A program made the position numbers and the translations under genes. From positions 1 through 64,000 of the forward strand of contig NZ_MRCE01000011.1 in the NCBI RefSeq assembly GCF_001904725.1: a DNA stretch of 64,000 bases, in the 5' to 3' direction. A model generated the notes under the pieces. The model saw nothing but the letters and a program-made list of their open reading frames with translations, did no database searches and was not told where the DNA came from. This DNA comes from Phormidium ambiguum IAM M-71. Lineage in GTDB: Bacteria; Cyanobacteriota; Cyanobacteriia; Cyanobacteriales; Aerosakkonemataceae. Below are positions 1 through 64,000 of the stretch, piece after piece (the stretch's first letter is position 1; each line of letters begins with the position of its first letter).

Positions 1-120
1 CAGAAGGCAGAAGGCAGAAGGCAGAAGGCAGAAGGCAGAAGGCAGAAGGCAGAAGGTAAAAATTCCCCTTTCCCCATTTCCCTTTTCCCCCATCTCCCCT
101 GCCCCCTGCCCAGTCCCCTC
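1..120. repeat. Composite heptamer repeat (CAGAAGG)n plus C-rich arm
   Basis: About eight tandem CAGAAGG units (1-55) run into the linker taaaaattcccc and then a pyrimidine-rich arm of CCCC/TTTCCCC blocks to about 119. The same three-part layout (purine arm, A-rich linker, pyrimidine arm) recurs at many spacers in this window. It resembles the STRR repeats of filamentous cyanobacteria. The left edge is cut by the window. Confidence 0.85.
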
Positions 121-455
121 TTCTAGGAATTTGTCATACTCTATGAATAAGCTAAAAAAATTTAGCTGATTCGATATCAAGTGATTTGTGATTCAAACAC
201 TTGTAACTCATCGATCTATACAGATAAATTCGTAATAGGTCATCTACGTTTCTTGCCGAAGTAGGTCAGCTAAACTAGGGGTCAGGGTAAAAAAATTTTA
301 TCGGAAAACAGCAGAGCTAAAAATCATCGGGAAAAAGCTCACAAATTCAACTTTTGCCCATACAGACCCTCTGCATTCAATGACCTATAACTGCCTTATG
401 CCACCAAATGGAAAAAAGCTTCTTCTGATTATGGAGCTTCACCCTGTAAAACCTC
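121..455. other. Spacer upstream of adenylate cyclase
   Basis: AT-rich non-coding stretch between the repeat and the cyclase start. I see no convincing ORF, tRNA or strong hairpin. It presumably holds the cyclase promoter, but I cannot assign a clear -35/-10 pair. Confidence 0.5.
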
Positions 456-3101
456 ATGAGTATGACATTCCCCAACACTGGTAGCGTTTTAACGACGTTA
501 ACCCAGCTAACTCAGCAGCATCGAGTAAAAGCCCTGCTTGAGAGAGTCCGAAACATCTCCGTCAAAGAATTTATTTGTCTTCTCGACTTCATTACCGCTG
601 AATTTCAACAATTTCTGAGAGCTATTGAACTGATTAACAATGAAGCTCTAGAAACCATGTTGGAAGATATTCTAGAGGTGATTACCTTAAAAATGGGTCA
701 AGTTCTGCAAGCTGAACTGAGTACCATTTACTTAGTTGATAACGCCAAAGGTTATTTATGGTCAAAAATACCCCAAGCAAATAGTGACAAACCTTTAGAA
801 GTTCGTCTTCCCTTAAACGCAGGAATTCCAGGTCATGTAGCTATCACGGAAAAATCATTAATCATTCCTGATGCTTATGCTCATCCTTTGTTTAATCCTG
901 ACTTGGATAAACAACTTGGTTATCATACCCGCGATATTCTTTGTATGCCCGTAAAAAGTAGTAAAGGGCAAATTGTCGCTGTAATTCAATTATCTAATAA
1001 AGCTGGTAATGAACCTTTTAATGAAGAAGATGAGCAAGAATTTCAGAGATTTGTTGATGATATCGGCGTAATTCTGGAAAGTTGCCAACTATTTTATCAA
1101 GCAGGGCGAAACCAACGGGGTGCTAATGCTTTATTAAAAGCTACACAAATTTTAGGTCAAAGTCTCGATTTAGAAACTACATTAAAGTCAGTAATGGAAC
1201 AAGCCCGTACTTTAATGCAGGCCGATCGCAGTACACTATTTTTATTATTTAAAGAAACTAACGAACTTTGGACAAAAGTAGCCGCTGCTGACGGCAAAAC
1301 AATGTTAGAAATTCGCATTCCCGCTAATAAGGGAATTGCAGGTTATGTTGCTTCCACAGGTCAACCTCTAAATATACCTGACGCATATAAAGACCCCCGT
1401 TTCGATCCCACTACTGACCAACGTACAGGCTACCGCACGCGAAATATTCTCTGTTTGCCCGTTTATAATTCAGCAGGTAATTTAATTGGCGTAACTCAAC
1501 TAATTAATAAACATCAAGGTAGTTTTACTTCTTCTGATGAAGAGTTTATGCGAGCATTTAATATTCAAGCGGGAATAGCATTAGAAAATGCGAAACTTTT
1601 TGAAAGCGTATTACTAGAAAAACAATATCAAAAAGACATTCTACAAAGCCTTTCTGATGCGGTGATTTCCACCGATATGATTGGGAGAATTGTAACTATT
1701 AATGATGCAGCATTAGAATTATTGGGTTGCCCAGTCCAACAGACAAATAGCGATCGATTTAATAAAGCTAATTGGGAAAATGAATTGATGGGTCGGTTAG
1801 TTTGGGAAGTAGTACCAATTGAAAATTTACAAATGCGCTTAGAAGATAGTTTAAAAAATGGCGCTAATCACTATGTTCCCGAACAAAGTTTGACTGTTGG
1901 TTTATGGATTAAAGAACCTTGTTTTTCCGAAAAGAAATCGGGTGAATTTACAGTAATAAATCATCAAAATACTCATGAAATTATAGGATGTCAATTTATT
2001 TTAGCAATTCCCGATCGCAAAAATCCTGAATATTACATTCCTTGGAATCAAGCGCAAACAAACCCAGAAGATATAACAGAAAACCAACTTCCCCATCAGA
2101 TACATAAAGATCGAATAAAACATATTGAACGCAGCGTCAATCTTTCAGTGAAACCACTCACAAATCCAGATGGAGATGTGCGAGGCGGTTTAGTAGTATT
2201 AGAAGATATTTCCCAACAAAAAAGAATGAAAAACGCCATGTATCGTTACATGACTCCCGGAGTTGCAGAACGAGTTATGGCACAAGCAGACGATTCTTTA
2301 ATGGTAGGAGAAAGAAAAGAAGTTACAATTTTGTTTTCTGATATTCGCGGCTACACTACAATCACAGAAAACTTAGGTGCAGGAGAAGTAGTATCACTCC
2401 TGAATCAATATTTTGAAACAATGGTAGAAGCAGTTTTTGACCATGAAGGCACTCTTGATAAATTTATTGGTGATGCTTTAATGGCAGTATTTGGCGCGCC
2501 ATTATCATTACAAGATCATGCTTGGAAAGCCGTCAAAACAGCTTTAGATATGCGGCAACGTCTAGCCAAATTCAATCAACAACGTCGCGCTAAAAATCAA
2601 CCAATAATCGCTATTGGGATTGGGATTAGTTCAGGAGAAGTAGTTTCGGGAAATATTGGTTCCCATAAACGCATGGACTATACAGTAATTGGTGATGGAG
2701 TAAACTTAAGTTCTCGCTTAGAAGGCGTGACTAAAGAGTATCGATGCGATATTATTTTAAGTGAGTTTACTTACAAGTTATGTCATCAACATATTTGGGT
2801 ACAGGAGTTAGATAAAATTCGCGTCAAAGGCAAACAAGAAGCTGTGAAAATTTACCGCCTAATTAGCGATCGCTCTCAACCTCTAGACAAAGAAACACAA
2901 GAATTTTTGTACTATTACAACTTAGGTAGAGAAGCATTCTTAGAACGGAAATTTTCTCAAGCAATTAGGGATTTTGAAATAGCACAAAAATTGCAAACGA
3001 ATGACGCAGCCCTCAACATTCATCTCGAAAGAGCCAGAACATATCTTAGCAAACCTCCCGCCAAAGAATGGGATGGCGTTCACGAAATGACCACCAAATA
3101 A
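456..3101 (+). CDS. cya: Class III adenylate cyclase, GAF-GAF-PAS-cyclase (CyaB1/B2-like)
   Basis: Makes cAMP from ATP; probably cytosolic, since no membrane segment is seen. Domain order over 881 aa: GAF-A (about 65-210), GAF-B (about 238-385), a PAS-like region (about 398-530), the class III catalytic domain (about 610-790) and a short TPR-like tail. Both GAFs keep the NKFDE pattern (N181 K182 F188 D192 E193; N351 K352 F357 D361 E362), which in the Anabaena CyaB1/CyaB2 family accompanies cyclic-nucleotide binding. Catalytic residues visible are D629 (FSDIRG), K669 and D673 (DKFIGD), N750 and R754. The purine-specifying position is T743 instead of Asp, the mark of class IIIb, which in family members is bicarbonate-stimulated. 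Length and architecture match CyaB1 closely. Start ATG at 456; a second in-frame ATG lies two codons on. Confidence 0.93.
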   Translation: MSMTFPNTGSVLTTLTQLTQQHRVKALLERVRNISVKEFICLLDFITAEFQQFLRAIELINNEALETMLEDILEVITLKMGQVLQAELSTIYLVDNAKGYLWSKIPQANSDKPLEVRLPLNAGIPGHVAITEKSLIIPDAYAHPLFNPDLDKQLGYHTRDILCMPVKSSKGQIVAVIQLSNKAGNEPFNEEDEQEFQRFVDDIGVILESCQLFYQAGRNQRGANALLKATQILGQSLDLETTLKSVMEQARTLMQADRSTLFLLFKETNELWTKVAAADGKTMLEIRIPANKGIAGYVASTGQPLNIPDAYKDPRFDPTTDQRTGYRTRNILCLPVYNSAGNLIGVTQLINKHQGSFTSSDEEFMRAFNIQAGIALENAKLFESVLLEKQYQKDILQSLSDAVISTDMIGRIVTINDAALELLGCPVQQTNSDRFNKANWENELMGRLVWEVVPIENLQMRLEDSLKNGANHYVPEQSLTVGLWIKEPCFSEKKSGEFTVINHQNTHEIIGCQFILAIPDRKNPEYYIPWNQAQTNPEDITENQLPHQIHKDRIKHIERSVNLSVKPLTNPDGDVRGGLVVLEDISQQKRMKNAMYRYMTPGVAERVMAQADDSLMVGERKEVTILFSDIRGYTTITENLGAGEVVSLLNQYFETMVEAVFDHEGTLDKFIGDALMAVFGAPLSLQDHAWKAVKTALDMRQRLAKFNQQRRAKNQPIIAIGIGISSGEVVSGNIGSHKRMDYTVIGDGVNLSSRLEGVTKEYRCDIILSEFTYKLCHQHIWVQELDKIRVKGKQEAVKIYRLISDRSQPLDKETQEFLYYYNLGREAFLERKFSQAIRDFEIAQKLQTNDAALNIHLERARTYLSKPPAKEWDGVHEMTTK

Positions 3102-3136
3102 AATTTACAGGCTGGTAAGCTCAATTAATTACTAAA

Positions 3137-3166
3137 ATTTTTATTGCGATTTATCGCAATAAAAAT
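3137..3166. terminator. 13-bp perfect hairpin between cyclase and purC
   Basis: Arms 3137-3149 and 3154-3166 pair perfectly (ATTTTTATTGCGA and its complement) around a 4-nt loop, 36 nt past the cyclase stop. There is no clean T-run after the 3' arm, so it may be a weak terminator or an mRNA-end stabiliser. Confidence 0.55.
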
Positions 3167-3187
3167 CAGACTAATCGTTAAATTACC

Positions 3188-3913
3188 ATGAACCAAAAAC
3201 TGTACGAAGGCAAAGCCAAAATTATTTACACAACCGACCAACCAGAAATTTTGTTAGCACATTACAAAGATGACGCTACAGCATTTAATGCTCAAAAAAA
3301 AGGTCAAATTGTTGGCAAGGGACAAATTAACTGCACGGTTTCCACACACTTATTTAACTTACTAGAAAAACAGGGAATTCGTACTCATTTTGTCGAACAA
3401 ACAGCCCCAGACAAAATGTTAGTCCGGCGCGTAAAAATAGTACCGCTAGAAGTAGTAGTGAGAAATATTGCAGCAGGCAGTCTTTGTAAACAAACCGGAT
3501 TACCAGAAGGGAAAATATTACCAAATCCCTTAGTGGAATTTTATTATAAAGACGACGCATTAGGCGATCCATTACTGACTTACGATCGCATATTAGTAAT
3601 GGAAATCGCCACCCCGGAACAAATCGAACAACTGCGAAGTCTCTCCCTAAAAGTTAACCGAATTCTCAGCGAATTTTTCAACCAATGCGGCATCACCCTA
3701 GTAGACTTCAAACTAGAATTTGGCCTAGATGAAACCCAACAAATTCTCCTAGCTGACGAAATCAGCCCTGATACCTGTCGCCTCTGGAATCAGTCAGAAA
3801 CCGACTCCGAAAAACGAGTCATGGACAAAGACCGCTTCCGCCGCGACTTAGGCAACGTAGAAAACGCCTATCAACAAGTCCTAGAAAGAGTTTTAGCCCA
3901 TACGAGCAATTAA
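3188..3913 (+). CDS. purC: Phosphoribosylaminoimidazole-succinocarboxamide synthase
   Basis: SAICAR synthetase of de novo purine synthesis: joins CAIR and aspartate using ATP; soluble. The 241-aa length is typical of single-domain bacterial PurC. The N-terminus LYEGKAKIIY, the VVVRNIAAGS signature, DFKLEFG and the ADEISPDTCRLW segment are all present. It stands alone on the plus strand, separated from the cyclase by a hairpin and followed directly at its stop codon by a CAGAAGG repeat. Confidence 0.97.
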   Translation: MNQKLYEGKAKIIYTTDQPEILLAHYKDDATAFNAQKKGQIVGKGQINCTVSTHLFNLLEKQGIRTHFVEQTAPDKMLVRRVKIVPLEVVVRNIAAGSLCKQTGLPEGKILPNPLVEFYYKDDALGDPLLTYDRILVMEIATPEQIEQLRSLSLKVNRILSEFFNQCGITLVDFKLEFGLDETQQILLADEISPDTCRLWNQSETDSEKRVMDKDRFRRDLGNVENAYQQVLERVLAHTSN

Positions 3914-4025
3914 AGGCAGAAGGCAAGAAAGGCAGAAGGCAGAAGGCAGAAGGGAAGAAAGGTAAAAGGTAAATAATTCTCCTTGTCCCCTTGTCCCCCC
4001 TGCTCCCCTGCTCCCCTGCTCCCCT
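3914..4025. repeat. Composite CAGAAGG / CCCCTGCT repeat
   Basis: Begins immediately after the purC TAA: degenerate GGCAGAAGG units (to about 3965), linker gtaaataattctcc, then CCCCTGCT/CCCCTTGTC units to about 4025. It has the same purine-linker-pyrimidine layout as the copy at the window start. Confidence 0.85.
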
Positions 4026-4256
4026 GCCTCTACTCTTGCCAAATTGCTAAATTCGGCACATGATCCCAACAAAGCAGATAATGAGGTATTGCCTAAACAG
4101 GTGATATTGTGTTGTGTTGAATACTTTAATAGAGAGGAGTCCCCTCGTTGGGAGTCTTCAGTTAAAAGCTCAAACCGAAATAAAGCTTTAAAGGCTGTAG
4201 ACTAATAAACTCTGGATTAACGATGGTGTGTGGAAGTGGTAAATAACGAAAACAAA
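4026..4256. other. Spacer upstream of bamA
   Basis: Non-coding; with the repeat before it this makes a gap of more than 300 nt between purC and bamA. A GGAGTC-type short direct repeat occurs around 4137-4157. No RNA gene or strong terminator is recognised. Confidence 0.45.
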
Positions 4257-6815
4257 ATGCGTTTATCTCCAGTTTTGGTAGCAGCTGTTGCTTGGGTAAC
4301 ATTGAGTAACTCAAATCCAGCTTCCGGGCAAACAACGGAAAACAAATCTGCAACAGCAATCAAACATCTAAATGAATTAGAACTTGCAGCGCATTCACCT
4401 AGCGCCGAAAGTCAAAGTACTGAATCTCGATCGATCGAGAATGCCGATATAATTAATACTCTTACTCACGTTACTTCCGAACCTGCACAAAAATCAGAAG
4501 CACTAGTTTCGCAGGTAAAAAAATTAAATCAGGAAATTACTATTTCCGCCCTAACAATTTTGCCATCGGAGGTGGAAAAAACTGCTCAGAAGCCAATCAA
4601 ACAGGAACTACAGGCACACATTAATGTGTCCGAAAATCACATTCCCACGTTTGAACTTCTAGCCCATTACTCGCCTAAAGATACCCAATTACAGCAGAGT
4701 GCATTTTATTCCTTAAATCATATTTCCGAATTTTCGCCAAATCTTAATCCGGTAATTACAGCACAAGCAACACCCCCAACTGACGCACCAGCACCAACAA
4801 CACCAGAACCTACAGAACCCCCAGCAACAGAATCAGGTAAACCCCCTGCTGAAGGTCAAACCCCCAATCAACCAACAGAACCAGAAAAACCACCTGCGGA
4901 AAACCAAACCCCCAGTCAAATAGATACTCCTCCCAGTGGACAACCTAGCACTAATCCCTTACCAACACTGGAACAGAATGCGCCCCCTTCAATACCCACT
5001 CAACCTAAGCCCCCTGCTCAACCTGTGCCTTCTTCAGAAGGAGAACCTCGCGTATTAGTAGCAGAAGTGTTGGTAAGTGGTGTTGACGGAAAACTGCAAG
5101 AAATTGTTTATGATGCAGTTCGCACCCGTCCAGGGAGAACAACTACTAAATCACAATTACAAGAAGACATTAACGCCGTTTTTGCTACTGGTTATTTTTC
5201 CAGAGTTAGAGCCGAACCCACTGATACACCTTTGGGCGTGAGGGTAACATTTGTTGTAGAACCCAACCCTGTTCTACGTTCAGTGCAAATAGAAGGCAGC
5301 CAAGTAATACCAAAAGACTTAATAGACAGCACATTCCGGGAACAATACAACGAAATTCTCAATTTCCGTGATTTACAAGCTGGTATCAGACAACTAGAAC
5401 AGTGGTACAAAGACAGGGGATATGTTTTAGCACAAGTAGTAGATACCAAAGTTTCCCCAGAAGGTACTGTAACCCTGGAAGTTGCAGAAGGGGTAGTTGA
5501 AGATATTCAAGTACAGTTCTTGAATCGGGAAGGAGAAACTGTTGATGCTGAAGGAAAGCCAATTAGGGGAAGAACTCAGCAATATGTAATTACCCGCGAA
5601 ATGGCAACTAAGCCAGGTACAGTGTTTAACCGAAATGAAATTCAACGGGATTTACAGCGGGTATTTGGTTTGGGCTTATTCGATGATGTCAAATTATCGT
5701 TAAATCCTGGTCAAGACCCCCGACGAGTAAATGTACAAGTGAATGTTCGGGAGAGAAATAGTGGTTCTATTGCGGCTGGGGCAGGTTTCAGTTCGGCGGC
5801 AGGTTTATTTGGTACAGCAAGTTATCAACAGCAGAATTTGTTTGGCAGAAACCAAAAAATTGGTGCAGAGGTGCAGTTAGGTCAAAGGGAATTTCTCTTT
5901 GATTTGCGTTTTACTGACCCTTGGATTGCGGGCGACCCCTATCGAACATCTTACACAGTTAACTTGTTTAGAAGGCGATCGATCTCCCTAATTTTTGACG
6001 GTGGCGACCCAGAAATTAGATTACCAAACGGCGACAGACCCAGAATCCTCCGACTCGGTGGCGGTGTCACCTTTACCCGTCCTCTATCTCGTAATCCCTT
6101 AGAAGCTTCTGATTGGGTAGCTTCTTTAGGATTGCAATATCAAAATGTCTCCATTCGTGACTCCGATGGCGACCTCAGACCCAGAGACGAACTTGGAAAC
6201 GACCTCAGCTTTAGTGGCTCAGGAAAAGATGACTTAGTAACCGTACAACTTGGTGCAGTCCGCGATAAACGCAACAACCCCACGCGCACCACCCAAGGTT
6301 CCATCTTCCGCATCGGTCTAGAACAATCCGTACCCCTTGGTCAAGGTAGCATCCTGATGACCAGATTGCGCGGAAGTTACAGCTACTACATTCCCGTTAA
6401 ATTAACCAACTTTACCCCAGGCCCACAAGCACTCGCTTTCAACATCCAAGGTGGAACGGTTTTAGGTGATTTACCCCCCTACGAAGCCTTCTCCTTAGGC
6501 GGCGTTAACTCTGTTCGCGGTTACGATGAAGGTGAACTGGGTAGCGGTCGCAGTTACATTCAAGCTACCGCTGAGTATCGCTTCCCAATCTTCTCAGTTA
6601 TTGGCGGCGCGGTATTTGTCGATTTTGGTACAGACTTGGGAACTGCCGGAGATGTCCCTGGGAGACCCGCTGAAATCCGTAATAAACCCGGAACTGGCTT
6701 CGGCTACGGTCTCGGCGTTCGCATTCAATCACCTCTAGGTCCGATTCGGATTGATTATGGCTTCAATGATGAAGGTGATGGCCGAATTCATTTCGGTATC
6801 GGTGAAAGGTTCTAA
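4257..6815 (+). CDS. bamA: Outer-membrane assembly factor BamA/Omp85
   Basis: Inserts beta-barrel proteins into the outer membrane. I prefer the ATG at 4257 (852 aa) because it begins a signal-peptide-like stretch ([17 protein letters not shown]); an in-frame GTG at 4230 would add nine residues. In 852-aa numbering there is a low-complexity region with a Pro/Thr/Glu-rich linker (about 170-261), then three POTRA domains (about 263-338, 339-414, 415-500) and the C-terminal barrel (about 505-852). The barrel has the VRGY motif of loop 6 at 753-756 and a terminal Phe. Three POTRAs is the cyanobacterial/plastid arrangement. It lies directly upstream of the lipid A genes, which fits a shared outer-membrane role. 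Confidence 0.95.
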
Positions 6816-6830
6816 AGAAAGGGATTGGGA

Positions 6831-6906
6831 AGGTAAAAGGCAGAAGGCAGAAGGCAGAAGGCAAAAATTCCCCCTTTCCCTTTTTCCCCTTTTCCCTTTT
6901 TCCCCA
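6831..6906. repeat. Composite GGCAGAAGG / TTTCCCC repeat
   Basis: Purine arm of AAGGCAGAAGG units, linker aaaattcccc, then a CCCTTTTTCCCC arm, between the bamA stop and the lpxC start. It is translatable without a stop in the lpxC frame, which makes a falsely long lpxC ORF possible. Confidence 0.85.
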
Positions 6907-6927
6907 TCATCAATAATCATTAGACAA

Positions 6928-7812
6928 ATGACACAAACTCTGACAAATTGTTTTGAACTTTCTGGTGTTGGTCTTCATAACGGCACCATTACCAAAGTGC
7001 GGGTTTTACCAGCATTACCTGGTCAAGGTCGCTATTTTGTCAGGATTGATTTGCCGGAACAACCAACTATTCCAGCCAAGTTAGAAGCAGTAACCCAAAC
7101 TCTGCTTTCTACTCAACTAGGAGAAAATAATGGCGGAGTTCGCACTGTAGAACACCTTTTAGCCGCTTTAACGGCAATGGGTGTTCGTGATGCCAGAATC
7201 GAAATTGATGGCTCTGAAGTACCGCTTTTGGATGGCTCAGCGCGAGTTTGGGTAGAGGCGATTTTACAAGCAGGACTGGTAGAAGAGGGGAGCAGGGGAG
7301 CAGGGGAGCAGGGGGGCAGGGGGGCAGAAAGTTACAATTCCCCCAATCCCCAATCCGCAGTTCCCAGTCCCTTATCCGTGTATCAGGGTGATGCTTTTGT
7401 TTGTGCTATGCCTGCGCCGGAACTGCGGTTTACTTATGGAATAGATTTCGATCTTCCAGCGATCGGCAATCAATGGTACAGTTGGTGTCCAAGTCAAGAA
7501 AGTTTTGCAGATGCGATCGCACCTGCACGCACTTTTGGTCTAGCTCATCAAGTCGAAGAGTTACGGGCTAAAGGTTTAATTAAAGGTGGAACTTTGGAAA
7601 ATGCTTTGGTTTGCGATCGTTCTGGTTGGCTCAATCCACCTTTGCGATTTGCAAATGAACCAGTCCGTCATAAAATTTTAGACTTAGTAGGAGATTTGAG
7701 TTTGTTGGGCAATATCCCGATCGCTCATTACTTCGCCTACAAAGCAAGTCACAATTTGCATATCCAACTAGCTAAGTTGTTACAAGCACAAGGATTGGGG
7801 ACTAGGGACTAG
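6928..7812 (+). CDS. lpxC: UDP-3-O-acyl-N-acetylglucosamine deacetylase
   Basis: Zn-dependent committed step of lipid A synthesis. Start ATG at 6928 ([19 protein letters not shown]), which opens like other LpxC; upstream in-frame codons belong to the repeat. The protein is 294 aa. Catalytic and metal residues are recognisable: E75-H76 (TVEHLLAA), H248 and D252 (RHKILD), H275. Oddities: residues about 121-150 (nt 7288-7377) are a Gly/Glu/Ser/Pro low-complexity segment encoded by a genomic repeat inserted in frame between conserved blocks, and the last residues and stop come from a GGGACTA repeat. The catalytic residues are intact, so it is probably functional. It heads lpxC-fabZ-lpxA-lpxB. Confidence 0.93.
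7288..7377. repeat. Intragenic composite repeat inside lpxC
   Basis: GGGAGCAGGGGAGCAG units, linker gaaagttacaattcccc, then CCCCAATCCCCAATCC units. The layout is the same as the intergenic copies but the length is compatible with the reading frame and no stop is present. Confidence 0.85.
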
Positions 7813-7828
7813 GGATTAGCGACTGGGG
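7794..7828. repeat. GGGACTA heptamers overlapping the lpxC stop
   Basis: GGGGACTAGGGACTAGGGATTAG is a CCCCAGT-type heptamer array on the opposite strand. It covers the last codons and the TAG stop of lpxC. Confidence 0.75.
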
Positions 7829-7935
7829 AACAAGCAAAATATTTCTGTTTACCTATCCTATTACTTTATTCCTCCAAGTTACCAATCAGCGATTTTCTTA
7901 CTTCTTGATTTCAAGAATTATCCATTAAATCGAAA

Positions 7936-7960
7936 AATTCCAAATCTAAAATCCAAAATT
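7936..7960. repeat. AATCTAAAATCC spacer repeat
   Basis: Short run of caaatctaaaatccaaaatt units just before fabZ. The same family is at 8526-8553, 30886-30992 and 58109-58163. Confidence 0.6.
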
Positions 7961-7973
7961 GATTGAGCCGCTC

Positions 7974-8483
7974 ATGTCCGTAATTGAAGCCAGTACATCC
8001 AATTCTCAAACTTCGGAATCAACAGATATCCCATCTTCTGCTGACAGCAAAAAAGTTTTTACAATTGAAGAAATTCAAAATTTGCTGCCCCATCGTTATC
8101 CGTTTTTATTAGTAGACCGCATCATTGATTATGTACCTGGAGAAAAGGCAGTTGGCATTAAAAATGTCACTGTTAATGAACCATTTTTCCAAGGTCATTT
8201 TCCCGGAAGACCTGTTATGCCGGGAGTGCTAATAGTCGAAGCAATGGCTCAAGTCGGTGGCATAATTTTGACTCAATTACCTGATATTGAGCGCGGTTTA
8301 TTTATGTTTGCTGCGATCGATGGAGTCAAGTTCCGTCGTCCTGTAACCCCAGGGGATCAATTAGTAATGACCTTGGAACTACTCAGCATCAAACGTCGTC
8401 GCTTTGGTAAAATGCGCGGTGTCGCCCACGTAGACGGTAAACTCGCCTGCGAAGGCGATCTAATGTTTTCTTTGGTTGACTAG
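7974..8483 (+). CDS. fabZ: 3-hydroxyacyl-ACP dehydratase FabZ
   Basis: Dehydrates 3-hydroxyacyl-ACP in fatty acid synthesis and sits at the branch that supplies acyl chains to LpxA. A hot-dog fold with [10 protein letters not shown] and the catalytic H75 (GHFPG) and E89 (VEAMAQ). The ATG at 7974 gives 169 aa; a TTG five codons upstream is possible but has no better support. There is an N-terminal Ser/Thr-rich extension of about 30 residues relative to E. coli FabZ. It lies between lpxC and lpxA as in many Gram-negatives. Confidence 0.95.
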
Positions 8484-8525
8484 GAACTGAAGATTTTTAG
8501 ATGGGAGATTTACAAATTGTAAATT

Positions 8526-8553
8526 TACTCTAAAATCTAAAGCCTAAAGCCTG
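8526..8553. repeat. AAATCTAAAGCC spacer repeat
   Basis: Short tandem run (taaaatctaaagcctaaagcctg) in the fabZ-lpxA spacer; a degenerate member of the AAAATC family. Confidence 0.5.
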
Positions 8554-8559
8554 AAATTT

Positions 8560-9384
8560 ATGATGACTACCTTAATCCATCCCACAGCCGTCGTTCATCC
8601 TAGCGCCGAACTTCATCCTACAGTTCAGATTGGAGCATATTCTGTAATTGGGGAAAAGGTCAAAGTCGGCGCAGGAACAGTTATTGGCCCTCATGTTGTG
8701 ATTGAAGGGCTAACGGAAATTGGCGAACAAAATGAAATTTTTCCTGGTGCTGCGATCGGTCTAGAGCCTCAAGATTTAAAATACGATGGCTCCGTTAGTT
8801 TGGTCAAAATCGGCAACGGTAACAAAATTCGTGAGTATGTCACTATTAACCGTGCCACTAATGCCGGAGAAGCTACTGTAATCGGTAATAATAACCTGCT
8901 GATGGCTTATGTCCACGTAGCTCATAACTGCGTCATTGAAGACTCAGTAGTAATTGCGAATGCTGTAGCTTTAGCTGGTCATGTCAAAATTGAATCAAAA
9001 GCAGTCATTGGCGGCGTTTTAGGGATTCATCAATTTGTCCATGTTGGGCGCTTGGCGATGGTGGGCGGAATGAGTCGGATCGATCGAGACGTTCCACCAT
9101 TTATGTTAGTAGAAGGAAGCCCTTCACGAGTCCGCAGTCTCAATTTAGTTGGGTTGAAACGGGCAGGTTTTACTAGTGGCGATTTGGCAGATCTGAAAAA
9201 AGCTTTCCGTCTGCTATATCGTTCCGAATTTACCTTAAATCAAGCTCTCGAACAATTATCAGGGTTAAATAATAATCCACATATCGAGCATTTATATCAC
9301 TTTCTGCAAATGTCTCAATTACCAAAACGTCGAGGCCCGATTCCCGGTAAATCCCGTAGTATAAATAATGTTGATGATAATTAG
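8560..9384 (+). CDS. lpxA: UDP-N-acetylglucosamine acyltransferase
   Basis: First step of lipid A synthesis: transfers a 3-hydroxyacyl chain from ACP to UDP-GlcNAc. 274 aa with hexapeptide repeats over the first about 190 residues (left-handed beta-helix), then a helical C-terminal domain. The catalytic His is H122 in HVAHNC, equivalent to E. coli H125. Two adjacent ATGs (8560, 8563) could start it. Confidence 0.96.
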   Translation: MMTTLIHPTAVVHPSAELHPTVQIGAYSVIGEKVKVGAGTVIGPHVVIEGLTEIGEQNEIFPGAAIGLEPQDLKYDGSVSLVKIGNGNKIREYVTINRATNAGEATVIGNNNLLMAYVHVAHNCVIEDSVVIANAVALAGHVKIESKAVIGGVLGIHQFVHVGRLAMVGGMSRIDRDVPPFMLVEGSPSRVRSLNLVGLKRAGFTSGDLADLKKAFRLLYRSEFTLNQALEQLSGLNNNPHIEHLYHFLQMSQLPKRRGPIPGKSRSINNVDDN

Positions 9385-9464
9385 TCAAAAAGTTATTAGT
9401 CATTAGTTATTAGTCAAAAAATTTAACAAATGGCAAATAACAAATAACCAATAACAAATAACAA
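9385..9464. repeat. GTCATTAGTTATT / AACAAATAACC inverted heptamer repeat
   Basis: Runs of ttattagtcattagttattag followed by complementary aacaaataaccaataac units fill the whole lpxA-lpxB spacer. The two halves can pair as a long imperfect hairpin. Related copies lie at 15908-16080, 21752-21812, 40227-40286 and 52938-53029. Confidence 0.75.
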
Positions 9465-10631
9465 ATGACTATTCGCATTTTCATTTCAACTGGCGAAGTT
9501 TCGGGAGATTTACAAGGGGCGTTGTTAATTAGCGCATTGCAACGTCAAGCAGAAAAACTAGGACAAGAATTAGAAATTGTCGCTTTGGGTGGTTCTCGAA
9601 TGGCACAAGCTGGTGCTAAATTGTTGGGCGATACCACCAAAATTGGCTCTGTGGGCATTTTGGAATCATTGCCTTACATTGTGCCAACTTTGCGAATCCA
9701 AAATCGTGCTAAACAGTATTTACGGCAAAATCCACCTGATTTGGTAATTTTAATTGATTACATGGGGCCAAATCTTGCGATCGGTAATTTTATTCGATCG
9801 CACTTGACAAATATACCAATTGTCTATTACATTGCCCCCCAAGTTTGGGTATGGTCATTGAGCGATCGCAACACCCAACAAATCATCAAAAACTCCGACC
9901 TAATATTGGCAATTTTTCCCGAAGAAACTCGGTTTTTTGCGGAAAAGGGCGCAAAAGTCACTTTCGTAGGTCATCCTTTACTAGATAAAATGATTTCTGC
10001 TCCCAATCGTTTTGCTGCGCGTGCTAGCTTGGGAATTGCACCTGAAGAAACAGTAATTACCTTAATCCCAGCTTCCCGAAAGCAAGAACTAGAATATGTT
10101 TTACCAGTAATGCTGGCCGCAGCACAAATTCTCCAATCGAAAATTTCACAGGCGAAGTTTTTAATTCCCCTATCCTTGGAAGCATTTCGCCAACCGATCG
10201 AACAAGCAATTCGAGATTACAACTTAAACATTACTTTAGTAGCTGATAAAAATATAGAAGCGATCGCCGCCGCCGACCTCGCAATTACCAAATCAGGAAC
10301 CGTAAACTTAGAAATTGCCCTTTTAGAAGTTCCCCAAGTCGTAATCTATCGCGTTAACCCGATTACTGCTTGGATCGCCAAAAAACTCTTAAAATTTTCC
10401 ATTCCCTTCATGTCACCACCGAATCTGGTGTTGAGGAAAGCGATCGTCCCCGAACTACTCCAAGAACAAGCCACACCAGAAAATATAGTCAAAGAAGCCC
10501 TAAACTTGTTAAATCCAGCAAAAAAATCCCAAGTTTTGGCAGATTATCAGCAAATGCGCCAAATATTAGGCGAAGAAGGCAAAGTATGCGAAAAAGCAGC
10601 CCAAGAAATCTTCACGCTCTTACCTTTGTAG
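9465..10631 (+). CDS. lpxB: Lipid-A-disaccharide synthase
   Basis: GT19 glycosyltransferase that condenses UDP-2,3-diacylglucosamine with lipid X; peripheral inner-membrane enzyme. 388 aa, opening with the family hallmark STGEVSGDLQGALL; it also has IDYMGPN, YYIAPQVWVW and the KSGTVNLEIAL donor-site segment. It completes the lpxC-fabZ-lpxA-lpxB cluster and is followed at once by a CTTCTGC repeat. Confidence 0.96.
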   Translation: MTIRIFISTGEVSGDLQGALLISALQRQAEKLGQELEIVALGGSRMAQAGAKLLGDTTKIGSVGILESLPYIVPTLRIQNRAKQYLRQNPPDLVILIDYMGPNLAIGNFIRSHLTNIPIVYYIAPQVWVWSLSDRNTQQIIKNSDLILAIFPEETRFFAEKGAKVTFVGHPLLDKMISAPNRFAARASLGIAPEETVITLIPASRKQELEYVLPVMLAAAQILQSKISQAKFLIPLSLEAFRQPIEQAIRDYNLNITLVADKNIEAIAAADLAITKSGTVNLEIALLEVPQVVIYRVNPITAWIAKKLLKFSIPFMSPPNLVLRKAIVPELLQEQATPENIVKEALNLLNPAKKSQVLADYQQMRQILGEEGKVCEKAAQEIFTLLPL

Positions 10632-10693
10632 CAGAGGACAAGGGGACAAAGGGAATTTTTACTTCTGCCTTCTGCCTTCTGCCTTCTGCCTTT
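10632..10693. repeat. Composite repeat after lpxB
   Basis: Starts right after the lpxB stop: GGACAAGGGGACAAAGGG arm, linker aatttttac, then CTTCTGC heptamers (complement of CAGAAGG). Here the second arm is the CTTCTGC type, so arm types are mixed between copies. Confidence 0.75.
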
Positions 10694-10805
10694 CCTCAGA
10701 AAGATCATATTTCTTTAAGTATTGTTACTTCCTGCGTGGTATGATTGCATCTGGCTAGAAAAAGCCAAAGTCAAATTATAGAACTGGTTTGCGAGTTCCG
10801 TCATC

Positions 10806-11243
10806 TTGTCAGACTCATCTCATGAATCCACCACTGTAGCTACGGATAATTCTCAAGTTGATGCTCAGGAAGAAAAACCCAGAGAATCAATGCAGGAATA
10901 CTATAGCCTGCAAAAAGAACTATACGTAGTCACCCTGACGACAACAGCGATGATTTTCGTCTCAGTTTGGGTTGTTTACAACCGGAACACAGCACTAAAT
11001 TATTTGCTTGGGGCGTGCACAGGTGTGGTTTACTTGAGAATGTTGGCCAAAAATGTTGAACAGCTTGGTCAACAAAACCGCAGTCTGAGCAAGTCTCGGT
11101 TTGCCGTATTTATTGGGTTGATTATACTAGCAACTCAATTGAGTCAGCTACAGGTACTCCCAATATTTTTGGGATTCCTGACATACAAAGTTGCACTCTT
11201 ATACCAGATGGTGCGAGCCCTCATGCCGTCCGATCGTAGATAG
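10806..11243 (+). CDS. atpI: ATP synthase protein I
   Basis: Small membrane protein thought to help assemble the c-ring; first gene of the cyanobacterial atp operon. 145 aa, with a polar N-terminus (about 40 aa) and four hydrophobic segments (about 47-62, 65-78, 98-113, 118-135). The best in-frame start is TTG at 10806; a shorter form from the Met at residue 29 is possible. Its position just before atpB matches other cyanobacteria. Confidence 0.85.
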
Positions 11244-11302
11244 ATCGGGCAAGCTGCGATGCTCGAAAGCTAAATTTCGGGGAAAGTTTCCTGAAGGTCA
11301 AA

Positions 11303-12064
11303 ATGCTCAGTGACTTGAATTACTTAACTTTTACGCACCTAGCTAGTTTAGAAGTGGGTCAACATTTCTACTGGCAAGTGGGCAATTTAAAACTACACGG
11401 GCAAGTTTTTCTCACCTCCTGGTTCGTGATTGCTCTTCTTTTGGTAGCTTCATTCCTAGCTACTAAGAACATCCAGAGAATTCCTGGCGGAATGCAGAAT
11501 TTTATGGAATACGTTCTGGAGTTTATTCAAGGACTGGCAAAAAACCAATTAGGTGAGAAAGAATACCGTCCTTGGGTGCCCTTTATTGGCACACTGTTTT
11601 TGTTTATCTTCGTGTCTAATTGGTCAGGAGCGTTAATTCCCTGGAGATTAATCAAACTTCCAGAAGGTGAATTAGCTGCACCAACTAATGACATCAACAC
11701 GACTGTAGCCTTAGCATTACTAACTTCCTTAGCGTACTTTTACGCAGGTTTTAGCAAGCGGGGTTTAGGGTACTTTAGGAAATATATCGAACCAACACCA
11801 GTCCTGTTACCCATTGCGATTCTAGAAGATTTCACCAAACCACTTTCCCTAAGCTTCCGTCTATTTGGAAACATCCTGGCGGATGAACTAGTAGTTGGGG
11901 TGTTGGTGCTACTAGTGCCTCTGTTTGTACCTTTGCCAATTATGGCTTTAGGTCTATTTACCAGTGCAATTCAAGCTTTGGTATTTGCCACCTTAGCGGC
12001 GGCATATATTCATGAGGCGATGGAAGGGCATGGTGGAGAAGAACATCATGAGGAGCATGGTTAG
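11303..12064 (+). CDS. atpB: ATP synthase F0 subunit a
   Basis: Forms the proton half-channels of F0 beside the c-ring. 253 aa with at least five hydrophobic helices; the conserved Arg lies in [15 protein letters not shown], essential for coupling. The tail is His/Glu-rich ([12 protein letters not shown]). Order atpI-atpB-atpE is standard. Confidence 0.97.
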
Positions 12065-12192
12065 TCCTCATTTAATGGTAGGTTGAGTAGGAACAGAGAA
12101 TTTGGCATCAAGAAAATAAATTGCTCATTCCTGGCTCAAAACTCAAGACTCAAAAATCTGATTTGTTTTGTTGTGTAGATAAGGTAAGTTAA

Positions 12193-12447
<255 letters not shown>

Positions 12448-12622
12448 GCGCAATAACGCATTAAGAGAATGGGTAATGGAGAATAACAAATTTGATAGGT
12501 TAGATGGGAATTTGAGATTTAATTTGCCATCTGCCAGACATAATTTGAAATTCCTCCATACCCAAATCAGCAATTTTGTCCAGATTTATTTTGCTCCCAG
12601 GTAGTTTTTGAAACTGTAAAAA

Positions 12623-13057
12623 ATGTTTGATTTCGACGCCACTTTGCCTTTAATGGCAGTACAGTTTTTGCTGTTGGCGGCGGTTTTAAATGCGGTTTTC
12701 TATAAGCCTTTGTCTAAGGCGATAGACGATCGCTCTGAATATATCCGCACCAATGAGGTTGAGGCACGCGAACGTTTAGCTAAGGCAGAGCAACTGGCAA
12801 AGCAGTATGAGGAACAGCTAGCTGTAGCTCGTCGGGAAGCTCAAAGTGTAATTGCCGCTGCTCAAGAAGATGCCAAAAAAATCGCTGCCCAGAAAAATTC
12901 CGAAGCTGTTGCAGAAGTCCAAGCTCGACTAGAGCAAACAAAGAAAGAAATAGACGAGCAAAAACAAGCTGCAATGAGTTCTCTAGAACAGGAAGTAGAT
13001 GCTCTAAGTCGCCAAATTCTGGAAAAGCTTTTGGGGCCAAGTCTAGCAAATAGATAG
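12623..13057 (+). CDS. atpG: ATP synthase F0 subunit b' (second b-type)
   Basis: Peripheral-stalk subunit typical of photosynthetic organisms, forming a heterodimer with b. 144 aa: one N-terminal membrane helix (about 6-24) then a long charged coiled coil (about 40-130) rich in Glu, Lys, Gln and Ala. Naming varies (atpG or atpF'). Its presence next to atpF is itself evidence for a cyanobacterial operon. Confidence 0.95.
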
Positions 13058-13160
13058 GGCAAATGCTTTTTGCATTGGTCAAAGCAGGCTTTTACTTAGT
13101 GTCAGAAATCGGCTCTAAGTAAACAGTGAATGTATGGGAAATTGAGCCGCAAAAATGTGA

Positions 13161-13715
13161 ATGGGTATGATGCAGACTTTCTTTTTACTGGCTACAGAAG
13201 CTCATTCGGAAGCAGCGGAATCGGGGGGTTTTGGGCTGAATTTTGATTTATTAGAAACCAACCTGATTAACCTAGCTATTCTGATTGGAGTCATATTTTA
13301 CTTAGGGCGTAAAATCGTAACTAATATCCTGACTGAAAGACGTAAAAGGATTTTAGAAGAGATTGGCGAAGCGGAAGCTCGTCAACGCCAAGCTGCTGAA
13401 GCCTTAGCAGATCAACAACAGAAGTTGGCTCAGGCGCAAGCAGAAGCAGAACGAATTAGAAAAGAAGCCGAAACAACTGCTCAATCGGCTAAAGAATCTA
13501 TCCTAGCTCAAGGGGCTAAGGAAGTAGAAAATTTGCGGAAAAAAGCCAGCGAAGATTTGAATACAGAAACAGAAAGAGTGTTAGCAGAGTTGCGCCAAAG
13601 AGTAACAGAGTTAGCAATTCAAAGAGTGGAATCTCAGTTAACATCTGTTTTGGATGAATCCGCGCAACAAGAATTAGTTAATAACAGCATTGCCCTGCTA
13701 GGAGGAAACCAATGA
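13161..13715 (+). CDS. atpF: ATP synthase F0 subunit b
   Basis: Peripheral-stalk subunit linking F0 to F1. 184 aa: a short N-terminal extension, one membrane helix (about 33-50), then a coiled coil with RRKRILEEIGEAEARQRQAAE. ATGs at 13161, 13167 and 13170 are all in frame. It overlaps atpH by four bases (ATGA), implying translational coupling. Confidence 0.95.
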   Translation: MGMMQTFFLLATEAHSEAAESGGFGLNFDLLETNLINLAILIGVIFYLGRKIVTNILTERRKRILEEIGEAEARQRQAAEALADQQQKLAQAQAEAERIRKEAETTAQSAKESILAQGAKEVENLRKKASEDLNTETERVLAELRQRVTELAIQRVESQLTSVLDESAQQELVNNSIALLGGNQ

Positions 13716-14266
13716 AAGGAAACTTATTTGGTGAAGCGGTAGCAGAACCTTATGCAGAAGCGATGATGTCAGTAGCGCAAAGTCAGAACTTGACGGACAA
13801 GTTTGGTGAGGATGCGCGGGCTTTAATTGAACTGGTAAAAAGTTCACCAGAACTACAAAAGTTTCTTGGCGATCCATTAGTTCCAACAGAAAAAAGAAAG
13901 GAAGTAATTCGTCAAGTTGTTGGGGATCAAGTTCATTCTTTGATGATGAACTTTTTGATGCTTTTGGTAGATAAAAAGCGGATTCTGTTTTTAGAAACAA
14001 TTTGCCAAGAGTATTTAAATCGGTTGAGAGAACTCAATCAAACTGTTTTGGCTGAAGTGACTTCGGCTGTGGAATTGAGTGAAGAGCAGAAGCAGTCTGT
14101 TCGGGAGAAGGTAAAATCCGTATCAGGTGCTCGAGAAGTAGAACTCGCAACCAAAGTCGATCGAGATCTAATTGGTGGGGTAATCATCAAAGTTGGTTCT
14201 CAAGTGTTTGATGCGAGTTTGCGCGGTCAATTACGTCGCATTTCTCTGCGCTTGAGTAACGCCTAG
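13712..14266 (+). CDS. atpH: ATP synthase F1 subunit delta
   Basis: Caps F1 and joins it to the b/b' stalk. 184 aa, with the family start AVAEPYAEAMMSVA and the C-terminal signature VDRDLIGGVIIKVGSQVFDASLRGQL. Its start overlaps the atpF stop. A 120-nt repeat spacer separates it from atpA. Confidence 0.97.
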   Translation: MKGNLFGEAVAEPYAEAMMSVAQSQNLTDKFGEDARALIELVKSSPELQKFLGDPLVPTEKRKEVIRQVVGDQVHSLMMNFLMLLVDKKRILFLETICQEYLNRLRELNQTVLAEVTSAVELSEEQKQSVREKVKSVSGAREVELATKVDRDLIGGVIIKVGSQVFDASLRGQLRRISLRLSNA

Positions 14267-14267
14267 T

Positions 14268-14342
14268 TTAGTTTTGAGTTATGAGTTATTAGTTTTGAAT
14301 TAAATTAATAACTTAAAACTTAAAACTCAAAACTTAAAACTA
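14268..14342. repeat. AGTTTTGAGTT / AACTTAAAACT inverted repeat inside the atp operon
   Basis: Units of gttttgagttatgagttatt are followed by complementary aacttaaaacttaaaactc units, able to fold into a long AT-rich stem between atpH and atpA. The same family follows clpC (37968-38036). Confidence 0.7.
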
Positions 14343-14365
14343 TCACTAATTAACTGACTAAGTAA

Positions 14366-15907
<1,542 letters not shown>

Positions 15908-16080
15908 TTTGTCATTGGTCATTGGTCATTGGTCATTGGTCATTAGCTGTAGGGGCGGGTTTTGCTGTTAATTCTTCTGTTATGAACAAGAGACTTATCT
16001 AATAAACCCGCCCGTACAAGCAAATGACTGATAACTAATGACGAATGACAAAAAATTAATGACTGATGACAACTGAAAAG
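15908..16080. repeat. Nested inverted repeats in the atpA-atpC spacer
   Basis: Outer arms are heptamers of the GTCATTG family (15911-15945) and their complement (about 16020-16070). Nested inside is a second inverted repeat: 15948-15962 (TGTAGGGGCGGGTTT) pairs with 16004-16018 with one mismatch, enclosing 41 nt. The inner unit looks like a small MITE-like palindrome. Confidence 0.8.
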
Positions 16081-16088
16081 GAAAAACT

Positions 16089-17036
16089 ATGGCTAATTTA
16101 AAAGCAATCCGCGATCGGATTAAGTCGGTTAAAAATACCAAAAAAATCACCGAAGCGATGCGCCTCGTAGCAGCAGCTAAGGTGCGTCGTGCTCAAGAAC
16201 AAGTTATTGCTACCCGTCCCTTTGCTGATGCTTTGGCTCAGGTTCTCTACGGTTTACAGTCCCGGTTACGCTTTGAAGAAGCTAACTTACCTTTACTCAA
16301 ACAACGCCAAGTTCGTTCTGTAGGTTTGTTAGTGATTACAGGCGATCGCGGTTTGTGTGGTGGTTATAACAGTAACGTCATTAAACGGGCGGAAAGTCGC
16401 GCTAAGGAACTGAAAGCTGAAGGCGTAGATTATAAATTTGTTCTCGTAGGACGGAAAGCGATTCAGTATTTCCAACGCCGGGAACAACCCATTGATGCTA
16501 CCTTCTCTGGCTTAGAACAAGTTCCGACAGCAGCAGAAGCATCAGCGATCGCTGATGAACTCCTGTCTCTCTTCTTGTCGGAAAGTGTAGATCGAGTAGA
16601 ACTGGTTTATACCAAATTTGTCTCGCTTATTAGTTCTCGCCCAGTAATTCAAACTTTATTACCTTTAGATCCCCAAGGTTTAGAACCCTCAGATGATGAA
16701 ATTTTCCGTCTGACTACCAAGGGCGGTCAATTTCAAGTCGAACGGAGCAAGGTAACAACAGAAGTTCGCAGCTTCCCCAGAGATATGCTTTTTGAGCAAG
16801 ATCCCGTGCAAATTCTTGATGCTTTATTGCCGTTGTACCTAAATAACCAATTATTGCGGGCATTACAAGAATCAGCGGCTAGCGAACTGGCGGCTAGAAT
16901 GACAGCAATGAACAATGCGAGTGACAACGCTAGTGAGTTAATTGGAACATTAACTTTGTCATACAATAAAGCGCGACAAGCAGCAATTACACAGGAACTC
17001 TTAGAAGTTGTAGCTGGTGCTGATGCTTTAGGTTAA
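16089..17036 (+). CDS. atpC: ATP synthase F1 subunit gamma
   Basis: Central rotor shaft of F1. 315 aa with N-terminal [23 protein letters not shown] and a C-terminal helix ending [15 protein letters not shown]. It carries the insertion of photosynthetic gamma subunits (about residues 205-240, [16 protein letters not shown]) but without the chloroplast cysteine pair, so no thiol switch is expected. Last gene of the operon, followed by a strong terminator. Confidence 0.97.
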
Positions 17037-17080
17037 GACCAAGCAATATTAACATTTCAGTTTTCCACCCCCTGGTTGAT

Positions 17081-17108
17081 AGCGCCTGAAGATACAGGCG
17101 CTTTTTTT
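17081..17108 (+). terminator. Rho-independent terminator of the atp operon
   Basis: Perfect 8-bp stem AGCGCCTG (17081-17088) / CAGGCGCT (17095-17102) with a 6-nt loop and a run of seven T, 45 nt after the atpC stop. Confidence 0.93.
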
Positions 17109-17166
17109 CGATTTATGGGTTGGTTAAACTGAAATGGCGATCGGCTGGGTAGGGCGCGATCGCACC

Positions 17167-17448
17167 CTACTTATTTTTATGGCTATTTTTGCCACCCTTA
17201 CTACCGATCTCAGACATATGTTCTCGATCTTCGCTGACAGCTTCACCGCCTTTGCGACCAATCTCTGCCATGTGTTGACGGTCTTTACTAACGGTTTCGC
17301 CGCCTTTTCGTCCAGCTTCTCTAGCCTCTTCTGGGGTAAATTCATGGGCAGTACCCTTCTCATGAGCAGCCTTCCCACCTTTGCTAGCAATTTCTCTTTG
17401 CTTTTCTTTATCCATAGAGGCGAATCCGCGTTTACTTTTCTCTGCCAT
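17167..17448 (-). CDS. KGG-domain stress-related protein
   Basis: Small very hydrophilic protein (93 aa from the ATG at 17448). Repeated (R/S)KGG units appear after the opening MAEKSKRGFASMDKEKQREIA: ASKGGKAAHEKG, AGRKGGETVS, IGRKGGEAVS, IGSKGGKN. The family (KGG repeats, like Bacillus GsiB and fungal Con-10) is stress-induced and probably disordered or hydrophilin-like; the biochemical role is not known. An in-frame start 11 codons upstream is less likely because homologues begin near MAEKSKRGFA. It stands alone, convergent with the atp operon. Confidence 0.85.
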   Translation of the reverse strand: MAEKSKRGFASMDKEKQREIASKGGKAAHEKGTAHEFTPEEAREAGRKGGETVSKDRQHMAEIGRKGGEAVSEDREHMSEIGSKGGKNSHKNK

Positions 17449-18037
17449 GATTAAACTCCACTTTAATTTCAAACTTGGCAATTTGGTTAATGTACTAAAT
17501 ACATCCTAGAAAGGTTCTAGGGACGATCTCTTCTTACTACAGAATTATCTATTTTAGTAGCCTACTCTACCAAATTGAATATCATTCTATGGTTGAGCTT
17601 ATCTGCTTATGATTTAGAAATAGACTAGGATAGAGCTTTTGTGAACAATAGTCGAGTTTACGAAGTAATGTAAATTGCTGTTAGCTAGTGCTTTGTCTTC
17701 TGTATTTTCGACTAGCGATCGAGTTTTATCGTGCGCGGTATGTACTAAATGTAGCTCTTTGATCGCTAAAATATCACCTGTGTAATATAATAATTTTTTA
17801 TTAAAAAAAATCACTTTTGTATATAAAGCTACCACTCCCCTAACTAGGTAAACGCTCGCTAGTAAACATAATTTAACAAATAACTTCATCCAAACTTTAC
17901 ATAATTCAGCAGGAAGCCAGAGAGTCAATGAAGTTTTGAATAAGAAATTTACGTGATACTACCGGATCTGGAAATATGCGTTTATGATTTGAATCTATTA
18001 GTTACGTACTTTCACGGGAATCTAGTTTAAAAGACTT
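17449..18037. other. Long divergent spacer, KGG gene / sugar transferase
   Basis: About 590 nt. Just upstream of the KGG start is the small palindrome CCTAGAA-agg-TTCTAGG (17505-17521), a possible regulatory site or leader hairpin. A 104-codon minus-strand ORF (17614-17928) has no recognisable features and I do not call it. The region should contain promoters for both flanking genes. Confidence 0.5.
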
Positions 18038-18721
18038 ATGACGACACCTCCAGGGCTGTGTCCAACGCTTGTGCGTCCAGAAGAAATGCTTAATTCGAGA
18101 ATCTATCAGGTAGCTCACCCTTCCGCTCGTTCTGTAATTAAGCGATTCATAGATATATTGGGTAGCATCGTAGGCTTAGTGATTTTGTCTATCGTATTTT
18201 TACCGATTGCGATCGCCATTAAGCTAGATAGCCCAGGGCCTATATTCTACACTCAAGAGCGTTGTGGACTTCAAGGACAACCGTTTAAAATTCGTAAATT
18301 CCGCTCAATGGTAGCTAATGCAGACGCTCTGAAGTCAAAAGTAAAAAACGAAGCTAAAGGATTGATATTTAAAAACCAAAACGACCCTCGTGTAACTCGC
18401 GTTGGAAATTTCTTAAGAAAAACCAGTTTAGATGAATTGCCTCAATTTTGGAATGTTTTAAAAGGAGAAATGAGTTTAGTTGGTACCCGGCCACCAACTT
18501 TTGATGAAGTAGCTCAATACAAAGAACATCACTGGCGGAGACTAGATGTTAAGCCTGGTATTACTGGTCTATGGCAAGTAAGCGGTCGTTCTTCAATCAA
18601 AGATTTTGAAGAAATTGTACTATTAGATTTGAATTATCAAAGAGATTGGCACCCTCTTTACGACCTGTACTTAATTATTAAAACTGTCGAAGTAGTACTG
18701 ATGAGGAAAGGTGCTTACTAA
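18038..18721 (+). CDS. Bacterial sugar transferase (polyprenyl-phosphate sugar-1-phosphate transferase)
   Basis: Initiates assembly of an exopolysaccharide or O-antigen unit by moving a sugar-1-phosphate to a lipid carrier. 227 aa: one membrane helix (about 40-63) and the monotopic PGT catalytic fold, with SPGPIFYTQERCG, FKIRKFRSM, TRVGNFLRKTSLDELPQFWNVL, GEMSLVGTRP and KPGITGLWQVSGRS. Only the catalytic domain is present, without the WbaP-type N-terminal membrane region. No other polysaccharide genes adjoin it, so the polymer cannot be inferred. Confidence 0.93.
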   Translation: MTTPPGLCPTLVRPEEMLNSRIYQVAHPSARSVIKRFIDILGSIVGLVILSIVFLPIAIAIKLDSPGPIFYTQERCGLQGQPFKIRKFRSMVANADALKSKVKNEAKGLIFKNQNDPRVTRVGNFLRKTSLDELPQFWNVLKGEMSLVGTRPPTFDEVAQYKEHHWRRLDVKPGITGLWQVSGRSSIKDFEEIVLLDLNYQRDWHPLYDLYLIIKTVEVVLMRKGAY

Positions 18722-18726
18722 AACAA

Positions 18727-18767
18727 TAAAGCCAAAGAAAAATTAAATTTATCCGTCTTTGGCTTTA
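18727..18767. terminator. 12-bp perfect hairpin, convergent terminator
   Basis: TAAAGCCAAAGA (18727-18738) pairs perfectly with 18756-18767, six nt after the sugar transferase stop and facing the minus-strand gene that ends at 18810. It probably serves the sugar transferase and perhaps both. Confidence 0.8.
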
Positions 18768-18809
18768 GCAATGTTTTGGTTTTAATCATCAAGTTATTTC
18801 TTACCAAAT

Positions 18810-19835
18810 TCACCACGAATAGTTCCAATTAAACCCTGTGTTTCTTTGTGTAGAAACATCAGCGTTTAAAGATATTGATTGATAATTTCTTTTTGGTAAT
18901 TGTGTACATTGGTTAACAGCACAGAGATCTATTTTTGCCCCGGAAAAGCTAGCACCACTAAGGTCTGCTTCAGTTAAATTAGCCCGACTCAAATTTGTCC
19001 AATCTAATTCAGCCTTATATAAGGAAGCTTGACTAAAATTAGCACTAGTTAGGTCTGCACCTGTAAAATTTACACCTCGCAGTTCTGCTTGGGTAAAATT
19101 AGCGCCAATTAAACTTGCTCCCTGTAAGTTAGCGCCACTTAATTTTGCTTCACTTAAATCAACGCCACTTAAATCAACGCCACTTAAATCAACACCGTTG
19201 AGAAAAGCGCCGCTAAGATTAACATTTTGCAAAAGTGCGCCTTCTAAAGTAGCACCACTCAATCTCGCAGAATTCAAATTTGCCCAGTTAAGAATTGCAC
19301 GATTAAGATTAGCTCCTCGAAGGTTTATTCCTGTTAAATTAGCTCCACAAAGATTAGCTTTTTCTAAATCAGCATTTCTCAAGTTAGCAGCATGAAGATT
19401 AGCACCACTCAAGCGAGCCTCTGTTAATTTTGATTTTACTAAAAAAGCGCCATTAAGGTTAGCTTTAGTTAAGTCAGCATTTTCTAGATGGCCTTCACTT
19501 AACTTAACAAAGCTTAAATTTGCCCAATTTAATAATGCGCCATTGAGATTTGATTTAGTAAGAAAAGCTTTACTAAAGTTCGCTCCGGTAAGATTAGCTT
19601 CTGCTAAATTTACTCCTATTAAAGTTACTCCGCTTAAGTTTACACCTCGCAGGTCATATCCAGAGAAGTCTCTATGTCCCATTTCATAAAGCCTGAGCAT
19701 AATGTGACGAGCCATGTTCTGCGAATTCCTGTTGCTAAAATTTTCCTCTGATAAACTAGGTTTATTTAAAGTTTGGTGATAGTCTGAAATGACATTCAAA
19801 GTATTTTTGCCTAAATTTTTTAGACAACTGCTCAA
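18810..19835 (-). CDS. Pentapeptide-repeat protein
   Basis: 341 aa. After an N-terminal helix-forming part (about 1-55) come some 45 tandem A(N/D)LxG-type pentapeptides (ANLTGANFSKAFLTKSNLNGA and so on) to about residue 305, expected to form a right-handed quadrilateral beta-helix. Such proteins are abundant in cyanobacteria; most have no known function, and a few mimic DNA and inhibit gyrase. No signal peptide is seen. A duplicated LSGVDLSGVDLS stretch suggests recent repeat expansion. Its function is not inferred. Confidence 0.9.
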   Translation of the reverse strand: MSSCLKNLGKNTLNVISDYHQTLNKPSLSEENFSNRNSQNMARHIMLRLYEMGHRDFSGYDLRGVNLSGVTLIGVNLAEANLTGANFSKAFLTKSNLNGALLNWANLSFVKLSEGHLENADLTKANLNGAFLVKSKLTEARLSGANLHAANLRNADLEKANLCGANLTGINLRGANLNRAILNWANLNSARLSGATLEGALLQNVNLSGAFLNGVDLSGVDLSGVDLSEAKLSGANLQGASLIGANFTQAELRGVNFTGADLTSANFSQASLYKAELDWTNLSRANLTEADLSGASFSGAKIDLCAVNQCTQLPKRNYQSISLNADVSTQRNTGFNWNYSW

Positions 19836-20260
19836 GTTTCTGCTTCACCAATGCTTACTCCTGATTTACTAAATTTATTTTTCCCGTTTTAGCCTTTATT
19901 TTAAACATTTCACTACAAATATTACTGTGGTTTAATTAGAGAAAGTTTTAAGAAAAAAGATGTTTTGTCAAGTAATTTTAATAATTTATTTATATTTAGT
20001 CCCGATTGTACAAAAATTATTAATCAAATGGAATAGTAAAATAATTACCGAAAGTAAAGAATTGTTGCTAATTTTGTAAAGAAGTAGGTGGGAACAGGGA
20101 ACAGGCTGAAGGGGAAAAGTAGGGAATTAGAGACATAAGTTGTTTTTATATTGTTTAGGCTGTTAGTGGAGAGGTGAAAGAAAATTATCTGAACTACTCG
20201 ATTTATTACCTTAGTAGATAAACGTGGGCATTTCGTCTTAATTTTTCATTTGGATTAGTT
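19836..20260. other. AT-rich spacer upstream of tandem PPK2
   Basis: 425 nt, very AT-rich, no ORF of note. A degenerate G-rich patch (gtgggaacagggaacaggctgaagggg, about 20088-20114) recalls the composite repeats. No RNA gene recognised. Confidence 0.5.
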
Positions 20261-21748
20261 ATGTTAGATACTTTGAACCTCGATCTGGCTTTAGATAAAA
20301 ATACTTATAATACTCAGATTGAAAGTTTGATGCGGCAGTTGCGATCGCTACAAAAAGCCTGTTGGGATAAAAAACAACCGATGGTGGTAGTTTTGGAAGG
20401 TTGGGCAGCAGCAGGTAAAGGTGCATTACTGAAGAAAATGGTAGGCTATATGGACCCTAGAGGTTTTACAGTCCATCCGATTTGGCCTCCGAGTGTAGAA
20501 GAACAAAAGTATCCTTTTTTGTGGAGATTTTGGCAACAATTACCTGCGCGTGGCAGTATTGGGATTTTTTATCATAGTTGGTACATTCATGTCCTTGAGG
20601 ATCGACTATTTGAGCGGGTAGAAGCAGCGCAAGTGCCGTTGGTGATGCAGCAAATTAATGCGTTTGAACGTCAGTTGGTAGATGATGGAGTTGCGATCGC
20701 TAAATTTTGGATTCACCTCAGCCAAAAAGAACTGAAAAAACGCCTGAAAAAATATGCTTCCAACTCCTTGCAGTCTTGGCGAGTCCGTCCTGAAGATTGG
20801 CAACAAGAGAAAAATTACGATCGATATGTTGCCCTTGCTGAAGAAATGTTGATTCATACTAGCACTGGCCCTGCTCCTTGGACTTTAGTTGAAGGTGATT
20901 GTCAACGTTGGGCAAGGGCAAAGGTTTTAACGCAATTTGTAGCGACAATTACGGAAGCACTCGATCGCCTTCATTGTTACGTTCCGTTAGCTTCACTTCC
21001 TCCGCAAAAACAGCTGAATCCCGCCGAACCAAATTTATTGGCGCAGGTAGATTTAGGCCAAAGTTTGTCTAAGTCAGAATATAAAGTACAACTCAGTCGA
21101 GAACAAGTGAAACTGAGAAAGTTACAGTTAAGCATTTACGAAAATCAAATCCCTGTTTTAATTCTTTTTGAAGGTTGGGATGCTGCCGGAAAAGGTGGTG
21201 CGATTAAGCGACTTACAGATATTCTCGACCCTCGCAGTTACTATGTGAATGCTTTTGCTGCACCCACTGACGAAGAAAAAGCCCATCAGTATTTGTGGCG
21301 TTTTTGGCGACGCTTGCCAATGGCAGGAACGATCGGGATTTTCGATCGCAGTTGGTATGGTCGAGTATTAGTAGAAAGAGTCGAAGGTTTTGCCAAAGAA
21401 AATGAATGGCGACGCGCTTATCAAGAAATTAATGAGTTTGAAGCGCAGTTAACCAGTCATGGCTATGTGGTGGTGAAATTTTGGTTACATATTAGCAACG
21501 AAGAACAACTGCGGCGATTTGAGGAACGGCAAAACGACCCATTTAAAGAGTATAAACTGACCGAGGAAGATTGGCGGAATCGAGAAAAATGGCCTTTATA
21601 TGAAGTAGCAGTAAATCAAACCATTCAACGCACTAGTACTCCTACTGCCCCTTGGACTTTAATTGCTGCTAATGATAAGTACTTTGCTCGTGTTAAAGTA
21701 ATTCAAACTGTGAGTCAAGCGATCGTTAGGGAACTAAAGCGGAGATAA
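20261..21748 (+). CDS. Tandem-domain polyphosphate kinase 2 (polyP:AMP phosphotransferase type)
   Basis: 495 aa with two PPK2 domains (about 12-245 and 262-495), the class II arrangement that phosphorylates AMP to ADP with polyphosphate. Both keep a Walker A (GWAAAGKG, K53; GWDAAGKGG, K311). The second keeps the Walker B-type FDRSWYGRV (D362 R363). In the first the same place reads FYHSWYIHV (Y104 H105), so the first half is probably not catalytic. This matches what is known for class II enzymes, where the C-terminal half does the chemistry. Not in an operon; possible link to phosphate storage and energy balance. Confidence 0.92.
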   Translation: MLDTLNLDLALDKNTYNTQIESLMRQLRSLQKACWDKKQPMVVVLEGWAAAGKGALLKKMVGYMDPRGFTVHPIWPPSVEEQKYPFLWRFWQQLPARGSIGIFYHSWYIHVLEDRLFERVEAAQVPLVMQQINAFERQLVDDGVAIAKFWIHLSQKELKKRLKKYASNSLQSWRVRPEDWQQEKNYDRYVALAEEMLIHTSTGPAPWTLVEGDCQRWARAKVLTQFVATITEALDRLHCYVPLASLPPQKQLNPAEPNLLAQVDLGQSLSKSEYKVQLSREQVKLRKLQLSIYENQIPVLILFEGWDAAGKGGAIKRLTDILDPRSYYVNAFAAPTDEEKAHQYLWRFWRRLPMAGTIGIFDRSWYGRVLVERVEGFAKENEWRRAYQEINEFEAQLTSHGYVVVKFWLHISNEEQLRRFEERQNDPFKEYKLTEEDWRNREKWPLYEVAVNQTIQRTSTPTAPWTLIAANDKYFARVKVIQTVSQAIVRELKRR

Positions 21749-21751
21749 TTG

Positions 21752-21812
21752 TTATTGGTCATTAGTTATTTGCTTTAGAATATTGAACAAATTACTAATG
21801 ACTAATAAATAT
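21752..21812. repeat. TTATTGGTCATTAG / CTAATGACTAATA repeat
   Basis: Inverted copies of the GTCATT family on both sides of a short spacer, filling most of the gap between the PPK2 and YdcF-like genes. Confidence 0.6.
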
Positions 21813-21832
21813 ATTTGTGAGGCAGTATTTTT

Positions 21833-22957
21833 ATGTTGTTTATTACATTAACTCAATTAATATTTTTAGCCTTAATAGTTTGGTTAGTTTGGCGAGCAGT
21901 TTTTAAGAAAACTGATGGCGATCCGGGGGCGAAAGCAAAACCCAGAGAATACTTAGGTTGGTTAGGGGCGTTAATTGTTTTATTGGCTGTAATATTAGCG
22001 TTATTAACCCCTAATAATGGAGCAGTTGTCCAGGTTTGGAGTATTATATCTTTACCTTTAAAACCTTTAGGGTTATCAATTTTATTGTTGTTATTTGCCT
22101 TAATGGGAATTAAAAAGGGAGGGATTAGCAAAGATGCAGAAAATTACATAAGAATTACTACAGCAATTTTGTTATTTTTTAGTATTCCGATTATTGCTTT
22201 TTTGATGGTGCAATTAATTGAATCAGATTCGATTTTGGCTTTACAAGCGGCGACACATAGAAGAGATAAAGTTGATGCGATCGTATTATTGGGACAAGCA
22301 ACAACTCAACAACCTTTTTTAGAAGCGAACCAAATTCACTTGACTGACTCAGGCGATCGTATTTTACAAGCAGCAAGAGAATACAAGCAACAAATAAGAT
22401 TAGGCAATGATGCGTTTATAATTGTAAGTGCTGGCCCTAGACCTGGACAAAGATTAAACCCAAATCAACCGAATGTTGCTGAAGCTTTTAGTATTAGTAG
22501 AATCCTCAGAAATTTAGGTATACCAGAAGAAGCAATTTTAATTGAACCAACAGGCGTAGATATTCGCACTAGCGCCGAAGCAATTAACCGAAAATATCCC
22601 GATATCAAAAGAGTTATTCTCGTTTCTTCCGCTTTAAATATGCAACGCGCTAGACAAACATTTGCTCAATTAGGAATTTCCACTCTTCCTAGTCCAGCTA
22701 GTTTTTATACATTTCAATCGGGCGGAGTTCCTAGAGTTATTCTCTCCACTACCCAAAAAGATAAATGCGACACTATTAGTATTACCTTTCGTAATGCCAG
22801 AGAAGTTCAATTTTCCGATTTTATGCCTAACGTAGATTCTTTACTATTGAGTACTCGCGTAATTAATGAATTTTGGTCATCGGTTTATTACTTTTTACGC
22901 GGTTGGTTATCTACTGGAGTAGATCCCGTTCCTGTACCTCAGAATATAAGATGTTAA
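21833..22957 (+). CDS. YdcF-like (DUF218) membrane protein
   Basis: 374 aa. Membrane segments are near 5-18, 41-60, 65-92 and 108-125, then a DUF218/SanA-like alpha/beta domain starting at VDAIVLLGQATTQ (about 150) with GNDAFIIVSAG and RVILVSSALNMQRARQTF. DUF218 proteins are linked to envelope integrity, but the reaction is not established. An imperfect 12-bp hairpin follows (22982-23012). The next gene is an ABC exporter 92 nt downstream; co-transcription is possible. Confidence 0.8.
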   Translation: MLFITLTQLIFLALIVWLVWRAVFKKTDGDPGAKAKPREYLGWLGALIVLLAVILALLTPNNGAVVQVWSIISLPLKPLGLSILLLLFALMGIKKGGISKDAENYIRITTAILLFFSIPIIAFLMVQLIESDSILALQAATHRRDKVDAIVLLGQATTQQPFLEANQIHLTDSGDRILQAAREYKQQIRLGNDAFIIVSAGPRPGQRLNPNQPNVAEAFSISRILRNLGIPEEAILIEPTGVDIRTSAEAINRKYPDIKRVILVSSALNMQRARQTFAQLGISTLPSPASFYTFQSGGVPRVILSTTQKDKCDTISITFRNAREVQFSDFMPNVDSLLLSTRVINEFWSSVYYFLRGWLSTGVDPVPVPQNIRC

Positions 22958-23049
22958 AAGTTAGGAAGTGTCTGTAAAACAGATTCCCGACTTCCTCAAG
23001 AAGTTGGAAATCTGGCTGGGAATTTTGTACGTTGACATAAAATATAAAT

Positions 23050-24798
23050 ATGGCTCAATCTAGATTAAGAAAACTTGCCGCTTATCTCCGTCCTTACTGG
23101 AGAAAAGTTAGTTTAGGTATCCTTGCATTATTTTTTGTCAATGGTTTAGGGGTATATATTCCCTTACTAATTCGCAGAATCATTGACGAACTTAGTGTGA
23201 CTTTTAGCTTTAATCAAGTTTTACGTTATGTGGTGCTACTTTTCATTTTGGCATCCATCATGTGGGTGATTCGGATAGTATCACGAATGCTAATTTTTGG
23301 CATTGGACGACAGGTAGAATTCGACTTAAAGCAAAAGATTTTCCAACATTTATTAACTTTAGAACCTTCATATTTTCATAACAACACCGCAGGGGATATT
23401 ATTAACCGTGCAACTAGTGATGTAGATAATATTCGGCGGTTATTAGGTTTTGCTGTTTTGAGTTTGGCAAATACTTTATTTGCTTATGGGTTAACTTTGC
23501 CAGTAATGTTAGCGATTAGCCCAACAATTAGTTTAGCAGCGATCGCAGTTTATCCCTTCATGTTACTAACAGTTCAATTGTTTAGCGACAAATTACGCGG
23601 CGAACAATTGGAAGTTCAAGAAAAATTATCTACCCTGAGTGAATTAATTCAGGAAGATATGAGTGGGATTTCTTTAATTAAGATTTACGCCCAGGAAGCG
23701 AATGAGAAACGTGCTTTTAGTGAGTTAAATAATCAACTATTAGCAGCGAATTTAAAATTAGCTAGAACGAGAACTACTTTGTTTCCTTTAGTTGAAGGAA
23801 TGGCTTTTATAAGTTTGCTAGTTTTACTATGGGTGGGGGTAGGCGCGATCGCTAATGGTACACTGACTATTGGAGATTTTGTTGCCTTAATTCTTTATGT
23901 AGAACGCTTAGTTTTCCCCACAGCATTGCTAGGTTTTACCATTACAGCTTATCAAAGAGGCGAAGTAAGTGTCGATCGCATAGAAGCAATCTTAACTGTA
24001 GAAGCAAAAGTTAAAGATTGGGAAAATTCCATACCATTAAACCGCGAAAAAGTTAGAGGGCAAATAACAGCTAGAAACCTTAACTATACCTATCCAGGCG
24101 CAGAAATTCCAGCTTTACACAATATTAATTTTACCATTGAATCGGGAGAAACAGTAGCAATTGTTGGGCCGATCGGTTCGGGAAAATCAACCTTAGCTAA
24201 CGCAATTCCCCGCTTGTTAAATATTTCTGATAGCAGCTTATTTTTGGATGGGTATGATATAACTTATTTGCGGTTACAAGACTTACGAAATGCGATCGCA
24301 TACGTTCCCCAAGAAAGTTTCCTTTTCAGCACAACTATTAGAAATAACATCCGCTACGGCGATCCAGTTATCGAACACCCTTACGTAGAAACCGCAGCCA
24401 AACAAGCACAAATTCACGAAGAAATTACGACTTTCCCCCAAAATTATGAAACTGTAGTTGGCGAAAGAGGAATCACACTTTCCGGCGGACAAAGACAACG
24501 TTCCGCACTAGCTAGAGCATTATTAATTGATGCACCAGTGTTAATATTAGATGATGCTTTAGCAAGTGTAGATAACCAAACTGCAACAGCAATTTTGGAA
24601 AATTTATCTTCAGGGAACGAACGTAAAACCGTAGTCTTTATCTCTCACCAAATGTCTGCGGCGGCGAGTTGCGATCGCATTTTTGTCATGGATAAAGGCG
24701 AAATAGTCCAAGTTGGAACTCACAACGAATTAGTAGAAAAACCTGGATTATATCAATCCCTTTGGAATCAACAAAAATTAGAAGAATTACTCAAATAA
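23050..24798 (+). CDS. ABC exporter half-transporter (MsbA/MDR type), degenerate Walker B Glu
   Basis: 582 aa: six-helix ABC membrane domain (about 1-320) fused to an ATPase domain. Walker A GPIGSGKST at 373-381 (K379), Q-loop YVPQESFLFS, signature LSGGQRQR, Walker B LILDDALASVD (D501) and H-loop H533. The residue after the Walker B Asp is D502 rather than the catalytic Glu. That exchange is known from one half of heterodimeric exporters (YheI, TM287 types). No partner gene is adjacent. The substrate cannot be inferred. Confidence 0.92.
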   Translation: MAQSRLRKLAAYLRPYWRKVSLGILALFFVNGLGVYIPLLIRRIIDELSVTFSFNQVLRYVVLLFILASIMWVIRIVSRMLIFGIGRQVEFDLKQKIFQHLLTLEPSYFHNNTAGDIINRATSDVDNIRRLLGFAVLSLANTLFAYGLTLPVMLAISPTISLAAIAVYPFMLLTVQLFSDKLRGEQLEVQEKLSTLSELIQEDMSGISLIKIYAQEANEKRAFSELNNQLLAANLKLARTRTTLFPLVEGMAFISLLVLLWVGVGAIANGTLTIGDFVALILYVERLVFPTALLGFTITAYQRGEVSVDRIEAILTVEAKVKDWENSIPLNREKVRGQITARNLNYTYPGAEIPALHNINFTIESGETVAIVGPIGSGKSTLANAIPRLLNISDSSLFLDGYDITYLRLQDLRNAIAYVPQESFLFSTTIRNNIRYGDPVIEHPYVETAAKQAQIHEEITTFPQNYETVVGERGITLSGGQRQRSALARALLIDAPVLILDDALASVDNQTATAILENLSSGNERKTVVFISHQMSAAASCDRIFVMDKGEIVQVGTHNELVEKPGLYQSLWNQQKLEELLK

Positions 24799-24905
24799 TT
24801 GGATAATGTTTAACCTTAAACACAGGGCTACTTCATTGTCTAATTAAAAAATTTGTCCAATGGGGAAAGTCGGGGAATTTGAGGGAGAAATTTTCTCCCA
24901 TCCTC

Positions 24906-24949
24906 AATTCTTGTTCACCAAATCTTAGGCAAATTGGTGAACAAGAATT
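24906..24949. terminator. 16-bp perfect hairpin between convergent genes
   Basis: AATTCTTGTTCACCAA (24906-24921) is fully complementary to 24934-24949 with a 12-nt loop. It lies between the ABC exporter (+) and the minus-strand membrane protein, so probably a bidirectional terminator. A second near-palindrome (GGGAGAAATTTTCTCCC, 24883-24899) lies just before it. Confidence 0.75.
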
Positions 24950-24982
24950 AGCCCTGTCATTAGACTGGTTGGTGTAAAAATC

Positions 24983-25741
24983 TTACTTCCTTCCCACAAC
25001 TTCCAATGGATAAGATTGAGTAATGCTTTTTAAGTTGCTTCTCTGGGCATGGAAAAGTTCAAATAGAGAAAGAATATAACCAGCAATGAAACTCATAATC
25101 ACTAGTTCACCTCCATCTTCTAATAACATTAGTATTGGATCTAAACCAGGAGAAGAGGCTGCTATGTGAAATAAATCTAATATAACTCCGCAAAAAGCCA
25201 AAGCAAACATCATCATAATTAAATGTTTTGAAACTTTACGAGCAGTAGCATCACCAAAGCGATAAGTAATAGTAATTAATGTTAAGAAAACCACAACAAC
25301 TATACTAATTACCAGAAGTTCGCCAAAATCTTGCCCCCGCAAATTGAACATCCCAGGAATCGCCAGTTGTTTGGTAAATACAGTACCTAATCTTTCATGA
25401 ATTTTACCCGCATCATCTAATAAAAGATAAAAGAATAATAATGACCAACTTCCGTATAAAAACATCCTAGTTTTGACAGCTAAAAAAACTAAGATTATCG
25501 CAATCCAATATTCTTTGATATACTGAAATACTTCTGCAAATCCCCTATCTGTCTCCAAAGAAAAAGCCGAATTAGTAATTAGTCCGGTGTAATGATGAAT
25601 CAAATGAAGCAACATAAAAGCAATATCAGTTACCAAAAATAAGTAAAACAATCTAATTGACTGATTGGTAAAATGGAATTTATCGAAAACGTCAATTTTT
25701 TTTTGTTCCACAATCTTTCTTACCTCAAAATATTTCAGCAA
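24983..25741 (-). CDS. Unrecognised polytopic membrane protein
   Basis: 252 aa, starting at TTG 25741 with an AAGGA ribosome-binding site about 7 nt upstream. I do not recognise the family. Six or seven hydrophobic segments are visible (about 28-50, 75-92, 96-108, 138-158, 172-192, 212-228). Notable polar residues near membranes are HLIHHYTG, LLLDDAGKIHERLG, ILDLFHIA and a late ELFHAQR. His and Asp within membrane segments could bind metal or haem, but no motif confirms it. Flanked by convergent and unrelated genes. Confidence 0.75.
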   Translation of the reverse strand: MLKYFEVRKIVEQKKIDVFDKFHFTNQSIRLFYLFLVTDIAFMLLHLIHHYTGLITNSAFSLETDRGFAEVFQYIKEYWIAIILVFLAVKTRMFLYGSWSLLFFYLLLDDAGKIHERLGTVFTKQLAIPGMFNLRGQDFGELLVISIVVVVFLTLITITYRFGDATARKVSKHLIMMMFALAFCGVILDLFHIAASSPGLDPILMLLEDGGELVIMSFIAGYILSLFELFHAQRSNLKSITQSYPLEVVGRK

Positions 25742-25877
25742 AAACTATCCTTAGAATGGTTAGTTAGTTGAAACAACCATTCTTGTGGAGAGTTAACCGT
25801 CCTTTAGCTAGCATTTAATCTAGACTTAAACTGTGGCTATATCGCTCTTTCTTTTGGATGATTTTTGCGAAACTAAA

Positions 25878-26909
25878 TCAAAGCAAATCCCAAAAAGTCC
25901 TTTCAGGTAGAGGTAGATTCTGTAACTGTGAATTGATCCTTTGTGCAGTAGCAAAGCCTGAAGCTAAAGCACTTTCTACCAAATTTACCCCACACCAATC
26001 ACCACAACAAATTAAAGGTAAACAGGTTTGAGCATCCAAAAATATTTCCGACAAAGGGCGGCTAGGAAAAGCATAACGCCAGCGATGAACTTGCAACCAT
26101 TCAGGAGTATCTAACCAAGGAATAAAATTTTTCGCTGCACTCGCTAATAATTCTCTAGTTGCGGGTTGTAAATCTTCTGTGTCTAAGTAAAGTTGAGCAA
26201 ACTTGGCGCTACTTTGAATTACAAAAACAGGTGCTTCTGAATTTAGGCGCTTACTACTATCTAAACCGATCCAAGCTAAATCATCATGTTCGGGAAAAAG
26301 GATTGCTTTCTCAGATCGATCGCATTGACGATCGCTAGAATAACCTGCCATAACAGTAATACAAGGATCGAATTCGATCGCCCGTAACTTACACAAAACT
26401 TCTTCAGAAACCACAGTTTCTAATAACACCAAAGCTTGCGGCGCAGGAATTGCCACTACCACCGCTTTCGCTGTTAAACTTTTTGGTAATTCATCATTAT
26501 TAGCCGCAAAATTTAATTGCCAACTCTCCTGATTACTTAAAGAAATTGACTCAACCCTGTGATTTAACCAAACTTCTAAATCCTTAGCCAAAAACTTAGC
26601 AACCGCACTCATTCCTTCTGGCGCAACGTAATAGGTAGTTGCAGGGGAAAACTGGGAAATAGTATCCTGCCAAACTTCTAAAATTTGGCGATCGCATAAA
26701 ATCTTTACCAAACCCTGCAAAAATTCACCTTTCTTTTCCAAATAACGCAAACCGTGATCGGCGCGTGTATTATGTAAACGGCGAGTCGCCACTCTTCCCC
26801 CCACACCACGCGACTTTTCCACCACCACCACCCGATAGCCAGCCAAACGTAATTGCTGCGCCACAGTCAAGCCAGCCACACCAGCACCAATTATTGCCAC
26901 ATCAAACAT
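25878..26909 (-). CDS. FAD-dependent amine oxidase/renalase-like oxidoreductase
   Basis: 343 aa. Dinucleotide-binding N-terminus GAGVAGLTVAQQLRLAGYRVVVVEK followed by the GG doublet SRGVGGRVATRR, as in renalase-like and desaturase-like flavoproteins. A C-terminal FAD-contact block is CCGDWCGVNLVESALASGFATAQRI. Soluble. The exact substrate is unknown; cyanobacterial members are annotated only generally. Divergent from the YaaW-like gene. Confidence 0.85.
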   Translation of the reverse strand: MFDVAIIGAGVAGLTVAQQLRLAGYRVVVVEKSRGVGGRVATRRLHNTRADHGLRYLEKKGEFLQGLVKILCDRQILEVWQDTISQFSPATTYYVAPEGMSAVAKFLAKDLEVWLNHRVESISLSNQESWQLNFAANNDELPKSLTAKAVVVAIPAPQALVLLETVVSEEVLCKLRAIEFDPCITVMAGYSSDRQCDRSEKAILFPEHDDLAWIGLDSSKRLNSEAPVFVIQSSAKFAQLYLDTEDLQPATRELLASAAKNFIPWLDTPEWLQVHRWRYAFPSRPLSEIFLDAQTCLPLICCGDWCGVNLVESALASGFATAQRINSQLQNLPLPERTFWDLL

Positions 26910-26986
26910 AACTTAGTGAACTCCGCATTCAAAAGATAGAAGTAGAATAAGGTACAGCAACGAATCTCTGTCTGGAGGGTTGGATT

Positions 26987-27829
26987 TTGGATGAGTTGAG
27001 ATCGGCGCTGGAGTTAGCAACAGAAGAAGAATTGCAACAACTTACCGCAATTCTGTTCTGCCGCAAATTTAATCCTATAGATTATATTCACACGCCTGAC
27101 CCCTTGGAAGTACAAAGTCAAGACCGTGAAGCTTGGCTGGAAACGATCGAAAATCGATTTCGCTTTTTAGCAGCAGATGGCATAACAGTATTGCGTGGGC
27201 GTACTCAGCAAGTAACCTACCGCCAAACTTTAATTCAAGTTTGTCGCTATCTCAAAATCCGTTATTCCCATAAACTTTCCACCACAGATTTAGAAGCAGA
27301 AATTTTTCTGAATCTGCTAAAACGGGCGTGGAAAGAATTACCTGCTGGCGATCGAAATGAGATTACCAAAAGAGTACAAATTGGATTATCTGAATCTAAA
27401 CTTTCTCAACCATTGCCCCTTTCCGTACAAAAAGATCCTTTCGGTTGGTTAATTAAAGGTGGTAGTGCATTGGCGGTAACTTCGATCGTCAAACCAATGC
27501 TTTTGCAACAAATTGCCCGTCAATTTGCCATCCATTTTGCTACTTATCAAATGGCGAAGCAAGCTATTATTCAAAGCGGCACAGTAGTAGCTACAAAATT
27601 TCAAGGTTACATGGCTTTGCAAGCAGCAGAAAAAGGAATGGCAATCACTGCTGCTCGATATTCCGCAGTACGTGGTATATTCTCATTCTTAGGCCCCGCA
27701 ATGTGGGCTTGGTTTGTGGCGGATGTTGGTTGGAGGGCAATTTCCACCAATTATGCGCGGATTATTCCCACAATTTTTGCCTTAGCCCAAATTCGTTTAA
27801 CTCGTGGTGAATGTTGGGAATTAGCTTAA
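26987..27829 (+). CDS. YaaW-family (UPF0174-like) protein
   Basis: 280 aa, starting at TTG 26987, placed 7 nt after a good GGAGGG site (26974-26979). It opens with an acidic ELATEEELQQLTAIL motif typical of YaaW/COG4735 proteins, and ends in a small-residue-rich segment with possible amphipathic or membrane helices (GIFSFLGPAMWAWFVADVGWRAIS). The function of the family is unknown. The next gene starts 18 nt downstream, so probably one transcript. Confidence 0.75.
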   Translation: MDELRSALELATEEELQQLTAILFCRKFNPIDYIHTPDPLEVQSQDREAWLETIENRFRFLAADGITVLRGRTQQVTYRQTLIQVCRYLKIRYSHKLSTTDLEAEIFLNLLKRAWKELPAGDRNEITKRVQIGLSESKLSQPLPLSVQKDPFGWLIKGGSALAVTSIVKPMLLQQIARQFAIHFATYQMAKQAIIQSGTVVATKFQGYMALQAAEKGMAITAARYSAVRGIFSFLGPAMWAWFVADVGWRAISTNYARIIPTIFALAQIRLTRGECWELA

Positions 27830-27847
27830 TCAGTTCAAGGATGAAGG

Positions 27848-29212
27848 ATGAAGGAAAAACTTTTTAATTTCAAAATTAAAACCTCTCACTTTCATCCCGA
27901 TTCTGGGTTGCAACTTTTATGGAATATGTTTGGGCTGGGTTTACTTTCTTTTCCAGTAATTCCAGCAGTAGGAATGGTGTTACTTTCTTTATCAGCTTTA
28001 GGAACTTGGTGGAAAAAATATCGCCAAATTATTAGTCAACCTTTGACTTGGGGTTTGGCAATTCTCACAGTTTTATTAGTTATAGTATCGAGTTTTGGCT
28101 ATTACCGAACCGAAGCTTATTTAGGTTTAGGCAATTTAATTCCCCAGTTTATCTTTTTTACCGGAATTAGTGCTTTAATTCAAACTCCCGCCCAACTAAG
28201 ACGCATTAGTTGGATTTTAGTAATTACTTCTGTCCCAGTAGTAATTTTTGGTTTAATTCAAATATTATTAGGTTGGGGAACAGTTGGCGAAGTACAAAGT
28301 TTTTTAGGTTTAGCGATCGCACCCACCGGAAATCCCCCAGGTAGAATGTCTGCAAACTTCATGTACGCCAATATTCTCGCAGCTTATCTCACCATAGTTT
28401 TTATTCTAAACTTAGGCTTATTAATCGAAAACTTCCCCAAAAAAAGAATTTCCCAATCCCTAATTCTCAATCCCCAGTTGCTATTTTTAGGATTATCATT
28501 GTTAGGAAATTCCCTAGCTTTACTCTTAACAAATTCGCGCAATGGGTGGGCGATCGCAGTTTTTGCCGCTTTAACCTTTGCCGTATATTTAGGTTGGCGT
28601 TGGCTAATCTTTATAGTTGGCACAATTTCAGGAATTGTCCTATTATCAGCTTTTGCACCCTCACCAATTCGGGAACCTTTTAGAAAAATCGTTCCCTATT
28701 TTATTTGGGGAAGACTGTCTGATGAAATGTTTGGCGATCGACCAATTCCCCTATTACGTTCAACCCAATGGAACTTTGCTTGGTCACTCACACAACAACG
28801 TCCTTTAACAGGTTGGGGATTACGCAACTTTTCCCCTCTTTATATTAGCAAATATTCCAGTTATCAAATGCCAATTTGGTTAGGGCATCCCCACAATTTA
28901 TTTTTAATGTTAACCGCAGAAATCGGCATTCCTGCAACAATATTATTTTGCAGTTTAGTCGGTTGGATAATCTTTCAAGCCTTTGTATTAATCAGAGATT
29001 GGTCAGATACTCCAGCAGATAAATTAATGTTTTTCACCCATTTAGTCGCCTTTTTTGGTTGTATTTTATTTAATACCGCCGATGTCACAATGTTTGATTT
29101 ACGAGTTAATGCTTTAGGTTGGTTGTTATTAGCTGGAATTTGGGGAGTTATTTGTAATCACAAATCAAAAAAGAGGAAGAATTTAAATGGTGCAGATTAC
29201 AACCCAAGTTAA
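27848..29212 (+). CDS. O-antigen ligase/polymerase-like membrane protein
   Basis: 454 aa with about ten to eleven hydrophobic helices and a Wzy_C-type block (TNSRNGWAIAVFAALTFAV, then RPLTGWGLRNFSPLYIS and GHPHNLFLMLTAEIGIP). The RPLTGWG and HPHN motifs on the periplasmic side mark O-antigen ligase/polymerase families. It could polymerise or attach a surface glycan; the IctB-like relatives in cyanobacteria are less certain in role. It overlaps the following Uma2 gene by 26 nt. Confidence 0.85.
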   Translation: MKEKLFNFKIKTSHFHPDSGLQLLWNMFGLGLLSFPVIPAVGMVLLSLSALGTWWKKYRQIISQPLTWGLAILTVLLVIVSSFGYYRTEAYLGLGNLIPQFIFFTGISALIQTPAQLRRISWILVITSVPVVIFGLIQILLGWGTVGEVQSFLGLAIAPTGNPPGRMSANFMYANILAAYLTIVFILNLGLLIENFPKKRISQSLILNPQLLFLGLSLLGNSLALLLTNSRNGWAIAVFAALTFAVYLGWRWLIFIVGTISGIVLLSAFAPSPIREPFRKIVPYFIWGRLSDEMFGDRPIPLLRSTQWNFAWSLTQQRPLTGWGLRNFSPLYISKYSSYQMPIWLGHPHNLFLMLTAEIGIPATILFCSLVGWIIFQAFVLIRDWSDTPADKLMFFTHLVAFFGCILFNTADVTMFDLRVNALGWLLLAGIWGVICNHKSKKRKNLNGADYNPS

Positions 29213-29873
29213 TGAGTTAGAAATTGATGATTTTCAAGGGAAAGTAACACAAAATATTGTCCTTTCTCAGGTGAGTTGGCAGACTTTTAAAGCCTTACTT
29301 ACAGATATGGGAAATCATCGATTGTCTCGGTTGACTTATAATCAGGGAACACTGCAAATAAAAATTCCTTCAAAGTTACATGAAATTATTAATCGGTTGT
29401 TGGCAAGAATTGTGACGACGCTAACGGAAGAATTAAACTTGAATGTAATTAATTTGGGTTCTACAACTTTGGCAAGGGAAGATCTGGCGCAGGGTGCGGA
29501 ACCAGATACTTGTTTTTATATCCAAAATGCCGACTTATTAGAAGGTTTAGATCCAGAAATTCCAGAGAATTTACCGCCTGATTTAGTAATTGAAGTTGAT
29601 ATTACCAGCCCTTCTACTCGGAGAATAGATGTTTATCAGGCTTTAGGAATTCCAGAAGTTTGGTGTTATACAAAAAAACAAGGGTTGAAAGTTTATTTAT
29701 TGCGCCAAGAAGGGGAAAATCAACGTTATGAGGAATCATCAGTAAGTGGGGCTTTTCCACTAGTAACTGCTGAGACTTTAAATCAGTTTTTACAACAACG
29801 CCAAACGATGAATGAAAATGCAGTAATTCGATCGCTGCGGGATTGGGTTAAATTAAATATTGCTCAGAGTTAG
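29187..29873 (+). CDS. Uma2-family (DUF820) predicted nuclease
   Basis: 228 aa, PD-(D/E)xK fold of the Uma2 family that is much expanded in cyanobacteria. Core motifs: GAEPDTCFYIQN, PPDLVIEVDITSPSTRRIDVYQALGIPEVWCYTKK. The ATG at 29187 lies inside the previous gene (26-nt overlap), with AGAGGAAG upstream as ribosome-binding site. The family is thought to be mobile and nuclease-like, but the cellular role is not proven. The final lysine of the motif is not obvious by eye. Confidence 0.88.
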   Translation: MVQITTQVNELEIDDFQGKVTQNIVLSQVSWQTFKALLTDMGNHRLSRLTYNQGTLQIKIPSKLHEIINRLLARIVTTLTEELNLNVINLGSTTLAREDLAQGAEPDTCFYIQNADLLEGLDPEIPENLPPDLVIEVDITSPSTRRIDVYQALGIPEVWCYTKKQGLKVYLLRQEGENQRYEESSVSGAFPLVTAETLNQFLQQRQTMNENAVIRSLRDWVKLNIAQS

Positions 29874-29966
29874 GATACATTAATTATTGAAGAGTTAAGT
29901 CAGCCTTCTGTCTTCTTAGACTAAAATAGTCGATAAACTTTCACAACTAGTCAGAGGGAAGCAGAG

Positions 29967-30548
29967 GTGACTAGCAACAGGGAGACAGAAAACCAAAACG
30001 AAACCAGCGTTTCCACCAAAGAACGCCTAAATTCTAGTTATTACGGCTTATTAGGGCTGCACCCTGCCGCATCCCCTGTAGAAATTCGGCGGGCTTACCG
30101 AGAATTAAGCAAACGCTACCATCCCGATACTACAGAATTACCAAAAGCGATCGCCACCAGCAAATTCCAACAACTCAACGAAGCCTACGCCACCCTCAGC
30201 AACCCAGAACGCCGACTAACCTACGACTACAAAATTGGCTACTCTCGCGTCGCTGTCGTACAACCAAAGCCAAACCTACATCAACCAATTTCCCAAAAAA
30301 CCCATTCCTCTTCCGCCTACCTCGACCCCACCGACAGACCCCTCGATGGCGGAGAAATCTTCGCCTTATTTCTTCTTCTTTTAACCTTCATTGGCTGTTT
30401 AGTCTTAGCCTTCGTCGTCGCCCTAACTCGTGGTGAAACAGCATTACAACCCTTAGTTACACAAACAGAAAATCAAACCATACTCAAACAAGTCACACCC
30501 ACCCCAATAAGTTCATTCCCAGTTCACTCTGCACCATCTCTGAGCTAA
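29967..30548 (+). CDS. J-domain protein with C-terminal membrane anchor
   Basis: 193 aa; start GTG at 29967. J domain at about 23-85 (YYGLLGLHPAASPVEIRRAYRELSKRYHPD) with the HPD tripeptide needed to stimulate Hsp70. A Pro/Ser linker and one membrane helix (about 130-152) follow. It lacks the Gly/Phe and zinc regions, so it is a type III co-chaperone that probably recruits DnaK to a membrane. Followed closely by a DUF3143 gene. Confidence 0.9.
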   Translation: MTSNRETENQNETSVSTKERLNSSYYGLLGLHPAASPVEIRRAYRELSKRYHPDTTELPKAIATSKFQQLNEAYATLSNPERRLTYDYKIGYSRVAVVQPKPNLHQPISQKTHSSSAYLDPTDRPLDGGEIFALFLLLLTFIGCLVLAFVVALTRGETALQPLVTQTENQTILKQVTPTPISSFPVHSAPSLS

Positions 30549-30605
30549 TAAGCGTAAAAATAATAGTTAAAGGTTAACTATTCCTCACCTTTAACTTATT
30601 AAACT

Positions 30606-30878
30606 ATGACGATTCCTCCTCCAGAAACTCCCTTGTATAACCATCCCTTACCGGAGATTGAACAATGGTTAAAAATGCAAGGATGTCAACAAGACGAAAC
30701 AGAACTACATTGCTGGCGAGTGGAAAAACCCGCCTGGAAAGCAGAATTGTGGCTAGATATTGACCAAATAACCGTTCGGTATCTCAACGCTGGGGAAAAC
30801 GATCAGGATATTCAACGTTCTTTTAAATATTCCCTGAGTCGCCGCGATATTGAAGAAGCAATTTTCTCAGGCCCCTAA
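30606..30878 (+). CDS. DUF3143 protein
   Basis: 90 aa, cyanobacteria-restricted family. Typical blocks are TPLYNHPLPEIEQWLKMQGCQQD, CWRVEKPAWKAELWLDIDQITVRYL and FKYSLSRRDIEEAIFSGP. Function unknown. It sits 57 nt after the J-domain gene and may share its transcript. Confidence 0.88.
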   Translation: MTIPPPETPLYNHPLPEIEQWLKMQGCQQDETELHCWRVEKPAWKAELWLDIDQITVRYLNAGENDQDIQRSFKYSLSRRDIEEAIFSGP

Positions 30879-30885
30879 AACAATT

Positions 30886-30992
30886 TTGGATTTTGGATTT
30901 TAGATTTGAGAAAATGGCAGATAAAATCATCCATATTGATTGGTTAAATAGCAATCTGAAAATCGAAAATCTAAAATCGCAAATCCAAAATT
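30886..30992. repeat. GGATTTTAGATTT / AAATCTAAAATC inverted repeat
   Basis: Units of ttggattttggattttagattt are mirrored by aaaatctaaaatcgcaaatcc, forming an imperfect long hairpin between the convergent DUF3143 and uppS genes. It may act in termination. Confidence 0.7.
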
Positions 30993-30993
30993 G

Positions 30994-31743
30994 CTAGACT
31001 TTGCCAAAACGTCGATCGCGTCTTTGATAAGCAGACAAAGCTTGATGAAACTCCTTCCGGTCAAAATCCGGCCACAGAGTCTGAGTAATATAAATTTCTG
31101 CATAAGCCATTTGCCAAAGCAGAAAATTACTAATTCGCATTTCGCCGCTAGTCCGAATTAATAAATCGGGATCGCAAATACCCGCCGTATACAGATGACT
31201 TTCAAACAAAGATCGATCGATTTCTTCTGGTTTCAAAGTACCTTGTTGAACTTGATTTGCGATCGCCCGACAAGCCTGTAAAATTTCCTCCCTGCCCCCA
31301 TAATTCGTCGCCACCGTAAACTTAATGCCTTGATTTTCTTTAGTTTCCGTCATCGATCGCTCAATTTCAGCTTGCAGCGACGACGGTAGAGAATTTAAAT
31401 TACCTACAAAGCGAATTTGGACATTCTCTTCCATCATTTCCCGCAACTCTTGGCGCAAAACCCGTTCAAACAAAGTCATCAAAAAATCAACTTCCTCTAA
31501 AGGCCGCCCCCAATTCTCCGTCGAAAAAGCATAAGCAGTTAACGCCTCAATTCCCCAATCCTTACAACAGCGCAACAAATCCTTCAGTGCATCAACCCCG
31601 CGCCTATGCCCCATAATTCGCGGTAAACCTTTTTGTTTCGCCCAGCGACCATTGCCATCCATAATCACCGCTACGTGCCTGGGTAATCTCTCTGGCTCCA
31701 AATCATCCGGCAGATATTTCAAAACAGTTTGCTTAGCCGTCAT
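30994..31743 (-). CDS. uppS: Isoprenyl (undecaprenyl diphosphate) synthase
   Basis: cis-Prenyltransferase making the C55 lipid carrier for peptidoglycan and glycans. 249 aa; catalytic Asp in [14 protein letters not shown], then [21 protein letters not shown], and the C-terminal [15 protein letters not shown] block. It lies downstream of cdaA on the same strand, an order common in cyanobacteria. Confidence 0.96.
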
Positions 31744-31890
31744 ATAAACTTTAAAAATCTTGAATGCGTTACTTTTTCAATGACAGGAACAGTTTCAATT
31801 CAGTTAATTTTTACCATCTATAGAGGTATCGTGTTCGATCGTTACATCGTCACTGTAAATAGCTTCCGTCTAATTGCCCTCACTGACAAG

Positions 31891-32796
31891 TCATCTCTTA
31901 TCCTTTACATTTGACCGCCAACTAAATAAACGTCCAAAAAGCGCCTGTCCACCAGAACCAATTTGCCGACCTATACTACGGATAGGAGCAACAGCCCTCT
32001 CATCACTAGAAGAAGAAAAGCGCAACTCCAGAAGTTCCTTTAGTTTACTGCCAGTTAAAGGTCGATTTAGCACTCCCTTTTCCGCTAACGAAATCGAACC
32101 CGTTTCTTCAGATACAACAATACATAAACAATTTTCGACTCGCTCCGTAATTCCCATCGCCGCCCGGTGGCGCGTCCCCAACTGACGAGATGCCGTCCGC
32201 TCCGAAAGAGGTAAAATCACTCCTGCCGAGACAATTCGTGAACCAGCAATCAACACCGCCCCATCATGCAATAAAGTTGAAGTTTGGAAAATCGTCTGTA
32301 ACAGTTCCTTAGACACTTCCGCATTCAGTTTCACCCCCGGCACCGAAAAATCCTGCTCATCAATTGGACTACTAGTTTCCATAATGATTAAGGCCCCAAT
32401 TCGGTTTTGAGACAGTTCTTTCACCGCATCCACAATTTCATCAGTTACACTGTCTTGCTTAGGGATAGCTCGACCAGGTTGATTAAACAACTGCATAATC
32501 TCTCCCCGACCAAGCTGTTCTAAAAATCTGCGAAACTCCGACTGAAAGATTACAGCCATTGCTACAGCTGAACCAACTACTAATTTGTCCAGAACAAAAT
32601 TCAAGAGATATAAGTCTAGACTTTTACTTAAAACACTAGCCAACATCAGGATAATAAATCCCCTGACCACCCAAAGGGTACGTCGCTCACCAATGATGAC
32701 CAGCACCATATAGGTGAGAGCTAAAACCAAACCCACATCAACTAAACGCAGAACCCAACTAGGGTCGGTCAGCCATTTGCGTAGCGCATCTCCCAT
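31891..32796 (-). CDS. cdaA: Diadenylate cyclase CdaA
   Basis: Makes c-di-AMP from two ATP. 301 aa: three N-terminal membrane helices (about 15-35, 42-62, 66-85), then a DAC domain with the two catalytic motifs DGA (D178-A180) and RHR (GTRHRAAMG). A CdaR regulator, often beside cdaA in Firmicutes, is absent; instead uppS follows and lysA precedes. c-di-AMP in cyanobacteria is linked to osmotic and night-time homeostasis. Confidence 0.95.
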   Translation of the reverse strand: MGDALRKWLTDPSWVLRLVDVGLVLALTYMVLVIIGERRTLWVVRGFIILMLASVLSKSLDLYLLNFVLDKLVVGSAVAMAVIFQSEFRRFLEQLGRGEIMQLFNQPGRAIPKQDSVTDEIVDAVKELSQNRIGALIIMETSSPIDEQDFSVPGVKLNAEVSKELLQTIFQTSTLLHDGAVLIAGSRIVSAGVILPLSERTASRQLGTRHRAAMGITERVENCLCIVVSEETGSISLAEKGVLNRPLTGSKLKELLELRFSSSSDERAVAPIRSIGRQIGSGGQALFGRLFSWRSNVKDKR

Positions 32797-33138
32797 CAGT
32801 TCTGGAATAAATTACTTTACAACTTCCTTGCTGTTACCATATCAATCAAGCTACTAAACGAGATTTGAGCCAAAAAGAATGTATTTTTATCATAATTTCA
32901 ATTATTCCCAGTGGGATCGAGAGTCTACAATTGCTTAGATTTTTCATTTAATTTTAATTGTTTTTCTGACTTGAATTGCTAAAAAATGTTTTTTTACCGC
33001 TTAAGATAAATCTTAACTTTCCGCAGTTCAAAAACTATTTAATTTCAAAAACAATTTTTTGCAGACAGAAGAGGAAAGCGAACAGGGGAAAGTTTTGAGT
33101 TAGAGTTTTCCTCGCCACTACTCCCCTAAGTTTCTGTC
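32797..33138. other. lysA-cdaA spacer
   Basis: 342 nt, AT-rich with many T and A runs and no ORF. It contains the cdaA leader and presumably its promoter. A possible short G-rich patch (about 33075-33090) recalls the composite repeats. No clear terminator for lysA seen. Confidence 0.45.
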
Positions 33139-34521
33139 TTAGATTAATCGCTGTGGTAAGCGATCGCATCTTACCAAATCTTGATAAGTCTCTCGCTGAA
33201 TAATCACATTCGCTTCGCCATCTTTCACTAAAACCGCCGCCGGACGAGGCACTCGGTTATAGTTAGAGGCCATGCTGTAATTGTAAGCACCTGTACTCAG
33301 TACCACCAAAACATCTCCCGGTTGAGTTGGTGGCAAAGAGATATCTTTGATTAACACATCTCCTGATTCGCAGTGTTTACCAGCAACAGTCACCGTTTCC
33401 GTCCAAGACGCAGACATCTTATTTGCGACTACGGCTCGGTAAACTGATTGATAAGTAATCGGACGGGGATTATCTGACATTCCACCATCTACAGAAAGAT
33501 AAGTCCGAATTTCGGGTACTTCTTTGCGACTACCAAGAGTGTAAGCTGTCACACAAGCCGAACCAATTAGAGAACGTCCAGGTTCACACATTAGTTTTGG
33601 CAAAGGTACTTGTTGCTCTTGACAAGCAGCCGTTACTGCTTCACAAACAACCTTCGACCATTCTGCAATACTTGGGGGATCGTCGGCTTCCGTGTAGCGA
33701 ATGCCTAAACCACCACCAATATTTAAATGAGTTACTGGTAAACCATAATCAGCTGCTTTTTTCAGCCACTGCACCATTACTCCAGGTAAATCTTGATGGG
33801 GTTGGAGTTCAAATATTTGCGAACCAATGTGAGCGTGCAGTCCTATACATTGAAGGTTGGGATTGTTGCTCACAAATTTAAATACTTGGTCTATTTGATT
33901 TGGATCGAAGCCAAATTTACTATCTAAATGACCAGTGCGGATATATTCGTGAGTATGACATTCGATTCCCGGAGTTAGCCGCAGCATAATTGATACTGGC
34001 AATTTAGCTAAATCTGCCAAAGTTTCCAGTTCTAGCCAATTATCGACAATTATTGTGCAATTGGATGCGATCGCCAATTGTAATTCCTGAACCGACTTGT
34101 TATTGCCGTGAAAATACAATTTTTCGGGAGCCACACCAGCTTGAATCGCCGTGTAAAGTTCCCCTCCCGATACTACTTCTACAGCTAAACCTTCACTATG
34201 GACGATCGCACAAATCGCCATACAATTCCAAGCCTTAGAAGCATAAACTACCTGAGATTCCCCAGCATAGAAAGTTTTAAAACTATCGCGGTATTGGCGA
34301 CAAGCAGTTCTGAGAGTTTCTTCATCCAAAATATATAACGGCGAACCAAATTGAGCCACCAACGCCGTCACATCACAGCCACCAATTTCTAAACAATCGT
34401 TACTATTAACCTTAGCTGTTAAAGGTAAAAGTTCCTGATTTGGCGAAGTAGTAGTACTCCTAGACTCAGAAAAATACTGATAACCAGAATTGCGAACCCC
34501 AGCAGGGTGAGTTGATACCAT
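33139..34521 (-). CDS. lysA: Diaminopimelate decarboxylase
   Basis: PLP enzyme converting meso-DAP to lysine. 460 aa from the ATG at 34521 (MVSTHPAGVRNSGYQYF), which matches cyanobacterial starts; a GTG at 34560 would add 13 residues. The PLP lysine is in VVYASKAWNC; HIGSQIF, LNIGGGLGIRY, CEPGRSLIGSACVT and the C-terminal LSTGAYNYSMASNYN motif are all present. Divergent from rimI with an 80-nt gap. Confidence 0.96.
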   Translation of the reverse strand: MVSTHPAGVRNSGYQYFSESRSTTTSPNQELLPLTAKVNSNDCLEIGGCDVTALVAQFGSPLYILDEETLRTACRQYRDSFKTFYAGESQVVYASKAWNCMAICAIVHSEGLAVEVVSGGELYTAIQAGVAPEKLYFHGNNKSVQELQLAIASNCTIIVDNWLELETLADLAKLPVSIMLRLTPGIECHTHEYIRTGHLDSKFGFDPNQIDQVFKFVSNNPNLQCIGLHAHIGSQIFELQPHQDLPGVMVQWLKKAADYGLPVTHLNIGGGLGIRYTEADDPPSIAEWSKVVCEAVTAACQEQQVPLPKLMCEPGRSLIGSACVTAYTLGSRKEVPEIRTYLSVDGGMSDNPRPITYQSVYRAVVANKMSASWTETVTVAGKHCESGDVLIKDISLPPTQPGDVLVVLSTGAYNYSMASNYNRVPRPAAVLVKDGEANVIIQRETYQDLVRCDRLPQRLI

Positions 34522-34600
34522 AGTGTGGGAGTAATCCTCAAAAAACCAATTCAAAGTCACAAGCTCAAAAGCTGTACTTTAACCAGTTTACAATCGCGCC

Positions 34601-35302
34601 TTGACACATCTATTAACTATTCAATCTTTAACCCCAGACTTTCTACCAGCAGTAGTCGAACTAGACCAAAAATGTTTTGCTGGTGGACTCTGGACTATAG
34701 ACGGCTACAAACGCGAGCTAGACAGTCCCAATAGTGACATTTTGTTAATTTTAGAAGCGCCAGGGAGCAGAGGGGCAGGGGTGCAGGGGTGCAGGGGTGC
34801 AGAAAGTAAAGATTCCCCTTGTCCCCAGTCCCCAGTTCCCTTGTCCCCTTATCCCCAGTCCCCAATCCCCAGTCCCCAGTCCCCAGTCCCCAATCCCCCA
34901 CTCTTGGCAATGGGCTGTCAGTGGGCTATTTTAGATGAGGCACACATTACAATTGTGGCTGTCTGTCCCAACTACCAACATCAAGGATTAGGTCAGGCGA
35001 TGCTGCTAGCTTTGTTGTCTAGAGCCAGACAACGAGGATTAGAAAGAGCCACCTTAGAAGTAAAAGCGTCCAATCAGCCAGCCATTTCTCTTTACCAAAA
35101 GTTTGGCTTTAAAGTAGCTGGAAGGCGACGTGGATACTATCAAGATACAGGTGAAGATGCTTTGATTCTTTGGCTAAATGGTTTGCAAAAGGCAGAATTT
35201 ACGCAGACATTAGCCGAATGGGAACAGCGAATTTGCTTGCGTCTTGCTGCTTGTGGTTGGGTATTGCAGATGAAAGAAATTGCTAATGACAAGGAAAAAT
35301 AA
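34601..35302 (+). CDS. rimI: GNAT acetyltransferase RimI with repeat-encoded insertion
   Basis: Predicted N-terminal acetyltransferase of ribosomal protein S18. 233 aa, start TTG at 34601. The acetyl-CoA site is VAVCPNYQHQGLGQAML; the C-terminal core has ASNQPAISLYQKFGF and RRGYYQDTGEDALIL. Residues about 54-100 are a Gly/Arg then Pro/Ser/Gln-rich segment encoded by a composite repeat, lying in the loop between the second and third strands. Typical RimI is about 150 aa, so this protein is enlarged by the insert and by a C-terminal extension. It precedes clpC, as in many cyanobacteria. Confidence 0.88.
   Translation: MTHLLTIQSLTPDFLPAVVELDQKCFAGGLWTIDGYKRELDSPNSDILLILEAPGSRGAGVQGCRGAESKDSPCPQSPVPLSPYPQSPIPSPQSPVPNPPLLAMGCQWAILDEAHITIVAVCPNYQHQGLGQAMLLALLSRARQRGLERATLEVKASNQPAISLYQKFGFKVAGRRRGYYQDTGEDALILWLNGLQKAEFTQTLAEWEQRICLRLAACGWVLQMKEIANDKEK
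34758..34900. repeat. Intragenic composite repeat inside rimI
   Basis: GGGGCAGGGGTGCAG units, linker gaaagtaaagattcccc, then CCCCAGT heptamers (cccagtccccagtccccaatcc). No stop in the rimI frame. It is close in layout and sequence to the insert in lpxC. Confidence 0.9.
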
Positions 35303-35345
35303 AGAGTAAGTAAAGGGAAAATTTTCGATGTTTTAGCTCTATAAA

Positions 35346-35378
35346 TGGCGATCGCAAATCTAAAATCGCCAATTTTTT
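35346..35378 (+). terminator. Terminator after rimI
   Basis: TGGCGAT (35346-35352) pairs with ATCGCCA (35365-35371), followed by a run of six T (35373-35378). The stem includes a GCGATCGC octamer. Confidence 0.75.
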
Positions 35379-35491
35379 ATCGATAAAGAAGTAGAAATTA
35401 AGGGTTGTTTCATCCGAAATAATGACAGCCCTTCAGAATCCCTATGCTAGAATCAAACCTACCGGGACTCAGCAGGTGATGGAAGGCTGCC

Positions 35492-37966
35492 ATGTTTGAA
35501 CGCTTTACAGAAAAGGCTATTAAAGTGATCATGCTGGCCCAGGAAGAAGCACGTCGCCTGGGACACAACTTTGTAGGTACAGAACAGATCTTATTAGGTC
35601 TGATTGGTGAGGGCACAGGTGTCGCCGCCAAGGTACTAAAATCGATGGGCGTTAATTTAAAAGACGCTCGAATTGAGGTAGAAAAAATTATCGGTAGGGG
35701 TTCTGGATTTGTTGCTGTAGAAATACCGTTTACCCCTCGAGCGAAGCGCGTTTTGGAGTTATCCCTGGAAGAAGCTCGTCAACTAGGGCATAACTACATT
35801 GGCACTGAGCATCTCCTTTTAGGTCTGATCCGGGAAGGGGAAGGGGTCGCAGCCAGGGTTCTGGAAAATCTGGGTGTTGATTTGTCGAAGGTTCGCACCC
35901 AAGTAATTCGGATGTTGGGCGAAAATACGGAAGTTACTCCAGGCGCAACTCAAGGACGGACAAAAACTCCGACTTTGGATGAGTTTGGCTCGAACCTCAC
36001 TCAAATGGCTGGAGAAGGGAAACTCGATCCAGTTGTAGGTCGCCAAAGGGAAATTGAACGGGTAATTCAAATCTTGGGTCGGCGGACTAAGAACAATCCA
36101 GTTTTAATCGGGGAACCTGGTGTTGGTAAAACTGCGATCGCAGAAGGTTTAGCCCAACGCATCGCTAATTCTGATGTGCCAGATATCCTCGAAGATAAGC
36201 GGGTGGTCACTCTCGATATCGGCTTGCTGGTTGCAGGTACAAAGTATCGGGGTGAATTTGAAGAACGTTTGAAAAAAATTATGGACGAAATCCGCTCGGC
36301 GGGGAATGTCATCTTAGTCATAGACGAGGTGCATACTCTGATCGGTGCGGGTGCGGCTGAAGGCGCGATCGATGCTGCTAATATTCTCAAACCAGCTTTA
36401 GCACGGGGCGAACTCCAGTGCATTGGAGCAACAACTTTAGATGAATATCGCAAGCACATTGAAAGAGATGCGGCTTTAGAAAGACGCTTCCAACCAGTAA
36501 TGGTGGGCGAACCAACTGTAGACGAAACTATTGAGATTCTCTACGGTTTGCGCGAACGCTACGAGCAACACCATAAGCTGAAGATTTCCGACGAGGCGAT
36601 CGTTGCGGCTGCGAAGTTATCCGATCGCTACATCTCAGATCGGTTCTTGCCAGATAAAGCGATCGATTTGATTGATGAAGCTGGTTCGAGAGTCCGATTG
36701 ATCAACTCCCAACTGCCACCAGCAGCGAAGGAATTGGATAAAGAACTGCGTCAAGTCTTGAAAGAAAAAGACGATGCAGTGAGATCCCAAGACTTCGATC
36801 GAGCGGGTGAGTTGCGCGATCGAGAAATGGAAATCAAGAGCCAAATTCGCTCCATTTCTCAAAACAAAAAGACTACGGAAACTTCCGACAACAAGGATGT
36901 TGCACCAGTAGTTACCGAAGAAGATATTGCTCAAATTGTCGCTTCTTGGACAGGTGTTCCAGTGAATAAACTCACTGAATCTGAGTCTGAGAAACTGCTA
37001 CACATGGAAGACACCCTGCATCAACGTTTAATTGGTCAGGAAGAAGCTGTAACAGCAGTATCGCGGGCAATTCGACGGGCGAGAGTTGGCTTGAAAAATC
37101 CCAATCGTCCGATCGCCAGCTTCGTATTCTCAGGCCCAACTGGGGTAGGTAAAACCGAATTAGCGAAAGCTTTAGCATCCTACTTCTTCGGTTCTGAAGA
37201 AGCCATGATCCGCTTGGATATGTCGGAATACATGGAACGGCACACCGTTTCTAAGTTGATTGGTTCTCCTCCGGGTTACGTTGGATACAACGAAGGCGGA
37301 CAATTAACCGAAGCAGTACGTCGTCGTCCTTACACAGTGGTACTTTTCGACGAAATCGAAAAAGCCCACCCCGATGTATTCAATATGCTGCTGCAAATCT
37401 TGGAAGATGGTCGTTTGACTGATGCTAAAGGTCGGACGGTAGACTTCAAGAACACCTTGTTGATCATGACTTCCAACATCGGTTCCAAGGTAATTGAAAA
37501 AGGCGGCGGTTCTTTAGGCTTTGAATTCTCCTCCGACCAAAACGAAGCGCAGTACAACCGCATTCGTTCCTTGGTAAATGAAGAACTCAAGCAATACTTC
37601 CGTCCAGAATTCCTCAACCGTTTGGATGAAATCATTGTCTTCCGACAACTCTCCAAAGATGAGGTTAAGGAAATTGCCGATATCATGCTCAAGGAAGTAT
37701 TTGGCCGCTTGTTAGAACAAGACATTACTTTAGAAGTAACCGAAGCTTTCAAAGACCGCTTGGTACAAGAAGGATACAACCCCAGCTATGGTGCAAGACC
37801 TTTACGCCGTGCAATTATGCGCTTGTTAGAGGATAGCTTGGCTGAGGAAATTCTTTCTGGTCGCATCCAAACCGGAGATACCGTAATTGTGGATGTAGAT
37901 GACCAAGGACAAGTAAAAGTACGTCCAGGGGAAAAGCGCGAGTTATTACCCCAAGCGGCTGAATAA
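35492..37966 (+). CDS. clpC: ATP-dependent Clp protease ATPase subunit ClpC
   Basis: Hsp100 unfoldase that feeds ClpP/ClpR. 824 aa: duplicated Clp-N repeats (about 1-150), AAA D1 with Walker A GEPGVGKT (207-214) and VIDEVHTL, a UVR motif/middle domain (about 420-480), AAA D2 with GPTGVGKT (548-555) and LFDEIEKAH, and a C-terminal D2-small domain. Near-identical in layout to cyanobacterial/plastid ClpC. A possible -10 element TAGAAT lies at 35448-35453. Terminator follows at 38049. Confidence 0.98.
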
Positions 37967-37967
37967 A

Positions 37968-38036
37968 TTATGAGTGATAAGTTTTGAGTTTTTAGTTATT
38001 AATTACACTAAAAAATTAAAACTTAAAGCTTAAAAT
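37968..38036. repeat. AGTTTTGAGTTTTTAG / AAAACTTAAAGC repeat after clpC
   Basis: AT-rich inverted heptamer-like repeat, the same family as the atpH-atpA spacer copy. Confidence 0.6.
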
Positions 38037-38048
38037 TTCTGGGAAAAC

Positions 38049-38081
38049 AGAACGGTAGGAAATAAGCCTACCGTTCTTTTT
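38049..38081 (+). terminator. Rho-independent terminator of clpC
   Basis: Perfect 11-bp stem AGAACGGTAGG (38049-38059) / CCTACCGTTCT (38067-38077), 7-nt loop, T-run to 38081. Confidence 0.93.
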
Positions 38082-38138
38082 GTTAATGTATATGGGCGCA
38101 TTTCTCCATCAAATAAACGTAAGGAAAAGGAATAACTT

Positions 38139-38969
38139 ATGAAATATAAAGTAGGTTCTGAATTAGTTTATACTATCAATCAACCTAGCACTTTTATTTT
38201 TAATGTACAGGTTGTCAGAAATGAGTTTCAAAAGATTATTGCTGAAGAGTTGCACCTCGATCCACAATTACCTTTCGATGAATTAACTGTTGATGAAAGC
38301 GGAAATCGCTATATTCGCTTAGTAGCACCTCAAGGTAAGTTAACAGTAAATTATCAAGCAACTGTGGATTTATCTCACTTTTTTACCGATGGGAAAACTA
38401 TATCAGAAGTACCGCCCGCAAAATTACCAATGGAAACTTTTAAATATCTGTATCCTAGCCGTTATTGTCAGTCAGATATGTTATTTGGTTTGGTGCAAAG
38501 TGAGTTTAATGATTTACCACCAGGATATTCGAGAGTAGCAGGTATTTGTGATTGGATTTATGACAAGGTAACGTATCTTTCTGGAAGTAGTGATTCCCAA
38601 ACTTCAGCTTATGATACAGCGATGCAAAGGGCGGGTGTTTGTCGAGATTTTGCTCATTTAGGTGTGGGTTTTTGTCGGGCTTTGAATATTCCAGCGCGGT
38701 TTGTTAGCGTGTATGCTTATCAGTTAGATCCACAAGATTTTCATGCAGTTTTTGAGGCTTATTTGGGCGATCGCTGGTATTTATTCGATGCGACAAAGTT
38801 AGCACCAAAAGAGGGTTTTATTCGAGTTGGCACAGGTCGAGATGCGGCTGATGTTTCGGTTGCGACTATTTTTGGTTCGGTAAACTTGGAGGAAATGAAT
38901 ATTTCTGTAGACCAAATTTCTGAAGAAAAAGCTGATACTAATACAGGTGATGCAATTGCGATCGCCTAG
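38139..38969 (+). CDS. Transglutaminase-like (papain-fold) protein
   Basis: 276 aa. An N-terminal beta-rich domain (transglut_N-like, about 1-100) precedes the transglutaminase core with the triad C168 (AGVCRDFAHL), H202 (DFHAVFEAYL) and D217 (YLFDATKLAP). No signal peptide, so it is cytosolic. Such enzymes may be proteases or crosslinkers; the substrate is unknown. A strong terminator lies just upstream, so it has its own promoter. The C-terminal 40 residues are acidic and unlike the core. Confidence 0.88.
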   Translation: MKYKVGSELVYTINQPSTFIFNVQVVRNEFQKIIAEELHLDPQLPFDELTVDESGNRYIRLVAPQGKLTVNYQATVDLSHFFTDGKTISEVPPAKLPMETFKYLYPSRYCQSDMLFGLVQSEFNDLPPGYSRVAGICDWIYDKVTYLSGSSDSQTSAYDTAMQRAGVCRDFAHLGVGFCRALNIPARFVSVYAYQLDPQDFHAVFEAYLGDRWYLFDATKLAPKEGFIRVGTGRDAADVSVATIFGSVNLEEMNISVDQISEEKADTNTGDAIAIA

Positions 38970-39118
38970 TACTTTTTCAGTATGTACACTTTATGTGTAA
39001 CAGCTAGTACATAAAAATCAATAATAGTCTGATACACTTCTTCTATTGCTAACAATGCACCCTGATAATTCTGTCATCAAACCAATTATTACTTACTTAG
39101 CAAAAATAAGTATAATTT

Positions 39119-39319
39119 TTAGCTTGAACTAGCTTGAACTAACTCACGAGATTCTTGCTTAACGTAACCCGCCATAGCTGCTAATTGTAACTTTAAAAAA
39201 GCATTCAAATCTTCTGATTCATACTTTTGGCATAAAAGTTGTCGTAGCAAGTTTTCCGCTTCTACAGTTAAATAACCAGTTGTTAAAGCTTGTTGCACCA
39301 CATCACGAATCAAAATCAT
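39119..39319 (-). CDS. Small hypothetical protein, 66 aa
   Basis: Starts at ATG 39319 after an excellent ribosome-binding site (GGGGAGGTGC on the minus strand), which argues against the 15-codon longer reading. Opening MILIRDVVQQALTTGYLTVEAENLLRQLL is helical and charged. It recalls small cyanobacterial proteins of unknown role; I do not recognise the family securely. It stands alone between the transglutaminase and signal peptidase genes. Confidence 0.65.
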   Translation of the reverse strand: MILIRDVVQQALTTGYLTVEAENLLRQLLCQKYESEDLNAFLKLQLAAMAGYVKQESRELVQASSS

Positions 39320-39635
39320 AGCACCTCCCCAAAGAAAATAAACAAAAAACGAATATGAAAACATTCATATAATCTATCGATGTAATATGACTCCTGAACT
39401 CCTGATGATGTTTCCGGCAACTAATTTGTGATAGATTCATAATTTAATGTTTCATTAATCCTGCCAGCTAATGAATAAATTAGATGGCATCATTAAAATC
39501 TATGAAGTTACACAGTTACTTTAATTTCATCTGTCTTGAGGATGAAAGAAGCGAAGAAGTTATTTTCTAAGTGACAGTACTTCTATATGTTTTAGTGAAA
39601 TAATAGTTTCGTTTGCTGTATCAAAAATAACATTT

Positions 39636-40223
39636 ATGGAGTATATGGAATATAAAGACCAAAAATTAAAAGATTCTCCTAAGTCACCATTGTGGCTGAA
39701 GATTAAGGAAAACCTGCTCATTTTAACAATAGCTTTGGGATTAGCGTTGTTAATTCGCACCTTTATTGCAGAACCACGCTTTATTCCCTCAGATTCAATG
39801 ATTCCAACTTTACAATTAGGCGATCGCTTAGTTGTAGAAAAAATCTCCTATCGTTTTCATTTCCCAGAAATAGGCGATATCGTAGTTTTTGAACCACCCA
39901 CTCAATTACAAATTCAAGGTTATGCTAAAGATCAAGCATTTATTAAACGAGTAATTGGGGAATCTGGACAAATTGTTAGCGTGGCGAATGGCAAAGTTTA
40001 TATTAATAATCAACCTCTAACAGAAGACTACATTGCAGAACCGCCTGATTATCGTTGGGGGCCCAAACAAGTTCCAGAAAATCAAGTATTTGTGATGGGA
40101 GATAATCGCAATAACAGTAATGATTCCCATATTTGGGGCTTTTTACCCAAAGAAAATATAATTGGTCGCGCTTGGTTTAGGTTTTGGCCATTCGATCGCA
40201 TTGGGTTTGTAACTAAAAAGTAA
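39636..40223 (+). CDS. lepB: Signal peptidase I
   Basis: Cleaves Sec/Tat signal peptides at the membrane face. 195 aa: one N-terminal membrane helix (about 25-45), catalytic S54 (SDSMIPTL) and K104 (AFIKRVIG), and the GDNRNNSNDSHIWGFLP box. A typical short cyanobacterial Lep. ATGs at 39636 and 39645 are both possible. Confidence 0.96.
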   Translation: MEYMEYKDQKLKDSPKSPLWLKIKENLLILTIALGLALLIRTFIAEPRFIPSDSMIPTLQLGDRLVVEKISYRFHFPEIGDIVVFEPPTQLQIQGYAKDQAFIKRVIGESGQIVSVANGKVYINNQPLTEDYIAEPPDYRWGPKQVPENQVFVMGDNRNNSNDSHIWGFLPKENIIGRAWFRFWPFDRIGFVTKK

Positions 40224-40226
40224 ATT

Positions 40227-40286
40227 TGTCATTAGTCATTGGTCATTAGTTATCGATCGTATCCAAGCAATGACAAATGACCAATG
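40227..40286. repeat. GTCATTAGTCATTGG / CCAATGACC repeat after lepB
   Basis: Inverted GTCATT-family heptamers around a GATCG core, between convergent lepB and the HhH gene. Confidence 0.65.
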
Positions 40287-40288
40287 AC

Positions 40289-40849
40289 CTAAAAGCGCAA
40301 ATAGTGCATCAATTGACCTATTAACTCACTAGGTAAGGATAGACGATTTTGAAAATCTGCTAAACTGCGATAAACCCCAGCAGATTCTCGATTTGCTACG
40401 ATTTTTTTAGCTAAAGAACTATCAATACCGGGAACATTACTTAATGTTTCTTCAGTAGCGGTATTAGGATTTATTGGTTGTGGTGCATAAATACTGTCTA
40501 CATCGTAATAACAAAATTGCAAAACAGGTGCTAAAGGTTGTAATCTTTGCACTGACAAACCTAAAGCAGCTGCCAAATCTTCCAAGCAATTAAACTCTAC
40601 TCCATTGCGACTAAGTTCCACAAGCGATCGCGCTTGGTGAATCGACAAACCAGGTAATCTTAACCAATCATCAACCGTCGCTTGATTCACATCTATTTTA
40701 ACTCCCAAACTTGCAGCTAAGGCAACTTCTTCAATAGATTGAAATCGATAATAAGGGTCTTTTAATAATCGGGTGCGAACAGACATTTTGGATAAATTTA
40801 CATCTTTCAACCCACGATTTACCGAATTAAACCAATTTTCTAAAGCCAT
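40289..40849 (-). CDS. Helix-hairpin-helix protein (ComEA-like)
   Basis: 186 aa with three HhH-type segments: VDVNQATVDDWLRLPGLSIHQARSLVE, the middle EDLAAALGLS part and PNTATEETLSNVPGIDSSLAKKIVANR. HhH motifs bind DNA backbone non-specifically. No signal peptide or membrane helix is seen, so not a classical competence ComEA. Cyanobacterial homologues have no proven role. Confidence 0.85.
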   Translation of the reverse strand: MALENWFNSVNRGLKDVNLSKMSVRTRLLKDPYYRFQSIEEVALAASLGVKIDVNQATVDDWLRLPGLSIHQARSLVELSRNGVEFNCLEDLAAALGLSVQRLQPLAPVLQFCYYDVDSIYAPQPINPNTATEETLSNVPGIDSSLAKKIVANRESAGVYRSLADFQNRLSLPSELIGQLMHYLRF

Positions 40850-40890
40850 CAGCTGATTACCTCAAATTGATTTTAAATTTTTGATTAAAA

Positions 40891-41259
40891 CTAATTAAGT
40901 AATTGGCGGCGTTTTTGTTCAAACTCGTACTCAGAAATTAGCCCTTCTTGACGGAGACTTTCCAATTGGCGCAAAGCATCAGCTAAAGCATTAACATTTT
41001 GCGGTGCAACAGTAGACTTGAAACTAACAACTGTATTTGCATTAAAATTGCGATCGAACTCTTCCCCATCTTGAACTAAATACCAAAAACCTTCGATCGC
41101 ACTCGCCACACGCGGGATAGGAGTCCAAGATAGCAACAAATATAAAATACCCCAAAGCGGCTGTCCCAAATAAAACTTATGTAATCCAGCAACGGGGACT
41201 AAAGTACCACTAAATGCCAGAACTGCCGCTATTTTCTGACTTTTCGGCCTACTTAACAT
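40891..41259 (-). CDS. TM2-domain protein with SHOCT-like tail
   Basis: 122 aa. TM2 domain: two hydrophobic helices joined by a short turn (about 9-25 and 33-50, FSGTLVPVAGLHKFYLGQPLWGILYLLL) with the GLHKFYLG motif. The C-terminus is a SHOCT-like segment, DALRQLESLRQEGLISEYEFEQKRRQLL. Such proteins are membrane-bound and of unknown function; the SHOCT part is often linked to oligomerisation. It follows 41 nt after nothing on its strand; upstream spacer is shared with DUF1825. Confidence 0.85.
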   Translation of the reverse strand: MLSRPKSQKIAAVLAFSGTLVPVAGLHKFYLGQPLWGILYLLLSWTPIPRVASAIEGFWYLVQDGEEFDRNFNANTVVSFKSTVAPQNVNALADALRQLESLRQEGLISEYEFEQKRRQLLN

Positions 41260-41376
41260 AATATCCTTTCCATCCTCAAAGAATCAAAATTGTAATTAAC
41301 CCACTAATTTACCGTCCTTTTGCCCAACTAAACCACAACAGTCATCTGTATATATGATATAAACTTCTTGAAGCAT

Positions 41377-41400
41377 AAAAGCCATAAATGTTCGGCTTTT
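41377..41400. other. Small hairpin in the TM2/DUF1825 divergent spacer
   Basis: AAAAGCC (41377-41383) pairs with GGCTTTT (41394-41400), 10-nt loop. It sits between divergent genes, so could be a leader structure; unproven. Confidence 0.35.
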
Positions 41401-41575
41401 CCCACTTGTGATGAGAAATTACCGAAAAATTGATAGGCAAGCGGAATGCGATCGAGTAAATTACAGTTAAATAATCCAGGTCATCATTTGAATTACCAAT
41501 GTAGCCTGGACTAAAATGGAAACATCACAGATAACACGACTTACTGAATTAAAAAGTTCAGTTTAATTAAAAAAA

Positions 41576-41899
41576 ATGGGATTTTTTGACTCTGAGATCG
41601 TTCAACAAGAACTCAAACAACTATCCGAAGAATATCAATCACTGATACAAATCGGGGGAAACTACGGTAAATTCGATCGTGAAGGCAAAAAGCTATTCAT
41701 AGAACAATGGGAAGCGCTTATGGAACGCTACCGGATATTTATGAAACGCTTTGAACTATCTGAGGACTTCATGGCCCAAATGACCATGCAACAACTAAAA
41801 ACCCAGCTAAATCAATTTGGGATTACACCTCAGCAAATGTTCGACCAAATGCACCTCACCCTAGAACGGATGAAATCCGAATTAGACAAACAACACTAA
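41576..41899 (+). CDS. DUF1825 protein
   Basis: 107 aa, conserved in almost all cyanobacteria. Family blocks are visible: MGFFDSEIVQQELKQLSEEY, YGKFDREGKKLFIEQWEALMERYRIFMKRFELSEDFMAQMT and TPQQMFDQMHLTLERMKSEL. Largely alpha-helical and probably soluble. Function unknown. No partner gene on its strand. Confidence 0.92.
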   Translation: MGFFDSEIVQQELKQLSEEYQSLIQIGGNYGKFDREGKKLFIEQWEALMERYRIFMKRFELSEDFMAQMTMQQLKTQLNQFGITPQQMFDQMHLTLERMKSELDKQH

Positions 41900-42122
41900 A
41901 ACAAGCAGTCACAAGGCAGAAAGAAAAAAGCTAACACAAAATTATTTCACCTGACGACAAATTCACAATTATTTCTGCCAAGCTGTACTCAACCAATCAC
42001 GTTAATTACACCATGACTAGCTTGAAGGAGAAAAGCAGTAAAGGGTGACTCAATATCTCTTGTTAACGCTATCACCCTTTACCCTTTTCCCAAATCACAC
42101 TTCTCACCCGTGCATAGTCAAA

Positions 42123-44039
42123 CTAAGCACGCGGACGCTTAAATTTAGAAGGTGGTACAAAGTATTCCACAGGAGTCCCATCCAGTGCCCGATACATAAA
42201 CTTCCGCCAAATCGGTGCGGCATATTGACCACCAGTAACCCCAGAAGCTAAACGTCGGTTATCATCCCGACCAATCCAAATCGCTACAGACAACTGCGGA
42301 ACATAACCTACAAACCAAACATCCTTTTCCGAAGAAGTAGTACCAGTTTTTCCGGCAGCCGGACGACCAATACTCGCCATTTTTCCAGTACCACCATTAA
42401 TTACCGATTGCATGATACTGGTAGTAGAAGCAGCAGACCAAGGGTCGAGAACCAACTTAGGCTTCGGCGTATTATCCAAAATCAAATTATTTTGAGTATC
42501 AGTCACCTGCACAATAAAAGTCGTATCAGACTGCCAACCATTATTAGCAAAAGTTGCATAAGCAGAAGCAATTTCCATCGGCGACATACCAACCGCACCC
42601 AAAGGCAAAGAAATTACAGGTTCCATAGGGCTTTTAATTCCCAAAACCCGACAAATTTCCACCACCTTATCCAAACCTACAGTCCGCCCCATCTTGACAG
42701 CCGGAACGTTGCGTGAAACTGCCAATGCTTCCCGAACACTCATTGGCCCAGCAAAAGTATTATCGTAATTTCTGGGCGCATAACCACGCACCCCATCCCG
42801 ATAACGGACTGGAGTATCATAAACAGTTGAACTTGGCGTATATTTACCCGAAGCAAAACCCAAATAGTAAACAAACGGCTTAAAAGCAGAACCTGGTTGT
42901 CTTCTGGCCTGAGTCGCCCGGTTAAACTGACTCTTTTCGTAATCAGAACCACCAACCATCGCCTTCACAAAATGGGTACGTGGGTCAACAGCGGCCAATG
43001 CTAATTCCGTCCTCCAGAGTCCGCGACGCTGCAATCTGCGGTGTTCGTTAGCAATAAAATCTTCCGCCATCCGTTGGAAGTTAAGATCGATCGTGGTTTG
43101 CACCCGCATTCCACCTTTTTGCACCGTTTCTCGACCAAAACGTTGGATTAACTCTTGCTTCACCGCATCAGTAACGTAAGGTAACTGACTGCCTTGGAAA
43201 GATTTAACCTTACCGATTTTCAATGGTTGCCTTCTTGCCGCAGCTTCTTCCTCAGCAGTAATCCAGTTTAATTCCCGCATTCGGGACAAAACTAAAGCTT
43301 GACGCTGTTTAGCTATCTTATAGTTAACAAAGGGACTGTATTCTTCTGGTGCCTGAATAACACCTGCCAACATTGCCCCTTCTGCCAAGGTTAAATCAGC
43401 AGCGTCTTTGTTGAAATAACTTTCCGCAGCAGTTTGGATACCGTAATTGTTGTGTCCCCAGTAAACCTGATTTAAGTACAACTCTAAAATTTGGTCTTTA
43501 CTGAGAATTTGTTCCAAGCGAATAGCCATGACTGCTTCTGCCACCTTCCGGCTAAAAGCCTTTTTGTGGGAGAGAAAAACGTTTTTCACCAACTGCATGG
43601 TGAGGGTAGAACCACCTTCTACCACATTACCCCTTTCCCAGTTAGCTTTAAAAGCCCGACCGATACTGCTAGGGTTAATCCCATGATGTAAGTAAAAATG
43701 GCTATCTTCGATTGCTAATACTGCCCGCTTGAGTTCTGGGGAAATTTTATCTAGGGGGACTACTTCCCGGTTAGCTTCTCCGTGAATGCTAGCTAGCCAT
43801 TTACCTTTAATGTCATAGATGTGAGATGTTTCTGTGGGGGCGTAATTACGTAAAACTCTTACATCTGGCAAATTGCGGAAGCTAATCGCAAGACCAACCA
43901 ATCCCCCGGCAACAACCGAAGTGGTTAGCATGGTAACACTCAACAGAGTGCCACCTGTAACTTTGGCAATTGTTTGCACAAACTGAAAGCTCGATGGATT
44001 AGTGTCCGATGGCTTTTGTCGAAGTGTGTTAGACGACAC
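42123..44039 (-). CDS. Class A penicillin-binding protein (transglycosylase/transpeptidase)
   Basis: 638 aa, start GTG at 44039. One N-terminal membrane helix (about 30-55), glycosyltransferase GT51 domain with catalytic Glu in AIEDSHFYLHHG, then a penicillin-binding domain with SxxK in PGSAFKPFVYY, SRN in VSRNVPAVK and KTGTTS. Makes and crosslinks peptidoglycan. A bifunctional PBP1-like enzyme; no C-terminal extension. Divergent from tyrS. Confidence 0.95.
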   Translation of the reverse strand: MSSNTLRQKPSDTNPSSFQFVQTIAKVTGGTLLSVTMLTTSVVAGGLVGLAISFRNLPDVRVLRNYAPTETSHIYDIKGKWLASIHGEANREVVPLDKISPELKRAVLAIEDSHFYLHHGINPSSIGRAFKANWERGNVVEGGSTLTMQLVKNVFLSHKKAFSRKVAEAVMAIRLEQILSKDQILELYLNQVYWGHNNYGIQTAAESYFNKDAADLTLAEGAMLAGVIQAPEEYSPFVNYKIAKQRQALVLSRMRELNWITAEEEAAARRQPLKIGKVKSFQGSQLPYVTDAVKQELIQRFGRETVQKGGMRVQTTIDLNFQRMAEDFIANEHRRLQRRGLWRTELALAAVDPRTHFVKAMVGGSDYEKSQFNRATQARRQPGSAFKPFVYYLGFASGKYTPSSTVYDTPVRYRDGVRGYAPRNYDNTFAGPMSVREALAVSRNVPAVKMGRTVGLDKVVEICRVLGIKSPMEPVISLPLGAVGMSPMEIASAYATFANNGWQSDTTFIVQVTDTQNNLILDNTPKPKLVLDPWSAASTTSIMQSVINGGTGKMASIGRPAAGKTGTTSSEKDVWFVGYVPQLSVAIWIGRDDNRRLASGVTGGQYAAPIWRKFMYRALDGTPVEYFVPPSKFKRPRA

Positions 44040-44386
44040 GGCGATTTGACTTCCTCAACGCAACAGTAGTGAATAAAACTGGATAATTTATCTGGGTTTC
44101 GATAATTGAGTGCTTAATAACTGATCTATTCTAAAGATTTATTTTGAGTACAGGAAAGGGAAGACATTTTGATATTTGGAATCTGGTGATGGACTGCCAA
44201 GGTCAAACTGTACCATAAATAACATTTATTCGCCTGTCTCTGGAGAAGGAATGATTTTTGAGGTCGGGAGCGCCTGGATTGAGTTAGCATTGATATTCTG
44301 ACAAAGTTTTGCGGTTAGATTAACCTGGCTGATTTTATTTTTGATGTCAACCAGTGAGTTTATCACCCTCTGGATATTTGGCAAGT
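44040..44386. other. Divergent PBP / tyrS spacer
   Basis: About 347 nt with no ORF, RNA gene or terminator recognised; it must hold two divergent promoters. No T-box is expected in cyanobacteria and none is seen. An in-frame GTG at 44354 marks the longer tyrS reading. Confidence 0.45.
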
Positions 44387-45619
44387 ATGACCTCTGATAA
44401 ATCCTTTCATTTTACCCAAGATTTAAATAAGCTGTACCGGGGGATTAGTGAGATTTTCCCCAATGTGGCTGATTCTCAGGATGTGAATGAGAATCTGGCA
44501 CAAAGGTTAGCACAAAGCGATCGGCCCTTGCGCGTTAAACTCGGAATTGACCCCACTGGTGCTGATATCCATTTAGGCCATAGTATCCCAGTTCGCAAGT
44601 TACGCGCCTTTCAAGATGCTGGACATACAGCGGTGCTAATTATTGGTGATTTTACCGCCAGAATTGGCGACCCAACTGGCAAATCGGAAGTGCGTCGCCA
44701 ATTAACAGCAGAAGATGTGGCGCAAAATGCCCAAACTTATTTAGAACAAGTGCGCCCAATTTTGGATTTTGACACTCCCGGACGTTTGGAGATTCACTAC
44801 AACTCGGAATGGTTGTCTAAACTGGATTTGGCGAAGATTCTGGAATTGCTTGCCACTATGACTGTCGGGCAAATGTTGGAAAAGGAAGGTTTTGATTTGC
44901 GCTATAAGCAGCAAAGTCCGATTTTCCTCCATGAGTTTCTCTACCCGTTGATGCAAGGTTATGATTCGGTGGCAGTTGAGGCGGATGTAGAATTAGGCGG
45001 TACCGACCAAAAGTTTAATATTGCCGTAGGTAGAGATTTACAACGACATTTTGGTTTAACGCCGCAGTTTGGGATGTTAATGCCAATTTTGCTGGGTACT
45101 GATGGTAAACAAAAAATGTCCAAGTCTTTGGGTAATTATGTAGGTTTAAGGGAAGATGCCTTAACTATGTACTCAAAGTTGGAGAAAACGCCAGATAGTT
45201 TGGTGAAGCAGTATTTTGAATTGTTGACTGATAAATCTTTAGATGATTTACCCAGTGATGCCAGAGAAAGGCAAAAGCTTTTAGCTTTAGATATTGTTTC
45301 GCAATATCATGGTCAGGAAGCAGCAAAAACAGCCCAAAAGGATGCAGAAAATTTGGTTGGTGGGAAAACTTTCCAAGCTGATACTGTTCCTGAATTTTCT
45401 TTAGCTGGGGTGAATTTTCCGGCGAAATTCTTTTATGTTGTGAGTGCTTGTGGGTTGTGTAAAAGTAGTTCGGAGGCGCGAAAGCAAATTCAAGGCGGTG
45501 GGGTAAGAATTGATGGAGAACAGAAGACGGATGTAAATCTAACTTTTGAGACTCCAGAGGAGTTGTATGGTAAGGTATTGCAGTTAGGAAAAAATAAGTT
45601 TGTGCGACTGGTGCAATAA
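44387..45619 (+). CDS. tyrS: Tyrosyl-tRNA synthetase
   Basis: Charges tRNA-Tyr. From ATG 44387 the protein is 410 aa (a GTG 11 codons upstream gives 421). HIGH-type motif HLGH in [22 protein letters not shown] in [13 protein letters not shown], and a C-terminal S4 RNA-binding domain (about 345-410, [18 protein letters not shown]). It is the TyrS type with a long connective region. pyrF starts 2 nt after its stop, so the two are co-transcribed. Confidence 0.96.
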
Positions 45620-45621
45620 AG

Positions 45622-46341
45622 ATGGTGTTAGCAGCAGAAAAGGTAATTGTGCCTTTAGATGTGTCGCGGGAAGAAGATGCGATCGCACTTCTTTCCCAAC
45701 TTCCTGAAGTACAATTTTGGAAAGTAGGATTAGAATTATTTGTCAGCACTGGCGCAGTAATTCTCCCCACTCTCAAAAACCGCCAAAAACGAGTTTTTCT
45801 CGACCTAAAATTACACGACATTCCTAACACCGTCGCTGGTGCTGCGCGTGCAGCGGGAAAATATGGAGTTGATTTACTCACCATTCATGCTACTTGTGGC
45901 AGAAAAGCTTTACAAGCTGCCAAAACTGCCTTAGTTGAAGGTGCAGCGGAAGCAGGTTATCCACCGCCGAAACTGATTGCAATTACCCTTTTAACTAGTT
46001 TGAGTTCCAGAGATTTAGCTTTTGATTTAAAAGTGCCAATAGAATTGCCAGAATATGCTTTACAAATGGCAGTTTTAGCGAAAGAATCCGGTTTAGATGG
46101 TGCAGTTTGTTCGCCACAAGAAGCAGCGCAACTGCGTCAAGTTTGCGGTGATGAATTTTTGTTAGTTTGTCCCGGAGTGCGTCCCAAATGGTCGGAAACA
46201 GGCGATCAAAGTCGGACTTTTACGCCTAGTGAAGCTATCAAGGCAGGGGCAGATTATTTAGTAATTGGTCGCCCGATTACTGCTGCTAATAATCCTCAAG
46301 AAGCTTGGGCAAAAATTGGTGATGAATTGGCTAATATTTGA
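45622..46341 (+). CDS. pyrF: Orotidine-5'-phosphate decarboxylase
   Basis: Last step of UMP synthesis. 239 aa TIM barrel; the catalytic Asp-Lys-Asp set lies in [14 protein letters not shown], and [10 protein letters not shown] and [11 protein letters not shown] bind phosphate. Starts 2 nt after the tyrS stop. Confidence 0.96.
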
Positions 46342-46348
46342 GAGAAAT

Positions 46349-46403
46349 ATTCTTCTCTTCTCTTCTCTTCTCTCTGTGTCCTCTGCGTCTCTGCGGTTCA
46401 ATA
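46349..46403. repeat. CTTCTCTTCTCT...CTGCGTCTCTGCGG spacer repeat
   Basis: A pyrimidine-rich run ending in gtcctctgcgtctctgcggttcaataa. A close copy is at 61578-61622, so it is a dispersed element, not chance low complexity. Confidence 0.7.
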
Positions 46404-46435
46404 ATTTATTAACTCTGCCGAAAACCCTTTTTTTT

Positions 46436-46480
46436 TGAACGCAGATGAAAGCAGATAAACGCAGATGAACGCAGATGTAA
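46436..46480. repeat. ACGCAGATGA tandem repeat
   Basis: gaacgcagatgaaagcagataaacgcagatgaacgcagatg: about four 9-11-nt units. The same family is at 59019-59157. Confidence 0.75.
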
Positions 46481-46523
46481 ATAAAGATTTTTTGCTGGGC
46501 AGCATAGATTTATAGGAAAAGAT

Positions 46524-47090
46524 ATGAGAAGTCGGAAGTTGGCAACAAAGGGAATTTTTGGGCTTTTCTTTTATTCCTTTTGTTTCCTGACTTCGGCATT
46601 ATTTGAAAATTCAGCAGCTAACAGTCAAAATTATGTTTGTCCTGCTGATTTGGAAACTTTAACTAACTTATTGTTACGAGATTTGCCCAGTTATGCTAAT
46701 CGCGTAAGTAGCAGAAGTCGCACTATAATTAACCCGACTGGAACTTTTGTTATTTTAGCGGGAAAACCGGAATTTGAACCGTTAACTCTTGGCCCTGGTG
46801 TTTATGCGCCAGCAGCACCAGTTGAGGACAAAGTTGTACCAAAGCAGATATTTTTTACTACTTTGGAAAGGCAGTATTTGACTAGTCGATCGGATTTATT
46901 ACAAAATTACCATTGGTTGTTTTTAGTACAAAGTAATAGTGGTTGGCAATTAGTTATTTTGTATTCTCAGTTAGGGACTTATCCCACAGTAAAGCCTCCT
47001 ACTGCACCCAGAGAAAGTAGTACGGGAATTATTGGAAAAGCAGTGGAACTTTGGTTAAGGGATTGTCGTGCGGGAGTGATTAAACCTTAG
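46524..47090 (+). CDS. Secreted hypothetical protein
   Basis: 188 aa. N-terminal basic stretch then a hydrophobic core (about 8-28, GIFGLFFYSFCFLTSALF) ending near ENSAANS looks like a signal peptide. The mature part has ANRVSSRSRTIINPTGTFVILAG and two Cys (C38, C183 approximately) that could form a disulfide. I do not recognise the family. Not clearly in an operon; it ends 3 nt before a perfect palindrome. Confidence 0.75.
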   Translation: MRSRKLATKGIFGLFFYSFCFLTSALFENSAANSQNYVCPADLETLTNLLLRDLPSYANRVSSRSRTIINPTGTFVILAGKPEFEPLTLGPGVYAPAAPVEDKVVPKQIFFTTLERQYLTSRSDLLQNYHWLFLVQSNSGWQLVILYSQLGTYPTVKPPTAPRESSTGIIGKAVELWLRDCRAGVIKP

Positions 47091-47092
47091 TT

Positions 47093-47142
47093 AATAGGTA
47101 CGTTGTTGCGCTTTAGCGCTAAAGCGCAACAACGTACCTATT
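47093..47142. repeat. Perfect 50-nt palindrome between convergent genes
   Basis: 47093-47117 is the exact reverse complement of 47118-47142 (AATAGGTACGTTGTTGCGCT... mirrored about AGCGCT). It starts 3 nt after the stop of the secreted protein gene and contains the stop codon of the uracil-DNA glycosylase gene (47138-47140). It probably acts as a bidirectional terminator and may be a small mobile palindrome; a related one is at 49631-49664. Confidence 0.93.
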
Positions 47143-47842
47143 GCTGGTTATGAATTTGATCGAACTTGGCTCTTACTGCTTGGATATCTTGCCACATTAA
47201 CCATTTGGGACTGCCTTGTTCTCTGGAGGGATTTCTTAACAAATAAGAGGGATGGAAAATTGGCATACATAAACGATTTTCCCATTCCATCCATTGACCG
47301 CGAATTTTAGTAATTCCGCGTTTGTCACCTGTTAAACCTTTGACAGCAGTTGCTCCAGCTAATAAGATAATTTTTGGATCTACGAGGCGAATTTGTTCTA
47401 ATAAATAAGGTTTACAAGCGTTCATTTCTTCAGTTGTGGGAACGCGATTTCCTGGAGGTCGGCATTTATTAATGTTAGAAATATAAACATCTTTTTCGCT
47501 GTCTAATTGGACAGCAGCTAAGATTTTTTCTAATAATTGCCCAGCTTTGCCAACAAATGGTAATCCGGTTTCGTCTTCTGTTTGCCCGGGTGCTTCCCCG
47601 ATAATCATTAAATCAGCTTGGGGGTTGCCTCTGCCAACTACTGCGTTGGTGCGATGATTTCCTAATTCGCAGCGATGGCAAAGATTACAGTGTTCTGCTA
47701 TTTCAGTTATAGTTTGGTAAGTTCCTCTAGGAATGGGAACTTTGGCATCTGTGGGAATCAGATTTGGGGGAAAATCTGGTTGAGGGGGAGATGCACTAAA
47801 GTTGGAAAGGTCAAAGAGATTTCCTTGTTCTGCGTCAGACAT
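47138..47842 (-). CDS. Type 4 uracil-DNA glycosylase
   Basis: Removes uracil from DNA. 234 aa; the UDG superfamily motif [20 protein letters not shown], the C-terminal HPSYLLRNP, and N-terminal cysteines of a 4Fe-4S cluster in [12 protein letters not shown] with further Cys at NKCRPPGN and NACKPY. This set fits the family 4 (thermophile-type, Fe-S) UDGs common in cyanobacteria. The stop codon lies inside a palindrome. Confidence 0.93.
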
Positions 47843-47926
47843 TACGGAAAGAAAATAATTACTAGCACAAAATTATAGTATCGGTCAAGATAGAGGCAAT
47901 CCTACTGCCAAGTGACGGAGAAAATT

Positions 47927-48628
47927 ATGTCACCTTCTGTACTGTTTTGCGATCGCAACAGTGCCGGAGTGCAGTTAGCCGAAGCAATTGAGGCAGAGAT
48001 CAACCTTGTTAGAGCATCAGGGGTTTCTGTATCACCAGTTGTTTATGCGCTGCCTCGCGGTGGTTTGCCTGTTGCTGTCCCAGTGGCGCTGAAACTCGGT
48101 TGTCCTTTAGAAATTATTACCGCAAAAAAAATTGCTCGTCCAGAAGATCCCGAATTGGCTATTGGTGCAGTAACGGCAGATGGGTTGGTAATTTGGTCAA
48201 GCAGATTACATGATGTTAAAACTGATCCGACTTTACAGGTAGCTTTACAAGAAGCGAAATCGAAAGCTGAATTGCAATTACAACTGTTAGCGCCTTACTG
48301 CTCAAATATTAATTCTGAAGGTGCGATCGCTATTTTAATTGATGACGGCATTGCTACAGGCATGACAATTGCGGCGGCGATTCTTTCTTTGCGCTTAAGA
48401 AAACCTGCGGCGGTTTGGATTGCTACCCCAGTCGCTCCTCTGGGTTTAATGAATATGTTACAAGAATGGAGCGATAATGCGATCGTTCTTTTTCAACCTC
48501 AAAATTTCCTCAGTGTCAGCCGCTTTTATGAGGATTTTCCCCAATTAGAAATCGAAGAAGCCATCAGTTGCTTGCAACAAGTTAATGACAGAACACAGAG
48601 GACTACAGGAACAGGGGAGAGTAAATAA
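47927..48628 (+). CDS. Phosphoribosyltransferase-family protein
   Basis: 233 aa from ATG 47927, preceded by GGAG at 8 nt; a GTG five codons upstream is also in frame. The PRPP-binding loop is AILIDDGIATGMTIAAAI, with VYALPRGGLPVAVPVALKL at the front. It belongs to the COG1926-like group of predicted phosphoribosyltransferases; the substrate is not known. The last residues (about GTGESK) are encoded by the start of a composite repeat. Confidence 0.88.
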   Translation: MSPSVLFCDRNSAGVQLAEAIEAEINLVRASGVSVSPVVYALPRGGLPVAVPVALKLGCPLEIITAKKIARPEDPELAIGAVTADGLVIWSSRLHDVKTDPTLQVALQEAKSKAELQLQLLAPYCSNINSEGAIAILIDDGIATGMTIAAAILSLRLRKPAAVWIATPVAPLGLMNMLQEWSDNAIVLFQPQNFLSVSRFYEDFPQLEIEEAISCLQQVNDRTQRTTGTGESK

Positions 48629-48685
48629 ATTTCTCCTCTCCTTGTCCCCTTGTCCCCTTATTCCCAATCCCCAGTCCCCAGTTCC
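48597..48685. repeat. Composite repeat overlapping the phosphoribosyltransferase 3' end
   Basis: GGACTACAGGAACAGGGGAG, linker agtaaataaatttctcc, then CCCCTTGTCCCC/CCCCAGT units. It covers the last codons and stop of the gene at 48628. Confidence 0.75.
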
Positions 48686-48726
48686 TTGTTAAGATATTTA
48701 ACCAGTTTCTAATAATTCTGGGAAAA

Positions 48727-49623
48727 ATGTCGGCAACTCTCGTTTCCTCACAAGATTCTATTCCTGGTGCTTATTGGCAGTGGCGACAACAGCAAATCTA
48801 TTATGTTCGGGCGGGAAAATCTCATACTGAACGTCCACCTCTGCTGTTAATTCATGGTTTTGGTGCTTCCACAGACCATTGGCGGAAAAATATTATTGGG
48901 TTGAGTAAAGATTTTGAAGTTTGGGCGATCGATCTTTTAGGATTCGGACGTTCCGCTAAACCAAATTGGGATTACAGCGGCGATTTGTGGCGCGATCAAT
49001 TACATGATTTTATCACCGAAGTAATCGGAAAACCCGTAGTTTTAGCCGGAAATTCTCTCGGAGGCTACGCTTCATTATGTGTCGCCGCCCAACGTCCAAA
49101 CACTGCAAAAGGCGTAATTTTACTCAACAGCGCCGGACCTTTTACTGAAATTGAACCACAACCAGAACCAGATTTAATCAGAAAAATTTGGGGTGAATTA
49201 GTATTATCAATTCTCCGCCAATCTTGGGCAAACTTTCTCCTATTTCAATACATCCGGCAACCTTGGATAATTCGCCGAACTTTAGAAAAAGTTTACCTAG
49301 ACAAAAGCGCAGTTACAGATAGATTAGTAGAAGAAATTTACCGTCCTTCTTGTGATGCTGGTGCTACACAAGTTTTCGCATCAGTTTTTAGCACTCGTCA
49401 AGGCGAAAAAGTTGATATTCTACTCAAAGAATTAGCCTGTCCATTATTACTAATTTGGGGAGAAGCCGATCCTTGGATGAATGCTAAAGAACGAGGTCAA
49501 AAGTTCCGCCATTATTATCCTGATTTAACCGAATATTTTCTCCAAGCCGGACATTGCCCACATGATGAAGTACCAGATCAAGTCAACAGCATCATCAATG
49601 AATGGGTAACAAATAATTGTTAA
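48727..49623 (+). CDS. Alpha/beta hydrolase
   Basis: 298 aa. Oxyanion motif LLIHGFGASTDHWRKN, nucleophile elbow Ser in LAGNSLGGYASL, acid Asp in LIWGEADPWM and His in QAGHCPHDEVP. The layout fits esterase or haloalkane-dehalogenase-like enzymes; the substrate is unknown. In plants and cyanobacteria close relatives act on chlorophyll derivatives, which I offer only as a possibility. Followed by a short palindrome. Confidence 0.9.
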   Translation: MSATLVSSQDSIPGAYWQWRQQQIYYVRAGKSHTERPPLLLIHGFGASTDHWRKNIIGLSKDFEVWAIDLLGFGRSAKPNWDYSGDLWRDQLHDFITEVIGKPVVLAGNSLGGYASLCVAAQRPNTAKGVILLNSAGPFTEIEPQPEPDLIRKIWGELVLSILRQSWANFLLFQYIRQPWIIRRTLEKVYLDKSAVTDRLVEEIYRPSCDAGATQVFASVFSTRQGEKVDILLKELACPLLLIWGEADPWMNAKERGQKFRHYYPDLTEYFLQAGHCPHDEVPDQVNSIINEWVTNNC

Positions 49624-49630
49624 TTCTTTT

Positions 49631-49664
49631 GTTGTAAGCGTTTTAGTCCTAAAGCGCTTACAAC
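49631..49664. repeat. 34-nt imperfect palindrome related to the 47093 palindrome
   Basis: GTTGTAAGCGTTTTAGT / cctaaagcgcttacaac with one G-T wobble in the stem. It shares a TTTAG...CTAAAGCGC core with the 50-nt palindrome, and likewise lies between two convergent genes. Confidence 0.75.
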
Positions 49665-49668
49665 GAAG

Positions 49669-52383
49669 CTATAGTTTTTTGGGAAAATGCTCTGTAACAA
49701 AAGCTTCAGCAGACTCTCGACTATCAATTTTTCCATCCAAAGTTGCTATTAATAAAGCATCTAAAATTTCTTTAAATTGCTTTCCAGGTTTGTAACCTAA
49801 AACTTTTAAATCATTGCCATTTAAAGGTGCTTTGATTTGACTCCATGCTATGAGATAACACCAAATTTTTTGCCGAATTGTGCGGCAACTTCGTGTAGCA
49901 ATTAAAATCAAAGTTGGTAAATTATATTGTCGCATTAATTGAACCACTTCACTTTTTAACTGCAATTTAGGTAAAATTTCTGCAATGTTAGTTTCCGCTT
50001 TGTTTAAATTAGTTAATCGCTCAATACTATCTACTGGTAATTGTAAATTATTGGCGACTTTACTACGAAATTCTGGAGCTAAGTAAGCGATTAAAACTTC
50101 GAGGCGCATTTGCCAATGTTCTAAAGTTTTTTGAGAATCAAATTTTTGTAAACAGCGATCGAATAATCGCACTTGCCACCACAGTTTCTCATCTAATTCT
50201 AATGTAGGATGGATGCAGCGCAAAGCTTCTAAATTTGCTAAAAGTTGTAATGCTGGTTTCCAGTAAGGAGCTTGTAAAATGTATTTTAATTCGGATTTTA
50301 GCCGAGTTTCTAATGCTGGCGTTCTACCATTTTTACCTTGAATTTGTTCGTAAATTCCGCTAGCAATGGCATATCTAATATAACTTTCGGTTTGTGGCTC
50401 AATTTCAAAACCTAAGCGGACAGCAAATCGAACTGCGCGATAAATTCTGGTTGGATCTTCAATAAAACTGTTAGCGTGTAAAACCCGAATTTGTCGAGAT
50501 TGTAAATCCAATAAACCGCCAAAGAAATCTAACAATTCACCAGCACGGGGATTTGTTAATCTCATTGCTAAAGCATTTATGGTAAAATCTCTGCGATAAA
50601 GGTCTTGACGAATTGAGCTAGCTTCGACTTCTGGATTAGCTGCTGGATAAGGATAAAATTCAGTTCTTGCTGTAGCAATATCAATCCAAAGAGAGCCTAA
50701 ATCTGGGTCTTTATGCCACAACAAAGCAGCAGTTTGGAATTGTCCGTGAACTTCTAAACGTACATCTGGATAGATTTTTTGCAAGGCTTTAGCTAACTCT
50801 ACACCTGCACCAACATCAGCAGATTTATGAAATCCGTCTACTACTAAATCAATGTCTTCTATAAATACTTGTTTTTGTTGGTCTGCTAAGAGTAAATCAC
50901 GGACTGCGCCACCAACTAAATAAAGATGCCAACCACTTTTTTCCGCTTTTTGAGCAGTTTTTTCTAATAATTTCCATAGAGGGGGAGAAAGTCGATCGCG
51001 CAATTGAGAAATCGGCAAAGGACAATAAGTATTCCTCCCACCTATTTCTCGATCTTTTTCTCCTCGACGATTTTCCTGATGTAACTGTCGTAAAACATCA
51101 GTCCGAGTCACAATTCCAACTAATTGTCCATTCTGTAAAACTGGCAATCTACCAATATCATAAGTTACCATTAACAACTCAATTTCTGGCAAAGCAGTAT
51201 CAGGAGAAATTGTCTTTAAATTCGTAGTCATATAACCTTTAACTGGTGCATGACTGAACCCATGATGTAAGGCAATATCAATATCTCTCCGAGCAATAAT
51301 TCCTACTAATTTATCGTTCGCATCTACTACGGATAATCCCGAATGACCATATCTTAATAAAATTCGTTGGGCTTGTTTAATTGTTGTTTCTGGGCGAATA
51401 GTTCGTACAGGAGAAGACATTAATTCTCTCGCTGTTGGAGGATGGGGAATTTGTCCTTGTAAACTTTCAATTAGCTGTTGTAAAATCAGTTCTGAGGATG
51501 CAGTTTTCATGATTAAAGATGCTGCTTGGGAATGTCCGCCACCACCTAAATCTTGAAATAATTGATTTAAATCTGTGCCATCAATGCGCGATCGCCCAAT
51601 TACTGTTAAACTTTCAGCAGCATTATCACTTTTATATCTAGCTGCTAATAACAAAACATCACTTTCAGTTAAATCGATTAACCTGGAAGCTAAACTAGAC
51701 AAACCCGGAACAAAACCCGGAGTATCAATTAAACTCCAAGCTAAGGTATAACCCCATCGATCGATCGTTTGCAAATTATCTAAAGCAACAGTAAGTAATC
51801 GTTGCAATTGACGAGATAACCCAGGATCGATATATTCAGCAATTACTGGTAAAGATGCGCCTTGAGCCATCAACCAAGCTAAAGCCGCTGCATCTCTAGG
51901 TGTAGAATGGTCAAAAGTTAAAGAACCTGTATCTACATGAATACCTAGTGCCATCACCGTTGCTTCCGCAGATGTTAAAAAATTTTCTCCGGCAACTTTT
52001 TGCAACTGTTCTACTATCAAAGTAGTAGTCGCTCCCACAGGTTCAATAGTGACTTGCGTTGCGGGAATATCAGAAATTTGATTTAAGTGATGGTCGTATA
52101 AAGTAATTTCAGTTAAATCGGGTAAATCTAACCATTCAGCTGCTTTACCCAAACGATCGCGTTGTTGCGTATCTACTACTGTAAGCGATCGAATTCGTTT
52201 CGGATTTACCGATCGTCTTTCAATCAAAGCATACTCATCTCGATGCAACGCCAAAAAATCCCGCACCGCCGGATGAGCACCACCAGTCAACACAATCCTC
52301 GCCCCCGAAAGCAACCGCGTTAACCCCACAGCTGCTCCCAAAGCATCAAAATCAGCAGTTGTATGGCACAAAATTAAATCCAT
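49669..52383 (-). CDS. DHH-CBS-nucleotidyltransferase fusion (CCA/poly(A) polymerase-like)
   Basis: 904 aa, three parts. (1) DHH/DHHA1 phosphoesterase region (about 1-300), with [18 protein letters not shown], the DHH motif in LYDHHLNQI and [10 protein letters not shown]. (2) Two CBS domains (about 310-430). (3) A class II nucleotidyltransferase head (about 470-620: [30 protein letters not shown]) and its RNA-binding tail. It probably adds A or CCA to tRNA 3' ends, with CBS domains sensing adenine nucleotides and the DHH part acting on small nucleotides or RNA ends. Such fusions are known in cyanobacteria. Starts at ATG 52383, only 20 nt from a long repeat. Confidence 0.92.
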
Positions 52384-52403
52384 AGCTTTTTGGGGATAGG
52401 TGA

Positions 52404-52612
52404 CTGGGAAAAGCAGAAGGGAAGAAAGGCAGAAGGCAGAAGGCAGAAGGCAGAAGGCAGAAGGGAAGAAAGGCAGAAGGCAGAAGGCAGAAGGCAGAAG
52501 GGAAGAAGGGAAGAAAGGCAGAAGGGAAGAAAGGCAGAAGGCAGAAGGTAAAATTCCCTTTTCCCCTTTTCCCCTTTTCCCCCTTTTCCCCCCTGCTCCC
52601 CTGCCCCCCCAG
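52404..52612. repeat. Long composite GGCAGAAGG / TTTCCCC repeat
   Basis: About 150 nt of GAAGGCAGAAGG and GGGAAGAAAGGCAGAAGG units, then gtaaaattccc and a CCCCTTTTCCCC/CCCCTGC arm. It is the largest copy of the family in the window, and lies just upstream of the nucleotidyltransferase start. Homopurine on one strand and homopyrimidine on the other for most of its length. Confidence 0.9.
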
Positions 52613-52678
52613 AACTCTGCCTTTCTTGCGTAAAAATGACCGCTTCATGGTAGTTTAGCAAGATAGGAATTTAAAATC

Positions 52679-52696
52679 TCACCCCTTTGCGGGTGA
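52679..52696 (+). promoter_or_regulatory. Short hairpin in the psbZ leader
   Basis: TCACCC (52679-52684) pairs with GGGTGA (52691-52696), 43 nt before the psbZ start. It may affect mRNA stability; the evidence is only the pairing. The start itself has a GGGAG ribosome-binding site. Confidence 0.4.
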
Positions 52697-52739
52697 ATTA
52701 AAGTTAATCAGCTGTCTGCTGTATTGGGAGAAGCAAAAA

Positions 52740-52928
52740 ATGACAATCCTGTTTCAACTTGCGCTGTTTGCTCTGGTAGCACTATCTTTCGTATTAGTAG
52801 TTTGGGTACCAGTTGCATACGCCTCACCCCAAAACTGGGATCAATCCAAGAAATTACTGTATTTGGGTTCAGGGATTTGGGTGGGTTTAGTACTAGTGGT
52901 AGCTGTGTTAAGTTCCTTCGTAGTTTAA
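52740..52928 (+). CDS. psbZ: Photosystem II protein Z
   Basis: PSII subunit Z (Ycf9), needed for PSII supercomplex stability. 62 aa with two membrane helices (about 4-24 and 40-60) joined by a polar turn ([17 protein letters not shown]). Sequence and length are diagnostic. It precedes ribH, the arrangement known from other cyanobacteria. Confidence 0.96.
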
Positions 52929-52937
52929 GCTGGGTCA

Positions 52938-53029
52938 ATTTTCATAAGTCATTAGTCAAAAATTCATTGCTTAGTAGGTCATAAGTCGTTGGCTTTGAGA
53001 CAATGGACAAAGAACAATTGACAGATGAC
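52938..53029. repeat. CATAAGTCATTAGTC / CAATGGACAAAG spacer repeat
   Basis: Degenerate GTCATT-family heptamers, partly inverted, in the psbZ-ribH spacer. Confidence 0.5.
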
Positions 53030-53042
53030 GCAAAAAATTGAC

Positions 53043-53633
53043 ATGGCAGTTTTTGAGGGAACGTTTACTCAGACAGAAACTCTAAAGTTTGGGATTGTTA
53101 TTGGTCGTTTCAATGACTTAGTAACAAGCAAGGTTTTAGAGGGATGTCAAGATTGTCTGAAACGCCACGGCATTGATACCGATCTTCATGGCACTCAGGT
53201 AGATTACGTTTGGGTACCAGGTTGTTTCGAGGTGTCCTTGGTAGCTCGCCAAATGGCACTTAGCGGACGCTATGATGCTGTGATTTGCTTGGGTGCTGTG
53301 ATTCGAGGTCAAACGCCTCACTTTGATTATGTCGCTGCTGAGGTGGCGAAAGGGATTGCTGCTGCTGGATTTCAAACCGGAGTCCCGGTAATTTTTGGCA
53401 TTATTACAGCAGACAATATGCAGCAAGCCTTAGAACGGGCAGGAATTAAAAGTAATCATGGCTGGAATTATGCTATGAGTGCTTTAGAAATGGCTAGTTT
53501 GATGCGTCAAATTAAGGGTAGTGGAGGTATGGAACCCTACGGCAGTAAAGTTGTTGGGCCTGCCGCTACCCAACCCTTGCCCGTACCGTTGAAAAATGCG
53601 ATCGCTCCTGAATCCTCCGCTACTCCAGAGTAA
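53043..53633 (+). CDS. ribH: 6,7-dimethyl-8-ribityllumazine synthase
   Basis: Penultimate riboflavin enzyme. From ATG 53043 ([13 protein letters not shown]) it is 196 aa, matching cyanobacterial starts; an in-frame ATG at 53025 would add six residues. Motifs: [48 protein letters not shown] and [17 protein letters not shown]. It has a longer C-terminal tail than bacterial RibH. No riboswitch-like structure is seen in front. Confidence 0.95.
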
Positions 53634-53733
53634 TTGAGTCCCTGAAATTGCTCAAATCATTGGTTTAGCAGCCTTCCAAACTTCTGCTTTCCGTCTTCTA
53701 CTAAAATCAGCCAAAAATTTTCTCAATTTTTAG

Positions 53734-53739
53734 TTGACA
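53734..53739 (+). promoter_or_regulatory. Candidate -35 box upstream of tRNA-Gly
   Basis: Perfect TTGACA at 53734-53739, 41 nt before the tRNA. A clear -10 is not seen at the normal spacing; the weak CACACTAGT around 53757-53765 is the nearest candidate. Confidence 0.4.
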
Positions 53740-53780
53740 AACTCAGATTTTTCTGACACACTAGTAAAAGTGAAGCAGTT

Positions 53781-53852
53781 GCGGGCATAGCTCAGCGGTA
53801 GAGCGTCACCTTGCCAAGGTGAATGTCGCGCGTTCGAATCGCGTTGCCCGCT
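53781..53852 (+). tRNA. tRNA-Gly (GCC)
   Basis: Seven-bp acceptor stem GCGGGCA/TGCCCGC, D stem GCTC/GAGC, anticodon stem TCACC/GGTGA with loop TTGCCAA (anticodon GCC at 53813-53815), T stem GCGCG/CGCGT with TTCGAAT loop. CCA is not encoded, as usual in cyanobacteria. Confidence 0.97.
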
Positions 53853-54171
53853 TAGAAATTAATTTAACAAAGCCAAGTTTTAGCACTAGGGAACCTGGAT
53901 AGTGGGGACTAAATGCTATGACTATATAGTTAATTATAAGAGTTGGGGGAAAGGCAAAGGGGAATGTTTACCTTCTGCCTTTCCCAATCCTTAATTCCTA
54001 CTCATGGGAAAATCTGGTTGAGAGTGCTAGAATTCAAGACAGTATTTAGGTAAAAAACTTATTGCATCAAGAGCAATGAAAAATGGTGAGAATACCATAT
54101 AATTGATTGTTCATGACTAAAATACTTATAAGTAAACTATTGGATAAATTCGGTTTAATATAAGACCGCTT
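53853..54171. other. tRNA-Gly to zinc-ribbon gene spacer
   Basis: 319 nt. Contains a short copy of the composite repeat (53946-53991: gggggaaaggcaaagggg, linker aatgttta, ccttctgcctttccc). No ORF or other RNA recognised. Confidence 0.5.
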
Positions 54172-54582
54172 GTGCCATCTCCAAAAGCCCAGAAGATAGA
54201 TTTAAATAGTGATTATCCCTGTCCCTGTGGACGAAGAGGGCGCTTGATGCCTATCGTCTTGACAGAAGCCTTCGGCTGCAATAAATGTCAGCAAATATTT
54301 GTAGTGGAGGATAATGGTCATGCGATCGAGCAACTCTCGACGACCTATCCGTACAAAAGAGCTTGGCATTGGACAGGTAGTAGGTGGAGTAAAGCCTATC
54401 CCAAGATCAGAGACAGTTACCTACCTATAGCACTGTTAATAATAGTTGTAGTGTTAGTGGTAGGGCTGTTTTTGGCTCCTAAATTACCAAAAGAACCTCA
54501 CGTCATCATTGGATTTATCATGGGAGCAGTGGTAGCGTTGATGTTGATAGTCCTGATGTACTGGCTAGCTTACAGACGTTAG
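54172..54582 (+). CDS. Zinc-ribbon membrane protein, unrecognised
   Basis: 136 aa, start GTG at 54172. N-terminal CPCG ... CNKC pattern (YPCPCGRRGRLMPI, FGCNKCQQIFVV) would bind zinc. Two membrane helices follow (about 85-104, 113-133). A similar cytosolic zinc ribbon plus two-helix membrane layout occurs in many cyanobacterial proteins without known role. proA starts 4 nt after its stop, so the two are co-transcribed. Confidence 0.8.
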   Translation: MPSPKAQKIDLNSDYPCPCGRRGRLMPIVLTEAFGCNKCQQIFVVEDNGHAIEQLSTTYPYKRAWHWTGSRWSKAYPKIRDSYLPIALLIIVVVLVVGLFLAPKLPKEPHVIIGFIMGAVVALMLIVLMYWLAYRR

Positions 54583-54586
54583 CTTT

Positions 54587-55858
54587 ATGACCACCGAAAC
54601 GTTTGATGGTTCAGTGAATGCAAATTTGATGGCGACAGTTCAGCGTGCCTATCACGCTTCTTTTGAACTGGGTAGCATCAAAGGTGTCGATCGATCGCGT
54701 GCCGTGCAAGCAATGGCACAAGCACTAAAAAGTTACTCTGACGATATTTTAGAAGCTAATACCCTAGACTTGGAAGCAAGTCGGGAAATGGCAGTACCAG
54801 AATTAATTTTAGACTGGTTAAAACTGACACCAGAAAGATTGCAAACTACAGTGCAAATGCTGCAAAGGTTAGGGGAATTACCCGATCCAATGCGGCGAGT
54901 TATGACAGCAGGGTATCAACTAGAACATTCCCAAACCTACTGTCAGCTGATGCCCTTGGGGGTAATAGCATTAGTTTATGAGGCATTCCCTGAACTAGGA
55001 GCGATCGCAGCTGGGTTATGTATGAAAACGGGAAATACCTTAATTTTGCGGGGGGGAAGTGAGGCGAGTCATTCCAACAGCGTAATCACCCAAGCGTTGC
55101 AGTCAGCATTGCAGGGAGTGGGGATACCAGAAGGAAGCTTAGAACTTTTACCAACCGATCAAGGTGGTTCCTTGCGAGATTTAATTACTTTAGACCGCTA
55201 CATTAACTTAATCATCCCCTACGGTCGTCCGAGTTTAGTACAGCAAGTAGTCCGCCAATCAACTGCACCAGTTTTAAAATCGGGAATGGGTAACTGTTAC
55301 CTATTTTGGTCGCCTTCGGGTAGTTTAGAAGTAGCTCGTTGGATGATTATGGACAGTCATCAAAGCGAACCCGATCCAGTAAATGCGATCGAAAAAGTAT
55401 TAATTCATCCCAATCAAAAACCCTCTTCCTTAGTTACCCTGTTTAACAGTTTGAAGGAAAAGGGCTTTACCCTAAAAGGCGACGCTAACTTAGTAGCAGA
55501 ATTTCCTGAGTTGAGAAGCACCAATGACTCGGAATGGAGTGAATCCTACCTAACTAACACAGTAGCTTTTAAGCTAGTGGATAGTTTGGAAGCGGCGATC
55601 GGTTGGATCAACCAATACAGCAGCGGTCATGCAGACTGCATAGTTACCGAATCCTACCAAGAAAGCCGCCAATTTGCCTTGGGAGTCAACAGTGCCTCAA
55701 CCTACATTAACGCTAGTCCAAGATTTTCCCGCAATCCGGGAAGGGGAGACGCTATCTTTCTCGGAATGTCTAACCAAAAAGGACAGCGTCGTGGCTTAAT
55801 CAGTATGGAAGCCCTGACAACGATAAAGCACATCGTACAGGGGAATGGCAGATTTTAG
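54587..55858 (+). CDS. proA: Gamma-glutamyl phosphate reductase
   Basis: Second step of proline synthesis: NADPH reduction of gamma-glutamyl phosphate. 423 aa, aldehyde-dehydrogenase superfamily, with MPLGVIALVYEAFPELGAIAAG, LRGGSEASHSNSVI, IPYGRPSLVQQVV and GMGNCYLFW (catalytic Cys). Immediately downstream of a zinc-ribbon membrane protein gene, an association I cannot explain. Confidence 0.95.
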   Translation: MTTETFDGSVNANLMATVQRAYHASFELGSIKGVDRSRAVQAMAQALKSYSDDILEANTLDLEASREMAVPELILDWLKLTPERLQTTVQMLQRLGELPDPMRRVMTAGYQLEHSQTYCQLMPLGVIALVYEAFPELGAIAAGLCMKTGNTLILRGGSEASHSNSVITQALQSALQGVGIPEGSLELLPTDQGGSLRDLITLDRYINLIIPYGRPSLVQQVVRQSTAPVLKSGMGNCYLFWSPSGSLEVARWMIMDSHQSEPDPVNAIEKVLIHPNQKPSSLVTLFNSLKEKGFTLKGDANLVAEFPELRSTNDSEWSESYLTNTVAFKLVDSLEAAIGWINQYSSGHADCIVTESYQESRQFALGVNSASTYINASPRFSRNPGRGDAIFLGMSNQKGQRRGLISMEALTTIKHIVQGNGRF

Positions 55859-55908
55859 GGGTATTGAGTAATTGGTAATAGGAAAAAATTTCCTGCTTCT
55901 TTACTCAT

Positions 55909-56730
55909 TTACTCTGCCTTTTCTTGTACCAGTTTAATATTCCATGCCAAACCAAGGGCTTGAAGAAACTGGATAGTCATCCATGTCATATCAATTTCCC
56001 ACCACTTTAAACCATGACGGGCAGAATATTGAAAAGCGTGGTGGTTGTTATGCCAACCTTCGCCATAGACTAGTAAAGCAACCCACCAACAGTTAGTTGA
56101 AAGATCGCCAGATTCATAAGTACGATAGCCAAACTTATGGGTAGCACTGTTAACCAACCAAGTGCAGTGGTAGACAGCCACCAGGCGGACAAAGATTCCC
56201 CAGAGAACGAAAGGCCAACCGCCAAGTAAATAAAGTACGATACCCAAACCAACTTGGATCGGAATAAAATACTTTTGCAAAAATTGATAAACTGGATCTT
56301 CCGCAATATCTTTGGTGAACCGAGGAACTTCTTCTCGTGCAGGGATTTGGTACATCATCCAATTCAGATGACTCCACAAAAAACCTCTATTGGAGTCATG
56401 CGGATCGCCTTCGTGATCCGAGTGTAAATGATGGATGCGGTGCATACCAACCCAATCTATTGGTCCGCCTTGGCAGGCTAAACAACCGCAGAAAACCAAG
56501 AAGTATTCTAACCACTTGGGACTCTGAAAACTACGGTGGGTAACTAGGCGATGGAATCCTAATGTAATTCCTAGACCGCCTGTTACCCAATGGAGAAACA
56601 CGGCTACACCTACTGCTGCCCAGCTAAAGTTGCCAGGGAAGAAGGCAAAGATGGCAACAATGTGGATCGCGGACATGAATAGGATCACAGGCCAATCTAG
56701 GCGAAGTTTGGTCGAGGTGGCAAGCGTCAT
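55909..56730 (-). CDS. desC: Acyl-lipid/acyl-CoA delta-9 desaturase type
   Basis: Introduces the first double bond into membrane-lipid acyl chains. 273 aa; the three His boxes are LGFHRLVTHRS (HxxxxH), HRIHHLHSDHEGDPH (HxxHH) and WHNNHHAFQ (HxxHH). At least four membrane helices are visible. Short form typical of cyanobacterial DesC. Convergent with proA. Confidence 0.93.
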   Translation of the reverse strand: MTLATSTKLRLDWPVILFMSAIHIVAIFAFFPGNFSWAAVGVAVFLHWVTGGLGITLGFHRLVTHRSFQSPKWLEYFLVFCGCLACQGGPIDWVGMHRIHHLHSDHEGDPHDSNRGFLWSHLNWMMYQIPAREEVPRFTKDIAEDPVYQFLQKYFIPIQVGLGIVLYLLGGWPFVLWGIFVRLVAVYHCTWLVNSATHKFGYRTYESGDLSTNCWWVALLVYGEGWHNNHHAFQYSARHGLKWWEIDMTWMTIQFLQALGLAWNIKLVQEKAE

Positions 56731-56810
56731 GCAGTAACCTTAAAACGAACTGTCTAGCCCAATCTGCGCGATCTTAAAATCCACATACTTATATTGTGAA
56801 TGAGGAATTA

Positions 56811-58040
56811 ATGAACAGCTTATTAAAGCTGCTTGAAGCAGAACAGGCACTATTTCCGATTTTTTCTGGAATTGACGCTCAGGTCAAGCAAAATCTCAAA
56901 AGAGTATTATCAGCTTTTCGTCGTCATCGGGTTGGAGCCCATCATTTTGCAGGGGTTTCCGGCTATGGGCATGATGATTTAGGACGGGAAACTTTAGATA
57001 AGGTGTTTGCTGATGTGATGGGCGCGGAAGCTGCTGCGGTCAGGGTGCAGTTTGTTTCCGGTACTCATGCGATCGCTTGCGCCTTATTCGGTGTCCTCCG
57101 TCCCGGTGACGAAATGCTAGCTGTCGTCGGTTCTCCCTACGACACACTCGAAGAAGTGATTGGCTTGCGCGGTGAGGGTCAAGGATCTCTTATTGAATTT
57201 GGCATTAAATACCGGGAATTACCTCTGACAAAGGAAGGAAAAGTTGATTGGCAAGCCCTCTCTCAGGCGATAGGTGAAAAAACTCGTTTGGTGTTGATCC
57301 AGCGTTCTTGCGGCTATTCTTGGCGTTCTAGCCTCTCTATTGAGGAAATAGAAAAGATTATCTTCTTGGTGAAGCAGCAAAACCCCAACACAGTTTGCTT
57401 TGTCGATAACTGCTATGGCGAGTTTATCGAAACCCAAGAACCACCCCACGTTGGTGCTGACTTAATAGCAGGGTCATTGATTAAAAATCCGGGGGGTACA
57501 GTGGTCACGGCGGGGGGTTACGTTGCTGGGAAAGCTGATTTGGTGGAAGCGGCGGCTTGTCGCTTGACAGCCCCTGGAATTGGCAGTGCTGGTGGTGCGA
57601 GTTTCGATCAACTTCGGTTGCTGTTTCAAGGTTTGTTTTTAGCACCCCAAATGGTTGGGGAGGCGATGAAGGGAACTTATTTAACTGGTTATGTGTTCGA
57701 TAAGTTGGGTTATCCGGTAAATCCTCCGGCTTTAGCGCCTAGACGGGATGTGATTCAAGCGATTAAATTGGGTTCGGCAGAAAAGTTAGTTGCTTTTTGT
57801 AAGGTGATTCAGCAATATTCGCCGATCGATTCTTATGTGGAACCTGTACCTTGGGAAATGCCTGGTTATGAAAGTCAGGTGGTGATGGCTGGTGGTACGT
57901 TTATCGAAGGTAGTACTTTGGAATTTTCGGCAGATGGGCCATTAAGAGAACCCTACATTGTTTATTGCCAGGGTGGGACGCATTGGACTCACATTGCGAT
58001 CGCACTTGAGGCGGCGATTGATGCGATCGGTCCAGCCTGA
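56811..58040 (+). CDS. COG4100-type PLP enzyme (methionine gamma-lyase family/aluminum-resistance-like)
   Basis: 409 aa from ATG 56811, which has a GAGG site 8 nt upstream; a GTG at 56796 adds five residues. Fold-type I PLP enzyme: SGTHAIACALFGVLRPGDEML near the front and PLP-lysine region GADLIAGSLIKNPGGTVV. Members are annotated as methionine gamma-lyase-like or aluminum resistance proteins; the true reaction is uncertain. Followed by a G-rich repeat. Confidence 0.85.
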   Translation: MNSLLKLLEAEQALFPIFSGIDAQVKQNLKRVLSAFRRHRVGAHHFAGVSGYGHDDLGRETLDKVFADVMGAEAAAVRVQFVSGTHAIACALFGVLRPGDEMLAVVGSPYDTLEEVIGLRGEGQGSLIEFGIKYRELPLTKEGKVDWQALSQAIGEKTRLVLIQRSCGYSWRSSLSIEEIEKIIFLVKQQNPNTVCFVDNCYGEFIETQEPPHVGADLIAGSLIKNPGGTVVTAGGYVAGKADLVEAAACRLTAPGIGSAGGASFDQLRLLFQGLFLAPQMVGEAMKGTYLTGYVFDKLGYPVNPPALAPRRDVIQAIKLGSAEKLVAFCKVIQQYSPIDSYVEPVPWEMPGYESQVVMAGGTFIEGSTLEFSADGPLREPYIVYCQGGTHWTHIAIALEAAIDAIGPA

Positions 58041-58043
58041 GTA

Positions 58044-58079
58044 TAGCAGGGGAGCAGGGGGGCAGAGGGGCAGGGGAGA
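58044..58079. repeat. GGGGAGCAG repeat after the COG4100 gene
   Basis: cagcaggggagcaggggggcagaggggcaggggag directly after the stop: the purine arm of the composite family without its pyrimidine arm. Confidence 0.75.
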
Positions 58080-58108
58080 ATTTTAAATTAAATTTAGACG
58101 GGGAAATT

Positions 58109-58163
58109 GGATTTAAAATCTAAAAATTAAAATCCAAAATCTAAAATCTAAAATCTAAAATCT
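58109..58163. repeat. AAAATCTAAAATC tandem repeat
   Basis: About five copies of an AAAATCTAAAATC-type unit directly before the amidotransferase start. Confidence 0.75.
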
Positions 58164-58164
58164 C

Positions 58165-58938
58165 ATGTGTCAACTCTTGGGAATGAACTGCAATGTACCG
58201 ACGGATATCTGTTTTTCCTTTGAAGGTTTTTCCGCTAGAGGAGGGAGAACAGATATTCACCAAGATGGTTGGGGAATTGCATTTTTTGAGGGTTTGGGAT
58301 GTCGCATTTTTTTAGATCCCAAACCTGCTATTGCTTCACCAATTGCTGATGTAGTCAGATGTTATCCGATCCATTCTACTCATGTAATTGCACACATTCG
58401 GAAAGCAACTCAAGGGGAAGTTGCTTTAGAAAATTGTCATCCTTTCCGGCGCGAACTTTGGGGTAGATACTGGGTGTTTGCTCATAATGGGAATTTACCA
58501 GATTTTAATCCCGAAAATGATGGGTTTTATCGTGCAGTTGGACAGACGGATAGTGAAAAAGCTTTTTGTTTAATTTTGAATACGTTGCGATCGCATTTTC
58601 CCAAGGTTAAACCACCTTTGGCAGAACTTTATCCGGTGTTAAAGGAAGTAACGGCAAGTTTGGCGGAAAAAGGAACTTTTAATTATTTACTTTCTGATGG
58701 ATCGGAGTTTTTTGCCCATTGTTCGACTAATCTTTGGTACATTGTACGGCAAGCACCTTTTGCGGCTGCTCATTTAATTGACCAAGATGTTACTGTGGAT
58801 TTTCAAAAGTTGACTACTCCGAACGATCGAGTAGCAATTATTGCGACTACTCCTTTGACTGATAATGAAGTTTGGACGCAAATTAAACCGGGAGAATTGT
58901 TGGTTTTTCAAGATGGTATGGTTAAATTGTTTGGTTAA
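58165..58938 (+). CDS. Class II glutamine amidotransferase (YafJ-like)
   Basis: 257 aa. The catalytic Cys is C2 (MCQLLGMNCN), exposed after removal of Met. HQDGWGIAFFEG, HVIAHIRKATQGEV, FAHNGNLPDF and TDSEKAFCLIL are conserved. It lacks a synthase domain, so it is a stand-alone amidotransferase of the YafJ group with unknown acceptor. Flanked by repeats on both sides. Confidence 0.9.
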   Translation: MCQLLGMNCNVPTDICFSFEGFSARGGRTDIHQDGWGIAFFEGLGCRIFLDPKPAIASPIADVVRCYPIHSTHVIAHIRKATQGEVALENCHPFRRELWGRYWVFAHNGNLPDFNPENDGFYRAVGQTDSEKAFCLILNTLRSHFPKVKPPLAELYPVLKEVTASLAEKGTFNYLLSDGSEFFAHCSTNLWYIVRQAPFAAAHLIDQDVTVDFQKLTTPNDRVAIIATTPLTDNEVWTQIKPGELLVFQDGMVKLFG

Positions 58939-59018
58939 TTTAAGACGTACACATGAGGAAGTCAGATTTTTTGTTATATCTAGGTTATCGCTTTTTGCTG
59001 GATTCTTTTTTTTACCAC

Positions 59019-59157
59019 AGATGTCCACAGATAAACACAGATGAACACAGATGTGCTTTTAGTTTTTTGGTGGGAGGCAATATCTTTTTTAAGAACGCAG
59101 ATGTAGGCGTAGCCTTCCCGTAGGGTATGCAGATGAACGCAGATGAACGCAGATGTT
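59019..59157. repeat. ACACAGATGAACGCAGATG tandem repeat interrupted by a palindrome
   Basis: Two halves: 59019-59057 (ccacagatgtccacagataaacacagatg) and 59094-59157 (gaacgcagatg...gcagatgaacgcagatg). The palindrome-like GGCGTAGCCTTCCCGTAGGG (59107-59126) interrupts the second half after a gcagatg unit. The same tandem family is at 46436-46480. Confidence 0.75.
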
Positions 59158-59186
59158 TTTCTGAATTTTTTGTGATGTGCCAATGA

Positions 59187-60128
59187 CTAATTACTAATTA
59201 CTAATGGCAACCATTCTTGGCGTAATTTTTCAATGGCTTTTTCCTTATGTTTTGCTTCTACTTCGATCCAAGGTGCTAATTTATAAGCAGTTGGCATGAC
59301 TGCGATCAAATCACTGTGTTGAGGGTCGTTAAAAGATTCTTTACCATTGGAAATATGAACTAGTTGCCATTCTGGTTTAGGCCAAGTTGTTTGAGCTTTG
59401 GCTAACATTTCGGCTACACTGGGATGGTCGTAACTATCAAGTTTTTCGTGAATTATATGATGATGAGCATCAAAAACCATTGGGATATTTGCGGCACAAC
59501 AAATATCAAATATTTCGCTGGCGCTATAGGCGTATTCATCGTTTTCTAAGGCTAGTCTAGAACGAATTGTTTCTGGTAGATTAGCAATTACATTAATTAG
59601 TCTTTCAGCCCGATCGCTTTTTCCTCCATGTATTTCCATTACCGCCCAAGGAGAACGCGGTAAACCTAATAAATCTAATATTTTTGCATGAGTATTGAGA
59701 ATTTTAATGCTGTTTTCAATAACTTCTGGTTTGTCGGAACTTAAAACCACAAATTGATCGGGATGAATCACAATTCTAATACCCAATTGTTGGGCGCGAT
59801 CGCCAATTTTCGCCAACTCTTCCGTAAATTCGGTTAAAATATCCTCGCCAATGGAGTCATCAGCAAAAGGGAATAAGGCAGAAGTTACACGGTATAAGTT
59901 AATATTGTTAGCTGCACAAAAAGCGATCGCATTATTTAACCGCCGCAAATTTTCTGCATATAATTCTCTTAAAACCTTTGCTTGTTCCGTAGGTGCTAAT
60001 GATAATAATCTTTTGCGAGTAATAGCACGATAACGGACTTTATCGGATGCAGTGATGCAGACTAAACCTAACTGCGGTAATTTGATTGTGGGAGTGGGAA
60101 TGCGATCGCTTTCTGTGATTAAATTCAT
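59187..60128 (-). CDS. uvsE: UV damage endonuclease UvsE
   Basis: Nicks 5' of UV photoproducts in an excision pathway independent of UvrABC. 313 aa TIM-barrel nuclease: LGLVCITASDKVRYRAITR at the front, RIVIHPDQFVVLSS, EIHGGKSDRAERL, LALENDEYAYS and VFDAHHHIIHEKLD, which supply metal ligands. Its ATG overlaps the previous gene's stop by four bases. Last gene of a four-gene minus-strand operon. Confidence 0.95.
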   Translation of the reverse strand: MNLITESDRIPTPTIKLPQLGLVCITASDKVRYRAITRKRLLSLAPTEQAKVLRELYAENLRRLNNAIAFCAANNINLYRVTSALFPFADDSIGEDILTEFTEELAKIGDRAQQLGIRIVIHPDQFVVLSSDKPEVIENSIKILNTHAKILDLLGLPRSPWAVMEIHGGKSDRAERLINVIANLPETIRSRLALENDEYAYSASEIFDICCAANIPMVFDAHHHIIHEKLDSYDHPSVAEMLAKAQTTWPKPEWQLVHISNGKESFNDPQHSDLIAVMPTAYKLAPWIEVEAKHKEKAIEKLRQEWLPLVISN

Positions 60129-60511
60129 TGTTTCGCGCCTTGAGGTAAAAAAGCAGCTGAATCATAATAGGTACGAAAACGTTGTACCTTTCCATTTACT
60201 GTTTCTATAATACTCACACCTTGATATCTTAGTGATTCACCTGATGTTAAACTACCTTCAGAAGTCCACTCTAACACCGTCGAACCATTACTTTCTACCA
60301 CATTGGTAAATTTAGAATGAATTTGCTGAAAAACTGACAAATACTTTTGCCAAAATTGTCTAGCACCATCTTTTCCCTGTAGCGGCGATGAAGATGCTAA
60401 ATTACTTAATTCAGCATCTTCAGTAAACAGAGAAACCAAAGCTTCAACATTCTTGTTCGCCTCTATTTCTTGAAGAGTTTGCATAAATTTTTCAGCTGTT
60501 TCGCTTGCCAT
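60125..60511 (-). CDS. SnoaL/NTF2-like protein
   Basis: 128 aa with the NTF2-like fold pattern: FMQTLQEIEANKNVEALVSLFTEDAEL, then the LQGKDGARQFWQKYL segment and a beta-rich end. A small-molecule binding or isomerase-like role is possible; no substrate. Its stop overlaps the uvsE start (ATGA), and DUF3140 is 19 nt upstream. Confidence 0.85.
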   Translation of the reverse strand: MASETAEKFMQTLQEIEANKNVEALVSLFTEDAELSNLASSSPLQGKDGARQFWQKYLSVFQQIHSKFTNVVESNGSTVLEWTSEGSLTSGESLRYQGVSIIETVNGKVQRFRTYYDSAAFLPQGAKQ

Positions 60512-60530
60512 TTTTGTTCAACTCCCTTAC

Positions 60531-60860
60531 TTATTTTAGCGGATCGTGTCCCCAATTCATCAGCGAATATCGCCAGCGAGAATCTTCAATATCGCTTGCT
60601 GGTTTTTGCGCGGAATGACGTTTGATGTAACTAACAACTCGCTGCATTTGAGAAAGGTCATCTTCTGTGTAATTTGCTTCTTTTTTCTGCAAAATTTCTA
60701 CAATATGTCTACCAGACTCATGACCAATTGATTCTTGATTACCGTCCTTTTGACCAACTGATTTCGACTCATCTGTTTTGAGCCAATTTTCAATTTCTTT
60801 TGCCGTCATATTGACATTTTGCTGAAATTCTTCTATGACAGCTTGCGAGTCTTTACTCAT
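60531..60860 (-). CDS. DUF3140 protein
   Basis: 109 aa: VIEEFQQNVNMTAKEIENWLKTDESKSVGQ and SGRHIVEILQKK, YTEDDLSQMQRVVSYIKRHSAQ, then SRWRYSLMNWGHDPLK, which is the DUF3140 signature. Charged, soluble, unknown function. In other bacteria it is often found beside DUF2945, as here. Its ATG overlaps the DUF2945 stop by four bases. Confidence 0.88.
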   Translation of the reverse strand: MSKDSQAVIEEFQQNVNMTAKEIENWLKTDESKSVGQKDGNQESIGHESGRHIVEILQKKEANYTEDDLSQMQRVVSYIKRHSAQKPASDIEDSRWRYSLMNWGHDPLK

Positions 60861-61078
60861 TTTTTATCCTCAATTTTCTGCAAAGATTCTGGTTTATGTG
60901 CAGCTTCTTTCCCTGATTTATCGCTTTCCACCAAGTACTCTGGGTTATCTTCAGAAGCAGCAACATGATGACCTTTTATATCTGTTGGTGAAGTCAGTTT
61001 TTCTTTCACTTCGCCTTGAGTTTTGCCTTGGGAAGTCTTCCATTCTATCTTGTCGCCTTTTTTGAATTCCTCTGTCAA
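60857..61078 (-). CDS. DUF2945 (Tudor-like) protein
   Basis: 73 aa. FKKGDKIEWKTSQGKTQGEVKEKLTSPTD and HHVAASEDNPEYLVESDKSGKEAAHKPESLQKI match DUF2945, described as a hypervirulence-associated Tudor-like domain in some bacteria. First gene of the stress operon. Function unknown. Confidence 0.88.
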   Translation of the reverse strand: MTEEFKKGDKIEWKTSQGKTQGEVKEKLTSPTDIKGHHVAASEDNPEYLVESDKSGKEAAHKPESLQKIEDKK

Positions 61079-61204
61079 AATTTTGCTCCTAATCTTGAAC
61101 CCTCTATTTGTTACATTGTGTTAACAAAGACGAATTAAACATCAACCTAAATATAGAGATCGCCATTCTGGTAAAATATTTCTGTTGTTAATTGCTACTT
61201 TCTC

Positions 61205-61510
61205 ATGTCTTCAGAAACCAACCCAGAATTACAAACCACCACAGGTGCAGATGCAATTGATGAAGCTATTGCTAAAGGAATAGATTTTGATGGATCTCCC
61301 ATCCCTACTGAAAAGTTAGATCTTTATAATCAAGTTATGGGATTGGAAGCGGGGAGACAACGTAGCGGAGTTAGCAATACAATGCGATCGCGTATTGTGC
61401 GAATTGGCGCAAAACACATTCCCCAAGAAGAATTAAATCAAAAGCTAATTGACGCAGGTTTCGCACCTTTAAAAGACAAAGAAATTGCCTTCTTTTATAG
61501 CGGTAAATAA
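61205..61510 (+). CDS. DUF4090 protein
   Basis: 101 aa, cyanobacterial family. Typical blocks TTGADAIDEAIAKGIDFDGSPIP, SGVSNTMRSRIVRIGAKHIPQEELNQKLIDAGF. Soluble, no known role. It starts opposite the DUF2945 operon with a 126-nt divergent spacer, so the two may share regulation. Confidence 0.85.
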   Translation: MSSETNPELQTTTGADAIDEAIAKGIDFDGSPIPTEKLDLYNQVMGLEAGRQRSGVSNTMRSRIVRIGAKHIPQEELNQKLIDAGFAPLKDKEIAFFYSGK

Positions 61511-61577
61511 CACTAAATCTTCTTGTTCATAGTTAAAAATTATTTACCCTAGCAATCCCAAATGAATCGTGAATTCC

Positions 61578-61622
61578 TCCATTTCTCTTCTCTGCGTCCT
61601 CTGCGTCTCTGTGGTTCATAAA
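61578..61622. repeat. TCTCTTCTCTGCGTCCTCTGCG spacer repeat
   Basis: Second copy of the pyrimidine-rich element seen at 46349-46403, ending in gtctctgtggttcataaaaa. Confidence 0.7.
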
Positions 61623-61642
61623 AATCTCATAAACCCTCAACT

Positions 61643-63244
61643 ATGAACAAGGAATTACCCTTAACAAACTCCCCCTACTCATCACAAAGAAAAGTAATAA
61701 TGGGAAAGCGGGGTGCAGTGGCGACAAGTCAAAACCTCGCAGCTTTAGCAGGAATAGAAATGTTATTAGCTGGGGGAAATGCAGTAGATGCAGCTGTGGC
61801 AATGGCGATCGCACTTACCGTAGTTGAACCCACATCTAATGGTATAGGTTCCGATGCTTTTGCTATTGTTTGGGATGGCAAGTTAAACGGTTTAAATGCT
61901 TCAGGAAAAAGCGGCAAATCTCTACCTTTAGAAGCATTTACAAACCTAACAGAAATTCCCTCAAATGGATGGTTGCCTGTTACGGTTCCGGGTGCGGTTT
62001 CTGCTTGGCGAAAGTTATGGGAACGTTGGGGAAAATTACCTTTTGAACAGTTATTTTCTCCGGCAATTCGCTATGCTGAAAATGGTTTTCCTGTATCTCC
62101 AGTAACTGCACAAGCTTGGCAACGTGCACAAAGGATATTTTTACCTTTAAATAGTCCCGAATTTCAAGATTTTAAACAAGTGTTTTTTCCCAAAAACCGC
62201 GCACCTAAAGCAGGGGAAATTTGGGGAAGTGCGGCGCATGGGAAGACGCTAAGATCGATCGCCAATTCTGGCGGCGAAAGCTTTTATAATGGAGAAATTG
62301 CCCAGAAAATTGCTAACTTTGCGGCAGATACAGGCGGGTTTTTAACCACAGAAGATTTAGCAAGTCATTTAGCAGATTGGGTAGAACCAATTTCTACAAA
62401 TTATCGCGGTTTCACTGTTTGGGAAATTCCTCCCAATGGACAAGGAATCGCCACTTTAATGGCATTAAATATTTTAGAAGGTTTTGATATTGCTCAATAT
62501 CCCCGCGAATCTGTCGAGAGTTATCATTTACAAATTGAAGCGATGAAATTGGCATTTGCTGACGTTCATCGTCACGTTGCTGATATCAAATTTATGACAG
62601 TTGCAGCAGAACATTTGTTAGATAAAACTTATGCTGCTGAACGCAGAAATTTAATTAGTGAAACTGCAATTCCCTTAGCTGAACCTGGACTTCCGAAAGG
62701 GGGAACTGTTTATTTAGCCGCAGCAGATGGGGAATTAATGGTTTCCTTTATTCAATCTAATTTTGAAGGTTTTGGTAGTGGAATATTAGTTCCTGAAACT
62801 GGAATTGCTTTACACAATCGCGGATTAGGTTTTACTTTAGAAGCGGGACATCCTAACCAAATCGCCCCAGAAAAACGCCCATTTCATACTATTATTCCCG
62901 GATTTTTAACTAAAGACGATCGACCTTTAGGGCCATTTGGAGTTATGGGAGGGCCGATGCAACCCCAAGGACATTTACAAGTAATATTAAATATGGTGGA
63001 TTATGGCATGAATCCCCAAGCAGCTTTAGATGCGCCGCGCTGGTTTTTTGTAGCTGGAAATAGAGTGTTATTAGAAGAAAGTGTTTCGCCTAAAATTGTA
63101 GAATTACTATTAGCAAAAGGTCATGAAGTGCGGGTAACTGCAAATACATCTTTGTTTGGTAAAGGTCAAATTATATTAAGGGAAAATGATGTGTTTATCG
63201 CTGGATCTGAACCTCGTGCTGATGGAATGGCGATCGCACTTTAG
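61643..63244 (+). CDS. Gamma-glutamyltranspeptidase-family protein
   Basis: 533 aa Ntn-hydrolase. N-terminal GKRGAVATSQNLAALAGIEMLLAGGNAVDAAVAMA is typical, and the self-processing nucleophile Thr is expected in KGGTVYLAAADGELMVSF; later GFGSGILVPETGIALHNRG, GPMQPQGHLQVI. No signal peptide, so cytosolic, closer to YwrD-like members than to periplasmic GGT. Substrate not known. It would be cut into two subunits. Confidence 0.92.
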   Translation: MNKELPLTNSPYSSQRKVIMGKRGAVATSQNLAALAGIEMLLAGGNAVDAAVAMAIALTVVEPTSNGIGSDAFAIVWDGKLNGLNASGKSGKSLPLEAFTNLTEIPSNGWLPVTVPGAVSAWRKLWERWGKLPFEQLFSPAIRYAENGFPVSPVTAQAWQRAQRIFLPLNSPEFQDFKQVFFPKNRAPKAGEIWGSAAHGKTLRSIANSGGESFYNGEIAQKIANFAADTGGFLTTEDLASHLADWVEPISTNYRGFTVWEIPPNGQGIATLMALNILEGFDIAQYPRESVESYHLQIEAMKLAFADVHRHVADIKFMTVAAEHLLDKTYAAERRNLISETAIPLAEPGLPKGGTVYLAAADGELMVSFIQSNFEGFGSGILVPETGIALHNRGLGFTLEAGHPNQIAPEKRPFHTIIPGFLTKDDRPLGPFGVMGGPMQPQGHLQVILNMVDYGMNPQAALDAPRWFFVAGNRVLLEESVSPKIVELLLAKGHEVRVTANTSLFGKGQIILRENDVFIAGSEPRADGMAIAL

Positions 63245-63283
63245 AGAAAATATAATAAAATGATAATTGTTGGAAATAAGAAA

Positions 63284-63334
63284 AAGATTTTTTGAACCAC
63301 GCACCGCTACGCGAACGTGGTTCAAAAAAATCTT
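63284..63334. terminator. Bidirectional hairpin terminator
   Basis: AAGATTTTTTGAACCACG (63284-63301) pairs with 63316-63334 apart from one extra A; the T and A runs at its bases would give a terminator on both strands. It lies between the convergent GGT-family and DUF29 genes. The loop CACCGCTACGCGAA resembles part of a cyanobacterial palindrome. Confidence 0.75.
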
Positions 63335-63339
63335 ATTAA

Positions 63340-63762
63340 TCACCCTAAAATCAAATCCATTGCCTTTCTAATAATCTCTTCTCGATTCACTATTTCCCCA
63401 ATTTCTTCAGCTTCGTAGCGCCCTTCAAAAGCTTCTATTGCTGCATCTCTTAAAGCTGAATCATAAGCATCTTGTAACGTTTCTAATAACTCTTCTTCCG
63501 TCAAATAATTGCCTTTTGCTTTATGTCGCTTATTAGTGCGTTGAATTTGCTTAACTGAATTAAGTATCGAAGTATTCCAAGATTTAGTAGTACGATTTTC
63601 CGCAGATTGTTTGATTAAATGCAACAATAAAATAATGCCAAAGCTAAAAATTTTGTTGAGTTTATCAGATTTACTCATTTCCTCTAATTCTTCCACTATT
63701 AGCAGAGCTTCGGATATTTTGCCCTGATACAACAATTCTTTTAATGTGAGTAACTCTTCCAT
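63340..63762 (-). CDS. DUF29-like protein
   Basis: 140 aa, all-alpha and charged; begins MEELLTLKELLYQGKISEALLIVEELEEMSKSDKL and has SILNSVKQIQRT. It matches the DUF29 family that is common and multicopy in cyanobacteria, with no known function. Ends near a terminator hairpin; cobK lies 12 nt upstream on the same strand. Confidence 0.8.
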   Translation of the reverse strand: MEELLTLKELLYQGKISEALLIVEELEEMSKSDKLNKIFSFGIILLLHLIKQSAENRTTKSWNTSILNSVKQIQRTNKRHKAKGNYLTEEELLETLQDAYDSALRDAAIEAFEGRYEAEEIGEIVNREEIIRKAMDLILG

Positions 63763-63774
63763 TGCTTGTGAATC

Positions 63775-64000
63775 CTAAACATTTTGACTTCCAAAGTGTT
63801 GCTGACAAAATGCGATCGCTTCTCCCAAATCACTAGTAACGCGAGGATATAGGATAATAGGCGGTTCAATTATCAGCAAAGTAACTCCTAGTTCTGCTGC
63901 TAATTGGCGTTTCACATCTTCTCCACCAGGCGCACCAGAAGCTTTTGTGACTACCATTGAAATTTGCCAATGTCGCCAAAGTTCCCTTTCTAAATTAATC
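63775..64000 (-). CDS. cobK: Precorrin-6A reductase, C-terminal part (cut by the window)
   Basis: 75 codons remain and the frame stays open to the window edge. VVTKASGAPGGEDVKRQLAAELGV and IEPPIILYPRVTSDLGEAIAFC match the C-terminus of CobK/CbiJ, which reduces precorrin-6A in cobalamin synthesis using NADPH. The upstream residues before the internal Met (LWRHWQIS) also fit the family. It may be translated with the DUF29 gene 12 nt downstream. Confidence 0.85.
   Translation of the reverse strand, partial: INLERELWRHWQISMVVTKASGAPGGEDVKRQLAAELGVTLLIIEPPIILYPRVTSDLGEAIAFCQQHFGSQNV

Follow-up and report, generated by a model that had tools for sequence, protein, structure and literature searches.

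How does a dispersed repeat come to be read as part of RimI, the ribosomal protein S18-alanine N-acetyltransferase, and is the encoded peptide used by the enzyme or tolerated by it? The gene lies in a window (the whole stretch of 64,000 nucleotides that was analyzed, G000:C11:1-64000) of a genome of 7.41 Mb in 90 contigs, which is compared here with the sister genome of a genus mate, G001. An earlier note on the window had described a 47-residue Gly/Arg then Pro/Ser/Gln segment at about residues 54–100 of RimI, had counted it as one of two in-frame copies within the 64 kb, and had suggested that the repeat family is tolerated or spreads in coding regions. Taking all lines of evidence together, we consider it probable that the insert is a dispersed composite repeat, exchanged between arrays and tolerated in the RimI loop. 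That the repeat is real, dispersed, exchanged and in frame in core enzymes is confirmed by the comparisons described below.

The RimI insert and its repeat

Among open reading frames (ORFs) of at least 80 aa, the site is covered by one alone, that of rimI. Its translation scores 95.9 bits against the NCBIfam rimI equivalog TIGR01575, above the cut-off of 86.4, and presents the conserved columns of the family. Residues 54–100 (34760-34900) read PGSRGAGVQGCRGAESKDSPCPQSPVPLSPYPQSPIPSPQSPVPNPP, in agreement with the segment described earlier, and the CCCCAGT heptamers reported for it lie in the pyrimidine arm of a composite, whose purine arm ends with three copies of GGGGTGCAG. In the AlphaFold2 model (model residue = ORF residue minus 5) most of the core has pLDDT above 90, while the insert blocks have pLDDT 53–66. 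The best PDB match of the model is E. coli RimI (5isv), and the GNAT fold is predicted to be intact. A predicted beta strand borders the insert on either edge, beta2 before and beta3 after; the model thus places the insert as a disordered loop in the beta2-beta3 hairpin of an intact GNAT fold, which is the strand-strand loop that had been proposed. As the frame is open, the insert is presumably translated.

Table 1 Positions in the window of the two in-frame composites, their host genes and the parts of the RimI insert
Feature	Position	Strand	Basis or detail
lpxC ORF, start codon uncertain; LpxC model starts at residue 60	6751..7812	+	ORF, family match
Other in-frame composite of the window, within the LpxC domain	7279..7386	+	sequence, family match
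rimI ORF, ribosomal protein S18-alanine N-acetyltransferase	34601..35302	+	233 aa, TTG start
Segment coding for predicted beta2, ORF residues 45-51, directly before the insert	34733..34753	+	AlphaFold2 model
Composite repeat insert, in frame, residues about 53-100, predicted disordered	34758..34900	+	sequence, ORF, AlphaFold2 model
Purine arm, GGGAGCAG/GGGGCAG/GGGGTGCAG units	34763..34802	+	sequence
AT-rich linker, same in the RimI of the sister species	34803..34814	+	sequence comparison
Pyrimidine arm, CCCCAGT / CCCCAAT / CCCCTTGT units	34815..34899	+	sequence
Segment coding for predicted beta3, ORF residues 101-110, directly after the insert	34901..34930	+	AlphaFold2 model

The repeat is dispersed in both genomes. 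Two tandem CCCCAGT units (CCCCAGTCCCCAGT) match the 7.41-Mb genome exactly 106 times with overlaps counted, 48 times on the forward and 58 times on the reverse strand, against none for the reversed-pattern control, and the repeat is therefore not a product of chance; the sister genome gives 86 matches, again with none for the control. The 148-bp RimI segment, itself counted, is matched at least 42 times in this genome, where 40 of 250 candidates were scored, and at least 46 times in the sister genome, where 40 of 408 were. With two or more tandem heptamers, on both strands and dispersed, the CCCCAGT repeat belongs to the heptamer SSR family. The order of the arms is constant: of the 97 arrays of both genomes, arrays at stretch ends excluded, 36 have a purine arm on the 5' side of the heptamers and none has one on the 3' side, and no purine arm was found in the other 61. 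Folded as RNA, the window's composite reaches a z of -2.56, with 1 of 200 shuffles as good (one sequence). Folded as single-strand DNA (two sequences), it does no better than shuffles (z -0.09 and 0.45), and a DNA hairpin as driver is unsupported on this count.

In-frame copies in other genes

The analysis covered 55 arrays on 52 stretches of this genome, drawn from 100 of the 106 CCCCAGTCCCCAGT matches, and an array was counted as in-frame internal if the frame is open for at least 40 codons on each side. Nineteen of the 55 arrays are in frame, spread over 17 long ORFs. The hosts include the housekeeping enzymes CysS, LeuS, PurD, MutS2, CbiD, CobB, BchH and HypF. Comparison of family matches with array positions puts 12 of the 19 inside a domain: DUF3326, the CbiG C-terminal domain, PurD ATP-grasp, LeuS editing, hydantoinase A and hydantoinase B, together with CbiD, BchH, CobB, MutS2, an S66 peptidase and RimI. 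The MutS2 and S66 peptidase arrays were placed by the first of the two pieces of their family match, which they adjoin, and the RimI array is counted here by structure because the Pfam match begins after the insert. Four arrays lie between domains (CysS, the hydantoinase A/B junction, a glycogen debranching enzyme and HypF), and the three others, less certain, are flanked by an accepted domain on just one side (ShlB-like, HlyD-like and a GHL10 protein). Nine hosts score above curated NCBIfam cut-offs with the insert within the matched span (CysS, PurD, LeuS, MutS2, CbiD, HypF, BchH, CobB and LpxC); the hydantoinase ORF passed no NCBIfam cut-off. This ORF (L170:1809-5696, 1295 aa) has three in-frame arrays, two of them with the same linker. 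Four of the 17 host ORFs (L159, L187, L197 and L200: CbiG with a methylase domain, CbiD, BchH and CobB) are of tetrapyrrole or cobalamin metabolism, a share that seems, as an impression, above expectation.

The other in-frame copy of the window counted earlier is the one in lpxC. It stands outside the 55 arrays because it lacks two consecutive CCCCAGT units. The lpxC frame has a further low-complexity stretch at about 6817-6920, ahead of the LpxC domain, which probably lies in the spacer before the true start.

In the sister genome, whose arrays were drawn from 86 listed matches, 7 of 56 arrays are in frame, or 7 of 42 once the 14 at a stretch end are set aside; 14 more within about 250 nt of contig tips were left out. 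One of the seven (L278) lies in a 101-aa frame that is unconvincing as a gene. Arrays occupy the same place in both species in CysS, PurD and RimI. Among the 55 arrays of this genome and those of the sister we found no gene split by an array. Five candidates for a split gene (one here, four in the sister) have long frames on both sides in differing frames; by eye, each pair looks like two distinct neighbors, and all five were rejected.

How far these counts depart from chance can be judged against a neutral model, in which landing is random, one third of the insertions keep the frame and the frame-breakers vanish. ORFs of 100 aa or more take up 85% of the bases of the window, and 64% of its positions are inside such an ORF by 120 nt or more. 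Arithmetic from the window (0.212 against 0.365) gives an expectation of about 37% in-frame internal copies among surviving arrays. The observed share is 35% (19/55) in this genome and 17% (7/42) in the sister, below the neutral share. In-frame copies of this genome are thus about as frequent as expected if insertion is random and frame-breakers are lost; compared with the neutral share, the removal of in-frame copies seems weak here and stronger in the sister. A positive excess, as would arise from selection for in-frame copies, is not evident in 19 of 55 against about 37%. The proposal that the family is tolerated in coding regions is well supported by these counts of in-frame arrays and by the failure to find a split gene. 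The proposal that it spreads in them is supported as regards the exchange between arrays (see below) and not as regards a selective excess of in-frame copies, which neither genome presents. The units themselves help: CCCCAGT, CCCCAAT, GGGGTGCAG, GGGGAGCA, GGGGCAG, AGGGGCAG and CCCCTTGT are free of stop codons in all six frames, which leaves length modulo three as the main filter.

The arrays are not indifferent to strand. In 17 of the 19 in-frame arrays here and in 6 of 7 in the sister, 23 of 26 together, the coding strand is the C-rich one. Other arrays, within 100 nt of a gene 3' end, are 29 C-sense and 34 G-sense (Fisher p 0.0003 against 23:3), where an array between two near genes is counted once per gene. 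With shared genes taken once and all flank positions included, the contrast is 20:3 against 52:44 (p 0.004); in this genome alone it is weak, 17:2 in frame against 34:17 in its own flanks (p 0.07). The C-sense in 23 of 26 argues that some orientation-dependent process or selection also acts. Read in sense, CCCCAGT encodes Pro/Gln/Ser/Val, and in antisense Thr/Gly/Asp/Trp/Leu; the encoded peptide is a plausible reason for the bias. Avoidance of G-quadruplexes in mRNA was considered as its sole cause and is untenable, because the composites carry a G-rich purine arm on the same coding strand.

Exchange between arrays and the filling of the RimI loop

Sequence is shared between arrays in unrelated places. 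The array in the sister's RimI has CCCAGTCGATGGCGGTCCC, which is absent from RimI of this genome. Eleven copies of CCCAGTCGATGGCGGTCCC exist in the sister (RimI included) and one here, with flanks that are unrelated by eye. Two of these copies are in frame, in the sister's RimI and in a WD40-repeat-like protein (named by eye), in different reading frames. Its presence in one RimI and absence from the other argue for a movement of sequence between arrays, including those in coding regions. The in-frame array of CbiD and an array in a spacer have a linker of about 28 nt in common, and two arrays of one hydantoinase gene share one of about 24 nt. The two sister RimIs differ by aligned gaps of 24, 14 and 4 nt, with a net of 6 (alignment-dependent); if the alignment is right, single steps that break the frame would have been balanced between them.

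Uninserted genes offer a view of where arrays may begin. CbiD of the family relatives G003 and G005 is without insert, and the DNA at its site is GAGGGAGCAGGCGAACAG, close to a purine-arm unit. By eye, GGGAGCAG is present in uninserted CbiD and CCCCAATC in uninserted RimI loops, and uninserted RimI of G003-G005 reads CCCCAATCTTGGG where this genome has CCCCAATCCCCCACTCTTGG. A target duplication, which together with terminal inverted repeats would mark a MITE, is not apparent at the one uninserted site read for it, that of CbiD. These two cases, read by eye, suggest that arrays grow or copy at a chance unit, without apparent target duplication.

In 114 distinct cyanobacterial RimIs aligned to a short-loop reference, the beta2-beta3 loop is the only internal site with inserts of more than 1 aa. 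Across cyanobacteria its length varies between 12 and 106 aa. Of the 114, 72 have 5 or more extra residues and 36 have 15 or more (the longest addition is 94), and of 102 distinct loops 59 have 20 aa or fewer and 28 more than 30; these fractions are a biased rate, because about half of 20 added loci were picked for a late-starting match, that is, for a long loop. The survey omits L046, which lacks the anchor, and 15 of 60 RimIs that failed the anchor pattern in one round; the 114-RimI alignment, with looser patterns, skips L046, L401, L410 and L429. In the six readable family relatives the loop has 25 aa (G003-G005), 37 aa (G002) and 17 aa (G007 and G009), and no heptamer arrays were found in any of the six; the loop is cut by a contig end in G006, and G008 gave no match. 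The loop of the sister species does carry heptamer arrays.

Elsewhere the same loop is filled by other repeats. In Leptolyngbyaceae C42_A2020_001 (L097) it has AGAAGTC/AAAATTC/CCCATCA, a repeat that, itself counted, is matched at least 47 times in that genome, where 40 of 137 candidates were scored. In Symploca SIO1C2 (L101) it has AATTCCC, with 55 matches in its own genome, and in Symploca SIO2E6 (L106) GCAGGAG and CGCGTCCCC, with 57, several of which span most of query bases 1-149 at 82–92% identity. Four distinct repeats, each dispersed in its own genome, thus occupy the RimI loop. The two Symploca inserts have the purine arm in common and differ in the remainder; the clade of L099, L101 and L106 (support 98, quick tree) has the purine start GAAGGCAGGA in common and differs in the rest. 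By inspection only, further units are CCCCCCATC-like (L418), CCAACTACC (L419), TTCCGAC (L406), CACTCCT (L078) and CTGCTCCCC (L054). L406 and L419, close RimIs of one family, present TTCCGAC and CCAACTACC in the same loop, which suggests recent turnover of its repeats. Units of these other families (AAAATTC, AGAAGTC, CCCATCA, CCAATTACCAACTA and CACTCCT) have stops on one strand only, and in RimI loops they run in the stop-free direction. Any count of independent origins on the quick tree is descriptive, as seven of the eight repeat groups have one row. Repeat DNA seems to have been turned again and again into floppy loops without visibly breaking genes.

Could the loop peptide have been recruited, as a disordered segment that tunes ribosome binding or solubility, with its length selected and its sequence free? 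Lengthening in many lineages (the 72 and 36 of 114 above) speaks for recruitment, as do lengthening by sequence that is not visibly repetitive (for example L093, L100 and L420) and the persistence of frame and low-complexity character in both members of the genus. The 59 of 102 loops with 20 aa or fewer argue, however, that a long loop is not needed; composition varies by lineage (GRRQ..., HPPHPP..., NYQLPTT..., PQSPVP...), and many unrelated ORFs of this genome contain arrays, at close to the share expected under neutrality. We regard recruitment as unlikely, and the insert peptide as most likely without a function of its own and tolerated. Site-preferential insertion would explain the recurrence by targeting and not by tolerance, with the DNA or transcript of the RimI loop as the target of one machinery that moves composites. 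It would fit the order of purine part, middle and pyrimidine part common to L101, L106, L097 and L418 in this loop, the strictness of that order in CCCCAGT composites (36 to 0 of 97 arrays) and the RNA hairpin of the window's composite (z -2.56). Yet the same arrays lie in 16 other ORFs of this genome, no target duplication is apparent at the one uninserted site read, and a tolerant loop predicts the same pattern, which makes targeting quite improbable. An artefact, by which mis-assembly or a pseudogene leaves RimI non-functional, is hardly credible: repeats do break assemblies, as the 14 of 56 sister arrays at a stretch end and the 14 near contig tips attest, and the sister's CbiD stops at its array, but both genomes' RimIs have the same linker and an open frame, the family columns are conserved and the predicted structure matches E. 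coli RimI. The frequent breaks of the sister assembly at arrays imply that draft assemblies undercount in-frame copies.

The preferred account, a composite exchanged between arrays and tolerated in the loop, would proceed as follows. Arrays would start or land at existing short purine-rich or CCCCAAT-like stretches, would lengthen and shorten by slippage, and would have their sequence replaced when they recombine with other arrays. Within a gene, a copy would survive if its net length is a multiple of three and the loop tolerates a disordered peptide; other copies in genes would be lost. The RimI loop would be such a tolerant site, filled repeatedly in cyanobacteria by different repeats. A broader proposal, possible and still rather doubtful in our judgment, is that purine-linker-pyrimidine composites are one mobile-repeat class of filamentous cyanobacteria, which would move as units, swap arms via shared arm or linker anchors and continually feed disordered peptides into receptive protein loops, the beta2-beta3 loop of RimI being the clearest. 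If this is true, protein loops evolve by exchange of spacer repeats.

These results suggest that, outside obligate intracellular bacteria, core enzymes can gain protein sequence from dispersed repeats at nearly the rate to be expected were in-frame copies harmless. The RimI loop provides a natural series, one loop with several repeat families in many lineages, for testing whether new protein segments arise from selfish repeats, a question of long standing. Annotators should be warned that where proteins of these cyanobacteria contain peptides such as PQSPVPSPQSP or GRGAGEQGG, a dispersed repeat encodes them and they are not domains.

Relation to known repeat systems

Among the matches listed in a literature search that took in few subscription papers, none was evidently concerned with heptamer composites lying in frame in enzymes of cyanobacteria, or with the RimI loop. 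The SDR elements of Nostoc punctiforme, of 21–27 nt, were reportedly found by Elhai and colleagues in 2008 to be often embedded within heptamer arrays. Here heptamer arrays contain or adjoin a CGATGGCGG variant and the GTAGGACAGGC palindrome, a likeness in description. The GGGGA(C/T)T heptamers of Nostoc are said to be related to the STRR that Mazel and colleagues described in 1990.

In a survey, these heptamers form 89 arrays in Nostoc sp. PCC 7120, 68% of them intergenic (Rehm et al. 2015, PMC4692102), which leaves about a third touching genes. The G-rich heptamer strand is reported there to form G-quadruplexes in vitro, by CD (PMC4692102). The heptamer is the same as that of our repeat (CCCCAGT complements ACTGGGG), and it too is on both strands and dispersed (PMC4692102). 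The main text of the survey is without the words 'in-frame' or 'amino acid' (PMC4692102). By contrast with it, the intragenic copies described here are in frame, mostly internal to conserved enzymes, orientation-biased and partly joined by a purine arm.

A survey with cyanobacteria among its species reports GTAG REPs within the ORFs of several of the species (PMC3733652); its authors suppose that genes inactivated by REPs were removed. As described there, these are short stem-loops with an end tag, and heptamer arrays are not (PMC3733652). By eye, the GTAG tag is not found in 34758-34900, which sets the RimI insert apart from them. A separate dispersed palindrome of this genome, GTAG + GACAGGCATCTTGCCTGTC, resembles GTAG REPs: of its 19 exact copies (L353-L371), several adjoin heptamer arrays or lie within them. 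In-frame copies occur in an RsmG-like protein (L356, by eye), in CobB (L365/L366, the same place), in the L354 protein and in the sister's CysS (L283, a sister locus), with encoded peptides such as RTGILPVI and VGQASCLSS.

A parallel in coding sequence is that of the Rickettsia palindromic elements (RPE) and other protein-coding palindromes. In-frame repeats are reported in unrelated housekeeping genes of Rickettsia and other genomes, typically in unstructured segments (PMC10969869, PMC2996958). The CCCCAGT arrays are alike in being in frame inside unrelated genes (19 arrays in 17 ORFs). An RPE, as described there, is an element of about 150 bp with a conserved encoded peptide, whereas the composites here are slippery tandem repeats of variable length, read in a frame that differs by protein. 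Neither a fixed element nor a conserved peptide was found: unit number varies, the sister RimIs differ by their gaps of 24, 14 and 4 nt, and CCCAGTCGATGGCGGTCCC is read in differing frames. The composite works like an RPE but is not one, because it is made of slippery heptamers and not of fixed palindromes.
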